Origin: Leclercia sp. LSNIH1
GTDB taxonomy: Bacteria; Pseudomonadota; Gammaproteobacteria; Enterobacterales; Enterobacteriaceae
NCBI RefSeq assembly: GCF_002902985.1
Contig: NZ_CP026169.1
Location: 1-58,627, forward strand
Direction of reading: 5' to 3'
Length of the DNA: 58,627 nucleotides
Shown: positions 1 to 58,627 of the stretch, piece by piece
How positions within the stretch are numbered: the first letter of the stretch is position 1
Layout: each line of letters starts with the position of its first letter
Position numbers and translations under genes: made by a program
The notes under the pieces: model-generated
Database searches by the model: none
Told to the model about the DNA's origin: nothing
The model's input: only the letters and a program-made list of their open reading frames with translations

Positions 1-327
1 GCAGCCAAAAAACGGGGAGTTGATGTGAAAATCGTAATTGATGAAAGGGGCAATACGGGGCGCGCCAGCATTGCGGCCATGAACTACATAGCGAACAGCG
101 GCATCCCTTTGCGTACTGACAGTGATTTCCCTATCCAGCATGACAAGGTGATCATCGTGGATAATGTGACCGTTGAAACTGGCAGCTTTAATTTCACCAA
201 AGCGGCCGAAACGAAAAACTCGGAGAATGCGGTGGTGATCTGGAACATGCCTAAGCTCGCTGAATCATTCCTCGAACACTGGCAAGACCGCTGGAATCGG
301 GGGAGAGACTACCGTTCCAGCTACTGA
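1..327 (+). CDS. nuc: Nuc endonuclease, C-terminal part (gene continues from 58421)
   Basis: This is the downstream part of a phospholipase D-superfamily nuclease. The frame is open from base 1 (AAKKRGVDVKIVID) to TGA at 325-327, and it joins exactly to the 69 codons at 58421-58627, giving 177 residues, the length known for Nuc of IncN plasmid pKM101. The HKD signature is visible as HDKVIIVDN followed by a GSFNFT motif. Family members work as dimers, usually in the periplasm, and hydrolyse nucleic acids without strong sequence preference. The gene is last in the tra operon after traG. Nuc is not known to be needed for transfer. The split is only an artefact of linearising a circle. Confidence 0.95.
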   Translation, partial: AAKKRGVDVKIVIDERGNTGRASIAAMNYIANSGIPLRTDSDFPIQHDKVIIVDNVTVETGSFNFTKAAETKNSENAVVIWNMPKLAESFLEHWQDRWNRGRDYRSSY

Positions 328-333
328 ATACTG

Positions 334-356
334 ACCGCCGAAAGGCGGTTTTTTTT
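334..356 (+). terminator. Rho-independent terminator after nuc
   Basis: The hairpin ACCGCCGAAAGGCGGT is followed by eight T. It closes the traL-nuc transcription direction and stands between nuc and the convergent end of fipA. The stretch from 360 to 500 holds no gene that I recognise. Confidence 0.85.
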
Positions 357-500
357 GTTCAAAGAAACTGATCTCAGTATCGCGCACGGGGCAGCTGGCC
401 AACGTCGCCGGCATCGCGCCGGCAAAAATCGAAAAACAGAAATATCAGCAAGATAGCTTAAACAGGTGTCGGGAAATTTCGTTGAGATATTTTGAAGGAA

Positions 501-790
501 TCACAGTGTAAGCAGGCGGCCTATTTCAAAAAAGGCGGCTGTACGGTAGTCACTGACTCTCTCGCAGATCTTCCCGCTCATGTACCAGTAATACCCGTCA
601 GTGCTGACAATATCGAGCAAATACCGCATATCATAAACCGTATCGGGTATTACCTCACCCTCACCGGCCAGAACGCCGCTGGCAATAGAATGGTTCCCTC
701 CTCGTACAAAGCCTATCCGCCAGGGCAACCACAAAGTAACGCGGTGGTTAATATCCTGTACCCACGGATTGCCCTTAGCGCTGCCTATAT
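501..790 (-). pseudogene. fipA: fipA, 3' part, separated from its 5' part by a transposon nest
   Basis: This open frame on minus runs from the TATAT duplication at 786-790 to a stop at 501. Joined to 16772-16431 with one copy of TATAT removed, the frame stays open: 114 codons plus 95 codons make a 208-residue protein of about 24 kDa. That is the size reported for FipA of pKM101, which blocks transfer of co-resident IncP plasmids. The position between nuc and traI also fits. The residues across the joint read ALADIGSAKGNPW. As it stands this part has no start and no promoter of its own, so the gene is inactivated. The name rests on size and position more than on recognised motifs. Confidence 0.75.
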
Positions 791-828
791 GGGGTCTGAG
801 GTCCAACCATGCGAAAAACCACGTTAAG
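791..828 (+). repeat. Left 38-bp terminal inverted repeat of the outer transposon
   Basis: It starts GGGGTCTGAGGTCC and ends ACCACGTTAAG. It pairs imperfectly with 16393-16430. The flank TATAT at 786-790 is the target duplication. Confidence 0.88.
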
Positions 829-1012
829 AAAGCAACCTTCTGAAAAGGCGACGTTTATCAGTTTTTTTTCCGGCCATAAAGGGGGCGGAAATTATTCCCT
901 GCACGGGTATTCGCAAGGATTTCGGTAGTGCTCTGGCTCTGCCCCCCATAACCTGGCGGACAGAGCATGATTGGGAAAGCGGTACCCTCACGGCAGAAAC
1001 GATTGACGCAGG

Positions 1013-1040
1013 CTATATTTCTATTATTCTGGAAATATAG
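1013..1040 (+). promoter_or_regulatory. Probable operator/promoter of the ArsR-type gene
   Basis: The arms CTATATTTC and GAAATATAG are perfect inverted repeats separated by 10 bases. They lie 14 bp before the ArsR-type start codon and beside a TTGACG hexamer. ArsR-family repressors bind such dyads over their own promoters, so autoregulation is the natural reading. This is inference from position and symmetry. Confidence 0.6.
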
Positions 1041-1054
1041 ATAAAGGAGGTATT

Positions 1055-1235
1055 ATGGATTTAAACACTGCTGCAAACGCACTTCGAGAACTGGGCCACC
1101 CGACACGTCTCAGCATATACCGGGAGCTGGTCAGGGCGGGTCATGAAGGCCTGCCGGTTGGCGAACTGCAGAAGCACCTTGAGATTCCTGCCTCCACGCT
1201 CAGCCATCATCTTTCAGCGCTGATATCCGCTGGAC
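1055..1235 (+). pseudogene. ArsR-family regulator, truncated by IS26
   Basis: About 60 residues of a winged-helix ArsR/SmtB-type repressor are left: an N-terminal helix, then ELGHPTRLSIYRELV and the recognition-helix region PASTLSHHLSALISAG. AAAGGAGG lies 6 bp before ATG. IS26 begins at 1236 and removes the C-terminal third, including wing and dimer helix; the frame then runs a few codons into IS26 and stops. The genes it once controlled are gone. No metal-binding ELCVCD motif is seen in what remains, so its effector is unknown. Confidence 0.8.
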
Positions 1236-1845
1236 GGCACTGTTGCAAATAGTCGGTGGTGATAAACTTATCATCCCCTTTTGCTGATGGAGCTGCACAT
1301 GAACCCATTCAAAGGCCGGCATTTTCAGCGTGACATCATTCTGTGGGCCGTACGCTGGTACTGCAAATACGGCATCAGTTACCGTGAGCTGCAGGAGATG
1401 CTGGCTGAACGCGGAGTGAATGTCGATCACTCCACGATTTACCGCTGGGTTCAGCGTTATGCGCCTGAAATGGAAAAACGGCTGCGCTGGTACTGGCGTA
1501 ACCCTTCCGATCTTTGCCCGTGGCACATGGATGAAACCTACGTGAAGGTCAATGGCCGCTGGGCGTATCTGTACCGGGCCGTCGACAGCCGGGGCCGCAC
1601 TGTCGATTTTTATCTCTCCTCCCGTCGTAACAGCAAAGCTGCATACCGGTTTCTGGGTAAAATCCTCAACAACGTGAAGAAGTGGCAGATCCCGCGATTC
1701 ATCAACACGGATAAAGCGCCCGCCTATGGTCGCGCGCTTGCTCTGCTCAAACGCGAAGGCCGGTGCCCGTCTGACGTTGAACACCGACAGATTAAGTACC
1801 GGAACAACGTGATTGAATGCGATCATGGCAAACTGAAACGGATAA
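1236..1845 (+). mobile_element. IS26, 3' truncated copy (IS6 family)
   Basis: The left inverted repeat GGCACTGTTGCAAA starts at 1236. The copy follows the intact IS26 at 15078-15897 base for base where I compared them, up to GATAA at 1841-1845. There a Tn2-type inverted repeat begins. The right 210 bp, including the right inverted repeat, are missing. tnpA starts at 1299 and keeps the three DDE catalytic positions (D in HMDETY, D in INTDKAP, E in NVIECDHG). It loses about 50 C-terminal residues and reads through into Tn2 sequence, so it is probably inactive. Confidence 0.93.
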
Positions 1846-3990
1846 GGGGTCTGACGCTCAGTGGAACGAAAACTCACGTTAAGCAACGTTTTCTGCCTCT
1901 GACGCCTCTTTTAATGGTCTCAGATGTCCTTTGGTCACCAGTTCTGCCAGCGTGAAGGAATAATGGCCGAGCATATTGATATGTCCGTGGCAAAGCGGGG
2001 AGAGGCGTGCGATATCTTCATCATTCAGTGTTTCACCCTGCGCCCGGAGATGATCCAGGGCTGCCTGCATATAAATAGTGTTCCATAACACGACGGCGTT
2101 AGTGACCAGCCCCAGTGTGCCCAGTTGATCTTCCTGACCGTCGGTATATCGTTTTCTTATCTCACCTTTTTGACCGTGACAGATGGCTCTGGCAACGGCA
2201 TGGCGACTTTCTCCCCGATTAAGCTGGGTCAGAATGCGCCGGCGGTAATCTTCATCATCAATATAATTAAGCAGATACAGCGTTTTGTTGATGCGCCCCA
2301 CTTCAATGATTGCCTGAGTCAGTCCGGAAGGACGTTCACTTTTCAGCAATGAACGGACCAGCACTGAAACCTGTACTTTGCCCAGCTTCAGGGAGCCAGC
2401 GGTCCGGATCATTTCGTCCCACTGAAGGACTATTTTTCGGGGATCTGATTGCCCTCTGGCAATATCATTCAGCACGCCATAGTCGGCATCATGGTCCATT
2501 CGCCAGAAAACCGAAGCACCGGCATCAGCCAGGCGTGGAGAAAACTGGTATCCCAGCAGCCAGAAAAGGCCAAAGACAAGTTCGCTGGCACCTGCTGTAT
2601 CGGTCATAATTTCGGTTGGATTCAGCCCGGTCTCCTGTTCCAGAAGACCTTCCAGCACAAAGATAGAGTCCCTCAGCGTCCCCGGTATAACGATGCCATG
2701 AAAGCCGGAATACTGATCGGACACAAAGTTGTACCAGGTGATCCCTCTGTTATTACCAAAGTATTTGCGGTTCGGTCCGGCATTGATTGTTCTGACTGGC
2801 GTAACAAAGCGCATTCCATCTGCAGATGCCACTTCTCCTCCACCCCATATCTGTGCCAGTGGCAGCGTTGCCTGAAAATCAACCAGTCTGGCATTAGCGC
2901 TGGTGATAGTTTCAGCCCGCAGATAGTTCGCTTTTGTCCAGTTCAGCCGGTGTCGGGTCAGTGCAGGAACATTTGATCTGATCAGTGGTTCCAGACCGAT
3001 ATTGCAGGCTTCAGCCATCAGCACGGCGCTGATGCTGACGGGCAGATCATCAACTCTGGCACTGGCTTCACTAGCATGGAAAAACTCATCAGCAAATCCG
3101 GTATGGGCGTTAATTTCGAGCAGCAACTCCGTTAAATCCACCGGAGGGAGTAGATCACTGATCATTTTGCTCAGTCGTTTCAGACTGTCCGGCTCATCAA
3201 GACTGGCGAGGGGAGAAATTGTCAACCGGGGCTTCGGGCCAGAAACATCGAGTTCGACAGCCTCATTTTCGCAAAGACGTGCAGCAACCTGTCTGTAACG
3301 ACTATCAAGCTGATGACCCAGAGATTTTATTGCTTCCTGCGGGTCTGTCGGGTGCCCCAAAGAACGATAAACCTTAATCCGGTTTGCCTGCCAGTCAGCA
3401 CCCTGTAGTAATCTTGCACGAGGATCTCCCCACCGGTTACTGCCGGTAACGTAGACATCCCTCCGCCTCAGACTATCCTGCAGTTTACTGAGAAAGCAGA
3501 GCGTGTATCCCCTGCGGGTGATATGTTTTTCCTTGTTAATCACCAGCCGTTTCCATGACCGACTGATAATTTCCGTTGGTGCGTCGTCAAAAAACTGCCG
3601 CCGTGAGCTGAACTCCCGGCTGAGGTAGTCACAGGCATTCAGAGTGGTAACCCCGGCAGGTGCGGATGAAAATTTAACGGTATTCAGCAGATGGGGCAGG
3701 AAACGACGAACGCGCCCGTACTGCTCCACCATTTCTTCATGAAAATTATCGTCTGAGGGCCGGGCAATTTCACGGACAAGCGTGATGATTTCAGCCAGCT
3801 TTTGCCTTGGGATGTAGCTGAACACCTCAGCACGAATCGATTCGTCCGGTGTTTCTTCTTTCAGCAGGTACGAACATGCGCTGGCGAGCGCCAATGCAGA
3901 TTTATCCAGATCCTTCAGCGAGCGGAGCCGTTTTTTCTGCCCAATCTTTCTGGCGTCACGGATGATAACGGCCAGCATGGCGTCCAGAAC
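1846..3990 (-). mobile_element. Tn2/Tn3-like transposon remnant (right end plus tnpA 3' part)
   Basis: The 38-bp Tn3-group inverted repeat at 1846-1883 (GGGGTCTGACGCTCAGTGGA at its outer end) directly abuts broken IS26. tnpA runs inward on minus. The Tn4401 terminal repeat interrupts it at 3991. tnpR, any bla gene and the left end are absent. Tn4401 inside a Tn2-like tnpA is a known arrangement on KPC plasmids. Confidence 0.9.
1879..3990 (-). pseudogene. tnpA: Tn2/Tn3-type TnpA transposase, N-terminally truncated
   Basis: The last 703 residues of a Tn3-family DDE transposase of about 1000 residues are present, from VLDAMLAVIIRDARKIGQ to the C-terminus EASEAENVA. The stop overlaps the inverted repeat, as in Tn3. 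The catalytic core is intact (for example MTDTAGASELVFGLFWLLGY). The first about 300 residues, which hold the terminal-repeat binding domains, were separated by Tn4401 insertion. A frame continues about 12 codons into the Tn4401 end but has no proper start. Inactive. Confidence 0.92.
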
Positions 3991-4143
3991 GGGGGGGTAA
4001 GCGGGAACCCCAGAAAATTCCGCCATTCCGCATTGTGGAATTTTTTGGGGGGGTGGTCCGCGGCATGACGACCCGCCAAAGGCTACCGCATCTATCTGAG
4101 GCGCTGTGGCGCGACGCTGAAACCCCGGGGAATTCCGCTACTC
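3991..4143 (-). mobile_element. Right-end fragment of Tn4401
   Basis: A G-rich terminal repeat of about 39 bp begins at 3991 (GGGGGGGTAAGCGGGAACCC). It fits a Tn4401 end inserted in Tn2 tnpA; AGAAC at 3986-3990 would be one copy of its target duplication. The fragment ends at 4143, where the Tn5403-like element enters, and resumes at 11949. The other Tn4401 end is absent, so the second duplication copy cannot be checked. The match to Tn4401 is from memory and context. Confidence 0.75.
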
Positions 4144-4181
4144 GGGGTCCGCTTGGAAAACGGAAAATATCCTACGCTAAG

Positions 4182-4446
4182 CCTATTTTTCGTACAGATT
4201 ACTTCATGGGTCTATGGTGATAGCTAAAAAATCACCAATACTACCTCACGAGTATGTTGATAGCTCATCGTACCCCGTATCAAGTTTGCATATACCAAGG
4301 AAGCGGAGACGAAAGACCACCTATTACTGAGGGATCCCCAGTAATGGGAGGGTAAAATGAAAGGTATAGTGCTACCAATTACTCACCGTCAGTCACGTAT
4401 CGCTGGATTAACTACGGCATTCGCAGCGAGATAAGTATTCCCCATG
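4182..4446. other. Non-coding, AT-rich stretch at the transposon left end
   Basis: I see no convincing gene, promoter or IS fragment here. Several short dyads occur, such as GGGATCCCC near 4332, but nothing that I can assign. Confidence 0.5.
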
Positions 4447-5442
4447 TTAAGCCAATAGCAATATAATTATCCATTTTAATTTCGGGCTAGCACCAGTGAA
4501 TTTTTTTGTTTTTACGAAAACTTTCAGTAAAAAGAAAATATCACTAAGGCTATATACACCTTTTATTAAATCTTTATATGCTATTTCTCTAACAAATAAC
4601 CGCCTGATTTTTTCTTTGTCCCTCACCTTTTTTCTATATAAACCTAGAAAGTGTCTAGCCTCATACAGGGCATGCCTAAACAGCGATACGCTCAAATCAT
4701 TATTTTTTATCGACTTTGCGTGACCGATGGTTTTAGATATTACATCAATATAGCATTCTGCTCGGACGTCGAAATAATCACCGCGATTTGTGATGGATTC
4801 ATTATTGTACTTGTAGGTGTAGTCCATATCTTTTGATATGTAGAAACGCCCATTTGCCAACGCCAATTCCATCGTCCATAAAATATCTTTATGACTCCGG
4901 CCATCATGAAATGACAGATTGTTATTCCTGATATAGTCAGATCTAACTATCTGTAACCAAAGGTAATGTGGCCATTCCCTGACTTTTACTGCGTGACTCA
5001 TCCACGCATTGCCGGATAAAACCTCATCATAAGGCTGGTTAGTATGCACGGGTTTTTTATTATCGCCTTCATGCCAAAGCTTCCAGGCATTGGACAAAAG
5101 CACATCAGCATTATGGCTGGAAGCCTGGATATACCTGTTATAAATGAATCCTTCAGACACATCGTCATCGGCATCCAGAAACATGACCCACTGGCCTTTA
5201 TGCTTGTCTAATCCATTATTTCTGGCCGCGTATACACCTTTATTATTTTGTTCAATCACTTGAACCCTGCCATCCTTTATGGAGTTAATTATCGTTGACG
5301 TGTTGTCTGAGGAGCCATCGTTAACGATAATAACTTCAATGTTGATCCTGTCTTCTATCAAGATATCTTCGATCAAGGATTTGATGGTTTTTTCTGCGTT
5401 GTAAACGGGGATTATTACACTCACCGCAATTTCATGTTTCAT
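4447..5442 (-). CDS. Family 2 glycosyltransferase (transposon cargo)
   Basis: This is a GT-A fold glycosyltransferase of 331 residues from ATG at 5442, which has GGAG 8 bp upstream. The N-terminus VSVIIPVYNAEKTI is the nucleotide-sugar binding start of GT2. VIIVNDGSSDNT and the metal-binding MFLDADDDV (a DXD-type motif) follow, and the region near YAARNNGLD is typical. The C-terminal third is basic and less conserved. Such enzymes add sugars to surface polysaccharide or lipid carriers; the substrate cannot be read from sequence. It is clearly AT-richer than the neighbouring uspA and sulP, which suggests separate acquisition. It lies 60 bp downstream of uspA on the same strand and may be co-transcribed. 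Confidence 0.85.
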   Translation of the reverse strand: MKHEIAVSVIIPVYNAEKTIKSLIEDILIEDRINIEVIIVNDGSSDNTSTIINSIKDGRVQVIEQNNKGVYAARNNGLDKHKGQWVMFLDADDDVSEGFIYNRYIQASSHNADVLLSNAWKLWHEGDNKKPVHTNQPYDEVLSGNAWMSHAVKVREWPHYLWLQIVRSDYIRNNNLSFHDGRSHKDILWTMELALANGRFYISKDMDYTYKYNNESITNRGDYFDVRAECYIDVISKTIGHAKSIKNNDLSVSLFRHALYEARHFLGLYRKKVRDKEKIRRLFVREIAYKDLIKGVYSLSDIFFLLKVFVKTKKFTGASPKLKWIIILLLA

Positions 5443-5502
5443 GTTCACTCCAGTAAATTGAACGTATTTATTTGTCCCCGGAGTTATTTCCGGGGACAAA
5501 AA

Positions 5503-6330
5503 TCACCTCAGCATTAAGAGTGGAATTTGTGTTTTTTCCAACATGGCGGTGGTGTTGCTGCCGATAAAGAATCGCCGCAATGGCGAATGGCCATAGGCAC
5601 CCATCACAATCAGGTTAATGCCGTTTTCATTAGCGTAACGGCAGAGCGCATCAGCAACGGATGTACCTTCCAGTATGTGGCTTTCGGTCGTAATGCCAGC
5701 CTCTTGCAGCACATTCTGTGCTTCCTGCAAGGTTCGTGTATCCCCCTTAACCATCACGATGTGGCAAACCAGACCATTGAGTAGCGGGCTAAGTGTCAGG
5801 CGCGTCAGGTTTTTGCGACTCTCATCGCTGCCATCATAGGCGAACATAACTTTGGTCGGTGTAGAATAAGCCTCCGGCACGATAAGTACCGGTTTTTTCT
5901 GCAGCCGAATAATTCTTTCTAGGTGGCTGCCAACCGGGTTCTGCGTTCCACGGCGGCCCAGCACCATCAGGCGAACATCCCCTAAATCAGCCAGGATTTC
6001 ATCCAACGCGCCATGTTTTTGCAGTAATTGAACATCAGCATGACCGGCATCATTCAGCAACTCCGCACAGCCAGCCAGTATGGCTTTGCCCTGCGCCATT
6101 AATAACCGACTACGCTCTCCTTCAACTTTCACCAGCTCTTCGGTGAGATGAGCCTGGCTATCAATGCCGATGCTTCCGGTCAAATCTGACACGGCAGGAT
6201 GCGCATCTTTCTCCAGTACGTGCAGCAGCGACAGAGGTGAATCCAGCAGAGCAGCGGCCCATGCCGCGTATTCACAAACCGCTCGGGTCGACGGCGAACC
6301 GTCAACGCAGGCAATAACGGTATTATTCAT
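5503..6330 (-). CDS. Tandem-domain universal stress protein (UspA family)
   Basis: 275 residues make two Usp domains. The first (1 to about 145) begins NNTVIACVDGSPSTRAVCEYA. The second starts near PTKVMFAYDGSDESRKNL and ends with the nucleotide-binding signature MGAYGHSPLRRFFIGSNT, which fits G-x2-G-x9-G-S. ATP-binding Usp proteins are cytosolic and modulate stress responses or partner proteins. It starts 18 bp after sulP and is surely in the same operon. SulP transporters and Usp proteins are recurrently paired, so a regulatory role for the transporter is plausible but inferred. The start has AGGAG about 7 bp upstream. Confidence 0.9.
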   Translation of the reverse strand: MNNTVIACVDGSPSTRAVCEYAAWAAALLDSPLSLLHVLEKDAHPAVSDLTGSIGIDSQAHLTEELVKVEGERSRLLMAQGKAILAGCAELLNDAGHADVQLLQKHGALDEILADLGDVRLMVLGRRGTQNPVGSHLERIIRLQKKPVLIVPEAYSTPTKVMFAYDGSDESRKNLTRLTLSPLLNGLVCHIVMVKGDTRTLQEAQNVLQEAGITTESHILEGTSVADALCRYANENGINLIVMGAYGHSPLRRFFIGSNTTAMLEKTQIPLLMLR

Positions 6331-6348
6331 TATCTGTTCTCCTGACTG

Positions 6349-7827
6349 TTAATGGCCGCCCATTAATTTTTCCACTTCTTCGGGTTTGTCATGCACCCCA
6401 AAGCGGTCAATAATGGTGCGGGTAGCCTGATTCATGCCACGGATTTCTACATCCGTACCTTCACGGCGGAACTTAATGACCACTCTGTCGAGTGCGCTGA
6501 CCGACGTAATATCCCAGAAGTGGGCGTGCGAGACGTCAATGATCACATGCTCCACCGCTTCACGGAAATCGAAGTGGCTCATAAACCGATCGGCAGAGGC
6601 GAAAAACACCTGGCCGGTTACGGCGTATGTCCGCGTTGACGCTTTGAGTTCGGATGACACCGCCATAAAACGGGACACTTTGCTGGCAAAGTTCAGTGAG
6701 GCGATCAGCACACCAGTCAATACGCCATACGCCAGATTATGCGTTGCTACCACCACGACTACGGTAGCCAGCATGACGACGCTGGTTGACAGTGGGTGGC
6801 TGCGCAAGTTGGTAATAGAGCGCCAGGAGAAGGTGCCAATAGAAACCATGATCATCACCGCTACCAGGGCCGCCATTGGGATCTGCGAAACCCAGTCACG
6901 CAGGAAGACCACCATACAAAGCAGGACGACGCCTGCGGAGAGTGCGGAGAGACGCCCACGCCCCCCGGATTTCACGTTGATCACCGACTGGCCGATCATC
7001 GCGCATCCGGCCATACCGCCAATAAATGCAGCGCCAATGTTGGCAACCCCTTGAGCCTTACACTCCCGGTTTTTATCGCTCGGCGTATCGGTCATGTCAT
7101 CCACAATGGTCGCGGTCATCATCGACTCAAGCAGCCCCACCACAGCAAGGCCGGCGGAATAAGGCAGAATGATTGATAGGGTATCGAAATTAAGCGGCAC
7201 ATCGGGTAACAGGAAGACCGGCAGACTGTCCGGCAACTTGCCCATGTCGCCGACGGTGCGTACGTCCAGATGCAGCCACATGGAGATCCCGGTCAGCACG
7301 ACGATACAGACCAGCGGCGAGGGGATGGTTTTATTGAGGTACGGGAACAGATAAATAATGCCTAGACCGGCCGCCGTCATGGCGTAAACGTGCCAGGTGA
7401 CGTTGGTCAACTCCGGCAACTGCGCCATGAAAATCAGGATCGCCAAGGCATTGACAAAACCGGTAACCACCGAGCGCGAAACATAACGCATCAGACTGCC
7501 AAGCTTTAAATAACCAGCAATAAGCTGAATCACACCAGTAAGCACAGTAGCGGCCAATAGATACTGTAGGCCGTGGTCTTTCACCAGCGTCACCATCAGC
7601 AGTGCCATCGCGCCGGTTGACGAAGAAATCATTCCTGGACGCCCACCGCAGATAGCGATTATCAGCGGGATACAAAACGCAGAGTAGAGCCCGACTTGCG
7701 GGTCAACGCCGGCGATGATGGAAAAGGCGATCGCTTCAGGAATAAGCGCAAGCGCGACAACAATACCGGCCAGTACGTCACCACGGACGTTACCCAGCCA
7801 GTCCTTACGCGTCGAGGACAGCAACAT
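6349..7827 (-). CDS. SulP-family anion transporter with STAS domain
   Basis: A 492-residue inner-membrane permease. It has about ten or more hydrophobic segments from residue 15 to 385, with the SulP hallmark region [20 protein letters not shown] followed by [12 protein letters not shown] cytosolic STAS domain follows from about 400 ([26 protein letters not shown]). SulP/SLC26 proteins carry sulfate, bicarbonate or other anions; the substrate here cannot be told from sequence. The gene is divergent from tnpR. It leads the cargo operon sulP-uspA-glycosyltransferase. No frameshift or truncation is seen. Confidence 0.93.
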
Positions 7828-8252
7828 AGTATTTTCTCAGTTTTAGAATACAGTCAGCCCGTAAAGGGCAAAAAAATTTAGATACGATAAAGCACATCCG
7901 CAGACGGGATGTTAAAGAGTGCGTGCTGAGGGTTACTCAGAACGACAGAGAAGGGGAAAACTCAGGGTGGCGTCATACGCATGGTCGTTTTTATTACTCC
8001 TTGATGGTCGGTGTGTACACCTTCAGGGATCAGATAAACCAGATGAAGATATTCAAGGCTGGCCGCGGAGTCTGCCAAGGCAAACCGCGTATTACTATAA
8101 ACGAAACTGAAACAGGGTCAATCATGGATTAAATGTGCCATTAATGTATACCTCAATGTCATAGCCTAAAGTGCCGCCATTTTCCCCTTGGATCATCACC
8201 TATCTGTCACGTACATTATGATCATCACTTAAACGTCATAAATGGGTGAAAA
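7828..8252. promoter_or_regulatory. Divergent sulP / tnpR control region with probable res site
   Basis: This 425-bp gap separates sulP (minus) from tnpR (plus). In Tn3-family elements the resolution site lies directly upstream of tnpR. From about 8135 to 8255 there are degenerate inverted copies of TGTCAY/ACGTCATA-type words (TGTCATAG, CTGTCACGTACATT, AACGTCATAAATG), as expected for resolvase subsites. Short open frames exist at 7919-8132, but none has recognisable homology or a good start. Confidence 0.5.
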
Positions 8253-8876
8253 ATGTACATTCACGGTTACCTCCGCGCATCAACAAAAGAACAGGATGCT
8301 CTCCGAGCAAAAAATAGGATGAAAGCCTTTGTTGAAGAAAAAGGATTTCGACTGGCCAGTTGGTACACCGAAAATGTATCCGGGGCATCACTTCAACGGC
8401 CAGAACTTTTACGGCTACTTGATGATGCTGCACCTGGTGACATTATTCTCATCGAGCAAGTTGATCGCCTTTCTCGCCTGGATGAAGAGGGCTGGCAAAA
8501 ATTAAAGCATCTTATCCAGGAAAAACACCTTGTGGTTGTCAGTCTTGACCTCCCGACGAGCCATATGGCTCTTGCAACACATGCTGGCGATGATTTTACC
8601 CTTGCAATGCTTAAGGCTATTAACGGAATGATGCTTGATATGCTGGCCGCCATAGCTCGCAAAGACTATCAGGATCGTCGCCGGCGCCAAGAGGAAGGGA
8701 TAGCGAAAGCCAAGGTAGCCGGTAAATTTCGGGGACGTCAGGCAGATCATCAATTGCATGAAAAAATCATAGAGCTTCGGGTTAAAAATAGACAGAGCAT
8801 CCGTGATACCGCGAGGTTGTGTGGAGTTTCAGAACGAACGGTTATACGCATTGTTAAACTTAAAGCATGTTCTTGA
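8253..8876 (+). CDS. tnpR: TnpR serine resolvase of the Tn5403-like transposon
   Basis: A 207-residue serine recombinase. The N-terminal catalytic domain starts YIHGYLRASTKEQDA with the active serine in RAST. The IEQVDRLSR motif follows, and a long helix leads to the C-terminal helix-turn-helix (SIRDTARLCGVSERTVIRIVK). It resolves cointegrates formed by TnpA at res and usually represses tnpR/tnpA transcription. tnpA follows 54 bp downstream on the same strand. Full length with no defect. Confidence 0.93.
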   Translation: MYIHGYLRASTKEQDALRAKNRMKAFVEEKGFRLASWYTENVSGASLQRPELLRLLDDAAPGDIILIEQVDRLSRLDEEGWQKLKHLIQEKHLVVVSLDLPTSHMALATHAGDDFTLAMLKAINGMMLDMLAAIARKDYQDRRRRQEEGIAKAKVAGKFRGRQADHQLHEKIIELRVKNRQSIRDTARLCGVSERTVIRIVKLKACS

Positions 8877-8930
8877 TGCGTATACTTTGAACGTCCAAGC
8901 GGACAGTGTCCGTATGCAGGGAGTGCATTT

Positions 8931-11915
8931 ATGCCACGGCGACAGATACTGAGTAGTGATGAAAAAGAACGCTTACTGGTTGTGCCGGATGATGACATCC
9001 TGCTAACCAGGATGTGTTTTTTAAGTGAGCAGGATCTGGTTCTCATCAACAAACACCGGAGACCCGCTAACCGCCTGGGCTTTGCCATTTTACTCTGTTA
9101 TCTGCGGGGACCGGGTTTTACTCCAGACAAAAACAGTCTCCCTCACGATGGCGTTATGTCCAGGGTGGCAGAGAGATTGAAACTTCAACCTGATTTATGG
9201 CGAGAGTACGCAGCGAGGGAGGAAACCCGTTGGGAGCATCTTGCCGAACTCTATCGCTACTTGCGATTAGCGCCTTTCAGCAGGTCACTGCAAAAAACAT
9301 GCATCCGCCATTTATATCCGCATGCCATGCGGACCGACAAAGGCCTGATTCTTGCTGAAGAGATGCTCGCCTGGTTGCACAACAACAACGTTATTTTCCC
9401 TTCCGTTGATGTGATGGAGCGAACCCTTGCTGAAGCCGCAACACTTGCCGACAGAGCCGTATTTTCTACACTGACGACGCAACTGGAACAACGACATAAA
9501 ACAGCACTGGATAATCTGCTTGCATCAGGTGATGAGCAACTTTCCCGTCTTGCCTGGATGCTTCAGCCCCCGGGTAAAATTAACGGTAAAAACGTGCTGC
9601 AACATATTGATCGGTTGAATGCCATTGAGGGGTTGGCACTGCCGGAAGGTATTACGCTTTCCGTTCACCAGAACCGACTGCTGAAACTGGCACGCGAAGG
9701 TCGGAAAATGAGTAGCAGGGACTTGGCAAAATTCTCAGGCACACGTCGTTATGCCATGCTGGTTTGTATTATCTCAGAAGCAAGGGCCACGCTTACCGAT
9801 GAAATCATCGAACTACACGAACGTATCCTGGGCAGCTTGTTCAGCAGGGCAAAGCGCACACAAGCCGAACGGCTTCAGAAAACAGGAAAACTCATCCAGA
9901 GTAAGTTAAGGCAATATCTTACTGTTGGCCAGGCGCTGCTAAACGCACGGGAGTCAGGAGAAGATCCCTGGGCGGCGATAGAAGACGTACTTCCCTGGCC
10001 GGAATTTATCACCAGTCTGGAGGAAACACAGTTTCTGGCTCGAAAGGATAATTTTGATCCACTTCATTTGCTCACCGAAAAATACAGCACGCTGCGTAAA
10101 TATGCGCCCCGTATGTTGTCTGCATTGCAGTTCAGTGCAGCTCCTTCAGCACTGCCACTCGGTAATGCGCTGGATACCGTCAGAGAAATGTACCGCAAAC
10201 AACTCCGCAAGGTTCCGTCAACAGCGCCAGTAAAGTTTATCCCTGAGAGCTGGAAAAAGTTGGTAATAACGCCATCGGGTATCGATCGCCGGTATTATGA
10301 ATTCTGTGTACTGAATGAGCTGAAAGGCGCATTGCGATCTGGTGATATCTGGGTTAGAGGATCACGACGCTACAGGAATTTTGACGATTACCTCATTCCT
10401 CCTGCTGATTTTGAAAAATCACTCAAAGAGAAACAGTTACAGCTTGCCATTCCGACAGACTGCCAGGAATACCTTCACTCCCGTATGACACTGCTGGCGT
10501 CGCGACTGGAAGAGGTCAATGCGATGGCGATTGCCGGTGATTTGCCTGATGTTGATATATCGGACAAAGGTGTGAAGGTCACGCCTCTTGATAACAACGT
10601 TCCTTCGACTGTATCACCGTTTGCCAACCTGGTTTACGGCATGCTGCCGCACCCAAAAATTACCGAGATATTAGATGAGGTGGACAGTTGGACGGGATTT
10701 ACCCGCCACTTTACTCACCTCAAAAATAATCACGTCAGACCAAAAGACAAAAAGCTGTTACTGACCACCATCCTGGCAGATGGTATCAACCTGGGACTGA
10801 CTAAAATGGCAGAATCCTGCCCAGGAACCACAAAAGCGTCGCTGGAAGGCATTCAGGCATGGTACATCAGGGATGAAACGTATGCAGCCGCGCTTGCCGA
10901 ACTGGTGAATGCACAAAAAAAGTGCCCACTGGCAGCATCATGGGGGGACGGTACAACGTCATCCTCCGACGGCCAGAATTTTCGAGTCGGAAGTCATGGC
11001 CGCTATGCCGGACAGGTGAATTTAAAGTACGGTCAGGAACCCGGCGTGCAGGTTTATACACATATATCAGACCAATACAGCCCATTTTATACCAAAGTGA
11101 TCAGCCGGGTCAGGGACTCTACCCATGTGCTGGATGGGTTGCTCTATCACGAAAGCGACCTGGAAATTACGGAGCATTACACCGATACAGCGGGTTTCAC
11201 TGAACATGTTTTTGCGCTAATGCATCTACTTGGGTTTGCATTTGCACCAAGGATCCGGGATCTCCATGACAAACGGCTATTCATTCATGGAAAGGCGGAA
11301 AAATATTCTGGGCTTCAGTCGATCATATCCACGACCAGTCTGAATCTCAAAGAAATTGAGACACACTGGAATGAGGTACTGCGCCTGGCGACCTCGATCA
11401 AGCAGGGCACGGTAACCGCCTCGCTGATGTTAAAAAAGTTGGCCAGCTACCCCAAACAAAACGGCCTGGCAAAAGCGTTACGGGAAATTGGCCGTATCGA
11501 GCGAACGTTGTTTATGCTGGACTGGTTTCGCGATCCGGCCCTGCGTCGTCGTGTGCAAGCCGGTTTAAATAAGGGTGAAGCCCGCAATGCGCTTGCGCGG
11601 GCCGTTTTTATGCACCGGTTGGGTGAAATAAGAGACAGGGGGCTGGAAAATCAAAGCTATCGCGCCAGTGGGCTGACGCTGTTGACTGCGGCGATCACGT
11701 TGTGGAACACGGTGTATATAGAAAGGGCCATCGAATCACTAAAACGAAAGGGGCTCCAGATTAATGAGCCGTTGGTTTCTCACCTGTCCCCTCTGGGCTG
11801 GGAGCATATCAACCTGAGCGGAGATTACATCTGGCGTAATAATCTTAAGCTGGGATCCGGTAAATATCGACCGTTACGCACAGTTGATGTCAGTCTGTAC
11901 AAAAAACAGGCTTAG
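8931..11915 (+). CDS. tnpA: TnpA transposase, Tn5403 type (Tn3 family)
   Basis: A 994-residue DDE transposase, full length for the Tn3 family. The N-terminus PRRQILSSDEKERLL is the DNA-binding region. The C-terminal half holds the catalytic core, with the acidic triad region including WGDGTTSSSDGQNF, ITEHYTDTAGFTEHVFALMHLLG and RIERTLFMLDW. The stop codon lies inside the right inverted repeat, as is usual in this family. It is only distantly related to the Tn2 TnpA at 1879-3990, so the two would not be expected to act on each other's ends. Confidence 0.93.
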   Translation: MPRRQILSSDEKERLLVVPDDDILLTRMCFLSEQDLVLINKHRRPANRLGFAILLCYLRGPGFTPDKNSLPHDGVMSRVAERLKLQPDLWREYAAREETRWEHLAELYRYLRLAPFSRSLQKTCIRHLYPHAMRTDKGLILAEEMLAWLHNNNVIFPSVDVMERTLAEAATLADRAVFSTLTTQLEQRHKTALDNLLASGDEQLSRLAWMLQPPGKINGKNVLQHIDRLNAIEGLALPEGITLSVHQNRLLKLAREGRKMSSRDLAKFSGTRRYAMLVCIISEARATLTDEIIELHERILGSLFSRAKRTQAERLQKTGKLIQSKLRQYLTVGQALLNARESGEDPWAAIEDVLPWPEFITSLEETQFLARKDNFDPLHLLTEKYSTLRKYAPRMLSALQFSAAPSALPLGNALDTVREMYRKQLRKVPSTAPVKFIPESWKKLVITPSGIDRRYYEFCVLNELKGALRSGDIWVRGSRRYRNFDDYLIPPADFEKSLKEKQLQLAIPTDCQEYLHSRMTLLASRLEEVNAMAIAGDLPDVDISDKGVKVTPLDNNVPSTVSPFANLVYGMLPHPKITEILDEVDSWTGFTRHFTHLKNNHVRPKDKKLLLTTILADGINLGLTKMAESCPGTTKASLEGIQAWYIRDETYAAALAELVNAQKKCPLAASWGDGTTSSSDGQNFRVGSHGRYAGQVNLKYGQEPGVQVYTHISDQYSPFYTKVISRVRDSTHVLDGLLYHESDLEITEHYTDTAGFTEHVFALMHLLGFAFAPRIRDLHDKRLFIHGKAEKYSGLQSIISTTSLNLKEIETHWNEVLRLATSIKQGTVTASLMLKKLASYPKQNGLAKALREIGRIERTLFMLDWFRDPALRRRVQAGLNKGEARNALARAVFMHRLGEIRDRGLENQSYRASGLTLLTAAITLWNTVYIERAIESLKRKGLQINEPLVSHLSPLGWEHINLSGDYIWRNNLKLGSGKYRPLRTVDVSLYKKQA

Positions 11916-12096
11916 CGTAGGATATTTTCCGTTTTCCAAGCGGACCCCTACTCCAGTTCCAGGTCCGCAATAGTTCGTCCAGGTCGGGTGGCGTACGCCG
12001 GAAACGCCGATTTTTCCGCAACCGTTTCTGCGTTGTCGGCAAGGTGGTCTCAGAGAGCGCTCAAGAAGCGGTTTTTCTCGTATGTTTAGCTACGGT

Positions 12097-13647
12097 GGCC
12101 TAGGAGCCTGCGCGGCAGAAGCCAAATCGGCGGAAGATCGAGGACGATACGGGGATGGCTGCCAGTTACCTTCCTTACCGACCCGACCAATCCTATCTGC
12201 TGCCCCCTTCTCTGGGAGAGTGGCTACCTGAAGGGCATCTTGCCTACTTCATCAGCGAGACTGTCGATACGCTGGACTTGAGCGCATTCCACGCCCGGTA
12301 TGCCGGCGGTGGTCCGGGCAATCAGCCGTTTCATCCGGCGATGATGGTCAAAGTGCTGATCTATGGTTACGCGAGCGGCGTCTTCTCTTCGCGCAAACTA
12401 GCCAGGAAGCTGTACGAGGATGTCGCGTTGCGTGTGCTGGCCGCTGGAAACTTCCCGGCCCACCGCACGCTGAGTGACTTCCGTGCCCTACACCTGACCG
12501 AGCTTGAGAATTTGTTCGTTCAGGTGGTGCAACTGGCGCGCGAATGTGGGCTGGTGAAGCTTGGCACGATCGCGGTCGACGGCACCAAGGTAAAAGCCAA
12601 CGCCAGCCGCCACAAGGCGATGAGCTATAAGCGCATGAAGCCGGCCGAGGACGAATTGCATTGCGAGATCAAGGCGCTGCTTGATCGCGCCAAGGCTACC
12701 GACGACCAGGAGCGTAACGAGCCGGAGCTGGACATTCCTGCCGAGATTTCTCGCCGCGAGAAGCGCCTGGAGGCGATCCAGGCGGCAAAGGCGCGCCTGG
12801 AAGCGCGCCAGCGTGAAGCGGACCAGGCCCGGGGGCGCAGCGAAGACGATGGCCGCCGGCCTCGCCATCCGGATGGCTCGGACAAGGGCGGTGGCTCGTA
12901 CAAACGCGAGTTTGGTGTGCCGGATGACCGTGATCAGGAAAGCTTCACCGATCCGGACAGCCGGATCATGAAACACGCCGGTGGTGGCTCCGAGCAGAGC
13001 TACAACGGGTACACAGCGGTCGATGCCGAGCACCAGATCATCGTGGCGGCGGAGTTGACCAACTGCGCCGCGGACAGTCAGGCGCTGCTGGGCATGCTGG
13101 CAGCAGTTCAGGCCAACACCGGAGAAATGCCGGCCCAGACGCTGGCGGATGCGGGATTCCGTAGTGAGGCTGTTCTGGCAAAGGTCGCCGATCACCACGG
13201 CGATGTCATCGTTGCCCTCGGCCGCGAGGGACGTGAAGATGCCAAGGTCAATGCCAAGACCCATCCGCATACGGCGGCGATTGCGGCGAAATTGAAAACG
13301 GAGCAAGGCGATGCAGCTTACCGCCGGCGCAAGTCGATCGTGGAGGCTCCGAATGGTTGGATCAAGGCGGTGATGGGATTGCGTCAGTTCAGCATGAGGG
13401 GCCTGGACAAGGTGCAAGCCGAGTGGAAGCTCGTCTGCATGGCGCTAAATCTGAGGCGAATGGCGTATCTGTGAGGGCGAAGGTTAAATGGGGCGGCTCA
13501 AATGCACCCCAGTCGTCATAACACGCCGCGCGCCGCAAGATTGGTATCCTTGGCGCCGACGCCTTGCCAATTGCAGAGAGCGCCGCCGCCATCGTCAGTG
13601 CTCTACAGAAAACCGGTCACACGGCTCTGCCGCGCAGACTCCTAGCC
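12097..13647 (+). mobile_element. ISKpn6 (IS1182 family)
   Basis: Inverted repeats of the type GGCTAGGAG-CTGCGCGGCAG are found near 12097-12116 and 13627-13647 and enclose one transposase gene. The exact outer base at each end is uncertain by a few bp. It lies downstream of blaKPC and points toward it, as in Tn4401. Confidence 0.85.
12155..13474 (+). CDS. tnpA: ISKpn6 transposase
   Basis: A 439-residue IS1182-family DDE transposase. The N-terminal part reads LPYRPDQSYLLPPSLGEWLP and HPAMMVKVLIYGYASGVFSSRKLA. The first catalytic aspartate is in GTIAVDGTKVKANAS. A charged coiled-coil insertion lies around 170-230. The second aspartate is in LADAGFRSE, and the last acidic residue is in RKSIVEAPNGWIKAVMGLRQF. 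Full length. Confidence 0.92.
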   Translation: MAASYLPYRPDQSYLLPPSLGEWLPEGHLAYFISETVDTLDLSAFHARYAGGGPGNQPFHPAMMVKVLIYGYASGVFSSRKLARKLYEDVALRVLAAGNFPAHRTLSDFRALHLTELENLFVQVVQLARECGLVKLGTIAVDGTKVKANASRHKAMSYKRMKPAEDELHCEIKALLDRAKATDDQERNEPELDIPAEISRREKRLEAIQAAKARLEARQREADQARGRSEDDGRRPRHPDGSDKGGGSYKREFGVPDDRDQESFTDPDSRIMKHAGGGSEQSYNGYTAVDAEHQIIVAAELTNCAADSQALLGMLAAVQANTGEMPAQTLADAGFRSEAVLAKVADHHGDVIVALGREGREDAKVNAKTHPHTAAIAAKLKTEQGDAAYRRRKSIVEAPNGWIKAVMGLRQFSMRGLDKVQAEWKLVCMALNLRRMAYL

Positions 13648-13723
13648 TAAATGTGACAGTGGTTGGTAATCCATGCCGCCCGCAAGGGCGGCGGTGGTGG
13701 GCCAATAGATGATTTTCAGAGCC

Positions 13724-14605
13724 TTACTGCCCGTTGACGCCCAATCCCTCGAGCGCGAGTCTAGCCGCAGCGGCGATGACGGCCTCGCTGTGCTTGTCAT
13801 CCTTGTTAGGCGCCCGGGTGTAGACGGCCAACACAATAGGTGCGCGCCCAGTGGGCCAGACGACGGCATAGTCATTTGCCGTGCCATACACTCCGCAGGT
13901 TCCGGTTTTGTCTCCGACTGCCCAGTCTGCCGGCACCGCCGCGCGGATGCGGTGGTTGCCGGTCGTGTTTCCCTTTAGCCAATCAACAAACTGCTGCCGC
14001 TGCGGCGCAGCCAGTGCAGAGCCCAGTGTCAGTTTTTGTAAGCTTTCCGTCACGGCGCGCGGCGATGAGGTATCGCGCGCATCGCCTGGGATGGCGGAGT
14101 TCAGCTCCAGCTCCCAGCGGTCCAGACGGAACGTGGTATCGCCGATAGAGCGCATGAAGGCCGTCAGCCCGGCCGGGCCGCCCAACTCCTTCAGCAACAA
14201 ATTGGCGGCGGCGTTATCACTGTATTGCACGGCGGCCGCGGACAGCTCCGCCACCGTCATGCCTGTTGTCAGATATTTTTCCGAGATGGGTGACCACGGA
14301 ACCAGCGCATTTTTGCCGTAACGGATGGGTGTGTCCAGCAAGCCGGCCTGCTGCTGGCTGCGAGCCAGCACAGCGGCAGCAAGAAAGCCCTTGAATGAGC
14401 TGCACAGTGGGAAGCGCTCCTCAGCGCGGTAACTTACAGTTGCGCCTGAGCCGGTATCCATCGCGTACACACCGATGGAGCCGCCAAAGTCCTGTTCGAG
14501 TTTAGCGAATGGTTCCGCGACGAGGTTGGTCAGCGCGGTGGCAGAAAAGCCAGCCAGCGGCCATGAGAGACAAGACAGCAGAACTAGACGGCGATACAGT
14601 GACAT
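13724..14605 (-). CDS. blaKPC: KPC class A carbapenemase, sequence consistent with KPC-2
   Basis: A 293-residue class A serine beta-lactamase with a signal peptide ([21 protein letters not shown]) for the periplasm. The active-site motifs are complete: SSFK (catalytic Ser with Lys), SDN, the omega-loop Glu in [16 protein letters not shown], and KTG in GDKTGTCG. Cysteines at C69 and C238 can form the KPC disulfide. His at the KPC-2/KPC-3 position (KDDKHSEAV) points to KPC-2, as KPC-3 has Tyr there; the omega loop looks wild type. I chose ATG 14605; a TTG one codon upstream is not needed. The protein hydrolyses penicillins, cephalosporins and carbapenems. Expression should come from the preserved upstream region with its P2-type promoter. 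Confidence 0.97.
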
Positions 14606-14923
14606 CAACGATATTCCTTGTTTGAAGGTGGAGCTAGGTGTAGCGGCCGGATGTAATCAGGCCGCTACAGCTGGGATTATCACCGAGCGGCAAGCCGCTC
14701 CCTCTCCAGAGGCTGTAACGGCTGTAACTGCCCCGGATGGGCACACATCGGGTTGGTAAGTCCCTGGCACCACAACGTCCAGCGCTATTGAAAAACGAAT
14801 CAGGTCGGCGTTCATGGGTCGGCCACCTCGCCTGACCTCGGCATCCACGTTACGGACGGCCTCAGGAAGTCCTGGCCAAGCCCCGACTATTGGGGCGCGA
14901 AGATAGCACCGAGGGTACGCCGG
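14606..14923. promoter_or_regulatory. blaKPC upstream region of Tn4401
   Basis: 318 bp lie between the blaKPC start and the ISKpn7 end. No gene is visible. It holds the isoform-defining segment of Tn4401, where some isoforms carry deletions. I see no obvious gap but cannot align it to references, so I do not assign an isoform. Confidence 0.6.
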
Positions 14924-14929
14924 TGTCAA
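14901..14929 (-). promoter_or_regulatory. P2-type promoter of blaKPC reaching into the ISKpn7 end
   Basis: On minus: TTGACA (14929-14924), a 17-bp spacer, then CTATCT (14906-14901), with blaKPC about 295 bp downstream. The -35 is supplied by the terminal bases of ISKpn7 (TGTTGACA). It is a good sigma-70 promoter and corresponds in position to the P2 promoter described for Tn4401. IS26 inserted 148 bp further upstream and left it intact. Confidence 0.75.
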
Positions 14930-15077
14930 CACCAACTGAAAACTGACCCACTTTACCCCTGAATCACCAAAGTAATACTGACCCACCTGGATCATTCGGG
15001 TTTGGAATTTTTCCTGACCACTCCCGCCTTCCTCTTGTCCTTCAAGCGGTAGCTTTCGCCGCTCAGGGTCAGGATAT
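14924..15077 (-). mobile_element. ISKpn7 remnant (IS21 family)
   Basis: 154 bp remain, with the IS21-type terminal sequence TGTCAACACCAACTGAAAAC and an internal repeat of the ACTGACCCAC type. It includes the istB 3' end. Cut at 15077 by IS26. Confidence 0.8.
14992..15077 (-). pseudogene. istB: istB, last codons only
   Basis: In frame on minus it reads ILTLSGESYRLKDKRKAGVV and a few more residues to TGA. This is the basic C-terminus of an IS21-family IstB ATPase helper. All the rest was removed by IS26. Confidence 0.75.
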
Positions 15078-15897
15078 GGCACTGTTGCAAAGTTAGCGAT
15101 GAGGCAGCCTTTTGTCTTATTCAAAGGCCTTACATTTCAAAAACTCTGCTTACCAGGCGCATTTCGCCCAGGGGATCACCATAATAAAATGCTGAGGCCT
15201 GGCCTTTGCGTAGTGCACGCATCACCTCAATACCTTTGATGGTGGCGTAAGCCGTCTTCATGGATTTAAATCCCAGCGTGGCGCCGATTATCCGTTTCAG
15301 TTTGCCATGATCGCATTCAATCACGTTGTTCCGGTACTTAATCTGTCGGTGTTCAACGTCAGACGGGCACCGGCCTTCGCGTTTGAGCAGAGCAAGCGCG
15401 CGACCATAGGCGGGCGCTTTATCCGTGTTGATGAATCGCGGGATCTGCCACTTCTTCACGTTGTTGAGGATTTTACCCAGAAACCGGTATGCAGCTTTGC
15501 TGTTACGACGGGAGGAGAGATAAAAATCGACAGTGCGGCCCCGGCTGTCGACGGCCCGGTACAGATACGCCCAGCGGCCATTGACCTTCACGTAGGTTTC
15601 ATCCATGTGCCACGGGCAAAGATCGGAAGGGTTACGCCAGTACCAGCGCAGCCGTTTTTCCATTTCAGGCGCATAACGCTGAACCCAGCGGTAAATCGTG
15701 GAGTGATCGACATTCACTCCGCGTTCAGCCAGCATCTCCTGCAGCTCACGGTAACTGATGCCGTATTTGCAGTACCAGCGTACGGCCCACAGAATGATGT
15801 CACGCTGAAAATGCCGGCCTTTGAATGGGTTCATGTGCAGCTCCATCAGCAAAAGGGGATGATAAGTTTATCACCACCGACTATTTGCAACAGTGCC
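15078..15897 (-). mobile_element. IS26, intact copy
   Basis: It is exactly 820 bp, from GGCACTGTTGCAAA at 15078 to its inverse TTTGCAACAGTGCC ending 15897. The 8-bp flanks differ (one side in ISKpn7, the other in the outer tnpA), so no target duplication remains. It came by deletion or replicative IS26 activity. It is inverted relative to the truncated copy at 1236. Confidence 0.96.
15130..15834 (-). CDS. tnpA: IS26 transposase
   Basis: A 234-residue IS6-family DDE transposase from ATG 15834. A helix-turn-helix N-terminus (ISYRELQEMLAERGVNVDHSTIYRWVQ) precedes the catalytic residues D in HMDETYVKV, D in INTDKAPAYG and E in NVIECDHGKLKR. It acts by copy-in cointegration and by conservative joining next to an existing IS26. 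Complete. Confidence 0.96.
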   Translation of the reverse strand: MNPFKGRHFQRDIILWAVRWYCKYGISYRELQEMLAERGVNVDHSTIYRWVQRYAPEMEKRLRWYWRNPSDLCPWHMDETYVKVNGRWAYLYRAVDSRGRTVDFYLSSRRNSKAAYRFLGKILNNVKKWQIPRFINTDKAPAYGRALALLKREGRCPSDVEHRQIKYRNNVIECDHGKLKRIIGATLGFKSMKTAYATIKGIEVMRALRKGQASAFYYGDPLGEMRLVSRVFEM

Positions 15898-16397
15898 CAG
15901 TCCACGCCTCAGAACTTGTGGGCTCGCTTTTAAAAAGTTCCCGTCCGTCAGGGCTGGCGCAGGCGATTATGGAGGTGGGACGGGTCAACAAGACGCTGTA
16001 CCTCCTCAACTACATTGATGATGAAGAATATCGTCGCAGGATACTGACTCAGCTTAACCGGGGAGAAGGCCGTCACGCCGTGGCAAGGGCGATCTGTTAC
16101 GGCCAACGTGGTGAGATTAGAAAACGTTACCGTGAGGGGCAGGAGGATCAACTGGGTGCGCTGGGGCTTGTCACTAACGCAGTTGTATTGTGGAACACGC
16201 TTTATATGCAGGAAGCGCTATCACATTTGCGCAGCGCTGGTGAGATCCCGGAAGACGAGCATATCTCACGCCTGTCGCCACTGATGTACGGTCATATCAA
16301 CATGCTGGGACATTATACGTTCACGCTGCCGGAAAATATTCTGAAGGGAGAGTTGAGGCCATTAAATTTCAATTCAAACAATGAATTATTGCCTTAA
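15898..16397 (+). pseudogene. TnpA C-terminal fragment of the outer Tn3-family transposon
   Basis: About 165 codons are open from the IS26 edge to TAA inside the terminal repeat: HASELVGSLLKSSRPSGLAQ and onward, ending FNSNNELLP. The fragment resembles the last part of the Tn2 TnpA residue by residue (LLNYIDDEEYRRRILTQLNR against LLNYIDDEDYRRRILTQLNR) but is a distinct, diverged protein. The N-terminal about 830 residues are lost to IS26. Confidence 0.92.
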
Positions 16398-16430
16398 CGT
16401 GGTTTTTTACACGATTGAACCTCGAACCCC
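16393..16430 (-). repeat. Right 38-bp terminal inverted repeat of the outer transposon
   Basis: It begins GGGGTTCGAGGTTCAATCGT on minus at 16430 and overlaps the tnpA stop. TATAT at 16431-16435 repeats the duplication at 786-790. Confidence 0.9.
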
Positions 16431-16772
16431 TATATCGGCTAAAGCACTCCGGTAGCTTGATTCACCCCACGGCCACGGCAGGATCTTGGCCGTCGCAAGC
16501 GCCAGGGGAAAATCTTCAGCTGCAAGCCTGAGTGATTTCATGTGCGTGTAATCCATCGCCCAGATGATTTTTGTGAAGAAGAACTCGCGCTCGTTCATGT
16601 CCGGGCGCGCGTCCTGGCCCTCCGTGCCAACGGCCAGCAAGTAATCGGCCTGAATTGGCAGTATCAGCGCGCGTAGTAAGTCATGGATCGCCGGTTGCGG
16701 CAGTCTGCGCGCCAGATTAATTACCCGGTCGAACTTCAGTTTATCCTGCTTGCGCTTGTCGGTCTGCTCCAT
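16431..16772 (-). pseudogene. fipA: fipA, 5' part, cut by the transposon nest
   Basis: The first 114 codons of the interrupted gene are present, starting MEQTDKRKQDKLKFDRVINL at 16772. The start overlaps the traI stop, so fipA was the last gene of traK-traJ-traI-fipA. Beyond 16431 the frame reads only a few foreign codons of the transposon end before stopping. Loss of the C-terminal 94 residues should abolish function. If the protein is FipA, the plasmid no longer inhibits IncP transfer. Confidence 0.75.
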
Positions 16773-19700
16773 CAGATTTCATGGCCCCCTTCTTCATGCT
16801 CATGCTCATGGGTGTGTTCTTTTCCGGTATGGCTCTGTTCCGCCTGAGACGTCTGCGGCATGGCGTAATCGTCGTAAATGCTGCTGTCAAAGTCGTAGTC
16901 TGATGCTTCGGCATAATGCTCGTAATCGGCATACTCCTGCGCGCTCCACTGCTGATCGTCGGCAGCAGCATAATCATGGGCCAGTTCTGCATCATTTTGC
17001 TGTGCTTCATGACGCCGCAGGCCAACGGAATCATCCATAGGGTTCTGCTTAAGATGAAAGGCGTCCTCTGCGTTGCTCACCGGCTGATAATCAGTGCCGG
17101 TTGTCATGTTATGTTCATCGGGTTTCTGGTTAAACGCCATGCTTTCCCCCGTGGCTTCTGGCAGACCTTTTTCAGCTGATCGGGTTTCTAAACTGGTATC
17201 GCGGCCAATATCCTTAAACCTGGCCTCAAGCCCAAAGAAACGGTCAATTTCTGCGGCCGTGGTTTTCGGGCTGTCGCGGCTCACGCTCGATGCCAAAGAT
17301 TTTTTATCGTCGGTAAAAATTTCCACCTCATGACGCGCACGCGAAATACCAACATAAAAAACGTCCTTAGAAGTGGTAAGCGATTTGGTATCTATGTTGA
17401 ACAACACGCGATCACAGGTAAGCCCCTGGGATTTGTGGACGGTGGTTGCATAAGCATAGGAAAGATAAGAAGCCTGTTTTTTGTCCAGCTCAACCGTGCG
17501 CCCTTTTTTGTCCTCAAGCGTCAGTTTTTCACCCTCCACGGTTTTCACCGTGAAGCGGTCGCCGTTGGCAACGTCCAGCGTTTTATCGTTACGCGTTACC
17601 ATGACCTTATCGCCCGGCGCCAGTTCGGCGCTGACTGCCTGGTATACAGACAGCTTGGTGTGTGTACGCGGGCTGAAAGCGATCTGCTCACCGCTGCTGC
17701 TTTCAACCGTCAATTTGTTGCCCGGCCCGGTATCAAGAACCTGGTAAGACTCGCCCCGCTTCATACCATTTTTGTAATCCTGTTCGGGGATAATGATTTG
17801 CCCTTTACTGAAATAACGGCTGTCGCGGCGTTCCGCCTGTGTCGAATCCACGCGGTCAAGTAGCGTGAACGTTTCGCCGGTTCCGGCAAGCCCCAGATTG
17901 CCCCGGATGTAGTCATTGAGGGTTTTGCGTGAGGCGTTCGTACCAGAGATTATCAGGGTGGCATCCTGTTGTTCTGAGGACAGAGACAGGTAGCGATCGG
18001 CAAGTTGAGCGAGTCGGGGCGCTTCTTCCTTCAGTTCGTTCACGCCGGTGATATTTTTCAGGGCGCGCGCGGCATTACCTTCAGCGGCATACTTAACCGC
18101 CTCAAGCAAAACTTCATTCTTCTGTCGCTGAATGTCTTTCATGTAGCTGGTCTGCATACCTGCTTTAATCAGCTGCTCAAAAGGCTTACCGGCTTCTACC
18201 GCTTTCGTCTGTGACGTATCCCCCAGGAATACCGCGCGAGCGTTATGCTTCTCGATCACCTCCATCAGCTGTTTCATCTGCCGGGCGGGTATAACCCCGG
18301 CTTCATCAATGAATACGACTGATTTTTCATCCAGCTTTTTATCCTTCGCTTTGAGGAAGGCGGCAACGGTGCGGGCCGGTAATCCATCATCTTCAAGCGC
18401 TTTTTTCTGTGTCCCATAGGGGGCCAGCGCCGTGACCTTCAGCCCTTGTGACTCCAGCAGCTCTTTAGCGGCCATCGTCATATAGCTTTTACCGGTACCG
18501 GCGTAACCATGTGCGGCCACAAAACGATCTTTGCTCGTCACAATTTCTGTAACTGCGCGCATCTGCTCATTCTTGAGGGTTTTCCCGGCGAGCAGCTGGC
18601 CTGCAATCTCTGCGGTCAGCTGTCGCGGCATCTGCCCCCGGCCGCGTGATTCGATAGTCAGAATGGAACGCTCAAGGCGAATACCCTCCACGGTAGTGAC
18701 GCGGTGGCTGGTCTTTTTAAGCCTGCCGTTTTTAATACCATCATCTACCGCAAAACGGGCTTTATCCGCACGCATCCCGCTATTCGTCAGCGAGTCGATC
18801 CACTCTTTGCGCGTCAGAGTTTCGGCCATAACTGAAGCACCGACCTTCAGCGTTGATTGATACCGGGCTTCGCCCTCGATGATGGCGCCCTTCTGTACCG
18901 CCTTCAGGTACGCTTTTTCAACATCGGCCATTGTGGCATGGCCCAGCACCTGCTTATTAGCGATCTGAATCAGCTTCTGGCGTTCAAAGCTGGCATCGCG
19001 CTCTGACAGCGACTTAACTGCAAACTGGATAGCCCGGTCAGCTTTAACCTCAGGGCTGGTAAAATCCGGGGCCATGTTGCGCGCAATATCAGCCTCCAGA
19101 GGTTTACCGTGTCCCTGCCATTCACGGTTATCAAAATCAATGCCTAGCGTTTTGGCGCGGCTGGCCCATTCCTGGTGAATTTCTTCACGGGAATGCTCTG
19201 TTTTCTTTTCACGCGTCGCCATCGAGACGCGGCTTTTCGTCTGAGCATCGGCGGTTTCCCGCGTCAGGCCCATTGCAGCGAGTCCCTTTTCAATTTGCTC
19301 CGACCGGCGGGAAAAAGCGCGAATCTGTTCGTCTGAAAAATGGGCCATATCGAACGTGTTATTTTTGCTGTTGTAACGCAGCTCATAACCGGCTTTGGTC
19401 AACTCCAGCGCCAGCTCCTGTTTGTAAACATCGCCCAGGTGCATTTTGTTACGCATCAGCTCATCATTTTTGAGCGCGCGCCACTGGCCGTCCTCGCGCT
19501 GGGTCATGTTCATGACAAAAGCGTGGGTGTGCAAATCAGGATCTAGCGCCCTGGACGTTTCGTGGCGAAAAGTAGCGACGACAAGGTTATTGGTATTCTG
19601 GGTTACTGATTTCCCCTGGCGAGTCGTCCGGGCCTGCGCGAGTTTTTCAGCTTCACGCACAGCAGCGGCAACAGCTTTTTCATGAGCCTCGATAATGGTT

Positions 19701-20008
19701 TTATCGCCGTGTATCAGCGCCTGCATGGATACCCCTTTAGGCGCTGAAAACGTCAGGTCGTAGCCCAGACGCTCTTTTTTGGCATCACCCACGTGTCGCT
19801 GCATATGCGTGAAGGTATCTATCTCTCCGACAAGCAGCTCTTTAAACCGGGCTGATTCAACGTCCCCGGATAAGCCGAGGGCTTCAGCTCCGGTTCCCTG
19901 CCAGGACGTGAATGATGAATCCTTACTGTAGTAATCATCCTTTGCATCAGAGTAGTAGCCCACAACGCTAGTGACGTTCTGGCGGGTAATCGTGGTTATA
20001 TCAAGCAT
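16772..20008 (-). CDS. traI: TraI relaxase-helicase (MobF family)
   Basis: 1078 residues. The N-terminal relaxase domain (to about 300) carries catalytic tyrosines at Y18/Y19 and Y26/Y27 (VVGYYSDAKDDYYSK), the same spacing as TrwC. The metal-binding histidines are in DPDLHTHAFVMN. A RecD-like helicase follows with Walker A AAHGYAGTGKSYMTM near residue 500 and Walker B VVFIDEAGVI. It nicks oriT, stays bound to the 5' end and unwinds the plasmid. The His/Glu/Asp-rich C-terminus (HTGKEHTHEHEHEEGGH) is probably unstructured. The start overlaps the traJ stop. Confidence 0.96.
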   Translation of the reverse strand: MLDITTITRQNVTSVVGYYSDAKDDYYSKDSSFTSWQGTGAEALGLSGDVESARFKELLVGEIDTFTHMQRHVGDAKKERLGYDLTFSAPKGVSMQALIHGDKTIIEAHEKAVAAAVREAEKLAQARTTRQGKSVTQNTNNLVVATFRHETSRALDPDLHTHAFVMNMTQREDGQWRALKNDELMRNKMHLGDVYKQELALELTKAGYELRYNSKNNTFDMAHFSDEQIRAFSRRSEQIEKGLAAMGLTRETADAQTKSRVSMATREKKTEHSREEIHQEWASRAKTLGIDFDNREWQGHGKPLEADIARNMAPDFTSPEVKADRAIQFAVKSLSERDASFERQKLIQIANKQVLGHATMADVEKAYLKAVQKGAIIEGEARYQSTLKVGASVMAETLTRKEWIDSLTNSGMRADKARFAVDDGIKNGRLKKTSHRVTTVEGIRLERSILTIESRGRGQMPRQLTAEIAGQLLAGKTLKNEQMRAVTEIVTSKDRFVAAHGYAGTGKSYMTMAAKELLESQGLKVTALAPYGTQKKALEDDGLPARTVAAFLKAKDKKLDEKSVVFIDEAGVIPARQMKQLMEVIEKHNARAVFLGDTSQTKAVEAGKPFEQLIKAGMQTSYMKDIQRQKNEVLLEAVKYAAEGNAARALKNITGVNELKEEAPRLAQLADRYLSLSSEQQDATLIISGTNASRKTLNDYIRGNLGLAGTGETFTLLDRVDSTQAERRDSRYFSKGQIIIPEQDYKNGMKRGESYQVLDTGPGNKLTVESSSGEQIAFSPRTHTKLSVYQAVSAELAPGDKVMVTRNDKTLDVANGDRFTVKTVEGEKLTLEDKKGRTVELDKKQASYLSYAYATTVHKSQGLTCDRVLFNIDTKSLTTSKDVFYVGISRARHEVEIFTDDKKSLASSVSRDSPKTTAAEIDRFFGLEARFKDIGRDTSLETRSAEKGLPEATGESMAFNQKPDEHNMTTGTDYQPVSNAEDAFHLKQNPMDDSVGLRRHEAQQNDAELAHDYAAADDQQWSAQEYADYEHYAEASDYDFDSSIYDDYAMPQTSQAEQSHTGKEHTHEHEHEEGGHEI

Positions 20009-21537
20009 CAGATCTCCCTCAGTTCAATGCCAGGAACAGGGTTTTTGCGATGGTATTTAACGTGTTTAGCCTTGAACTTAGCGACGGGCATATCACCAGG
20101 CAACGCCAGATAGCCGGTGAGGTTTGGCAACATTGATATTTCGGTAGGCGTTACGGCACGAACAACTTTAACGTCGCGGCGTTTACGGACAATCCAGGGC
20201 TTCTGAGGATCGGATTCTTTACGCTCAACTTCGCCTTCTATCTCACCGAGTGAGCGCGACATTTGATCCAACGTTTCATCACCGAGACGGCTGCCGCCCA
20301 GCACGATGTTAGAACGCATGTTAGCCAGAATTGTCTGAGCCATATCCCGACCATAAACCTTAACCAGCTGAGAATAGGTTTGATAGCCAGCATAAACACA
20401 CAGACCGCTTTTACGCCCTTTGGTCAGTGCATCGTTGAGGTTTGGCAGAAACTGGAGTGATTCCAGCTCGTCAATAAATACATTAATGCGGCTTTCTTTT
20501 TCACCCATACCCAGCACGATAGAAAAAATCGAATCCAGCCAGCAGGAAATTAGCGGATTAAGTGACCTTTTCATTTCTTCCTGCCAGGTGATAAACAGGG
20601 TTCCCGGCTTTCCATCATCAAGCCAGTCACGCAGGGAAAAATTACCTTCCGGCATTTTCAAATGTGGGGCAAGATTCTTACTGAGAACAAATCGCGCGCT
20701 TCCAACTGCTTTTTCAGACCCGGAAAAAATAGCTTCGGCAGGCGTCCCCATTAAAAATTCTTTTAATTTTTTCTGGTCAACGTTACAGGCCCAGTGAATA
20801 ACTTCTTCCATAGTTACTGTGCTATATAGGCTGTGAAGTTTTTTCGAAACTTCACTAAAAATAAGACGGCCATAGCCGAACCATTCTTCAGTAGCCATAT
20901 CAGGGCTTTCCTGAACAATAGAGTTCACTAAGCGCTCGTAATCATATGAACGGCGAATTTCATTGAAAAACACCCAGCCTTCAGTGCGTTTATCATAGGC
21001 GTTTAAAATAACATCGCCGGGACGATAGAAATTCTTTAAGAAGCCCCCATTTGGATCTAAAGCAATATTTTTGCCGCCTCTAATGATGCTCTTAAATAAC
21101 AGTTCATTGAAAATTGTGGTTTTACCAGTACCGGTTGTACCGGCAATCGAAAAATGCAAGTTCTCAGCGTATGTAGGTATGGGGATATTAGCCACGGTTA
21201 ACTGGTTGACACCTCTTTCGCGTGTTTTATCAGCGAGTGTTCTGGCGCGAACAAGCTCTGTACCACGATAAATCTTTTTGAATCTTTCGCCTTTAAACAC
21301 GCGTGATTTATCATAAATGATAAAAGCGATCAGACCGCCAACACCAATAAACCAGCCAGCAATTAAAGCTGACCATAAAGGCCATAGCGAAAAAGTATTC
21401 TTAACCAGATACGGAATCAGGTATTTAGCCGTGGATGGATCAATACCGTAGGTAAATTTTGCAACTAGAAACCATACCATCACTGGAGGCAAAGTAATTG
21501 CAAATAAAAATGCTAAGCCTCTTTCTCTATCGTCCAT
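20008..21537 (-). CDS. traJ: TraJ type IV coupling protein (VirD4/TrwB family)
   Basis: A 509-residue inner-membrane hexameric ATPase that hands the relaxosome to the secretion channel. Two transmembrane segments lie near residues 10-30 and 55-80. Walker A is SIAGTTGTGKTTIFNELL and Walker B is RINVFIDELESL. I chose ATG 21537 (MDDRERGLAF) over an upstream ATG at 21585 because AAGGAG lies 7 bp before it and it slightly overlaps the traK end. Length equals that of TrwB of R388. Confidence 0.95.
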   Translation of the reverse strand: MDDRERGLAFLFAITLPPVMVWFLVAKFTYGIDPSTAKYLIPYLVKNTFSLWPLWSALIAGWFIGVGGLIAFIIYDKSRVFKGERFKKIYRGTELVRARTLADKTRERGVNQLTVANIPIPTYAENLHFSIAGTTGTGKTTIFNELLFKSIIRGGKNIALDPNGGFLKNFYRPGDVILNAYDKRTEGWVFFNEIRRSYDYERLVNSIVQESPDMATEEWFGYGRLIFSEVSKKLHSLYSTVTMEEVIHWACNVDQKKLKEFLMGTPAEAIFSGSEKAVGSARFVLSKNLAPHLKMPEGNFSLRDWLDDGKPGTLFITWQEEMKRSLNPLISCWLDSIFSIVLGMGEKESRINVFIDELESLQFLPNLNDALTKGRKSGLCVYAGYQTYSQLVKVYGRDMAQTILANMRSNIVLGGSRLGDETLDQMSRSLGEIEGEVERKESDPQKPWIVRKRRDVKVVRAVTPTEISMLPNLTGYLALPGDMPVAKFKAKHVKYHRKNPVPGIELREI

Positions 21538-21538
21538 T

Positions 21539-21955
21539 TCAGCGCTCCTTTTTTGGTTCCCAGACTTTGTAGCCGTTACGTTCAACCTCTGCTTTTGCCG
21601 CTTTGGTTTTGCCCGGTTCTGCTATCGAGCGCAGGAGGATTAGCGTTTCAATAGCGAGTGATTCATGCAACATCATCTGTCCTGCCGGTGGGAATTTTAC
21701 GCCAGATAGCGTTTCGGTTATTGCCTTCAGCTCATCGCGCAGTGGGCCAAAATCCGCATCTGAAGCACGGTCAAAAAGATAATCCAGTTTGCGATTTACG
21801 TCGCTCAGCCGGTCGGCAACTATTTTCAACCCGGACTCCCGATCACCTGGGCCAGCTTCAATGCAGCGCCGCAGATAATCTGACCGATTACCTCCTGAAA
21901 CCAGGTCTATATAGGCCAAAAGTTCATCTGATACTTTTGCGGTTATTATTGGCAT
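21539..21955 (-). CDS. traK: TraK relaxosome accessory protein (ribbon-helix-helix)
   Basis: 138 residues. The N-terminus MPIITAKVSDELLAYIDLVS then GGNRSDYLRRCIEAG is a ribbon-helix-helix DNA-binding fold as in TrwA. The C-terminal part is for tetramerisation. It binds oriT next to the gene, helps TraI nicking, and by analogy with TrwA represses the traKJI promoter. First gene of the traK-J-I operon. Confidence 0.93.
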   Translation of the reverse strand: MPIITAKVSDELLAYIDLVSGGNRSDYLRRCIEAGPGDRESGLKIVADRLSDVNRKLDYLFDRASDADFGPLRDELKAITETLSGVKFPPAGQMMLHESLAIETLILLRSIAEPGKTKAAKAEVERNGYKVWEPKKER

Positions 21956-22260
21956 TCAGTCCTCACATTGTGCATTTTTTAAACAAAAAATTGGGATCTA
22001 ACAAGCTGAAATCTTAGTATTACCAAAGTAATAAAGCAAACTCATTATAAAACAATGAGTTATTGGGTGTTTTTAATACCTAATTATTACCGAATATTGT
22101 TGCTATTTATTTTTTTATCTTTTAAATCAGTATGATAGCGTGATTTATCGCGCTGCGTTAGGTGTATAGCAGGTTAAGGGATAAAAAATCATCTTTTTTG
22201 GTAGGGGCGATCTACGTAGGTTAAGGACTAACTGGCTAAAAAGCGTTCAATATTCCGTAT
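21956..22260. other. oriT, predicted nic at 22165/22166
   Basis: This is the AT-rich intergenic region between traK and stbA. TGCGTTAGGTGT/ATAGC at 22154-22170 mirrors the R388 nic core TGCGTATTGTCT/ATAGC, and a GCG-CGC dyad lies just upstream. Other inverted repeats are AACTCATT-7-AATGAGTT (22039-22061) and TATTAC-4-GTAATA (22018-22033), likely sites for TraK or host factors. With this nic the transferred strand is plus, 22166 onward, so stb and the ard region enter first and tra last. The exact nick is inferred by analogy. Confidence 0.8.
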
Positions 22261-22280
22261 TCATGCTTGCATGAATACCA

Positions 22281-22431
22281 GTACAACAAAAGTACATCAA
22301 AATTACATCAAAATTACATCACTTGAAGGTTGACAGTACAACAAAATTACATCATTCTTTGGTCATGAGGTAGCCAGTACAACAAAAGTACATCAAAAGT
22401 ACATCAAAATTACATCAAAATTACATCATTC
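22281..22431 (+). repeat. Eleven 11-bp direct repeats upstream of stbA (stb operator)
   Basis: Words of the form GTACATCAAAA/TTACATCAAAA occur in three clusters of 4 (22281-22324), 2 (22336-22357) and 5 (22377-22431). Each cluster starts with GTACAACAAAA. Similar direct repeats before stbA of R388 bind StbA, which autoregulates stb and ensures stable inheritance. Function inferred from that parallel. Confidence 0.85.
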
Positions 22432-22445
22432 TAAATGAGGGTACT

Positions 22446-22865
22446 ATGAAGCCCAAAAGTATCAGGGCGGCACTTCAGTTGATGTTGCCGGAAATAGAAG
22501 AAATGCTGTCACTGGGAGTTTCCAGGGAGGAAATTTATAAGGCAGTTTCTGAACGCTTCGGCCTGGAAGGTGTGAACGTTCGTAGCTTTGATACGTCCCT
22601 ATATAGAGCGCGGCAAATCCGGAAAAATGGAATGCACAATACACATGAAAGGATGCCGAACAATGATGATAGTGTATTGCACAATACACAAAAAGGAGGT
22701 AGCGAGAAAGGTGCAGAGGAAAGTGTATTGCACAATACACAAACGCCGCCTGAGCCTGAACCGCAAGGAAGTGAAAAAAAAGAAAGTCCCGGCATTATTG
22801 ATAAAGAGTTCTTCAATAAAATCAGTGAAGATTTCGACCCTAAGATGTTCAATAAAAAATTCTGA
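22446..22865 (+). CDS. stbA: StbA plasmid stability/DNA-binding protein
   Basis: 139 residues. The N-terminal half is a helix-turn-helix module (RAALQLMLPEIEEMLSLGVSR and REEIYKAVSERFGLEGVNVRSF). The C-terminal half is low-complexity. In R388, StbA binds the direct repeats before its gene, is needed for segregational stability and lowers conjugation. The coding sequence contains two 18-bp palindromes (22672 and 22723), each encoding SVLHNTQ. First gene of stbABC. Confidence 0.88.
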   Translation: MKPKSIRAALQLMLPEIEEMLSLGVSREEIYKAVSERFGLEGVNVRSFDTSLYRARQIRKNGMHNTHERMPNNDDSVLHNTQKGGSEKGAEESVLHNTQTPPEPEPQGSEKKESPGIIDKEFFNKISEDFDPKMFNKKF

Positions 22866-22873
22866 GGTGATTT

Positions 22874-23590
22874 ATGAAAGTAGCGGTAATTAATTACAGT
22901 GGCAGCGTTGGTAAAACCTTAATTTCATCCTACCTGTTAGCCCCGCGTCTGACTGGAGCAAAATTCTATGCGGTTGAAACTATCAACCAGTCTGCTTCCG
23001 ATCTGGGGATTGAGAATGTTTCCATTTTTAAAGGTGATGACTTTTCACGGTTGATTGAAGATATTGTTTTTGAAGATGCCGGGATTATTGATATTGGTGC
23101 GTCAAACGTAGAAGCGTTCCTGATGGCAATGTCCCGCTTTGACAGTGGCGCGAATGAATTTGATAAGTATGTAATCCCGGTTACGCCTGATAATAAGGCC
23201 ATTGATGAAAGCCTGAAAACAGCACATACGTTAAGTAAGGCAGGTGTAAGCAGCGATAAAATCATCTTTGTTCCAAACCGCATTAGTCCAGATAGTGAAG
23301 TAGAGGATGTACTGGCGCCGGTATTTGAATTTGTCAAACGAACGAAAGTTGGCAAAATCAGCAAGAAATCTGTTATTTATAACAGTGAAGTTTTCGAATA
23401 TCTCGCGTATCACCGTATCTCATTCGAAGCATTGACCGCTGAAGATCCAGAAGAATTTAAAGCCCGCGCTAAACAAACAACGGATGCTGACGAGCGCAAA
23501 AAACTGGCCCGCCGTTATACCTACATGAAACAGGCAATTCCTGTTAAAGCTAATCTCGATAAAGCATATGCGGCTTTAATGGGAGAATAA
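22874..23590 (+). CDS. stbB: StbB ParA-like ATPase
   Basis: A 238-residue ParA/MinD-type ATPase with a modified Walker A (NYSGSVGKTLISSYLL near residues 8-23) and Walker B-like AGIIDIGASN. In R388, StbB is needed for conjugation and acts opposite to StbA on plasmid positioning. It sits 8 bp after stbA and overlaps no gene. Confidence 0.88.
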   Translation: MKVAVINYSGSVGKTLISSYLLAPRLTGAKFYAVETINQSASDLGIENVSIFKGDDFSRLIEDIVFEDAGIIDIGASNVEAFLMAMSRFDSGANEFDKYVIPVTPDNKAIDESLKTAHTLSKAGVSSDKIIFVPNRISPDSEVEDVLAPVFEFVKRTKVGKISKKSVIYNSEVFEYLAYHRISFEALTAEDPEEFKARAKQTTDADERKKLARRYTYMKQAIPVKANLDKAYAALMGE

Positions 23591-23591
23591 A

Positions 23592-23960
23592 ATGGAAAAG
23601 CAGCCAGATAAATTTGAAGTTCTGATGGATTGGTTTTTAGGTGACGCGAAGGAAATCACCGCAAGTCAGAAAGAAATGACTGAGATACTTTCTGCGCTTT
23701 CGGAAAAGCTGGCAAAAGACACCGAAAGTTTAGGAGAGACGGCAGACTCTCTTAAACGGACTTTAGTAGAAAACCAGCGTTCAATTAGCCTGGCAATTAG
23801 TGATGATGCTAAGGCGCGTGAGGAATTTCTGACGAAGTTCCGCCGCGCGCAGGCGTCCAGAGCTGAGACGTTAACCCGTCAGATCCTTTTTATTACAGCT
23901 GGCTGCACTATTGTGGGCGCCGCCGTGGGTGCCGCGATAGCCATAATTCTACTGAGATAA
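23592..23960 (+). CDS. stbC: StbC, membrane-anchored third stb protein
   Basis: 122 residues: a charged helical N-terminus with coiled-coil character (ILSALSEKLAKDTESLGETA), then one C-terminal transmembrane segment (ILFITAGCTIVGAAVGAAIA). It starts 1 bp after stbB. Function is unknown; the R388 counterpart is dispensable for stability. Confidence 0.82.
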   Translation: MEKQPDKFEVLMDWFLGDAKEITASQKEMTEILSALSEKLAKDTESLGETADSLKRTLVENQRSISLAISDDAKAREEFLTKFRRAQASRAETLTRQILFITAGCTIVGAAVGAAIAIILLR

Positions 23961-23964
23961 TGTA

Positions 23965-23989
23965 AACCGGGCATGTCCCGGTTTTTTTT
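23965..23989 (+). terminator. Rho-independent terminator after stbC
   Basis: The hairpin AACCGGGCATGTCCCGGTT is followed by a T-run, 5 bp after the stbC stop. Confidence 0.9.
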
Positions 23990-23990
23990 C

Positions 23991-24111
23991 AAGCGAAGCG
24001 CGGAGGCCGCAGGCCGGAGGCATTAGTGGCCGCCGCCCGAAGGGGCGAGACGCGTAGCGGCTCGATGCGCAGCACGGCAGAACGGCCCCGCAGGGGTAAT
24101 GCCCGGTTTAA
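23991..24111. repeat. GC-rich dispersed repeat, copy 1
   Basis: This is one of five related stretches of about 60-120 bp carrying GCGGAGGCCG-AGGCCGGAGGC, then CGGCTCGATGCGCAGCA and GGCCCCG-AGGGGT. Other copies: about 25658-25714 (partial), 26939-27060, 27519-27637 and 29789-29912. Each holds several short hairpins. They lie downstream of genes or upstream of CUP-linked units. Function unknown. Confidence 0.75.
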
Positions 24112-24115
24112 TTCA

Positions 24116-24130
24116 ACGTGACAGTCACGT
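24116..24130 (+). promoter_or_regulatory. Palindromic operator ACGTGACAGTCACGT
   Basis: A 15-bp palindrome (single central base) ends 11 bp before the next start codon. The same core, CGTGACAGTCACG, recurs inside the gene (24216-24234, extended to 19 bp) and before 30825 (30839-30851). Probable repressor site overlapping the leader. Confidence 0.7.
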
Positions 24131-24141
24131 GGAGGAAAAAT

Positions 24142-24486
24142 ATGAATGACCGACAGCGTGAACAAGCCCGTATTCGCCAGGCCCGGCGCCGCGCGCGACT
24201 CAAAGAGGAAGGCGCTAGCGTGACAGTCACGCTAACAAAACAGGAAGAAGCAATGTTACAGGAGCTTTGCCGGGTTCGTCGTCCAGGACGAACAGCCTAT
24301 TCCACGAATGAGTTTTTCCAACTGCTGCTGATCCGAAACTGGCAACAGTGGCAGGAGCAAAAGGCGCAGCTGGGGAAATGCCAGGCTTGCGGAAAGCTGA
24401 AAGCGGAGGGAGGTTGCGGCGGCGAACGGCAGAGCGAAACCTTTAACTGCTGGCTAGCCGTCGAAGCAAACGAGCTTAATGTGTAG
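24142..24486 (+). CDS. Small basic, probable ribbon-helix-helix protein
   Basis: 114 residues from ATG 24142, with GGAGG 7 bp upstream. The N-terminus is extremely basic (RIRQARRRARLKEEG). GASVTVTLTKQEEAMLQELC followed by STNEFFQLLLIRNWQQW resembles a ribbon-helix-helix. A CxxC...CGG pattern (KCQACGKL, GGCGG) could hold zinc. I do not recognise the family. The CGTGACAGTCACG palindrome in its leader and within its own coding region suggests that it represses itself. It is one of few plus-strand genes in this part. Confidence 0.7.
   Translation: MNDRQREQARIRQARRRARLKEEGASVTVTLTKQEEAMLQELCRVRRPGRTAYSTNEFFQLLLIRNWQQWQEQKAQLGKCQACGKLKAEGGCGGERQSETFNCWLAVEANELNV
24216..24234 (+). promoter_or_regulatory. 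Second TGACAGTCAC palindrome, intragenic
   Basis: TAGCGTGACAGTCACGCTA is a 19-bp palindrome within the preceding gene, 100 bp from the first. The spacing of about ten helical turns would permit looping by one regulator. Inference. Confidence 0.65.
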
Positions 24487-24556
24487 TGTATTGTGCTATA
24501 CAGAAATTGCCAAAAGCAGCGCGGAGTAATAACTGAAACGGCCGCGCAGCGGAAAG

Positions 24557-24586
24557 AAAAAAGCCCGGTCAATCCGGGTTTTTTTC
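24557..24586. terminator. Bidirectional terminator
   Basis: The stem AAGCCCGG/CCGGGTT is flanked by A6 and T7. It lies between two convergent genes and works in both directions. Confidence 0.88.
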
Positions 24587-24596
24587 TTTCGGCGGC

Positions 24597-24917
24597 TCAG
24601 TAATCGTCTAGATCTCCGCAGCCCAGCGGGCAACAATTACGCTCAATACCGTGGCTGCAATAATCGTTTTCCCGATCCTGCCGGATTTCTTCCGCGATCT
24701 CGTCTTGGGTCAGATAGTCAAATTCACGCCGCGCTACCGCGATCAGTTCTTCCCGATACTCGGCCGGAACGCCAGCAAGATAGCCGTCAATAACCGCGCT
24801 CAGGCGGCGCTGATACAGTTCATAAATCAGGCCGCAGCGGGGCTGCTGTTCGCGCGCAAAACTCTCACACTGGCGACGAAAATCTTCAAGAGTCTGCTCA
24901 AGGGTTTGTGTGGTCAT
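24597..24917 (-). CDS. Small leading-region protein of unknown function (CUP-linked)
   Basis: 106 residues, acidic and helical, with a Cys-rich C-terminus (YCSHGIERNCCPLGCGDLDD) that could bind a metal. I do not recognise a family; IncN literature calls such CUP-controlled genes ccg. It is the second gene after the CUP element at about 25160-25600, behind the 59-residue gene and a GC hairpin. Orientation and position suit early expression in a recipient. Anti-defence or SOS-damping roles are possible but not shown. Confidence 0.75.
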   Translation of the reverse strand: MTTQTLEQTLEDFRRQCESFAREQQPRCGLIYELYQRRLSAVIDGYLAGVPAEYREELIAVARREFDYLTQDEIAEEIRQDRENDYCSHGIERNCCPLGCGDLDDY

Positions 24918-24945
24918 GTCGTTTGTCCTCGATCTTTCTGTTAAA

Positions 24946-24964
24946 GACCCGGCTTGGCCGGGTC
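24946..24964 (-). terminator. Intercistronic GC hairpin, weak terminator or attenuator
   Basis: The stem GACCCGG/CCGGGTC is followed on minus by only TTT. It lies between the 59-residue and 106-residue genes and may lower expression of the second. Confidence 0.55.
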
Positions 24965-24971
24965 GTCAGTG

Positions 24972-25151
24972 CTATTTAGTTTGTTGCAGCAGCTGGTCTA
25001 ATTTTGCCGCCAGTGCATACGTCGATGTGAAAGCGCCTTGCAGGCGCTGATTAGGCAGCTGGTTGAACGCTTCGAGGCAGGCGCGCAGCAATAATTCTTT
25101 CTGAGATTCGACTTCTTTTTTCAGCTGGGAAGGGGTGGTAACAGTGGTCAT
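24972..25151 (-). CDS. Small 59-residue helical protein, first gene after CUP1
   Basis: Starts MTTVTTPSQLKKEVESQKEL and ends AAKLDQLLQQTK. Mostly amphipathic helix without membrane segment. GGAG lies 6 bp before the ATG. It is directly downstream of the CUP1 promoter (-35 at 25245-25240). Family unknown. The start, ribosome site and promoter position make it a convincing gene. Confidence 0.75.
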   Translation of the reverse strand: MTTVTTPSQLKKEVESQKELLLRACLEAFNQLPNQRLQGAFTSTYALAAKLDQLLQQTK

Positions 25152-25159
25152 GCTTACTC

Positions 25160-25600
25160 CTTAGTGATCCGATACCGGCAATTTTTCGGGTGGCGGTATT
25201 GCCTCCCGATGATTTAATTATCGGTGATTACGCCTTTAAAGTCAATACAAGTACGGAATTTATTTACATGTTTTTATGCCCGTCAGGGCATGGAAGGCGA
25301 CCGCGCCGGACTCCACCGGACACCGGCCGCAAATCGCCGGAAACTGCGGGACTGACCGGAGCAACAGGCCAACCCCCCTTCCTGCTAAGCCATAACCCAG
25401 CCCGCCGCCACGCAGCTGCCGCACGTCCCCCACGGGGGTGCGCAGTGGGCGCCGCGCGCCTGCGCGCGGGTACAGCGGCCCGCCTGCGGGTCGCGGCGCC
25501 GTACTGCGAGTTAGCGGCCGCCGCGCGGCCGGTTACGGGGGACACCGCACCGTCACGGCCAGCGCCCCGCTGAGCTGCACAATCCACGGATAACACAATA
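25160..25600 (-). repeat. CUP element 1 (conserved upstream repeat with promoter)
   Basis: About 440 bp nearly identical to 26400-26840 and 29300-29740. The promoter-proximal 100 bp is followed upstream by a very GC-rich part with many palindromes (GGCGCCGCGCGCC, GCGGCCGCCGCGCGGCC). Promoter on minus: TTGACT (25245-25240), 17 bp, GATAAT (25222-25217). GTCAATACAAGTAC at 25241-25254 overlaps the -35. Known in IncN plasmids as CUP, controlling ard and ccg genes. Open frames across it are repeat shadows. The stretch to 25877 has no other gene. Confidence 0.9.
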
Positions 25601-25877
25601 GCGCACTGGCAAAGGATGCCGACGCCTGAAGGGCGTTGGCACCCCGAAGGGGCGGGGCGAGACGGGAACCGGCTCGATGCGCAGCACAGCAGAGCGGCCC
25701 CGAAGGGGTAACGCCCTGTGTGGCATCAGGATTTAGCGCAATGGCAGAACATGAGCTGGAGAGATCACCGGCAAGCAGCAGCAAAGGGGCGGCGCAGCCG
25801 CCCAGATGGCTGTTTGCCGATACCGGCGATTAATTAGAGCGGTGTTTAATATCCCCCGCGTGGCGGGGGACTAGGTT

Positions 25878-26387
25878 TCAGCAAGTCATGTTAAATACGT
25901 GTCCGTCATGTAAACTGAAATCCCCAATAAACAGATCCCGCGCATAGGCTACGATGTCAAAATATCGGGCTACGGATTCAGGAATTTCATTCAGTAGACC
26001 GCTATCATTCAGGTATTCCTCTGCAAAAGTTTCTTCGTCCTTAGCTTCGCCCATATAGGCATCTCTAAACAGGTCGAAATCAGTGCTATTAAACAGATCA
26101 ACAAAGGCCACAAACGCCGCTTCGTTTCCTTCCTCGCGGGCTTGTTTAAAGCCGTTAATAAAATCCCAGTTGATATGGCACTCTGACGCCATATCAGACG
26201 GAATACCCTCCCAATCCTGGAACATAAATTCTGGATCAGCCTCATTTGCGTGTAACTCGCGGCAGCGCTCGTAAAACTCCTCTGAGCTATCAAAATCGGT
26301 CAGATCGAGCCAGGCTCCCGCAATGCTTCCGCAGTTGTATTTATGGTAAGTGCCAACATAAACAGAAGGGGTCGTAATATCAGTCAT
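25878..26387 (-). CDS. ardA: ArdA antirestriction protein (DNA mimic)
   Basis: 169 residues, strongly acidic. It starts MTDITTPSVYVGTYHKYNCG and contains GAWLDLTDFDSSEEFYERC and IGDFSLHDGHVF. ArdA dimers mimic bent B-form DNA and inhibit type I restriction enzymes, protecting the plasmid on entry. AAGGAG precedes the ATG. It is immediately downstream of the CUP2 promoter. A GC hairpin at 25851-25869 follows the stop. Confidence 0.96.
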   Translation of the reverse strand: MTDITTPSVYVGTYHKYNCGSIAGAWLDLTDFDSSEEFYERCRELHANEADPEFMFQDWEGIPSDMASECHINWDFINGFKQAREEGNEAAFVAFVDLFNSTDFDLFRDAYMGEAKDEETFAEEYLNDSGLLNEIPESVARYFDIVAYARDLFIGDFSLHDGHVFNMTC

Positions 26388-26399
26388 GGTGTACTCCTT

Positions 26400-26893
26400 A
26401 AAGCGCCGATACCGGCAATTTTTCGGGCGGCGGTATTGCCTCCCGATGATTTAATTATCGGTGATTACGCCTTTAAAGTCAATACAAGTACGGAATTTAT
26501 TTACATGTTTTTATGCCCGTCAGGGCATGGAAGGCGACCGCGCCGGACTCCACCGGACACCGGCCGCAAATCGCCGGAAACTGCGGGACTGACCGGAGCA
26601 ACAGGCCAACCCCCCTTCCTGCTAAGCCATAACCCAGCCCGCCGCCACGCAGCTGCCGCACGTCCCCCACGGGGGTGCGCAGTGGGCGCCGCGCGCCTGC
26701 GCGCGGGTACGGCGGCCCGCCTGCGGGTCGCGGCGCCGTACTGCGAGTTAGCGGCCGCCGCGCGGCCGGTTACGGGGGACACCGCACCGTCACGGCCAGC
26801 GCCCCGCTGAGCTGCACAATCCACGGATAACACAATAGCGCACTGGCAAAGGATGCCGACGCCTGAAGGGCGTTGGCACCCCGAAGGGGCGGG
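26400..26893 (-). repeat. CUP element 2
   Basis: Nearly identical to CUP1 over about 490 bp, including the extension to CACCCCGAAGGGGCGGGGCG. Promoter on minus: TTGACT (26482-26477), 17 bp, GATAAT (26459-26454), driving ardA. GTCAATACAAGTAC box at 26478-26491. Confidence 0.9.
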
Positions 26894-26938
26894 GCGGCCG
26901 CTTGCGGCCGGGCGAGTCCGGCGCAGGGTGTGGCCTGC

Positions 26939-27060
26939 CAAGCGGAGCGCGGAGGCCGAAGGCCGGAGGCGTTAGCGGCCGCTGCCCGCGTAAGCGGGGC
27001 GAGACGGGAACCGGCTCGATGCGCAGCACAGCAGAGCGGCCCCGAAGGGGTAACGCCCTG
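26939..27060. repeat. GC-rich dispersed repeat, copy 3
   Basis: Same family as 23991-24111. About 120 bp almost identical to 27519-27637. No coding function is seen between 26894 and 27154. Confidence 0.75.
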
Positions 27061-27154
27061 TGTGGCATCAGGATTTAGCACAATGTCAGAACATAAACTG
27101 GAGAGATCACCGGCAAGCAGCTGCAAAGGGGCGGCACAGCCGCCCCGATGGCTG

Positions 27155-27262
27155 TTACTTGTCTTTGTCGCGTAGCACTTTGATTAGGCCGGTTACGGCC
27201 GTAATCAGAGCGGCCAGCGAGGTGATGATTTGCGGTAGGTTTTCGAGGATGGTAGAGGTCAT
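27155..27262 (-). CDS. 35-residue hydrophobic peptide
   Basis: MTSTILENLPQIITSLAALI and 15 more residues end in a basic tail (KVLRDKDK). One transmembrane helix is predicted by eye. Ribosome site is weak (CAGGTG). The large inverted repeat at 27314-27383 lies 50 bp upstream and carries TTGACA in its stem. It could be a toxin-like or membrane-acting small protein, or a chance frame. Moderate to low confidence. Confidence 0.45.
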   Translation of the reverse strand: MTSTILENLPQIITSLAALITAVTGLIKVLRDKDK

Positions 27263-27313
27263 ATAGCACCTGTAGAGAAGTTGGCGGGGTGTCGTTTCCG
27301 ACGGCCGCACTGT

Positions 27314-27383
27314 AACCGGGCGAATAAGGCAGGTTGTCAACAGCTTGAGCGAAGCGTCTGTTGACAACCTGCCGCGCCCGGTT
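27314..27383. repeat. Large inverted repeat (cruciform / ssDNA hairpin) in the leading region
   Basis: Inner arms GGCAGGTTGTCAACAG (27328-27343) and its exact complement (27358-27373) are separated by 14 bases. Outer arms AACCGGGCG (27314-27322) and CGCCCGGTT (27375-27383) extend the stem. Each inner arm contains TTGACA in opposite direction. It may act as a single-strand promoter or priming site on the incoming strand, or as a protein site. Confidence 0.7.
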
Positions 27384-27518
27384 TCACTGCGGTCATAGGC
27401 GGAACGACCCACGCCAACGGAACGGCTTTATGACCGGGCAGCTGAGATACCGGCGAACCTGGCTGGCGGCTGACGCCAGCCGCCAAGCGCCAGCGCGGAG
27501 GGCGAAGCCCGGAGGCCA

Positions 27519-27637
27519 AGCGGAGCGCGGAGGCCGAAGGCCGGAGGCGTTAGCGGCCGCTGCCCGCGTAAGCGGGGCGAGACGGGAACCGGCTCGATGC
27601 GCAGCACAGCAGAGCGGCCCCGAAGGGGTAACGCCCG
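27519..27637. repeat. GC-rich dispersed repeat, copy 4
   Basis: Nearly identical to 26939-27060. Together with the inverted repeat at 27314-27383 it fills the gene-free stretch 27263-27739. A GGGGGGC-TTA-GCCCCCC hairpin at 27708-27726 lies after the next minus gene. Confidence 0.75.
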
Positions 27638-27739
27638 GAGTCTGCCGCTGTTTATCTCTCGTTCCATCTGAAATCGGCGGTAAGGCCATTAAAAGGGTCA
27701 GTTTATCAGGGGGGCGTTAGCCCCCCATGTTGTTAATCA

Positions 27740-28072
27740 TCAGGCAATATCGTCTTTGTAGCAGGCATAACCGAAGCTAAGCTCTGTTTTCATATAGTGG
27801 CGGGCAAAGTCCCAGGCATCGTGGCCGAAGTCCTCATAATCTGCCAGGACGATTTCGCGGGCTTTGTGCCATTGCTGTACGGAAGAAAGCGGCAGAACAG
27901 GGCAGGGAAGCGACCAGTCAGTGACGGTGTTGCAGATCATATCTGCCAGACGCTCCAGGGAGCCGTAAACCAGCTCTGTGCGCAGATCCGCCACCATGCG
28001 TTGTTTACGCAGTGATGCCAGATAATCAATCTCTTTGGTTATATCAGAATTTAAGCGGGTCTGGTAATCCAT
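27740..28072 (-). CDS. Small leading-region protein of unknown function
   Basis: 110 residues, soluble and helical, starting MDYQTRLNSDITKEIDYLAS and containing WHKAREIVLADYEDFGHDAWDFARHY. AAGGAG precedes ATG. Single gene behind a short CUP-type promoter at 28139-28167. I do not recognise a family. Its place between ardA and ardB, in the same orientation and with the same promoter type, suggests an establishment or anti-defence role. Confidence 0.8.
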   Translation of the reverse strand: MDYQTRLNSDITKEIDYLASLRKQRMVADLRTELVYGSLERLADMICNTVTDWSLPCPVLPLSSVQQWHKAREIVLADYEDFGHDAWDFARHYMKTELSFGYACYKDDIA

Positions 28073-28084
28073 GATGTACTCCTT

Positions 28085-28190
28085 TGCGCGCCGATACCGG
28101 CAATTTTGCGGGCGACGGTGTTGCCTCCCGATGATTTAATTATCGGTGATTATGTCCTCAAAGTCAATATAAGTACTGAATGTGCATACA
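28085..28190 (-). promoter_or_regulatory. Short CUP-type promoter (CUP3)
   Basis: Only the promoter-proximal part of CUP is kept: TTGACT (28167-28162), 17 bp, GATAAT (28144-28139) on minus. The box varies as GTCAATATAAGTAC. The GC-rich body of the other CUP copies is absent. Confidence 0.85.
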
Positions 28191-28247
28191 AAATTTTATA
28201 TCTTGCAAAGCGTTCATAGAGTGCCTGAATCGCTTTCTGACAGCCTC

Positions 28248-28282
28248 AATAAAAAAGGCGGGGATTACCCGCCTTTTTTCTT
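28248..28282 (-). terminator. Rho-independent terminator
   Basis: The stem AAGGCGGG/CCCGCCTT has T6 on minus. It ends the CUP4 operon just after 28281. Confidence 0.85.
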
Positions 28283-28565
28283 ACAGCTGCTTACGTGGCT
28301 TTTTACGCGTCATATACAACGGTATCGCGCAGTCTACCGCGTACAAAAAGCACGCCAGCGCGCCGCAACCGTACAGAAACGCAAGCGGCTTATTATCGAA
28401 GTAGCTGAAAACCCCTGTCGCCGCACACAGGCCCAGAACAGAGACGCAGGCGCAGGTGATCTGCACCAGATCCCTGTATCCCGCACGAACGATAAACCAG
28501 GGCAGGGCAAGCGCAGCGGCGCTAAAAATTAATGCGAGAGGGACAAAAACGAGATAGTGATACAT
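28281..28565 (-). CDS. Small multi-pass membrane protein
   Basis: 94 residues with three hydrophobic segments (YLVFVPLALIFSAAALALPWF, LVQITCACVSVLGLCAATGV, LAFLYGCGALACFLYAVDCA) and a basic C-terminus TRKKPRKQL. Last gene of the CUP4 unit, with a promoterless piece of CUP leader (28570-28635) before it. Function unknown. Confidence 0.72.
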   Translation of the reverse strand: MYHYLVFVPLALIFSAAALALPWFIVRAGYRDLVQITCACVSVLGLCAATGVFSYFDNKPLAFLYGCGALACFLYAVDCAIPLYMTRKKPRKQL

Positions 28566-28633
28566 GTGAACTCCTTGATGGTTGCCGATACCGGCGATTG
28601 TTCGGGCGGCGGTATTGCCACCCGATGATTTAA

Positions 28634-28993
28634 TTAGAGGTTTTGCGCGTCCAGGAGATTGACCTGAGCCGGGGTAACGTGAAACTTTTCCCCTTTATGG
28701 ATCACGTTATGCGGGGCGCTAATTTCATCACTGATAAAGCTAACCGGGTAACGTTTTTTACCGCAAATCCGCTCGCTAAACCACGCCACTTTTGCCGCTG
28801 GCCGATCCACTGGATGAACAATCACACCGGCCATGCTGCAACCCGTTGCGGGTTCGTCCAGCGTAATGCTTACCGGGACTGTATCCCGGTAAAAAAACTT
28901 AACCGGCGGCACACCTGCCTGCGTAGCGGCTGCGACAACTGCAAGCCCGATAACCGCTATCCGATTAATAAGCATTTTATTCCCCTTACTCAT
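28634..28993 (-). CDS. Exported small protein of unknown function
   Basis: 119 residues from 28993 (ATGA overlap with the upstream gene), or 113 from ATG 28975. The N-terminus MLINRIAVIGLAVVAAATQA is a signal peptide. The mature part has two cysteines (GCSMAG and ICGKKR), perhaps one disulfide, and is beta-rich. Probably periplasmic. No family recognised. Confidence 0.75.
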   Translation of the reverse strand: MSKGNKMLINRIAVIGLAVVAAATQAGVPPVKFFYRDTVPVSITLDEPATGCSMAGVIVHPVDRPAAKVAWFSERICGKKRYPVSFISDEISAPHNVIHKGEKFHVTPAQVNLLDAQNL

Positions 28994-29286
28994 GCTGATA
29001 TCACCTTGCCAGCTGTTACCAGTTTACGAAATTCGCTTTCATGAATTTCACGCCCATGCTCAAGCGTTGAATACACGTTGCCGATAAGCCAGTTACCAGC
29101 CGTTTTTGTCTCGGTATACCACCATGCTTCTGTCAGAGTAAGCAGCGGTTCGCTATCCTCGCCCTTCTCATAGATCCAGATTTTAGTGACGTCTTTACCC
29201 GTTTCGTTGCTGCCCTGAATGGTAGGGTCAAAGGTATGTTCAATCTCTATATCGAAGTAACGCTGAAGGAAGTTAGTAAAGTGCAT
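28990..29286 (-). CDS. Small leading-region protein of unknown function, first gene after CUP4
   Basis: 98 residues from ATG 29286 (MHFTNFLQRYFDIEIEHTFD), with AGGAG 6 bp upstream; a longer frame to 29316 has no ribosome site. Contains WIYEKGEDSEPLLTLTEAWW. Soluble and acidic. It leads a three-gene unit with overlapping stop/start to the next gene. Family unknown. Confidence 0.78.
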   Translation of the reverse strand: MHFTNFLQRYFDIEIEHTFDPTIQGSNETGKDVTKIWIYEKGEDSEPLLTLTEAWWYTETKTAGNWLIGNVYSTLEHGREIHESEFRKLVTAGKVISA

Positions 29287-29299
29287 GACGACTCCTGTA

Positions 29300-29740
29300 A
29301 GCGCCGATACCGGCAATTTTTCGGGTGGCGGTGTTGCCTCCCGATGATTTAATTATCGGTGATTACGCCTTTAAAGTCAATACAAGTACGGAATTTATTT
29401 ACATGTTTTTATGCCCGTCAGGGCATGGAAGGCGACCGCGCCGGACTCCACCGGACACCGGCCGCAAATCGCCGGAAACTGCGGGACTGACCGGAGCAAC
29501 AGGCCAACCCCCCTTCCTGCTAAGCCATAACCCAGCCCGCCGCCACGCAGCTGCCGCACGTCCCCCACGGGGGTGCGCAGTGGGCGCCGCGCGCCTGCGC
29601 GCGGGTACGGCGGCCCGCCTGCGGGTCGCGGCGCCGTACTGCGAGTTAGCGGCCGCCGCGCGGCCGGTTACGGGGGACACCGCACCGTCACGGCCAGCGC
29701 CCCACTGAGCTGCACAATCCACGGATAATGCAGGAGACGA
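29300..29740 (-). repeat. CUP element 4
   Basis: Third long copy. Promoter on minus: TTGACT (29380-29375), 17 bp, GATAAT (29357-29352). Drives the three genes 29286-28281. GTCAATACAAGTAC at 29376-29389. Confidence 0.9.
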
Positions 29741-29788
29741 ATCATGATAGGAGGCTGAAGGGGAAATGAGCGGCAGCAGGGGAAGGGG

Positions 29789-29912
29789 TTGCCAAGCGGA
29801 GCGCGGAGGCCGCAGGCCGGAGGCGTCAGTGGCAGCTGCCCGCGTGAGCGGGGCGAGACGCGTAGCGGCTCGATGCGCAGCACAGCAGAACGGCCCCGGA
29901 GGGGTGACGTCC
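29789..29912. repeat. GC-rich dispersed repeat, copy 5
   Basis: Related to 23991-24111, sharing the GGCCGCAGGCCGGAGGC and CGTAGCGGCTCGATGCGCAG parts. Lies between CUP4 and the ardB operon end. Confidence 0.7.
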
Positions 29913-29943
29913 GGGGGTTCGCTTTTAAAGATTTTCGACCACA

Positions 29944-30099
29944 TCAGTAAATCGTAGTGACACCATGAAGCAAAAGTATCGTGCAGACCAGAATCAACAA
30001 CAGTAACAGCAGACCTTTTTTTCGACGTAATAAAACCGGCCCCAAAGCGCCCGCAAGAAGCACACTCAACACGATTTCCGTTATGCTAATCGTATTCAT
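29944..30099 (-). CDS. 51-residue two-helix membrane peptide
   Basis: It starts MNTISITEIVLSVLLAGALG. A basic turn (LRRKKG) separates this from a second, leucine-rich helix (LLLLLLILVCTILLLH). Last possible gene of the ardB-led unit. Ribosome site GAGAG is weak. The double-helix topology makes it more than a random frame, but its reality is unproven. Confidence 0.5.
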   Translation of the reverse strand: MNTISITEIVLSVLLAGALGPVLLRRKKGLLLLLLILVCTILLLHGVTTIY

Positions 30100-30171
30100 A
30101 ATCTCTCACGTTTCCCTTTTTAGAACTCTGCCACACACGGATAAAACCTTATAACAAAGCAACAAAACCCG

Positions 30172-30411
30172 TTATTCAGACACGGTAATGCCTAGTTTTT
30201 TTGCCAGAATTTCAGATGACAAAGAAACCCTTATCGACTTCCCGGTTACAAGGTGAATGATTGTGGCTTCATGCCCTTCAACAGAGTGGGATATTAACTC
30301 ACGCTGAATGATATGCGTCTCTCCATCATTTCCCGTCACGGCTATTAGGCTCTCTGTAGAACAGGGGTTGATACTACTAATGTTGGTGTTGTTTTCGGTT
30401 TTGTTCAGCAT
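30172..30411 (-). CDS. Small unknown protein in the ardB unit
   Basis: 79 residues, beta-rich, with IAVTGNDGETHIIQRELISH and HLVTGKSIRVSLSSEILAKK. No family recognised. It lies 9 bp after the 30825-30421 gene, on the same strand. Confidence 0.65.
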   Translation of the reverse strand: MLNKTENNTNISSINPCSTESLIAVTGNDGETHIIQRELISHSVEGHEATIIHLVTGKSIRVSLSSEILAKKLGITVSE

Positions 30412-30420
30412 CGCTGATCC

Positions 30421-30825
30421 TCAAATATCGGTTTGTGTTACGTCTGCCGCTTTGCGCTGGATAAGCGACTTAAAGAAATCCGACGCCTTCAGAATATCGC
30501 TATCCTGGAAGTCGGGAAATGTCGCTTCTGTCAGCTCCTGCGCCGTACCTGCCCGTATAACGGTTTCATCGCGGATCATCGTTCGCTTAACGCCATCAGC
30601 CTGTTTTTTGCTGAAGGAGTGCCGGAAAATAATCGCGTATTGGCCGCCGCTATCCTGATGAACAGAAGTATCCCAGCGATGATTACCCTGTTTACGATAG
30701 TGGTGATAGATTTGCTGGCCGTAGCGCTCCTGATCGGAATTACGGTAATCGAACATTAACAGTTCCAAAAGCATTAACCGATCTGGCAATTGCCAGGCGG
30801 TAGGGTGTTGAAGTGTCGCTAACAT
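30421..30825 (-). CDS. Unknown protein in the ardB unit
   Basis: 134 residues: MLATLQHPTAWQLPDRLMLL at the start and TVIRAGTAQELTEATFPDFQ later. Soluble. I do not recognise the family. The CGTGACAGTCACG palindrome lies 14 bp before its ATG, so it may respond to the same repressor as the 24142 gene. Confidence 0.72.
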   Translation of the reverse strand: MLATLQHPTAWQLPDRLMLLELLMFDYRNSDQERYGQQIYHHYRKQGNHRWDTSVHQDSGGQYAIIFRHSFSKKQADGVKRTMIRDETVIRAGTAQELTEATFPDFQDSDILKASDFFKSLIQRKAADVTQTDI

Positions 30826-30838
30826 AGTTTCCCCTGAG

Positions 30839-30877
30839 CGTGACAGTCACGATAAGGCGGGCTTTGCCCGCCTGGTT
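30839..30877 (-). promoter_or_regulatory. TGACAGTCAC operator and hairpin between ardB and the next gene
   Basis: The palindrome CGTGACAGTCACG (30839-30851) is preceded, on minus, by a GGCGGGC/GCCCGCC hairpin (about 30856-30873) right after ardB. Together they look like a partial terminator followed by an internal controlled promoter. Confidence 0.6.
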
Positions 30878-30882
30878 ATCAG

Positions 30883-31308
30883 TTAATCAATGGCACGATA
30901 AATACGATTCTGGCTTTCGTTCTCCAGCGTATTAACGTACTCCCGCAACAGGTGATACCGGTTAGCCATCGTTTCGTTCAGTTCGGCTTTGCCTTCTTCA
31001 TATGCCAGCCCGCAAAAGTAACTGTAGGCATACAGACAAACAATAATCCCTACTTCGCGCGCGCTGCATTCACCTTCAAAATAGTTAGGTAACGAGAGCC
31101 AAAGAGGTTGGGGCGCTTCCATAAAAAACGCGCCATTGCTGGCCTGAAGGTATTCCCAATACCCTCCCTGGTAGTCTTTAGCGTAACGATTCAGAAAGGA
31201 CTGAATGAAGTGATCTGCGCTGAAGAAAGCGCCACGAAATGCCGCAGGCATGAAGTTCATGCGGGCGTTTTCAGAAATGTAGCGGGCGGTGATTTCGATA
31301 GTTTCCAT
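30883..31308 (-). CDS. ardB: ArdB/KlcA-family antirestriction protein
   Basis: 141 residues. The family core is clear: RMNFMPAAFRGAFF, YQGGYWEYLQASNGAFFMEA and FEGECSAREVGIIVCLYAYS, as in KlcA. ArdB-type proteins relieve type I restriction in vivo by a mechanism different from DNA mimicry. GAGGAAG precedes ATG. It is the first gene behind a CUP-type promoter at 31375-31403. Confidence 0.93.
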   Translation of the reverse strand: METIEITARYISENARMNFMPAAFRGAFFSADHFIQSFLNRYAKDYQGGYWEYLQASNGAFFMEAPQPLWLSLPNYFEGECSAREVGIIVCLYAYSYFCGLAYEEGKAELNETMANRYHLLREYVNTLENESQNRIYRAID

Positions 31309-31324
31309 GATACTTCCTCTTTAA

Positions 31325-31578
31325 GCCGATACCGGCGATGGTTAAGCGGCAGGCACATCACCTGCCACTTTTTAATTATCGTACAATGGGGCGTTAAAGT
31401 CAATACAAGTACGGATTATATTTACCTAATTTTATGCCCGTCAGAGCATGGAAGGCGACCTCGCCGGACTCCACCGGACACCGGGGGCAAATCGCCGGAA
31501 ACTGCGGGACTGACCGGAGCGACAGGCCACCCCCCTCCCTGCTAGCCCGCCGCCACGCGGCCGGTTACAGGGGACACT
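31325..31578 (-). repeat. Partial CUP element 5 with ardB promoter
   Basis: TTGACT (31403-31398), 17 bp, GATAAT (31380-31375) on minus; GTCAATACAAGTAC at 31399-31412. Upstream, about 150 bp of the CUP body are kept with an internal deletion compared with CUP1. No gene up to mucA. Confidence 0.85.
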
Positions 31579-31689
31579 GAGAAAGCAGAAAGCCAACAAA
31601 CACTATATATAGCGTTCGTTGGCAGCTGAAGCAGCACTACATATAGTAGAGTACCTGTAAAACTTGCCAACCTGACCATAACAGCGATA

Positions 31690-31705
31690 CTGTATAAGTA
31701 AACAG
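31690..31705 (+). promoter_or_regulatory. LexA (SOS) box of mucAB
   Basis: CTGTATAAGTAAACAG fits the CTG-N10-CAG LexA consensus and lies 18 bp before the mucA start. A TTGCCA-16-GATACT promoter overlaps it, so LexA would block it until DNA damage. Confidence 0.9.
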
Positions 31706-31722
31706 TGATTTGGAAGATCGCT

Positions 31723-32163
31723 ATGAAGGTCGATATTTTTGAAAGCTCCGGCGCCAGCCGGGTACACAGCATCCCTTTTTATCTGCAAAGAATTTCTGCG
31801 GGGTTCCCCAGCCCGGCCCAGGGCTATGAAAAGCAGGAGTTAAACCTGCATGAGTATTGTGTTCGTCACCCTTCAGCAACTTACTTCCTGCGGGTTTCTG
31901 GCTCGTCAATGGAAGATGGCCGCATCCATGATGGTGACGTACTGGTTGTGGATCGCTCGCTGACGGCCAGCCACGGCTCAATCGTAGTCGCCTGCATCCA
32001 TAATGAATTTACCGTGAAGCGGCTACTGCTGAGGCCCAGACCCTGCCTGATGCCGATGAACAAAGATTTTCCTGTGTACTACATTGACCCGGATAATGAG
32101 AGCGTTGAAATCTGGGGAGTGGTTACGCATTCCCTTATCGAGCATCCGGTATGTTTGCGCTGA
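31723..32163 (+). CDS. mucA: MucA, UmuD-like SOS mutagenesis protein
   Basis: 146 residues. RecA-stimulated self-cleavage site Ala26-Gly27 (RISAGFPSP), catalytic Ser62 (SGSSMEDG) and Lys99 (NEFTVKRLL). Cleaved MucA joins MucB to form a Pol V-like translesion polymerase. ATG 31723 gives the known MucA length. The gene overlaps mucB by 13 bp. Confidence 0.97.
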   Translation: MKVDIFESSGASRVHSIPFYLQRISAGFPSPAQGYEKQELNLHEYCVRHPSATYFLRVSGSSMEDGRIHDGDVLVVDRSLTASHGSIVVACIHNEFTVKRLLLRPRPCLMPMNKDFPVYYIDPDNESVEIWGVVTHSLIEHPVCLR

Positions 32164-33416
32164 TTGATGTCAATGGCATGTACGCCAGCTGTGAGCAGGC
32201 ATTTAGGCCAGATCTGGCAAACCGAGCAGTGGCCGTTTTATCCAACAATGACGGCAACATTGTGGCCCGTAATTACCTGGCGAAGAAAGCGGGCCTGAAA
32301 ATGGGCGATCCGTACTTCAAAGTCAGACCCATAATCGAGCGTCATAACATCGCTATTTTTAGCTCTAATTACACTCTCTATGCCTCCATGTCGGCCCGGT
32401 TCGCGGCCGTAGTTGAGTCCCTTGCAAGCCACGTCGAACAGTATTCAATCGACGAGCTTTTTGTTGACTGCAAAGGGATAACGGCCGCCATGAGCCTTGA
32501 CGCTTTCGGGCGCCAACTGCGCGAGGAAGTCAGGCGACACACAACGCTGGTATGCGGGGTCGGTATTGCCCGTACTAAGACGCTGGCGAAGCTGTGTAAC
32601 CACGCTGCAAAAACATGGCCCGCTACTGGCGGGGTGGTTGCTCTGGACGATGGCGCCAGACTGAAGAAATTAATGAGCATCCTGCCGGTTGCGGAAGTCT
32701 GGGGCGTCGGCCATCGTACAGAGAAAGCACTCGCCACAATGGGGATCAAAACGGTGCTGGATTTAGCCAGGGCAGATACGCGCCTAATCCGTAAGACGTT
32801 TGGTGTTGTGCTTGAAAGAACGGTACGGGAGCTACGCGGCGAGGCTTGCTTCAGCCTGGAAGAAAACCCTCCGGCGAAGCAGCAGATTGTTGTATCGCGC
32901 TCATTCGGCCAACGCGTAGTAGCCCTGGCGGATATGCAGCAGGCGATCACCGGATTTGCAGCGCGCGCAGCTGAAAAACTGCGTAATGAGCGGCAATACT
33001 GCCGCGTCATAAGCGTCTTTATCCGCACCAGTCCTTATTCAGTGCGTGATACACAGTATGCCAATCAGGCAACCGAAAAACTGACGGTGGCAACCCAGGA
33101 CAGCCGCACGATAATTCAGGCGGCACAAGCCGCGCTGGCGCGGATCTGGCGGGAAGATATTGCGTATGCAAAAGCAGGGATCATGCTGGCCGATTTCAGC
33201 GGAAAGGAGGCCCAGCTGGATTTATTCGACTCTGCTACGCCTTCAGCTGGCAGCGAGGCGTTAATGGCTGTTCTCGATGGCATAAACCGGCGTGGCAAGA
33301 GCCAGCTGTTTTTTGCAGGCCAGGGCATCGATAACTCCTTTGCCATGCGCCGTCAGATGTTGTCACCTGATTACACGACAGACTGGCGCTCGATACCAAC
33401 AGCAACCATCAAATAA
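32151..33416 (+). CDS. mucB: MucB, Y-family translesion DNA polymerase subunit
   Basis: 421 residues, UmuC-like. Catalytic residues are in FALIDVNGMYASCEQAF and SIDELFVDC. A helix-hairpin-helix follows near LPVAEVWGVGHRTEKALATM, and a C-terminal beta-clamp-binding region (AQLDLFD). With MucA' it copies damaged DNA at the cost of mutations. pKM101 mucAB is the classical Ames-test enhancer. Confidence 0.97.
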   Translation: MFALIDVNGMYASCEQAFRPDLANRAVAVLSNNDGNIVARNYLAKKAGLKMGDPYFKVRPIIERHNIAIFSSNYTLYASMSARFAAVVESLASHVEQYSIDELFVDCKGITAAMSLDAFGRQLREEVRRHTTLVCGVGIARTKTLAKLCNHAAKTWPATGGVVALDDGARLKKLMSILPVAEVWGVGHRTEKALATMGIKTVLDLARADTRLIRKTFGVVLERTVRELRGEACFSLEENPPAKQQIVVSRSFGQRVVALADMQQAITGFAARAAEKLRNERQYCRVISVFIRTSPYSVRDTQYANQATEKLTVATQDSRTIIQAAQAALARIWREDIAYAKAGIMLADFSGKEAQLDLFDSATPSAGSEALMAVLDGINRRGKSQLFFAGQGIDNSFAMRRQMLSPDYTTDWRSIPTATIK

Positions 33417-33532
33417 TTACCGGCGCCGCACGCGGGCCGGTCAACCCCTCAACCGGCCGAAACGAGTTTCGGCGCGGTTTCGCGGTTTTCGGTAAAAGGC
33501 GTTTCATCTGTATAAAAGATCAGCTAAATTAT

Positions 33533-33550
33533 GTGTATTGCACAATACAT
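33533..33550 (+). promoter_or_regulatory. Palindrome GTGTATTGCACAATACAT before the SprT-like gene
   Basis: Eight-base arms around CA. It matches two sites inside stbA (22672, 22723) in 17 of 18 positions and lies 17 bp before the start codon. Probable operator. Confidence 0.65.
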
Positions 33551-33566
33551 ATATGTGAGGTTAACA

Positions 33567-34358
33567 GTGAATTTGCCTACGCCCGAAACCTACGATGAAC
33601 TTCAGAGAGCCTACGATTTTTTTAATGAGAAGCTATTCAGCAACGAGCTGCCGCCATGCCTGATAACGTTGCAGCGTGAGAAGCGAACGTATGGCTATTG
33701 TTCCTTTAAGCGTTTCGTCGGCCGTGAGAGTGGGTACACGGTAGACGAGATCGCTATGAATCCGGTGTATTTCTCGATCAGAACCATAAAGGCCACGCTT
33801 TCAACACTGGTGCATGAGATGGTTCATCAGTGGCAATTCCATTTTGGCGAGCCTGGCCGCCGTGGCTATCACAACAAACAGTGGGCGGCCCGGATGGAAC
33901 GGGTAGGACTAATGCCTTCTGATACCGGCGAACCGGGAGGCAGGAAAGTGGGCCAGAGCATGACCCATTATATTATTGCCGGTGGCCCTTTCGATATGGC
34001 CTGTGATGAACTGCTGACAGGCCATTTCCGGCTTTCCTGGATGGACAGGTTTCCGCCTTACCAGCCTAAGCCTGGCGCTGTGCTAAGCCCTACAGGAAAA
34101 GGCTATATTGACGACGAGGAAGATGATAGCGAACACGAACAGGAGGTGGAGGAAGGGCGCGACCCGGTTGAACTCGACGACGAGATCATAGAGGCCATGC
34201 GATTTGTAACCCCGCCGCCTGAAGCGCCGGTGAACAAAACAAACCGGGAAAAGTACAGCTGCCCGGTGTGTCATATCAATCTCTGGGGTAAACCGGGGAT
34301 AGTGGTTTACTGTGGTGGCGAGCACTGTAATAAAGCCGCGTTAGTAGTCTTAAAATAA
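33567..34358 (+). CDS. SprT-like zinc metalloprotease
   Basis: 263 residues from GTG 33567, which has GAGG 9 bp upstream. SprT domain: TYDELQRAYDFFNEKLFSNE, then the zinc site LVHEMVHQWQFHFG (HExxH) with a further His in YHNKQW. An acidic linker (DDEEDDSEHEQEVEEG) and a C-terminal zinc ribbon (YSCPVCHINLW and CGGEHCNK) follow. SprT/Spartan proteases degrade proteins crosslinked to DNA. Next to mucAB this suggests DNA-damage repair or removal of stuck proteins during entry; inference. Confidence 0.88.
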   Translation: MNLPTPETYDELQRAYDFFNEKLFSNELPPCLITLQREKRTYGYCSFKRFVGRESGYTVDEIAMNPVYFSIRTIKATLSTLVHEMVHQWQFHFGEPGRRGYHNKQWAARMERVGLMPSDTGEPGGRKVGQSMTHYIIAGGPFDMACDELLTGHFRLSWMDRFPPYQPKPGAVLSPTGKGYIDDEEDDSEHEQEVEEGRDPVELDDEIIEAMRFVTPPPEAPVNKTNREKYSCPVCHINLWGKPGIVVYCGGEHCNKAALVVLK

Positions 34359-34385
34359 AGTCCTTTCGGACTTTATTTTTTTTCC
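34353..34385. terminator. Bidirectional terminator
   Basis: AATAAAGTCC-TTTC-GGACTTTATT with a T-run, between two convergent genes. Confidence 0.9.
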
Positions 34386-34714
34386 ATTTCCGAGGTCGTG
34401 ATGTTATTAATGCTGTACTTCGCGGCTTCTTTTAAAACAGTTTCAGCAAGGCTTGCTGGTATCCAGACCTGAACTAATTTTAATGGTTCGCCGTTCTCGG
34501 CTTTAAGAGTGGTGTTCTGGTACAAATCCCAGATTCGCTTAACGGTGCTGGAAATGTTTTGCTTGGAACGGCCTACTCGCGTGGCTACGTCTGATGATTT
34601 CTCACCTTTGACAAGCACGGAATAGCCAATATCTGTTGTGATGTGTGCAAAGGAAGCCATTTGCGGCAGCAGCTGTTTCCATTCTGTTTCTGAAATTCTG
34701 TTTTTCTGAGCCAT
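34373..34714 (-). CDS. ardK: ArdK-type KorA/TrfB-family repressor
   Basis: 113 residues from ATG 34714, with GGAGG 9 bp upstream. ISETEWKQLLPQMASF then GYSVLVKGEKSSDVATRVGR and SKQNISSTVKRIWDLYQ match the KorA/TrfB helix-turn-helix pattern. In IncN plasmids ArdK represses the CUP promoters. Its own promoter carries the same GTCAATACAAGTAC box, so it most likely regulates itself and all CUP genes. The gene name is from context and family and not proven. Confidence 0.8.
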   Translation of the reverse strand: MAQKNRISETEWKQLLPQMASFAHITTDIGYSVLVKGEKSSDVATRVGRSKQNISSTVKRIWDLYQNTTLKAENGEPLKLVQVWIPASLAETVLKEAAKYSINNITTSEMEKK

Positions 34715-34745
34715 CTGTGGCGCCTCCGTAGTTTTGGTTACAGAA

Positions 34746-34784
34746 AGGATATACTCAGAATAAACTGGGGTCAATACAAGTACG
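34746..34784 (-). promoter_or_regulatory. ardK promoter with CUP-type box
   Basis: On minus: TTGACC (34774-34769), 17 bp, TATCCT (34751-34746). The box GTCAATACAAGTAC lies at 34770-34783, overlapping the -35 exactly as in the CUP promoters. Confidence 0.82.
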
Positions 34785-35200
34785 ATTTTTATAAACTTTA
34801 TTTTATTTGAGGGTGAGGCCCGGTGCGGCAGCAGCGCGGGCCTCGATGGTGCCGCGAAGGTGCTGGCGCCATGCTTGGATTAAAACATGAACCGTGAAGA
34901 ACTGCGAAACTTGTTTTCGCGGTTCTGAGGGGTTGACCGAGCCGCGAAGCGGCGCTGGTAAGCGATGATATGCACATATCCACAGGCATATTTTTAAAAG
35001 GTATTTTATAGATTTTTTATCTTTTTAAAGTCTTTTAGAGCTATATAACTCATTGATTTAAAATCATAAATAAGTGTTATCTCTGGGAATCCGCCCACCT
35101 TGTTATGGGAATTGGCCCACCTATCTATGGGAAACACCCCACCTTACTATGGGAATTAGCCCACCTTGTTATGGGAATTGGCCCACCTTAGACGAAACTG
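34785..35200 (+). other. oriV: DnaA-like box, AT-rich DNA and five 22-bp iterons
   Basis: CATATCCACAGG near 34975 contains a one-mismatch DnaA box. About 90 bp of AT-rich sequence follow (34987-35076). Five iterons start at 35084, 35106, 35128, 35150 and 35172, exactly 22 bp apart, with core TGGGAATTGGCCCACCTT. This is the standard layout of an iteron-controlled origin with a Rep_3-type initiator. Left of it (34785-34960) are GC-rich dyads of unknown role. No gene. Confidence 0.85.
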
Positions 35201-35273
35201 TAAAAAATGTATTTACTTGTTTGAACTTTGTGGTAGTGTGGAGAGTAATTTTTAACCCACAAAGGCAAGGCTC

Positions 35274-35993
35274 ATGGATAAGTTGCTGAACAAAAAGATA
35301 AAAGTTAAGCAGTCTAACGAGCTTACCGAAGCTGCTTACTACCTCTCGCTAAAAGCAAAGCGCGTTCTCTGGTTATGTCTTATGCAGACGTATTTCACAG
35401 CTTCAGTAAGCGAAGATGATGATGAGATGGCTGTACTCGGTGACTCTACTTTCAAAGTAAAGGTGGCTGACTATGAGCAAATTTTTCAGGTAAGCCGTAA
35501 CCAGGCTATCAAGGATGTTAAAGAAGGCGTGTTTGAGTTAAGCCGTTCTGCGGTAATCTTTTACCCGAAAGAAGGGAGTTTTGACTGCGTCGCGCGCCCC
35601 TGGCTAACAGAGGCTGGCAGCCGATCAGCTCGTGGTATCTGGGAAATCGAATTTAACCATAAACTCCTGCGGTACATTTACGGCCTGACGAACCAGTTCA
35701 CCACCTACTCGCTCCGCGATTGTGGCAGTCTTCGAAATCCACGGACGATCCGCCTTTATGAAAGTCTTGCTCAATTCAAATCTTCAGGCTTATGGGTTAC
35801 TACTCATGCTTGGTTAAATGACCGTTTCCTTTTGCCGGAATCCCAACAGAAGAACTTGGCAGAGTTGAAACGATCTTTCCTTGATCCTGCACTCAAGCAG
35901 ATAAATGAGAAAACACCTTTACTTGCTAAGTATAGTATTGATGATTCAGGAAAATTTCTGTTCTCAATAATTGATAAGCAAAATCCCGTCTGA
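35274..35993 (+). CDS. repA: RepA replication initiator, IncN type (Rep_3 family)
   Basis: 239 residues with two winged-helix domains: LTEAAYYLSLKAKRVLWLCL and later the DNA-contacting C-terminal domain with YSLRDCGSLRNPRTIRLYES. Monomers bind iterons and open the origin; dimers couple iterons and limit copy number. The start lies 80 bp after the iterons. TTGAAC-17-AGTAAT near 35221 may be the promoter. It is a typical IncN replicon. Confidence 0.95.
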   Translation: MDKLLNKKIKVKQSNELTEAAYYLSLKAKRVLWLCLMQTYFTASVSEDDDEMAVLGDSTFKVKVADYEQIFQVSRNQAIKDVKEGVFELSRSAVIFYPKEGSFDCVARPWLTEAGSRSARGIWEIEFNHKLLRYIYGLTNQFTTYSLRDCGSLRNPRTIRLYESLAQFKSSGLWVTTHAWLNDRFLLPESQQKNLAELKRSFLDPALKQINEKTPLLAKYSIDDSGKFLFSIIDKQNPV

Positions 35994-36049
35994 CATAAAT
36001 CAGCACACATGAGCCTGTCATTTGACAAATTTTTGTCATGAAGATGGGC

Positions 36050-38065
36050 GAATTTCCACACAGCACCGGCGCCCGGCAAGGTGGGCGGATTCCCACACGG
36101 CACCGGCGCCCGGCAAGGTGGGCGGATTCCCACACGGCACCGGCGCCCGGCAAGGTGGGCGGATTCCCACACGGCTCCGGCGCCCGGCAAGGTGGGCGGA
36201 TTCCCACACGGCACCGGCGCCCGGCAAGGTGGGCGGATTCCCACACGGCTCCGGCGCCCGGAAAGGGTGGGCGGATTTCCACACAGCACCGGCGCCCGGC
36301 AAGGTGGGCGGATTCCCACACGGCACCGGCGCCCGGCAAGGTGGGCGGATTCCCACACAGCACCGGCGCCCGGCAAGGTGGGCGGATTCCCACACGGCAC
36401 CGGCGCCCGGCAAGGTGGGCGGATTCCCACACGGCACCGGCGCCCGGCAAGGTGGGCGGATTTCCACACGGCACCGGCGCCCGGCAAGGTGGGCGGATTC
36501 CCACACGGCACCGGCGCCCGGCAAGGTGGGCGGATTCCCACACAGCACCGGCGCCCGGCAAGGTGGGCGGATTCCCACACGGCACCGGCGCCCGGCAAGG
36601 TGGGCGGATTCCCACACGGCTCCGGCGCCCGGAAAGGGTGGGCGGATTTCCACACAGCACCGGCGCCCGGCAAGGTGGGCGGATTCCCACACGGCACCGG
36701 CGCCCGGAAAGGGTGGGCGGATTTCCACACAGCACCGGCGCCCGGCAAGGTGGGCGGATTTCCACACGGCACCGGCGCCCGGCAAGGTGGGCGGATTCCC
36801 ACACGGCACCGGCGCCCGGCAAGGTGGGCGGATTCCCACACGGCTCCGGCGCCCGGCAAGGTGGGCGGATTCCCACACGGCACCGGCGCCCGGCAAGGTG
36901 GGCGGATTCCCACACGGCTCCGGCGCCCGGAAAGGGTGGGCGGATTTCCACACAGCACCGGCGCCCGGCAAGGTGGGCGGATTCCCACACGGCACCGGCG
37001 CCCGGCAAGGTGGGCGGATTCCCACACGGCTCCGGCGCCCGGAAAGGGTGGGCGGATTTCCACACAGCACCGGCGCCCGGCAAGGTGGGCGGATTCCCAC
37101 ACGGCACCGGCGCCCGGAAAGGGTGGGCGGATTTCCACACAGCACCGGCGCCCGGCAAGGTGGGCGGATTTCCACACGGCACCGGCGCCCGGCAAGGTGG
37201 GGGGATTCCCACACGGCACCGGCGCCCGGCAAGGTGGGCGGATTCCCACACGGCACCGGCGCCCGGCAAGGTGGGCGGATTCCCACACAGCACCGGCGCC
37301 CGGCAAGGTGGGCGGATTCCCACACAGCACCGGCGCCCGGCAAGGTGGGCGGATTCCCACACGGCACCGGCGCCCGGCAAGGTGGGCGGATTTCCACACG
37401 GCTCCGGCGCCCGGAAAGGGTGGGCGGATTTCCACACAGCACCGGCGCCCGGCAAGGTGGGCGGATTCCCACACGGCACCGGCGCCCGGCAAGGTGGGCG
37501 GATTCCCACACGGCTCCGGCGCCCGGAAAGGGTGGGCGGATTTCCACACAGCACCGGCGCCCGGCAAGGTGGGCGGATTCCCACACGGCACCGGCGCCCG
37601 GAAAGGGTGGGCGGATTTCCACACAGCACCGGCGCCCGGCAAGGTGGGCGGATTTCCACACGGCACCGGCGCCCGGCAAGGTGGGGGGATTCCCACACGG
37701 CACCGGCGCCCGGCAAGGTGGGCGGATTCCCACACGGCACCGGCGCCCGGCAAGGTGGGCGGATTCCCACACAGCACCGGCGCCCGGCAAGGTGGGCGGA
37801 TTCCCACACAGCACCGGCGCCCGGCAAGGTGGGCGGATTCCCACACGGCACCGGCGCCCGGCAAGGTGGGCGGATTTCCACACGGCACCGGCACCCGGCA
37901 AGGTGGGCGGATTCCCACACGGCACCGGCGCCCGGCAAGGTGGGCGGATTTCCACACAGCACCGGCGCCCGGCAAGGTGGGTGGATTCCCACACGGCACC
38001 GGCGCCCGGTAAGGTGGGCGGATTTCCACACGACAGCGGCGCCCGGCAAGATGGGCGGATTCCCA
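36050..38065. repeat. Array of about 54 tandem 37-bp iterons downstream of repA
   Basis: The unit contains GGCGCCCGGCAAGGTGGGCG and ATTCCCACAC, mostly 37 bp; some units with AAAGGGTG are 38 bp. The complement of its core (TGGGAATCCGCCCACCTTG) is the same as the first oriV iteron, so RepA should bind the array. Variants differ at CGGCACC/CGGCTCC/CAGCACC and TTCCC/TTTCC. Long open frames in all phases are due to the repeat and encode nothing. IncN plasmids are known to have 37-bp iterons here; they act in copy control and incompatibility. Confidence 0.93.
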
Positions 38066-38082
38066 TATCGACATGTATGTAG

Positions 38083-38404
38083 CTTGTGTTATCCGTGGAT
38101 TGTGCAGCTCAGCGGGTCGCTGGTCGTATGGCGTAGTGTCCCCCGTAACCGGCCGCGTGCGGCCGCTAACTCGCAGTACGGCGCCGCGACCCGAAGGCGG
38201 GCCGCCGTTCCCGCGCGCAGGCGCGCGGCGCCCACTGCGCACCCCCGTGGGGGACATACGGCAGCTGTGTGGCGGTGAGCGGGATTAGGGCTTTGCAGGG
38301 AGGGGGCTGGGTCGGGCGATACGTTCAGCATTGCGGTTTCCGGCGATTTGCGGCCGGTGCCCGTTTAACTCCGGCGTGGTCGCCTTCCATGCCCTGACGG
38401 CATA
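38083..38404 (+). repeat. Inverted partial CUP element
   Basis: Matches the GC-rich body of CUP in opposite direction, from TTATCCGTGGATTGTGCAGC to GGTCGCCTTCCATGCCCTGA, with diverged parts. The promoter half is missing. It lies between the iteron array and the resolvase gene. Confidence 0.8.
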
Positions 38405-38433
38405 AGAAAATAAAACCGCCATGCTGCGGTCAT

Positions 38434-39003
38434 TCATGATTTTGTGGTGTAGCGATAAATAGTCATGCGAGAAACGTTGAAGCGCTTAGCAACTGCACCA
38501 ACTGTCATTTCAGGATCAGCAAGTAAGATTCTAATTTGTTTAACATCTTCTTCAGAAAGTGACGGTTTTCTCCCTCCCACACGGCCCCTTGCGCGTGCAG
38601 CTGCAAGGCCTGAGCGCGTTCTTTCAATATTGCGGTTGCGTTCAAAGCTAGAGAATATCGCCATCAGATGAGTATAGATTTCCCCTATAACTGGCGCATT
38701 TGTGTCTATTCTGTCCTTGATGGCTATGAAAGTTATTCCGCGTTTCTTCAGGTCGTCGAGTAAAGTAATGACTTGACCCAATGAACCGCCGAGCCGATCT
38801 AGTGCCCAAACTACTAGGGTATCTCCCTCGCGCAATGCTTTCAGGCAGTTCTCCAGTTCCGGCGCACCTTTTTTGTCGCGCTTTGGGCCGCTACGTGAGG
38901 TCTGATCCTGATAGATTTGCTCACATCCAGCTTTTGTTAGTTCGTCAACCTGGTGCGCCACATCCTGAAGATGCGTAGATTTACGTGCATAGCCGATTTT
39001 CAT
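38434..39003 (-). CDS. resP: Serine resolvase (plasmid multimer resolution)
   Basis: 189 residues. Catalytic N-terminus MKIGYARKSTHLQDVAHQVD with active serine in RKS, LVVWALDRLGGSLGQVI, and a C-terminal helix-turn-helix (TVGAVAKRFNVSRMTIYRYT). It probably resolves plasmid dimers at the region upstream. Name from its usual IncN position; a Tn3-type tnpR origin is possible. Confidence 0.85.
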   Translation of the reverse strand: MKIGYARKSTHLQDVAHQVDELTKAGCEQIYQDQTSRSGPKRDKKGAPELENCLKALREGDTLVVWALDRLGGSLGQVITLLDDLKKRGITFIAIKDRIDTNAPVIGEIYTHLMAIFSSFERNRNIERTRSGLAAARARGRVGGRKPSLSEEDVKQIRILLADPEMTVGAVAKRFNVSRMTIYRYTTKS

Positions 39004-39193
39004 TCTTTTCTCGCTAATTAGTTATGGGGTTATTGTTATGTTGATACAGTAACGAGTTTTGTTACATGAGGGGAGTCATTTTTCGGGAGAAGTCAGGACT
39101 TTTCAAGACTGTCACAAAAACCATCGTTTTTGATACATTAATTTAACCAATAGGTTGCAGATCAAATCGCCTGTAACAGCCTTTCTGGCTGTT
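39004..39193. other. Probable res site, interrupted by the integron at its far end
   Basis: AT-rich spacer upstream of the resolvase with degenerate dyads (GATACAGTAACGAGTTTTGT and GTCACAAAAACCATCG-type words). The integron enters at 39193/39194 with duplicated CTGTT. Tn402-type integrons are known to choose res sites, which supports the assignment. Confidence 0.6.
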
Positions 39194-39395
39194 TGTCGTT
39201 TTCAGAAGACGGCTGCACTGAACGTCAGAAGCCGACTGCACTATAGCAGCGGAGGGGTTGGATCCATCAGGCAACGACGGGCTGCTGCCGGCCATCAGCG
39301 GACGCAGGGAGGACTTTCCGCAACCGGCCGTTCGATGCGGCACCGATGGCCTTCGCGCAGGGGTAGTGAATCCGCCAGGATTGACTTGCGCTGCC

Positions 39396-40409
39396 CTACC
39401 TCTCACTAGTGAGGGGCGGCAGCGCATCAAGCGGTGAGCGCACTCCGGCACCGCCAACTTTCAGCACATGCGTGTAAATCATCGTCGTAGAGACGTCGGA
39501 ATGGCCGAGCAGATCCTGCACGGTTCGAATGTCGTAACCGCTGCGGAGCAAGGCCGTCGCGAACGAGTGGCGGAGGGTGTGCGGTGTGGCGGGCTTCGTG
39601 ATGCCTGCTTGTTCTACGGCACGTTTGAAGGCGCGCTGAAAGGTCTGGTCATACATGTGATGGCGACGCACGACACCGCTCCGTGGATCGGTCGAATGCG
39701 TGTGCTGCGCAAAAACCCAGAACCACGGCCAGGAATGCCCGGCGCGCGGATACTTCCGCTCAAGGGCGTCGGGAAGCGCAACGCCGCTGCGGCCCTCGGC
39801 CTGGTCCTTCAGCCACCATGCCCGTGCACGCGACAGCTGCTCGCGCAGGCTGGGTGCCAAGCTCTCGGGTAACATCAAGGCCCGATCCTTGGAGCCCTTG
39901 CCCTCCCGCACGATGATCGTGCCGTGATCGAAATCCAGATCCTTGACCCGCAGTTGCAAACCCTCACTGATCCGCATGCCCGTTCCATACAGAAGCTGGG
40001 CGAACAAACGATGCTCGCCTTCCAGAAAACCGAGGATGCGAACCACTTCATCCGGGGTCAGCACCACCGGCAAGCGCCGCGACGGCCGAGGTCTTCCGAT
40101 CTCCTGAAGCCAGGGCAGATCCGTGCACAGCACCTTGCCGTAGAAGAACAGCAAGGCCGCCAATGCCTGACGATGCGTGGAGACCGAAACCTTGCGCTCG
40201 TTCGCCAGCCAGGACAGAAATGCCTCGACTTCGCTGCTGCCCAAGGTTGCCGGGTGACGCACACCGTGGAAACGGATGAAGGCACGAACCCAGTGGACAT
40301 AAGCCTGTTCGGTTCGTAAACTGTAATGCAAGTAGCGTATGCGCTCACGCAACTGGTCCAGAACCTTGACCGAACGCAGCGGTGGTAACGGCGCAGTGGC
40401 GGTTTTCAT
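39396..40409 (-). CDS. intI1: Class 1 integron integrase IntI1
   Basis: 337-residue tyrosine recombinase. Catalytic residues: Arg in [19 protein letters not shown], His in LGHSDVST, Tyr in [12 protein letters not shown]. Residues 32 and 39 are Arg and His. It recombines attC cassettes at attI1. Full length. Confidence 0.97.
40294..40322 (+). promoter_or_regulatory. Cassette promoter Pc, hybrid type PcH1
   Basis: TGGACA (40294-40299), 17 bp, TAAACT (40317-40322), inside intI1 on the opposite strand. This pair is the PcH1 variant. A second promoter P2 is not formed: TTGTTA and TACAGT near 40413-40438 are only 14 bp apart (no GGG insertion). Confidence 0.88.
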
Positions 40410-40481
40410 GGCTTGTTATGACTGTTTTTTTGTACAGTCTATGCCTCGGGCATCCAAGCAGCAAGCGCGTTACGCCGTGGG

Positions 40482-40546
40482 TCGATGTTTGATGTTATGG
40501 AGCAGCAACGATGTTACGCAGCAGGGCAGTCGCCCTAAAACAAAGT
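40482..40546 (+). other. attI1 recombination site
   Basis: Ends with ACAAAGTTA, crossover after G at 40545. Typical 5' conserved segment directly before the cassette. Confidence 0.85.
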
Positions 40547-40564
40547 TAACCCAGGATGAGAACC

Positions 40565-41038
40565 TTGAAAGTATCATTGATGGCTGCGAAAGCGAAAAAC
40601 GGCGTGATTGGTTGCGGTCCAGACATACCCTGGTCCGCGAAAGGGGAGCAGCTACTTTTTAAAGCATTGACCTACAATCAGTGGCTTCTGGTGGGTCGCA
40701 AGACGTTTGAATCTATGGGCGCACTCCCCAATAGGAAATACGCGGTCGTTACCCGCTCAGGTTGGACATCAAATGATGACAATGTAGTTGTATTTCAGTC
40801 AATCGAAGAGGCCATGGACAGGCTAGCTGAATTCACCGGTCACGTTATAGTGTCTGGTGGCGGAGAAATTTACCGAGAAACATTACCCATGGCCTCTACG
40901 CTCCACTTATCGACGATCGACATCGAGCCAGAGGGGGATGTTTTCTTCCCGAGTATTCCAAATACCTTCGAAGTTGTTTTTGAGCAACACTTTACTTCAA
41001 ACATTAACTATTGCTATCAAATTTGGAAAAAGGGTTAA
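40565..41038 (+). CDS. dfrA14: Trimethoprim-resistant dihydrofolate reductase, DfrA14-like
   Basis: 157 residues starting at TTG 40565, as usual for this gene group ([20 protein letters not shown]). Family A Dfr. [20 protein letters not shown] and [20 protein letters not shown] are the NADPH and substrate regions. [20 protein letters not shown] separates it from DfrA5. It replaces trimethoprim-sensitive host DHFR. Transcribed from Pc. A close DfrA variant (for example DfrA30) cannot be excluded without alignment. Confidence 0.9.
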
Positions 41039-41115
41039 CAAAGCTATGCAATCGACGGCAAAAAGCTTCGTTCGCTTCGCGCACTACGCCTTTTCCGCGA
41101 TTGATAGCGACGTTA
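41034..41115 (+). other. attC site of the dfrA cassette
   Basis: Begins GTTAACA at the dfrA stop and ends GTTATGTG at 41112. The imperfect dyad GCAATCGACGGC/GCGATTGATAGCG lies between. The cassette spans 40546-41112. Confidence 0.85.
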
Positions 41116-41128
41116 TGTGAATATTGAA

Positions 41129-41275
41129 ATGAGCATTCCAAAGAAAGGAAGTAGAAAAATTATCGTGGGCGAAAATGAGTTTTTGTGGCTCATTAGGTCA
41201 AAACTCACATATTCGCAGGACTGTTTAGGTACAGAAATGACTGCGGTCGTTGAACCGGATGCCGGTCCTCACTGA
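41129..41275 (+). CDS. Start of a second cassette ORF fused to mobC-region DNA
   Basis: 48 codons: MSIPKKGSRKIIVGENEFLW, then about 13 more to SQDC. The original reading frame seems to end at about 41218, where mobC-type DNA joins; the last about 18 residues are therefore foreign. No attC follows. Probably a dead cassette remnant. Confidence 0.55.
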   Translation: MSIPKKGSRKIIVGENEFLWLIRSKLTYSQDCLGTEMTAVVEPDAGPH

Positions 41276-41483
41276 TGAAGAAGTGAACACCGTACGGGAA
41301 TCGTGCCGGCAGCTTGGAGCTATCGGCCGGAACCTCAACCAGGTGGCCAGGGCCTTGAACATCGAGTTCAGGGAAAGTGACAAGCTCAAGCAAGAGGCCA
41401 TCGAAAAACTGGCCGAACGGATCGACCAGCATTTGGACCATGTGTCTGAGCTGTTCGATAAGACCTGGAGCCGGTGGCACGAT
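41250..41483 (+). pseudogene. mobC: mobC fragment
   Basis: About 78 codons: MPVLTDEEVNTVRESCRQLG and LGAIGRNLNQVARALNIEFR, typical of the MobC mobilisation accessory family. It lacks the N-terminal DNA-binding part and runs into integron IRt DNA at 41484. Known in the dfrA14-mobC-IS6100 arrangement. Confidence 0.75.
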
Positions 41484-41606
41484 TGTCATTTTCAGAAGAC
41501 GACTGCACCAGTTGATTGGGCGTAATGGCTGTTGTGCAGCCAGCTCCTGACAGTTCAATATCAGAAGTGATCTGCACCAATCTCGACTATGCTCAATACT
41601 CGTGTG
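41484..41606 (+). repeat. Inner 123-bp IRt copy left of IS6100
   Basis: Starts TGTCATTTTCAGAAGACGAC and is the exact inverse of 42516-42638 as far as I compared. Both 123-bp and 152-bp segments beside IS6100 are as described for In4. Confidence 0.9.
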
Positions 41607-42486
41607 GGCTCTGTTGCAAAAATCGTGAAGCTTGAGCATGCTTGGCGGAGATTGGACGGACGGAACGATGACGGATTTCAAGTGGCGCCATTTCCAGGGT
41701 GATGTGATCCTGTGGGCGGTGCGCTGGTATTGTCGCTATCCGATCAGCTATCGCGACCTTGAGGAAATGCTGGCGGAACGCGGCATTTCGGTCGACCATA
41801 CGACGATCTATCGCTGGGTCCAGTGCTACGCCCCGGAGATGGAGAAGCGGCTGCGCTGGTTCTGGCGGCGTGGCTTTGATCCGAGCTGGCGCCTGGATGA
41901 AACCTACGTCAAGGTGCGGGGCAAGTGGACCTACCTGTACCGGGCAGTCGACAAGCGGGGCGACACGATCGATTTCTACCTGTCGCCGACCCGCAGCGCC
42001 AAGGCAGCGAAGCGGTTCCTGGGCAAGGCCCTGCGAGGCCTGAAGCACTGGGAAAAGCCTGCCACGCTCAATACCGACAAAGCGCCGAGCTATGGTGCAG
42101 CGATCACCGAATTGAAGCGCGAAGGAAAGCTGGACCGGGAGACGGCCCACCGGCAGGTGAAGTATCTCAATAACGTGATCGAGGCCGATCACGGAAAGCT
42201 CAAGATACTGATCAAGCCGGTGCGCGGTTTCAAATCGATCCCCACGGCCTATGCCACGATCAAGGGATTCGAAGTCATGCGAGCCCTGCGCAAAGGACAG
42301 GCTCGCCCCTGGTGCCTGCAGCCCGGCATCAGGGGCGAGGTGCGCCTTGTGGAGAGAGCTTTTGGCATTGGGCCCTCGGCGCTGACGGAGGCCATGGGCA
42401 TGCTCAACCACCATTTCGCAGCAGCCGCCTGATCGGCGCAGAGCGACAGCCTACCTCTGACTGCCGCCAATCTTTGCAACAGAGCC
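41607..42486 (+). mobile_element. IS6100 (IS6 family)
   Basis: Exactly 880 bp between GGCTCTGTTGCAAA and its inverse. Intact. Confidence 0.96.
41668..42432 (+). CDS. tnpA: IS6100 transposase
   Basis: 254 residues from ATG 41668. DDE residues in RLDETYVKV, LNTDKAPSYG and NVIEADHGKLK. Related to IS26 TnpA but distinct. Full length. Confidence 0.95.
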   Translation: MTDFKWRHFQGDVILWAVRWYCRYPISYRDLEEMLAERGISVDHTTIYRWVQCYAPEMEKRLRWFWRRGFDPSWRLDETYVKVRGKWTYLYRAVDKRGDTIDFYLSPTRSAKAAKRFLGKALRGLKHWEKPATLNTDKAPSYGAAITELKREGKLDRETAHRQVKYLNNVIEADHGKLKILIKPVRGFKSIPTAYATIKGFEVMRALRKGQARPWCLQPGIRGEVRLVERAFGIGPSALTEAMGMLNHHFAAAA

Positions 42487-42638
42487 TCCGTCGCCATGCT
42501 CACCTCGCTTTGGTGCACACGAGTATTGAGCATAGTCGAGATTGGTGCAGATCACTTCTGATATTGAACTGTCAGGAGCTGGCTGCACAACAGCCATTAC
42601 GCCCAATCAACTGGTGCAGTCGTCTTCTGAAAATGACA
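42487..42638 (-). repeat. Outer 152-bp integron end with terminal IRt
   Basis: Contains the 123-bp inverse repeat of 41484-41606 and forms the right boundary of the integron, followed by CTGTT. Confidence 0.9.
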
Positions 42639-42698
42639 CTGTTTGTATATAATCATGAAAAAATGGTGAGTAGAGTTTCAGGGTAACAGGGGATGCTT

Positions 42699-43907
42699 AT
42701 GTCGGTTTTCCACAACTGGCTACTTGAGATCGCATGTGAGAATTACTTCGTCTACATCAAACGCCTTTCCGCCAACGATACCGGCGCAACAGGTGGTCAC
42801 CAGGTAGGGCTTTATATCCCTTCAGGTATCGTTGAAAAACTCTTTCCGTCTATCAACCATACCCGTGAACTGAACCCTTCGGTTTTTCTCACCGCACATG
42901 TGTCATCGCATGATTGCCCTGACAGCGAAGCCAGGGCAATTTATTATAACAGCCGTCATTTTGGTAAAACCCGGAATGAAAAAAGGATTACCCGCTGGGG
43001 TAGAGGCAGCCCACTTCAGGATCCTGAAAATACAGGGGCTCTGACGCTCCTGGCTTTCAAGCTTGATGAGCAAGGGGGGGACTGTAAGGAAGTAAATATT
43101 TGGGTATGCGCCAGCACTGATGAAGAGGACGTCATTGAGACCGCTATTGGTGAAGTTATACCCGGAGCGCTTATATCCGGCCCCGCAGGACAGATTCTAG
43201 GCGGACTATCTCTACAGCAAGCGCCAGTAAATCATAAATATATTCTACCTGAAGACTGGCACCTGCGCTTTCCGTCGGGAAGTGAAATTATTCAGTATGC
43301 AGCCAGCCATTATGTGAAAAATTCCCTTGATCCGGATGAGCAACTTCTTGACCGCCGGCGCGTGGAGTACGACATATTTCTATTGGTTGAGGAACTGCAT
43401 GTTCTGGATATCATCCGGAAAGGATTTGGCTCTGTGGATGAATTTATTGCGCTGGCCAATTCTGTCAGCAATCGCCGTAAATCCAGAGCCGGGAAGTCGC
43501 TGGAACTGCACCTGGAGCATCTATTCATTGAGCACGGCCTGCGACACTTTGCGACGCAGGCCATCACAGAAGGTAATAAAAAACCCGATTTCCTTTTCCC
43601 TTCCGCAGGGGCTTACCACGATACTGAGTTTCCCGTAGAAAATCTGCGCATGCTGGCAGTCAAGACTACCTGTAAGGATCGCTGGCGTCAGATACTGAAT
43701 GAGGCCGATAAAATTCATCAGGTGCATCTGTTTACACTCCAGGAGGGAGTTTCTCTGGCTCAATATCGGGAGATGCGGGAGTCGGGTGTCAGATTGGTCG
43801 TGCCATCATCTCTGCACAAAAAATACCCGGAGGCGGTGAGAGCTGAGCTAATGACGCTAGGTGCGTTTATTGCTGAGCTGACAGGGCTTTACGCAGATAT
43901 TCCATAG
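42699..43907 (+). CDS. ecoRIIR: EcoRII restriction endonuclease
   Basis: 402 residues from ATG 42699 (MSVFHNWLLEIACENYFVYI), which has AGGGG 8 bp upstream. Type IIE enzyme cutting before CCWGG and needing a second site as effector. The N-terminal domain binds the effector site; the C-terminal catalytic domain carries the nuclease residues around KSLELHLEHLFIEHG and KPDFLFPS. Convergent with its methylase. The integron ends only 60 bp upstream and may have changed its promoter. Confidence 0.97.
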   Translation: MSVFHNWLLEIACENYFVYIKRLSANDTGATGGHQVGLYIPSGIVEKLFPSINHTRELNPSVFLTAHVSSHDCPDSEARAIYYNSRHFGKTRNEKRITRWGRGSPLQDPENTGALTLLAFKLDEQGGDCKEVNIWVCASTDEEDVIETAIGEVIPGALISGPAGQILGGLSLQQAPVNHKYILPEDWHLRFPSGSEIIQYAASHYVKNSLDPDEQLLDRRRVEYDIFLLVEELHVLDIIRKGFGSVDEFIALANSVSNRRKSRAGKSLELHLEHLFIEHGLRHFATQAITEGNKKPDFLFPSAGAYHDTEFPVENLRMLAVKTTCKDRWRQILNEADKIHQVHLFTLQEGVSLAQYREMRESGVRLVVPSSLHKKYPEAVRAELMTLGAFIAELTGLYADIP

Positions 43908-43940
43908 ATTATCTCCCGGCATAAATACCGGGAGGAGCGA

Positions 43941-45374
43941 TCAGATTCGTTCAACCTTGCACGAATCGGCATTAACCGCTTTCAGGATATAAGGTTCAAG
44001 CAGTTTGGCTACGGCTTCAAACACGGGCACCACTACGGAGTTACCGAACTGCCTGTACGACTGAGTGTCTGACACAGGAATGCGAAAAGGCCTGCCATCT
44101 ACTTTTTCAAAACCCATAAGGCGCGCGCACTCTCGCGGAGTCAGCCTGCGGGGCCGATGCGCCTGATTTTCTTCGTTCGCGAAGTCTGTTTCACCTGTGG
44201 CCATATCCCAGCCACGGTCTATCAGAATTTCAGACCCGTCTTTGTGATAGCGAGCAGAAAGCGTACGGGCAATGCTTTCTTTATTTTCAGGATTAACGAG
44301 GCCAAAACCGAATCCGTTACCCTTAGCTGCGTGCTTTTTGGCGTAGTTATAGAGATACTCCCAGAGTTTCGGCGTCAGTATATATTTGCTGTCAACCACG
44401 GGTTCCAGCAGTTCGCCAAATGACGGACGCTGTTCCGGATAAAAACGACTAATATCGCGCAGGGTAAAGCCCTGGTGAATGTTCAGATCACGGCGGAAAC
44501 CGACCAAAACGATACGTTCTCGGTGCTGAGGTAAAAAGTGCTTTCCGTCGATAACTTTAGGATCGTTTTTGCCCATCTCAGCTGCATCCGCAACTTCATA
44601 GCCCAGTTCGTCGAGGGTATCCATGATGACTTTAAAGGTTTTACCCTTGTCATGGCTCTTCAGGTTTTTAACGTTTTCAAGAACAAAGATGGCAGGTTTT
44701 TTTGCGCGGATAATACGCGCCACATCGAAGAAAAGCGTTCCCTGAGCCTCACATTCGAAACCATGCGCGCGCCCGAGCGAGTTTTTCTTGCTTACGCCCG
44801 CAAGGCTAAACGGTTGACAGGGGAAACCTGCTAGAAGTACATCATGATCCGGCACATGCTCATTAATGTAAGCATAGGCATCGTTTTCAGGTACTTCAGG
44901 TTTATCACTGAGCGTGACTTCACGAATATCGAGATTGAAAGTGTGTTCCTGAGCATCGTTAAACCAGTTAGCTTTATATGTGCGCACAGCCTCTTTATTC
45001 CATTCACTGGTAAAAACGCACTGGCCACCGATGGTTTCGAAGCCCTTCCGTATACCTCCAATCCCAGCAAACAGGTCAATAAACCGGAAGGCATAGTCAG
45101 GGTGATGTGCAGGCGCTTCCGGAAGCATTTTTCGTAGAAGTTCCTCTTCGGCTAACGTCAGCGTCTTAGGTGAGCACTTACCATTAATCCAGCGATTAAG
45201 AGTCTCGCGACTCCACTCATTTTTACCAACTTTTCTAAGCAGTTCAGCCACGTACTTCTGGTCATAGATTTCCAGCACCTGCCCGAGCAGCTTTTTATCA
45301 TTTTCCTGTCGCAGTTGTTCTTCCGCTTCTGCTTTCTCAAGCAGATCCTGCGCCAGTAATTCAAATTCAGACAT
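43941..45374 (-). CDS. ecoRIIM: EcoRII DNA (cytosine-5) methyltransferase
   Basis: 477 residues from ATG 45374, with GGAGG 5 bp upstream; a longer frame to 45416 is not needed. C5-methylase motifs: [17 protein letters not shown] (I), [13 protein letters not shown] (IV, catalytic Cys), FVLENVKNL (VI), [11 protein letters not shown] (VIII), [12 protein letters not shown] (X). It methylates the inner C of CCWGG like Dcm and protects against EcoRII. The N-terminal helix-turn-helix ([14 protein letters not shown]) may repress its own promoter. Confidence 0.97.
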
Positions 45375-45469
45375 ATTGCCTCCATTGGGTCTTATGGGTG
45401 AAACTGTATCACTCATTTGACCCAGATTGAATGTTTTTATCTGGATATTTAAACAGGTTTATTGTTAGG

Positions 45470-45760
45470 TAACGCACGTTGGCCACGCTGGAGCGTCTTC
45501 TGGGCCTGCTGTCGGCCTTTGAGGTCGTGGTATGGATGACGGATGGCTGGCCGCTGTATGAACCCCGCCTGAAGGGAAAGCTGCACGTTATCAGCAAGCG
45601 TTACACTCAGCGCATTGAGCGACATAACCTGAATCTGAGACAACATCTGGCAAGGCTGGGACGGAAGTCACTGTCGTTCTCAAAATCGGTGGAGCTGCAT
45701 GACAAGGTCATCGGGCATTATCTGAACATAAAACACTATCAGTAAGTTGGAGTCATTACC
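45470..45760 (+). mobile_element. IS1-family remnant (right end)
   Basis: The last 87 codons of InsB ([20 protein letters not shown] and on to [12 protein letters not shown]) and a 23-bp right inverted repeat at 45738-45760 remain. The left part including insA is gone. No frameshift start remains, so it is dead. Confidence 0.9.
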
Positions 45761-45962
45761 GGTTCTCTTTGTCTTTTAGTGATTCTATAAACCTCATTAC
45801 GTCTGAATATAAAAATCTATTATTTGATTTATGTGGCTCATGAGGTTGTGGGATGGTCTTGTTTTTGAATGTGCCAGTTTTCTTAATGGCAAAGATTAAC
45901 TCACCTTCTGTTATTCCTAACATTTCAGCAAATGTTTTTGCTTCTATAGTTACTGACTTCAT
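45756..45962 (-). pseudogene. Small helix-turn-helix-like protein, 3' end cut by IS1
   Basis: 68 codons: MKSVTIEAKTFAEMLGITEG, IKKTGTFKNKTIPQP, FLYSDVMRFIESLKDKENR. It looks like an AlpA-type DNA-binding fold. The stop TAA lies inside the IS1 inverted repeat, so the true C-terminus was lost. It starts 4 bp after the Mrr-like gene. The truncated product may still fold. Confidence 0.6.
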
Positions 45963-45966
45963 TTAA

Positions 45967-46614
45967 TTAACTCTCATGGTATCGATTTTCTTTACCGGCA
46001 TCTTTAACAATGGTGCTCGTTTCTAGTGTTGCTGCGGTACGCTTCATCATCGTCTGCGGGGCGGTTGCGATAGTGAAGGAGCTGCCGGGCGTGAGCAAAT
46101 CTATCAGGCGCTGGCCGCTGATAATCTCCATCCGTTCACTGGCAATACTGACAGATTTTGAACCTGCGCCGGTTTTCCCGGTATGGCAAAACAGACCGCG
46201 ACAGTTATGACGTTTAAGCAACTTCTCGAACTCCTGTACGTGCTGTAAAGCAATATGGCCGCGATAGCGTTTAGCCTGAATAAGATAGCGATATTTTCCT
46301 ATTATTACCTGGCCGTCAATGCCTCCATCGCCGGTATAGCGTTTGTTTCTGATGGTTCTGAAGCCATGCGCTTCAAATCCTTCCAGCAACAGTTCTTCAA
46401 ACACAAAAGGATCAATTTTCCTCAGGTAGTCAATTTTTTGTGGGAAGCCCGGCAACGTCTTTATGCGCTCCAGCACCCGCCGCGCACTTTGCTGCTTCCT
46501 TTTGTGTCGCCTGTGCCGTACTGAACGCCGGAAGAATACAACGGCAAGCAGTGCGATGGCGCTGCAAGCCCATAGAATAAGGTTTTCTGTAGTGGGGAAG
46601 GGGATCATGGTCAT
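45967..46614 (-). CDS. Membrane-anchored Mrr-like restriction endonuclease family protein
   Basis: 215 residues from ATG 46614. One N-terminal transmembrane helix (NLILWACSAIALLAVVFFRR), a basic stretch, then a PD-(D/E)XK nuclease domain: FVFEELLLEGFEAHGFRTIR, YTGDGGIDGQVIIGKYRYLI and QAKRY. Cytosolic orientation is likely. Mrr-type domains cut modified DNA or act on invading DNA; membrane anchoring next to conjugation genes could point to exclusion of incoming DNA. Function unproven. Confidence 0.78.
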   Translation of the reverse strand: MTMIPFPTTENLILWACSAIALLAVVFFRRSVRHRRHKRKQQSARRVLERIKTLPGFPQKIDYLRKIDPFVFEELLLEGFEAHGFRTIRNKRYTGDGGIDGQVIIGKYRYLIQAKRYRGHIALQHVQEFEKLLKRHNCRGLFCHTGKTGAGSKSVSIASERMEIISGQRLIDLLTPGSSFTIATAPQTMMKRTAATLETSTIVKDAGKENRYHES

Positions 46615-46663
46615 AGTGGGCTTTCTGAGGGTAAAGAAAAGGGCGGTTAAACCGCCCTGGTGT

Positions 46664-46975
46664 TTAGCGACGGCTGTATACCTGCCACGAAGCGCTGCCT
46701 GACTGATTCTGGCAAATCCGCCCGTAAAGTACGGTGCCGGTCGAGTAGCGGGCGCCATTCAGATAGCAATAGCCGCTGGATTGCAGCAGTTCGTTGCGCA
46801 GCTTTTCTTCCTGCTTTGATAGCCGGGACTCCGCAGACTGCAAACGAACGGATAATTCGTTAATCTGGCGTTGCTGGTTATTCAGCTGGCTCTGCATCGC
46901 ATTACCTTTATCCTGGCTGACGCAACCAGTTAAGAGAGCTGTACAGGCTAATGCACTTAATATTATTTTTTTCAC
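46664..46975 (-). CDS. Small lipoprotein with coiled coil
   Basis: 103 residues. Lipobox LLTGC at residues 14-18, coiled coil (MQSQLNNQQRQINELSVRLQ and on), and a C-terminal small domain with YCYLNGARYSTGTVLYGRIC. Outer- or inner-membrane lipoprotein of unknown role, between kikA and the Mrr-like gene. Confidence 0.8.
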   Translation of the reverse strand: MKKIILSALACTALLTGCVSQDKGNAMQSQLNNQQRQINELSVRLQSAESRLSKQEEKLRNELLQSSGYCYLNGARYSTGTVLYGRICQNQSGSASWQVYSRR

Positions 46976-47010
46976 GTTGGCTCCTTAAATTGAGATTATT
47001 CCTAGTTCGC

Positions 47011-47325
47011 CTATAAGCGAACTTTCCCGTATTTACTTATGATCTGGCTTATCATCGACTGGTTACTTCCACCTTCGCCATTATCCGGGCATTCATTAAG
47101 AAAAGCCTTCCTGGCATCCTTCGTGTGGTTGGGTAAAAAGCCGTGCTTGTTCTTTTTAACGATATTGAAGAAAGCAGCTTCAGCACTGTTACACTCGCTT
47201 CCGCCGCTATCGCCGGTGAGCTTGCCCGCCATGCACATAATAACTTTGCAGGGATCTTCAGCATGGCTGGCAGGAATATAAAGCAGACTACCAGCTGCTA
47301 TCAGAGGTATTAAGAGTTTCTTCAT
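47011..47325 (-). CDS. kikA: KikA, exported TrbM-like protein
   Basis: 104 residues with a signal peptide (MKKLLIPLIAAGSLLYIPAS) and cysteines in DPCKVIMCMAGKLTG, ECNSAEAAFF and LNECPDN. KikA of pKM101 was found through killing of Klebsiella when expressed without Kor control; it is also linked to transfer. Its ATG overlaps the stop of the upstream gene. Confidence 0.9.
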   Translation of the reverse strand: MKKLLIPLIAAGSLLYIPASHAEDPCKVIMCMAGKLTGDSGGSECNSAEAAFFNIVKKNKHGFLPNHTKDARKAFLNECPDNGEGGSNQSMISQIISKYGKVRL

Positions 47326-47666
47326 TGTTTTGTCCTTAACAGTTTGTTCAGATATACACTCGCCAGAATGTTGATAACGGTAAGCAATATTAATAATAAC
47401 GCTGCGTTATAAATAGATTTGTAACCTATATCGCCTGCAATATATTCGACAACAAAAACGAAAATCGTTAAAATTGTGTAAAACTTGATTAACTTTCCTG
47501 TAATTTTCTTAACAATATAAGCAACTGAATAAGAGCCGGATTTGATGATGCTGGCGAGTAACCTGATCGCATGGACACGAAATTTTCTAAAAATGGGCGG
47601 AATGGAAGATGCCTTTTTCTTCCTTCTGCTTTTTTGCCTTTCCGCAAAATCAATAAGTTCGCCCAT
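47322..47666 (-). CDS. Small membrane protein upstream of kikA
   Basis: 114 residues: basic N-terminus (MGELIDFAERQKSRRKKK), then hydrophobic segments (FYTILTIFVFVVEYIAGDIG and YNAALLLILLTVINILASVY). Overlaps kikA by 4 bp and follows the Kor gene by 15 bp, so it is part of the kor-kik operon. Function unknown; a Kor role cannot be excluded. Confidence 0.75.
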   Translation of the reverse strand: MGELIDFAERQKSRRKKKASSIPPIFRKFRVHAIRLLASIIKSGSYSVAYIVKKITGKLIKFYTILTIFVFVVEYIAGDIGYKSIYNAALLLILLTVINILASVYLNKLLRTKQ

Positions 47667-47681
47667 TTTTATACCCTCCGG

Positions 47682-48053
47682 TTATATCTTCAGATCATCA
47701 AGTGATAAACCACTATCAAGCAGCTCTTTGAGCCATGTGGGTCGGCGGCCAGTCCCGGACCAGGTATTTTCTGCGTTCCTGGGGTCGCGGTATTTTGCTG
47801 GTCTATGTTCTCTGGGGTTGGCTACGCCCTGCATCTTCATGGCTTCCAGGCTAATGCCAGCGTCCAATTTTGCAGTTAGCCAGGCCGGGCGCTTCCCTAT
47901 ACCAGTCCACGTATTAAAAGGGTTATCCGGGTCACGATACACGGGTTCGCCTTTTGGTCGTTTTTCTGATTTCAGGGGAACCAGCATCACCTTCCTTCCT
48001 TCAGCGGTTTTCTTTTCGTTTCTTCTTGACACGATCTCATTAGCCCTTATCAT
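47682..48053 (-). CDS. Kor-type transcriptional regulator with two H-NS-like DNA-binding motifs
   Basis: 123 residues from ATG 48053. Two copies of the H-NS C-terminal motif: YRDPDNPFNTWTGIGKRPAW and YRDPRNAENTWSGTGRRPTW. No H-NS oligomerisation domain. Divergent from traL, with the dyad at 48062-48085 between them. It is one of the pKM101 KorA/KorB regulators that hold down tra and kik expression; I cannot tell which name applies. Confidence 0.8.
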   Translation of the reverse strand: MIRANEIVSRRNEKKTAEGRKVMLVPLKSEKRPKGEPVYRDPDNPFNTWTGIGKRPAWLTAKLDAGISLEAMKMQGVANPREHRPAKYRDPRNAENTWSGTGRRPTWLKELLDSGLSLDDLKI

Positions 48054-48085
48054 AAACAAAAGTCGTCGAAATTACAATTACGCGG
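48026..48085 (+). promoter_or_regulatory. traL promoter and Kor operator (divergent region)
   Basis: TTGACA (48026-48031), 16 bp, TATCAT (48048-48053) points to traL. Downstream, GTCGTCGAAATTACAATTAC (from 48062) matches the clearer palindrome before traN at 54426-54451. The kor gene reads away from the same region. Confidence 0.7.
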
Positions 48086-48095
48086 TGAAACATAA

Positions 48096-48830
48096 ATGAG
48101 TAAACATCCAAAACTCCTGGTTCTCGCTCTGGCCTGCCTTGCTTGTGCTGGCCGTGCCAGTGCTGCGCCTGCCTCCGATGAAGTTGCCAGGCTTGCGCAG
48201 AGATGTGCGCCTGATGTTTCACCCTTAACGATGGCGTACATCGTCGGCCATGAGTCCTCAAATGGGCCGTACAGGATCAATATTAACGGTAGTATTCAGT
48301 TAAAACAGCAACCGCGTACTGAAGCTGAGGCCGTCAGCGTTGCGAAAGTTCTGCTGAAGGATAATAAAAGTTTTGATATGGGCCTTGCACAAATTAACTC
48401 AAATAATTTAGTGGGCCTGGGTCTTTCGGTTGACGATATTTTCAAACCCTGCATCAACCTGCGGGCGAGCCAGACCATCCTTAAAGCCTGTTATGATAGC
48501 GCCCTGAAATCCTACCCAGCCGGGCAGGTTGCGCTGAGACACGCGCTTTCCTGCTACAACACCGGCTCACTCACAAACGGGATTTCTAACGGGTATGTCA
48601 CGAAAGTTATCAACGTGGCGCGTCAATCAACTGATTTGAAAATCCCTACGCTGCTACCTGACGGCCAGACCAGTGAGGACAGCACCGCGACTGAGCCTCA
48701 GCAGGCAAAAAGTACGGCGCCGCAGTATGACGGTGAACAAGATGTTTTTGGTTCGGGTGATGGCGATGCCTTCAGCCGAAATAATACGGATGCCTTTTTA
48801 ACCAGACAGGAAACAGCGAAGGGGGAATGA
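48096..48830 (+). CDS. traL: TraL lytic transglycosylase (VirB1)
   Basis: 244 residues with signal peptide (LLVLALACLACAGRASAAPA). SLT-type domain: YIVGHESSNGPYRIN with catalytic Glu, SFDMGLAQINSNNL, LSCYNTGS. Opens peptidoglycan for the transfer channel. Disordered Gln/Ser/Asp-rich C-terminus. First gene of the tra operon. Confidence 0.95.
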   Translation: MSKHPKLLVLALACLACAGRASAAPASDEVARLAQRCAPDVSPLTMAYIVGHESSNGPYRININGSIQLKQQPRTEAEAVSVAKVLLKDNKSFDMGLAQINSNNLVGLGLSVDDIFKPCINLRASQTILKACYDSALKSYPAGQVALRHALSCYNTGSLTNGISNGYVTKVINVARQSTDLKIPTLLPDGQTSEDSTATEPQQAKSTAPQYDGEQDVFGSGDGDAFSRNNTDAFLTRQETAKGE

Positions 48831-49120
48831 GGTTATGGATGGAACGTTTGTACCTTGTATTGCAATCACAGATCCTGGAGCTATTTGAAGCAGGAAAAGT
48901 GAAGGAGGTAACGATAGAACGGGTTTCATTAAAGAAGTGGTATCCCGTTTTTCAGATAGACGATGAACAGCTGGGCCAGATCGCATGTTCCATTAGGGTT
49001 AACAAAGAGCATGAGCTACGAACCTGGGCTGATTTAAGGCTACTGGCAGAGTTTTTGAAAGATAAGTGTGGCGTTGAAGAATGCCGGTTAAATCTGCAAT
49101 CAACAGAAGATAGTGAGTAA
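48827..49120 (+). CDS. Small protein between traL and traM
   Basis: 97 residues by ATGA overlap with traL, or 93 from ATG 48839. Soluble, mixed alpha-beta: QSQILELFEAGKVKEVTIER. No family recognised. Conserved position in the IncN tra operon suggests a regulatory or assembly role. Confidence 0.75.
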   Translation: MRLWMERLYLVLQSQILELFEAGKVKEVTIERVSLKKWYPVFQIDDEQLGQIACSIRVNKEHELRTWADLRLLAEFLKDKCGVEECRLNLQSTEDSE

Positions 49121-49129
49121 GGAGAAAGT

Positions 49130-49423
49130 ATGACCACGTTGTTTAAGAAGTATGGCCCTGCGGTAGTTATGGGCGTTTTGTCCATTGCCCTGCCGCAAAT
49201 TGCGCTGGCCGCTGGCACCGATACTGGTGAATCAACCGCTACATCAATCCAGACGTGGTTGAGCACATGGATTCCAATTGGTTGTGCTATTGCGATCATG
49301 GTTAGTTGCTTTATGTGGATGCTTCACGTAATCCCAGCCAGCTTTATTCCTCGTATCGTAATCTCGCTGATTGGTATTGGTTCTGCATCATTTCTGGTTT
49401 CCCTGACGGGCGTAGGAAGCTGA
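49130..49423 (+). CDS. traM: TraM pilin (VirB2)
   Basis: 97 residues: long signal peptide ending ALA (GVLSIALPQIALAAG), then two hydrophobic helices (IPIGCAIAIMVSCFMWMLHV and IPRIVISLIGIGSASFLVSL). Forms the conjugative pilus. Confidence 0.93.
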   Translation: MTTLFKKYGPAVVMGVLSIALPQIALAAGTDTGESTATSIQTWLSTWIPIGCAIAIMVSCFMWMLHVIPASFIPRIVISLIGIGSASFLVSLTGVGS

Positions 49424-49435
49424 ACAACGCGAAAA

Positions 49436-49453
49436 GGGGGGACTTTTGTCCCC
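49436..49453 (+). other. GC hairpin between pilin gene and traA
   Basis: GGGGGAC-TTTT-GTCCCCC, 13 bp after the traM stop, without T-run. It may protect the pilin mRNA 3' end or lower read-through, giving more pilin than downstream proteins. Confidence 0.6.
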
Positions 49454-49472
49454 CAAAGTGAGGACTACAAAG

Positions 49473-49790
49473 ATGTTCGTTGACGGGAAAAGACCGCTTT
49501 TCAAAGGTGCGACTCGCTTACCTCGCGCGCTGGGTGTACCACGTAATGTAGCTATGATGATATTCATGATTTCTGCCTCGCTTTTTATGATTATTCATAT
49601 GTGGGCGATTCTGGTGTTCGTCTTTTTGTGGATTCCTTCAGCTGCATTAACAAAATATGACGACCGCATGTTTCGAATTATGGGCCTGTGGTTGAAAACC
49701 AAATTCAGTAATTGGTTTGATTCTCCGTTTAAGCAGTGGGGAGGATCGTCTTATTCCTCTGTTGACTACAAACGTAAGGGTTTAAAATAA
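49473..49790 (+). CDS. traA: TraA (VirB3)
   Basis: 105 residues from ATG 49473 with GAGG upstream. MFVDGKRPLFKGATRLPRAL, then two hydrophobic segments. Inner-membrane T4SS component. Stop overlaps the traB start by 1 bp. Confidence 0.92.
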   Translation: MFVDGKRPLFKGATRLPRALGVPRNVAMMIFMISASLFMIIHMWAILVFVFLWIPSAALTKYDDRMFRIMGLWLKTKFSNWFDSPFKQWGGSSYSSVDYKRKGLK

Positions 49791-52390
49791 TGAGAGCTGC
49801 CACCGCTACGAAGCCAAAAAAAATTGATGCCTACCGTAAGGAGCCATCAGTAAATAAAAAGTATTTGCCCTATTCTTATCACCTCAATGATTACGTGATT
49901 TCGATGGAAAACGGCGATCTGATGGCTTTTTTCAAGCTGGATGGCCGCACACATGACTGCGCATCAGATCGGGAACTGGTCACCTGGCATAAAGACCTTA
50001 ATACGCTGGTCAAGAGCTTCGGAACAGACCATGTAGAGCTGTGGACGCATGAATATCACCATGAGGCTAAAGAGTACCCGGATGGTGAGTATGACCATTT
50101 TTTCCCTGCTTATGTTGATCAATATAACCGTAAGCTGCACGGTGATTCCAAGCAGCTGATTAATGACCTTTATCTGACCGTTATTTACAAACAGGTAGGG
50201 GATAAAACACAGAAGTTTCTGGCGAAATTTGAAAAGCCGACTCGTGACGAAATTCAGCAAATGCAGAATGAGGCGCTTGAAGGTCTGGAAGATATTTCTG
50301 AACAAATCCTGGAAGCAATGAAGCCGTATGGCATTCAGCAGTTGGGTATCTATTATCGTGACAAACGCGGTGTTGAAATTCCTGCGCCTGATAAAAAAGA
50401 ACGTGAAGAACTTGCTGAAGTCGATGAATCAGACATTTTTGACGAAGCCATTGTTATCGAACGCAACGAGCCTGAACCTTCGCAGGCTCACGCTTATTCA
50501 AAAGCGCTGGAGTTCCTTTATTTCCTCGCAAATATGGAATGGGCCATCGTGCCTGTTTGCCGTGATCGTATCCGTGAGTACATCATGGACAACCGCCCTG
50601 TTAGCTCCCTGTGGGGGGATGTTGTCCAGATCAGAACGGTAGATCACAACTTCTATACCACCGGCATTGAATTTCGTGAATACGAAGAAGATACAGAGCC
50701 AGGCCAGCTTAACATGCTTAAAGAAGCCGATTTTGAATACCTTCTGACGCAGAGTTTTTCTTGCCTCTCTGAATCTTCAGCTAAAACGTTTCTGACGCAT
50801 CAGGAAAAATCTTTGCAGGAAACGCGCGACCGTGCGCAAAGCCAGCTGGCACAGCTTGGTACTGCGCTCGATATGCTGACGTCCAGAGAGTTCGTGATGG
50901 GCTACCATCATGGAACCGTGCATGTCTGGGATAATGACCAAAACGCGGTACAGCGCAAAGCGCGTCGTGTGAAGGTTATGCTAACCGGCTGTGGCGTGGT
51001 TGGCGGGACTATCAGCCTGGCCTCTGAGGCTGCATATTATGCGAGACTGCCTGGCAACCAGAAATGGGCGCCGCGCCCGGTTCCGATAAACTCATGGAAC
51101 TTCCTGCACTTCAGCCCGTTCCACAATTTTATGCGTGGCAAGCCTGACAATAACCCGTGGGGGCCAGCGCTGACCATGTTCCGCACGATCAGCGGTACGC
51201 CACTCTATTTTAATTTCCATGTGACCCCGCTTGAAGAACTTTCCTACGGTAAACGCCCGCTGGGCCATGCGTTAATAACGGGTATGTCGGGGGAAGGTAA
51301 AACCACGCTGCTTAACTTCCTGCTGGCGCAGTCAATGAAGTACAACCCGCGGCTTTTTGTTTATGACCGTGACCGCGGTATGGAGCCGTTCATTCGAAGC
51401 GTTGGTGGCTACTATAAAGTTCTGCAACAGGGTATGCCGTCCGGGTTTGCCCCGCTTCAGATTGAACCGACCAAACGCAATATTGCCCTCATTAAAAACC
51501 TGTTCCGCATTTGTGTGGAAACCACCAATAACGGGCCTATCAGCGCAACGATGGCTACCGAACTGGCTGAAGGCGTTGATGCGGTTATGGGGGAAGGCTC
51601 ACTTATTCCACGCGAGGCGCGCACCGTTACTATCCTGGACGGGTACGTGAATGAAGTTGTGGAAAATGGCGTATCACTGAAAGGGCTGCTGCGCGAATGG
51701 ACGCGCGAAGGCCAGTATGGCTGGCTGTTTGACAATGATAAAGACAGCCTGGATCTCAGCGCGAATGATATTTTTGGCTTCGATTTATCCGAGTTTATCG
51801 CAGCCAAAGAGGAAGTATCCAGCCCGGCCCGTACTCCGCTCATGATGTACCTTCTGTACCGGGTACGTGACTCCATCGACGGCAAACGCCGCGTCATTCA
51901 GTGCTTTGACGAGTTCCACGCCTACCTTGACGATCCGGTTATCGAGCGTGAAGTTAAGCGTGGTATCAAAACTGACCGTAAGAAAGACGCTATCTATGTG
52001 TTTGCCACGCAGGAGCCGAACGATGCGCTGTCCAGCCGTATTGGCCGCACGATCATGTCGCAGACCGTCACAAAAATCTGCCTGCGCGATCCGGAAGCTA
52101 TCCGAGAGGATTATGCCTTCCTTACTGATGCTGAATACGACGCGCTGATGTCGATTACCGAACACTCCAGACAGTTCCTGGTTAAACAAGGGCAACAGTC
52201 TGCGATTGCTTCTTTCAATCTCTACCCTCGCAACAGCGACGATATTGATGCAGATATTAAGACAATGGACAACGTTCTTAGCGTGTTGTCCGGTGAACCA
52301 CAAAACGCCGAAATTGCGCATGAGCTGGTTGAACGGCTCGGTAATGACCCTGAAGTATGGCTCAAAGAATACTGGCGCCTGACGGCTTAA
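49790..52390 (+). CDS. traB: TraB ATPase (VirB4)
   Basis: 866 residues. N-terminal VirB4 domain; Walker [18 protein letters not shown] near residue 500; Walker [12 protein letters not shown]; arginine and Q motifs ([18 protein letters not shown]). Powers pilus formation and DNA transfer at the inner membrane. Confidence 0.96.
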
Positions 52391-52407
52391 CAACGAGGCA
52401 AAACACC

Positions 52408-53121
52408 ATGAAAAAAACACTGACGGCAGTATTGCTGACCACCGGCCTGATTCTGGGAGGCGCGCAAAGCGCTTCCGCAGGCATCATCGTGACCAACCCT
52501 ACTGAGCTGGCTAAACAGGTCGAGCAGCTTCAGCAAATGGCGCAGCAGCTGGAGCAGCTTAAAAGCCAGCTGCAAACGCAGAAAAATATGTATGAGTCGA
52601 TGGCAAAGACAACCAACCTGGGCGATCTGCTGGGGACGTCTACCAGCACGCTGGCAAATAATTTGCCGGACAACTGGAAGGAGATCTACAGCGACGCCAT
52701 GAACTCCAGTTCTTCCGTCACGCCTTCAGTTAACAGCATGATGGGCCAGTTTAATGCGGAAGTTGACGACATGACGCCCAGCGAAGCAATTACCTACATG
52801 AACAAAAAGCTGGCTGAAAAAGGCGCTTATGACCGCGTTATGGCAGAAAAAGCCTACAACAACCAGATGCAGGAACTAACCGATATGCAGGAGCTGACGG
52901 AGCAGATTAAAACGACTCCAGACCTGAAATCGATTGCTGACTTACAGGCCCGTATCCAGACGTCACAGGGTGCTATTCAGGGTGAGCAGGCGAAGCTGAA
53001 TCTGATGAACATGTTGCAGCAGTCACAGGACAAGCTATTACGTGCGCAGAAAGAACGTGCCACCCACAATTTTGTTTTTGGAACCGGCGGGGACGTTACC
53101 GCGTCACCTTCAATTAACTGA
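52408..53121 (+). CDS. traC: TraC minor pilin/adhesin (VirB5)
   Basis: 237 residues from ATG 52408 with signal peptide ([20 protein letters not shown] and SASAG). Long helices ([20 protein letters not shown]). Sits at the pilus tip; TraC of pKM101 has a solved structure and can be supplied extracellularly. Confidence 0.95.
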
Positions 53122-53128
53122 GGTAATT

Positions 53129-53356
53129 ATGAAAAAACTACTGCTTGTTATCCCTTTCCTCCTGGTGGCCTGCGATGCCTCGCATGACGTGGAGTGGTAC
53201 AAAAAACATGAGAAAGAGCGCAAGGCAACAATTCAGGAATGCAAGAAAGACGCGGATGAACTTCAGAAACCTGATTGCAAAAACGCGCGCGAAGCCGATC
53301 GTCAGCTGTTTGTGTTCGGCAAAAAAGACGGCGAAATCAATTCACCGAAAATTTAG
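53129..53356 (+). CDS. eex: Eex entry-exclusion lipoprotein
   Basis: 75 residues. Lipobox LLVACDAS, then a charged helical domain with paired cysteines (QECKKDADELQKPDCKNARE). Acts in the recipient to prevent entry of a second IncN plasmid. Located between traC and traD. Confidence 0.93.
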   Translation: MKKLLLVIPFLLVACDASHDVEWYKKHEKERKATIQECKKDADELQKPDCKNAREADRQLFVFGKKDGEINSPKI

Positions 53357-53371
53357 GAGTAAGGAGGCAAT

Positions 53372-54412
53372 ATGGCATTCACCCTAGTCGCAGACATTTT
53401 CGCAAAAGTAGACGGGGCGATTACGTCAATGGTGAGCGCCAATGTTGCCACCATTATCTCTGATGTAACGCCTCTGATTGCCACCTGTCTGACAATCAAG
53501 CTGATGGTTCAGGGGATGTACTCAGCGTTTAATCCGGGGGCGGGCGACAGCCTGAGTTCGCTGATTAAAGAGTATCTTTCCATAGCCCTTATCCTGAGCT
53601 TTGCAACGGCGGGCGGCTGGTATCAACAGGAACTGGTCAACGTGGCGCTTCACCTGCCGGATGATTTTGCCGGGATACTGTCTGCCCCTAATAAAGTCGG
53701 TGCAAGTGGCGTACCGGCGATTATTGATAGCGGTATTGAAAAAGGTATCAAGATCGTCAACACCGCATGGGAAGCCGCAGACGTGTTTTCATCGAGCGGC
53801 CTGGCCGCGTATGCCATTGGCGGCATTATGATGATTGCTACCGTTGTGCTGGGCGGCCTCGGTGCGGGCTTTGTGATCATGGCTAAGATCCTTCTGGCCG
53901 TTACGCTTTGTTTTGGCCCGATTGCAATCTTCTGCCTGCTGTGGGGAGCGACAAAAAACATCTTTGCTCGCTGGCTGGCGTCGGTCATTAACTATGGCCT
54001 TGTCGTCGTCATTCTTGCGCTCGTGTTTGGTTTCATCATGCAGATGTTCGACAACCTCCTGTCCTCGATGAACTCTGATGCCGCTTACTCATCAATCACT
54101 GGTTCTATCTCCGCCTTATTACTGACGGTCATTTCCGTTTTCGTTCTGTTCCAGATTCCGCAAATTGCCGCCAGCTGGGGTAGCGGTATCAGCGCCGGAG
54201 TTGCTGACGCCGCACGCTCTACGGGTTCTTCCATGCAGGCGCTTGGCAATATGGGCAGCCACGGCATGTTTGGCGGTAATGCGTTCAGAGGCGGTAACAG
54301 TGGCGGCGGCCAGCAATCGGCAGGTGGAGGAAGTGGCAGCAACAGCGGAGGAAGCAGTGGTTCTAATTTAAGTGGTAAGGCAAGGGGCAGTCGCGGGAAG
54401 AAGGCTGCATAA
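53372..54412 (+). CDS. traD: TraD polytopic membrane protein (VirB6)
   Basis: 346 residues with about five to seven transmembrane segments and a Gly/Ser-rich C-terminal tail (GGGQQSAGGGSGSNSGGSSG). Substrate-channel component of the inner membrane complex. Confidence 0.93.
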   Translation: MAFTLVADIFAKVDGAITSMVSANVATIISDVTPLIATCLTIKLMVQGMYSAFNPGAGDSLSSLIKEYLSIALILSFATAGGWYQQELVNVALHLPDDFAGILSAPNKVGASGVPAIIDSGIEKGIKIVNTAWEAADVFSSSGLAAYAIGGIMMIATVVLGGLGAGFVIMAKILLAVTLCFGPIAIFCLLWGATKNIFARWLASVINYGLVVVILALVFGFIMQMFDNLLSSMNSDAAYSSITGSISALLLTVISVFVLFQIPQIAASWGSGISAGVADAARSTGSSMQALGNMGSHGMFGGNAFRGGNSGGGQQSAGGGSGSNSGGSSGSNLSGKARGSRGKKAA

Positions 54413-54425
54413 AATTAAAACAAAA

Positions 54426-54461
54426 GTCGTTGAAATTGCAATTTCGGCGACTTATTATAAT
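54426..54461 (+). promoter_or_regulatory. Second tra promoter with Kor-type palindrome
   Basis: Palindrome with arms GTCG..GAAATT and AATTTC..CGAC around GC (54426-54451), followed by TATAAT at 54456-54461. It stands between traD and traN. The same motif precedes traL. Confidence 0.75.
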
Positions 54462-54494
54462 TAGTACGTTCAACAACCGATAATGGATGCCGTA

Positions 54495-54641
54495 ATGCGC
54501 AGCTTATTGCTTATGGGAGTTCTTCTGATTAGCGCCTGTTCCAGCGGGCATAAACCGCCACCGGAGCCGGACTGGAGCAACACCGTTCCAGTAAACAAAA
54601 CAATCCCGGTTGATACGCAAGGTGGTGCAAATGAAAGCTAA
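54495..54641 (+). CDS. traN: TraN lipoprotein (VirB7)
   Basis: 48 residues: [20 protein letters not shown] with lipobox SAC, then a Pro-rich tail ending TQGGANES. VirB7 lipoproteins stabilise the outer-membrane core with TraO and TraF. The end overlaps the traE start by 11 bp. Confidence 0.92.
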
Positions 54642-55329
54642 TAAAAAAACAGGGCTTACACGTGAAGCCATTAAAGAGTTCAACGAAAGCCGTAAAGGGC
54701 TTGAAGTTGATCTGATGGATGAAGTGCTGAAGTCCCGGCGTACCGCCTGGATGGTTGCCACCGGTTCAGCGGTGGTAACTGTTTTTGCACTCTCTTTAGT
54801 TGGTTACGTGGTGCATAAGTACAGCCAGCCAATCCCCGCACATCTGCTAACGCTCAACGAGGCCACTCACGAAGTACAGCAGGTCAAGCTGACCCGCGAC
54901 CAGACCTCTTATGGTGACGAAATTGATAAGTTCTGGCTGACACAATATGTCATTCACCGTGAGAGCTATGACTTCTATTCAGTTCAGGTCGACTATACGG
55001 CCGTTGGCTTAATGTCCACGCCGAACGTGGCAGAGTCTTACCAGAGCAAGTTCAAGGGCCGCAACGGTCTTGATAAGGTTCTGGGCGACAGTGAAACGAC
55101 CCGCGTGAAGATTAACTCTGTGATCCTCGATAAACCGCACGGCGTAGCAACGATACGCTTTACTACGGTTCGCCGCGTGCGCAGCAATCCCGTTGATGAT
55201 CAGCCGCAGCGCTGGATTGCCATTATGGGGTATGAATATAAATCGCTGGCGATGAATGCTGAGCAGCGTTATGTCAACCCGCTGGGTTTCCGCGTGACGA
55301 GTTATCGCGTCAACCCTGAAGTTAACTGA
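54631..55329 (+). CDS. traE: TraE (VirB8)
   Basis: 232 residues from ATG 54631 ([20 protein letters not shown]). One N-terminal transmembrane helix ([20 protein letters not shown]) and a periplasmic NTF2-like domain. Bitopic assembly factor. Confidence 0.95.
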
Positions 55330-55339
55330 GGGCTGCCCC

Positions 55340-57384
<2,045 letters not shown>

Positions 57385-57390
57385 AAAAGT

Positions 57391-57412
57391 GGGCGCTTAG
57401 CGCCCGCTTTTC
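57391..57412 (+). terminator. Hairpin between traF and traG
   Basis: GGGCGC-TTA-GCGCCC followed by GCTTTTCTTC. Resembles a weak intrinsic terminator and could reduce traG-nuc expression. Confidence 0.5.
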
Positions 57413-57425
57413 TTCAGGAGTAATC

Positions 57426-58421
57426 ATGACTGATGCAGCTTTCTATCAACTTGGCCCACTGCGCGAGTATTTAGAAGATCCTACTGTTTTTGAAATTCGC
57501 ATTAACTGCTTTCAGGAAGTTATCTGTGATACGTTCAGCGGCCGCAGGGTTGTGCAGAACGCGGCAATTACGGCAGATTTTATTAGGAACCTTGCTAAAT
57601 CGTTGGTGAGCAGCAACAAGCTGACCATGCAGGCCATTAATGACGTGATCCTGCCTGGCGGGATCAGGGGCGTTATCTGTCTGCCCCCTGCGGTGATTGA
57701 CGGTACAACGGCCGTAGCGTTTCGTAAGGATTTGGCGGCCGATAAAAATCTGGAGCAGCTGACCAGCGAGGGGATTTTCAGTGACTGCCGGAAGATTACC
57801 GGCAGCAAGCAAAGCCTAACGGATGATGATTTTTTCCTTAAAGAGCTGCACAGCAGCGAAAAATGGCCCGCATTCCTGCAAACCGCCGTTGAGAAGAAAC
57901 GCACTATCGTGATCTGCGGTGAAACCGGGTCGGGGAAAACGGTACTCACGCGCGCGCTGTTAAAATCGCTACATAAAGACGAGCGTGTAATTATTTTAGA
58001 GGACGTTCACGAAGTCACGGTCGATCACGTTGTAGAAGCCGTTTATATGATGTACGGCGATGCAGGAAAGATCGGCCGCGTCAGCGCCACTGATGCCCTG
58101 CGAGCCTGTATGCGTCTGACACCGGGCCGTATCATCATGACTGAGCTTAGGGATGATGCTGCGTGGGATTATCTTAAAGCACTTAATACCGGCCATCCAG
58201 GCGGTGTTATGTCAACGCACGCTAACTCTGCGCGCGATGCCTTTAACCGTATTGGGCTGCTTATCAAGGCGACCCCTATCGGCCGTATGCTCGATATGAG
58301 CGATATTATGCGAATGCTCTACTCCACCATTGACGTTGTGGTGCATATGGAAAAGCGGAAAATCAAAGAAATTTATTTTGACCCTGAATATAAAATGCAG
58401 TGTGTGAACGGGAGCCTGTAA
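57426..58421 (+). CDS. traG: TraG ATPase (VirB11)
   Basis: 331 residues. Walker A IVICGETGSGKTVLTRAL, Asp box VIILEDVHEV, Walker B-like GRIIMTELRDDAAWDY, His box TGHPGGVMSTHAN. Hexameric traffic ATPase. AGGAG upstream of ATG. Its stop overlaps the nuc start. Confidence 0.95.
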   Translation: MTDAAFYQLGPLREYLEDPTVFEIRINCFQEVICDTFSGRRVVQNAAITADFIRNLAKSLVSSNKLTMQAINDVILPGGIRGVICLPPAVIDGTTAVAFRKDLAADKNLEQLTSEGIFSDCRKITGSKQSLTDDDFFLKELHSSEKWPAFLQTAVEKKRTIVICGETGSGKTVLTRALLKSLHKDERVIILEDVHEVTVDHVVEAVYMMYGDAGKIGRVSATDALRACMRLTPGRIIMTELRDDAAWDYLKALNTGHPGGVMSTHANSARDAFNRIGLLIKATPIGRMLDMSDIMRMLYSTIDVVVHMEKRKIKEIYFDPEYKMQCVNGSL

Positions 58422-58627
58422 TGAAAAACTTAGCAACCTGGCTTCTGGCCGCAGCATTTACGACAGCCGCCCTGCCCGCCTTTGCGGTGGAACCATCCGT
58501 TCAGGTTGGCTACTCGCCTGAAGGAAGCGCCCGCGTTCTCGTCCTGAGCGCCATTGACTCCGCAAAAACCTCGATACGGATGATGGCTTATTCTTTTACC
58601 GCCCCGGATATTATGAAGGCACTGGTA
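58421..58627 (+). CDS. nuc: Nuc endonuclease, N-terminal part (continues at 1)
   Basis: 69 codons: signal peptide MKNLATWLLAAAFTTAALPA and FAVEPSVQVGYSPEGSARV to the window end. The open frame joins base 1 with no missing base. See 1-327 for the catalytic part. Confidence 0.95.
   Translation, partial: MKNLATWLLAAAFTTAALPAFAVEPSVQVGYSPEGSARVLVLSAIDSAKTSIRMMAYSFTAPDIMKALV

Follow-up and report, generated by a model that had tools for sequence, protein, structure and literature searches.

Results

Gene content of the transposon

The window, by which we mean the whole 58,627-nucleotide stretch of Leclercia sp. LSNIH1 DNA analysed, contains a Tn3-family transposon with a three-gene cargo preceded by a short leader ORF (Table 1). 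Both tnpR and tnpA have full-length reading frames, encoding a Resolvase and a Tn3 DDE domain, respectively, and profile searches with TnpA gave 501.9 bits for PF01526 and 1203.9 bits for NF033527. The 38-bp ends are identical left and right, start with GGGG as is typical of the Tn3 family, and belong to an inverted match that extends to 55 nt at 96%. The DDE Tn3 transposase, the 38-bp inverted ends and the 5-bp target duplication place the element in the Tn3 family, and the anatomy set out in the original prediction (ends, TACTC duplication, tnpR/tnpA and sulP-usp-GT2 cargo) agrees with sequence and domains alike.

Table 1. Features of the transposon and its cargo operon (positions in the window).
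Feature	Position	Strand	Basis or remark
Left target-site duplication, TACTC	4139..4143		direct reading; natural empty site in L189
Tn3-family transposon, whole unit	4144-11948		7,805 bp; tnpR, tnpA and sulP-usp-GT2 cargo
Left 38-bp terminal inverted repeat	4144..4181	+	same as right end
GT2 glycosyltransferase, third cargo gene	4447..5442	-	Pfam PF00535; ATG at 5442
usp, tandem two-domain universal stress protein	5503..6330	-	Pfam PF00582, two stretches
sulP, SLC26/SulP anion transporter with STAS domain, SLC26Dg type	6349..7827	-	Pfam PF00916 and PF01740
Leader block, kept across vehicles	7828..8002	-	77-84% identical to other enterobacterial loci across 155-178 nt
Pyrimidine/C-rich patch directly 3' of leader stop, rut-like by composition	7937..7961	-	sequence reading
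Leader ORF, MRMTPP-stop	7962..7982	-	AAGGAG upstream; GGAG-to-ATG spacing long, 14 nt
Sigma-70-like promoter of cargo operon, TTGACC-16-TATAGT	8094..8121	-	consensus match only; 1 found, 0.9 expected
tnpR, serine resolvase, 207 aa	8253..8876	+	Pfam PF00239
tnpA, Tn3-family transposase, 994 aa	8931..11915	+	Pfam PF01526 and PF13700; NF033527
Right 38-bp terminal inverted repeat	11911..11948	-	same as left end
Right target-site duplication, TACTC	11949..11953		direct reading

Mobility and relation to Tn5403

A natural empty site was found in plasmid pKPC-349c (L189), where the left flank of the window joins the right flank over 200 of 200 compared bases with a single TACTC. Another contig of the same genome (C2) carries a second 7,805-bp copy with zero differences. 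The empty site and this identical copy confirm that the transposon is mobile, and the earlier description of a recent, complete unit holds in that sense. Copies at other sites are flanked by other 5-bp duplications (TAAAA, ATCTT, TAATA and TGGTA), giving five different sites including TACTC; the C2 copy (ATAAA/TTGAT) and those in L183 and L004 lack a target duplication. A KPC gene lies beside the transposon (NF012141 blaKPC, 684.8 bits where the cutoff is 625), in agreement with the proposal of a mobile anion-transport and stress cargo, free of resistance genes, on a carbapenemase plasmid.

The element had been called Tn5403-like, a kinship that we reject. Against the p271A copy, our reference for Tn5403 (named by NCBI 'Tn3-like element Tn5403 family transposase'), amino acid identity was 34% for TnpA and 27% for TnpR. 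The best alignment of the transposon's end to the Tn5403 end matched 21 of 38 bases, and a search of p271A for the transposon's terminal repeat, tolerating 3 mismatches at most, gave 0 matches. Tn5403, for which the accessible text of two papers gives 38-bp ends (PMC3490853) and a 5-bp duplication (PMC5142620), thus has the family, the end length and the duplication length in common with the window's element but differs in transposase, resolvase and end sequence. In NZ_CP050368, which had been tried earlier as a Tn5403 reference, the window's tnpA, tnpR and end were all without a match. The element is therefore a mobile Tn3-family transposon other than Tn5403.

Among the matches listed, 28 of 40 records had lost the tips of both ends symmetrically (query 27-7789). 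In two copies examined the loss is explained by insertion sequences: IS4321 at both ends of L003 and IS5075 at the right end of L001.

The sulP-usp operon

The SulP protein aligned with SLC26Dg (PDB 5DA0) over residues 6-492 with 598.7 bits, compared with only 126.1 bits for BicA. SLC26Dg of Deinococcus geothermalis (PDB 5DA0, 5IOF) is the closest solved relative, and the accessible part of its description reports measured fumarate transport. Identity between the two proteins is 59% over the full length including the STAS domain (288 of 488 columns), which makes the cargo protein SLC26Dg-type. Glu31 of the window's SulP aligns with SLC26Dg residue 38, which we take to have a role in proton coupling. 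SulP is probably a proton-coupled, SLC26Dg-type symporter of anions of the carboxylate type, the substrate being read from one relative at 59% identity. This kinship, with its solved structures and working fumarate assay, offers a handle for work on the substrate; among the literature matches listed, none linked SLC26Dg to Usp or to transposons.

A cargo that supplies bicarbonate or sulfate, as originally suggested, fits published usage, in which the gene is called a sulfate permease and some records label this protein or its relatives BicA or DauA. We nevertheless regard such a supply role as unlikely and the suggestion as unsupported: the nearest of the solved relatives is SLC26Dg, a fumarate transporter, far from BicA, and NCBIfam scores did not reach the cutoff of the general SulP model (282 vs 380), of DauA (211 vs 614) or of BicA (167 vs 880).

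The tandem Usp is a regular partner of SulP. Among the 80 best genome loci, usp followed sulP on the same strand in 76 and was its immediate neighbour in 75; a Tn3 element separates the two genes in L067. A fresh set of 49 loci, consisting of 29 returned by a search (with the own copy L128 excluded) and 20 taken further down the ranking (with the partial match G138 skipped and nothing below 63% identity taken), had usp within 800 nt of sulP in 44. After Usp (76/80), no third gene was a fixed partner; ArsR and an ABC-type ATPase each occurred in 11 of the 80 loci, the ATPase at scattered distances. With a dN/dS of 0.03, sulP is under purifying selection, and the value for usp was 0.24; judged by sequence alone, neither gene appears to be silent and decaying, the outcome named beforehand as fatal to the original idea.

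The third gene behaves differently in sister copies. GT2 matches fell into two bands among 60 plasmid records, 25 at ≥99% and 35 at 95-99% identity, and three examined copies from the 96% sister lineage (L003, L004 and L186) carry a frameshift near the end of the gene, which there stops after 249 residues, compared with 331 in the window. GT2 is therefore not essential, and the notion that it confers a surface change finds no support.

Published sulP-uspA modules

The original prediction had presented the cargo as the best candidate for an undescribed system, but modules of this kind are in print. According to the accessible text of PMC2864759, Tn6050 of C. metallidurans CH34 carries a sulfate permease gene with uspA (and a DksA-like gene), and Tn1013, Tn6001, Tn1403 and Tn1404* are named as full or partial carriers. 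These are Tn3-family transposons with sulfate permease and UspA, like that of the window, in which a sulfate permease gene is likewise followed by uspA. The window's module differs from the Tn6050 type in gene order and in lacking yjiK and dksA (the latter sought with one DksA reference), with GT2 in its place. The comparison was made through loci of the same gene order, such as L022, not through the named transposons' own sequences; relative to the window, the L022 copy (sulP-usp-dksA-yjiK) is about 76% identical in SulP and about 44% in Usp. The transposon's cargo is a portable sulP-usp operon, and mobile DNA in bacteria has acquired operons of this type repeatedly. Resistance transposons, islands and plasmids often carry the pair, and SulP proteins at ≥60% identity to the window's occurred in 1,634 of 72,556 plasmid records. 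In the accessible literature on mobile modules we found no functional test of it.

Often adjoining ars operons, the cargo might serve in protection from arsenic or other oxyanions. Ars genes besides arsR were present in the examined flanks of six of 80 genome loci (L029, L030, L032, L033, L051 and L062) and in six of 18 plasmid loci (L013, L014, L015, L019, L020 and L021, among L001-L004 and L013-L026), in several gene orders. These are raw counts from a reference set of few ars proteins, most chromosomal copies are without ars, and so is the transposon itself; we consider an arsenic role distinctly improbable.

A leader ORF ending in Thr-Pro-Pro-stop

Upstream of sulP lies a micro-ORF that went unnoticed in the first reading. 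An ORF ending in Thr-Pro-Pro-stop was found within 450 nt upstream at 53 of 97 sulP loci (38 of 80 genome loci) but before none of 681 other ORFs, in counts that leave out the duplicates L001 and L003 and pieces of the own genome, include near-duplicates and ignore relatedness. Any Pro-Pro-stop ORF was found at 60 of the 97 loci and 19 of the 681 controls, and among controls with at least 200 nt of intergenic sequence upstream the figures were 0/169 for Thr-Pro-Pro-stop and 4/169 for Pro-Pro-stop. The fresh set had a Pro-Pro-stop leader at 15 of 49 loci and Thr-Pro-Pro-stop at eight. A Pro-Pro-stop leader was thus absent from 37 of 97 and from 34 of 49 fresh loci, and also from 20 of 20 SulP paralogues hand-picked among matches at 43-47% identity. 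Elsewhere in the own genome, Thr-Pro-Pro-stop gave five pattern matches compared with four for a reversed control, and two of the five were sulP leaders. Pro-Pro-stop leaders of all kinds occurred in 16 named families. Among the literature matches listed, from a search that mostly lay outside subscription papers, none described a leader peptide for sulP.

The peptides have 4 to 14 residues and no shared N-terminus; 32 of the 53 are six residues long (24 starting with ATG, 6 with GTG and 2 with TTG). The first Pro codon was CCA in 29 leaders and CCG in 24 and the second CCC in 33, CCT in 14 and CCA in six, the first two bases of each being fixed by the search pattern itself. All three stop codons occur (TGA 22, TAG 20, TAA 11). 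Thr-Pro-Pro-stop with synonymous codon change is therefore conserved before sulP, and the micro-ORF, which probably halts the ribosome and thereby activates the operon, would be new as a control element.

Since Thr is nearly always encoded by ACG (46 of 53; ACT in 6, ACA in 1), a constraint at the RNA level is possible, and the conserved stretch might be an RNA- or DNA-binding site (ACGCCRCC plus the C-rich patch) in which the ORF is incidental. The Shine-Dalgarno data lean the same way, with a tetramer present before 17 of 60 discovery ORFs (36 of 1,200 random positions) but before none of 15 fresh ones. Against this, a stop directly follows ACNCCNCCN upstream of sulP in 53 of 70 cases and in nine of 13 in the fresh set, compared with one of 49 controls, while the letters of that triplet change across all three stop codons. 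Both Pro codons also differ in their third base from leader to leader, and an in-frame start lies close upstream, with the prevailing length of six. We therefore find it hard to credit an incidental ORF and favour a translated leader.

The C-rich patch and a proposed TnaC-like mechanism

Across 75 leaders, the count of YC dimers is highest in the 25 nt that directly follow the stop (6.7, compared with 2.7-3.8 in other bins). The 50 nt behind the stop hold 10.2 (n=52), whereas intergenic controls hold 4.7 (n=507). Fresh leaders without the ORF were themselves mildly rich in YC (7.1 per 50 nt, compared with 10.0 after the ORF). A covariation check for a conserved RNA fold found no compensatory change in 21 pairs, and Rfam returned nothing at gathering score for a known riboswitch before sulP in the window.

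The leader could instead work without Rho, either by way of an intrinsic terminator or by making the ribosome-binding site of sulP accessible. In Methylobacter (L037, L058) and Aeromonas (L079), the interval from the ORF to sulP contains clean hairpins followed by a T-run, and in the window a 6-pair hairpin (7912-7894) passes the terminator scan (1 found, 0.5 expected). Terminator-like sites are weak overall, however, occurring in only 10 of 54 leaders and 9 of 162 shuffles, yet in 8 of 20 loci without the ORF; the spacing from ORF to sulP ranges from 56 to 386 nt, and what the leaders share downstream is the C-rich patch immediately behind the stop. Such a mechanism seems to us rather unlikely, and Rho-linked control the better candidate.

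A precedent is TnaC of the E. coli tryptophanase operon, where, in the accessible text of PMC8429421, the stalled ribosome holds Pro24 in its P site and UGA in its A site, and rut lies immediately downstream. The window's leader resembles it in ending with proline at the stop, and the YC-rich stretch right behind would fit a rut site by composition. TnaC differs in having 24 residues with a tryptophan-sensing sequence; here there are 4 to 14, with only Thr-Pro-Pro-stop in common, and the window's six-residue peptide contains no Trp.

In the mechanism we propose, the module carried would consist of leader ORF, sulP and usp, here with GT2 added, the regulatory part travelling with the operon. 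A ribosome translating the leader would pause on Pro-Pro-stop, where both peptide bond formation and release are slow, and would cover the C-rich stretch that begins at the stop codon; its departure would free that stretch and lead to an early end of transcription, most likely by Rho. Because the stalled ribosome would shield the C-rich stretch, any condition that lengthens the stall would turn on sulP-usp. On balance we favour, with moderate confidence, a non-Tn5403 transposon that carries a portable operon for an SLC26Dg-type transporter and Usp, controlled by a stalling leader that resembles TnaC and is linked to Rho; for this we infer leader translation, arrest, Rho dependence, signal, substrate and the role of Usp. 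The micro-ORF, which seemingly switches the operon, would be a handle for finding the inducing condition and, if the mechanism is true, Thr-Pro-Pro-stop is short enough to serve as a simple model for gene control by proline and termination.

The leader on other vehicles

There is perhaps an even chance that these leaders form a new ribosome-arrest class, defined solely by a C-terminal Thr-Pro-Pro-stop with a C-rich patch after it, which controls a widely mobile SLC26Dg-type/Usp operon in many Gammaproteobacteria. On this reading, leader and operon would move together between unrelated vehicles, among them at least three Tn3-family types, ars-linked plasmids and Acinetobacter plasmids, and the sensor would be part of the cargo.

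A second Tn3 vehicle, in Klebsiella oxytoca pKOX100_2 (L018) and Kluyvera cryocrescens (L028), resembles the window's in its related tnpA (79% nt), its ends and its sulP-usp cargo, but has an unrelated TnpR (31% aa) and a cargo from another clade. A single cargo capture by both vehicles was rejected by AU tests, the tested group having been picked after identities were known. Loci with the order sulP-usp-dksA-yjiK (L022, L065, L067, L075 and L076) also carry a Thr-Pro-Pro-stop leader.

In Acinetobacter, the accessible texts describe a sulP-uspA dif module (PMC6449649) and sup/uspA on Tn6022/Tn6019 islands (PMC7253598), mobile carriers of a gene pair like that of the window. Comparison was made via loci L024, L025 and L106, not the published modules' own sequences, and all three have MTLTPP leaders. 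The movers of the Acinetobacter modules are Xer/dif or Tn7-like machinery, not Tn3. In L025, sulP is present without usp.

Structure and movement of the transposon

The window carries a complete Tn3-family transposon, with identical 38-bp ends, TACTC on either side, full-length tnpR and tnpA and a sulP-usp-GT2 cargo on the minus strand, as the original prediction of an intact unit had it. The description of the element as Tn5403-like did not hold. TnpA and TnpR are 34% and 27% identical to those of the reference, the NCBI-named Tn5403 copy on p271A (the plasmid on which PMC3490853 locates Tn5403), and the end is different, which rules the element out as Tn5403. No published name for it was found in the literature searched, and relatives of ~80% identity in the listed E. 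coli records bear only the name 'Tn3 family transposase'. We regard it as new as an element, of an already known sort of Tn3 transposon.

The uninterrupted site is present on plasmid pKPC-349c, where the left flank joins the right flank with a single TACTC (200/200 bases compared). A second copy, on contig C2 of the same genome, shows zero differences from the window copy (contig C3), so the transposon has probably moved from one of these replicons to the other not long ago. No target duplication flanks the C2 copy, and its left flank agrees at 400/400 bases with that of a copy on Leclercia plasmid L183, likewise without a duplication; C2 may accordingly have been the donor and C3 the target. 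Further copies lie at different sites, each with its own 5-bp duplication. At least 80% of the transposon was present in 52 of 72,556 plasmid records, and the matches listed fall into two lineages, ~100% and ~96% identical to the window transposon. In 28 copies among the 40 matches listed, the match ends at the same symmetric point in both terminal repeats; IS5075 or IS4321 occupies this point in both copies read (L001 and L003), and such insertions may immobilise the transposon. Just left of the window insertion lies a 715-aa ORF for a Tn3-family transposase; its profile match starts only at position 278, so it looks N-terminally truncated.

Positions of features in the window and in comparison loci
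Feature	Record	Position	Strand
Complete transposon	window	4144-11948	
Transposase ORF	window	1879-4026	minus
GT2	window	5442-4447	minus
usp	window	6330-5503	minus
sulP	window	7827-6349	minus
Divergent block, sulP region	window	6144-7744	
C-rich patch	window	7937-7961	minus
Leader ORF	window	7962-7982	minus
Promoter-like site	window	8094-8121	minus
tnpR	window	8253-8876	plus
tnpA	window	8931-11915	plus
Second transposon copy	C2	44978-50622 + 1-2161	
Related pair	L026	6255-8133	
Fluoride riboswitch before crcB	L013	4236-4306	minus
Riboswitch-related feature	L025	4467-4517	plus
Riboswitch-related feature	L025	7594-7661	minus

A short leader ORF precedes sulP

A block of ~155-178 bp ahead of sulP is alike (77-84%) across other enterobacterial vehicles, and similarity stops beyond it. 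Inside lies a short upstream ORF (uORF), preceded at a long spacing of 14 nt by a Shine-Dalgarno-like AAGGAG, that encodes MRMTPP-stop in the window and MRLTPP or MRITPP in relatives. A uORF ending in T-P-P-stop no more than 450 nt from sulP was found at 53 of 97 loci, compared with 0 of 681 ORFs taken as controls from this DNA; for any Pro-Pro-stop uORF, the counts were 60/97 and 19/681. Third codon positions are variable, each of the three stops occurs, and one to eleven residues stand ahead of T-P-P, as in MTVLQTLYWQPTPP (loci with Tn1403 gene order), MTLTPP (Acinetobacter) and MSITPP (Vibrio). A fresh set of 49 loci, found by drawing 369 genomes from the class and without overlap with the first set, contained 15 Pro-Pro-stop leaders, 8 of them T-P-P-stop (Fisher 2e-10 against the 681 controls), with the caveat that independence does not hold for the locus sets. 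The stop lies right behind ACNCCNCCN in 53 of 70 cases (fresh set, 9/13; controls, 1/49). Among the 80 genome loci, Pro-Pro-stop leaders span 24 named genera and 16 named families; none preceded paralogous SulPs (0/20). They are missing in 37/97 first-set and 34/49 fresh loci, and Shine-Dalgarno tetramers preceded 0 of the 15 fresh uORFs. The 25 nt directly behind the stop are C-rich and G-poor, with 6.7 pyrimidine-C (YC) dimers versus 2.7-3.8 in the remaining bins. The sulP-usp cargo with this leader is a variant new to the known passenger kind, and merits testing.

In TnaC, as described in PMC8429421, the ribosome stalls while Pro24 occupies the P site and the stop codon the A site, and in doing so hides an adjacent downstream rut from Rho. 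The layout of the sulP leader corresponds, with proline at the stop and a C-rich stretch directly behind. Its peptide is, however, far shorter, so that a stall would more likely come from the Pro-Pro-stop chemistry itself, through EF-P, release factors, the supply of proline or a small molecule that acts at this point; the leader would be TnaC-like in working, not a TnaC. A stalled ribosome would cover the C-rich patch, letting RNA polymerase through to sulP-usp. A promoter-like site, no better than chance alone, lies outside the kept leader block; vehicles may thus provide their own promoters while the attenuator moves along with the genes. We lean modestly towards this full stalling-leader mechanism, in which we infer every step past the conserved uORF and C-rich patch; our confidence is slightly reduced by the long Shine-Dalgarno spacing and because YC dimers are somewhat frequent in leaders lacking a uORF too (7.1 per 50 nt). 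RNA structure analysis of the leader gave no support for a fold.

Function and history of the cargo

The cargo had been put forward as a candidate undescribed system, with a possible role in bicarbonate or sulfate supply. Passages of the CH34 genome paper (PMC2864759) place a sulfate permease, UspA and a DksA-like protein on Tn6050 and list Tn1013, Tn6001, Tn1403 and Tn1404* for the sulfate permease/UspA module; a sulP-uspA dif module is known from Acinetobacter (PMC6449649), and PMC7253598 names sup and uspA as parts of the Tn6022 and Tn6019 backbones. The pair is therefore not undescribed. It is a regular one: of the 80 best genome loci, 76 have usp behind sulP on the same strand (75 of them directly adjoining), usp also follows downstream in 44/49 fresh loci, and no other fixed neighbour was found around sulP. 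A Staphylococcus epidermidis plasmid (L026) carries a related pair in which Usp has the size of a single domain and no Pro-Pro-stop leader is present. As to the supply role, SulP is 59% identical over its full length to SLC26Dg, whose fumarate transport was measured in proteoliposomes (PMC6497670), and distant from BicA (126 bits); on these similarities we consider a proton-coupled symporter of carboxylate type more likely than a pump for bicarbonate or sulfate.

Trees of sulP (AU p 3.6e-5) and of usp (AU p 6.5e-92) reject one single cargo capture. The vehicle of the L018/L028 type has a tnpA 79% identical in nucleotides to that of the window but carries a cargo that matches the ars-linked loci L015 and L029 at 96-98% identity. 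Related Tn3 vehicles of two types, unlike in their resolvases, thus acquired sulP-usp independently, a history new in detail. Between sister copies the sulP region contains a block of ~10% divergence, compared with 1.6% in tnpA, which points to sulP allele replacement by recombination. Judged by dN/dS (0.03 when the two lineages of the transposon are compared, 0.006 for L018 versus L015), sulP is under strong purifying selection; as lineages have probably exchanged sulP, some of this signal may originate outside the transposon. For usp, constraint is weaker (dN/dS of about 0.24 to 0.25). GT2 matches occur in 60 plasmid records, part of which were inspected for the transposon, in two identity bands consistent with the two lineages; the gene is out of frame in all three 96%-lineage copies read, and its shared part looks constrained (dN/dS 0.08). 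On an E. coli IncHI1B-type plasmid (L016), sulP-usp is still enclosed by two ends and a remnant of tnpA from an L018-type transposon (5603, 9002), so that the cargo has outlasted its vehicle there.

Arsenic-resistance (ars) genes occur near sulP-usp in several gene orders (L013, L014, L015, L019, L020, L021, L029, L030, L032, L033, L051 and L062); taken as raw counts, these cases suggest that the linkage may have arisen repeatedly. The Klebsiella segment L013, identical in gene order to Enterobacter L019, holds usp-sulP, an ars operon and a fluoride riboswitch before crcB, adjoining nhaA. On an 11-kb Acinetobacter lwoffii plasmid (L025), sulP without usp has an nhaA-I riboswitch upstream, with crcB and a fluoride riboswitch alongside.
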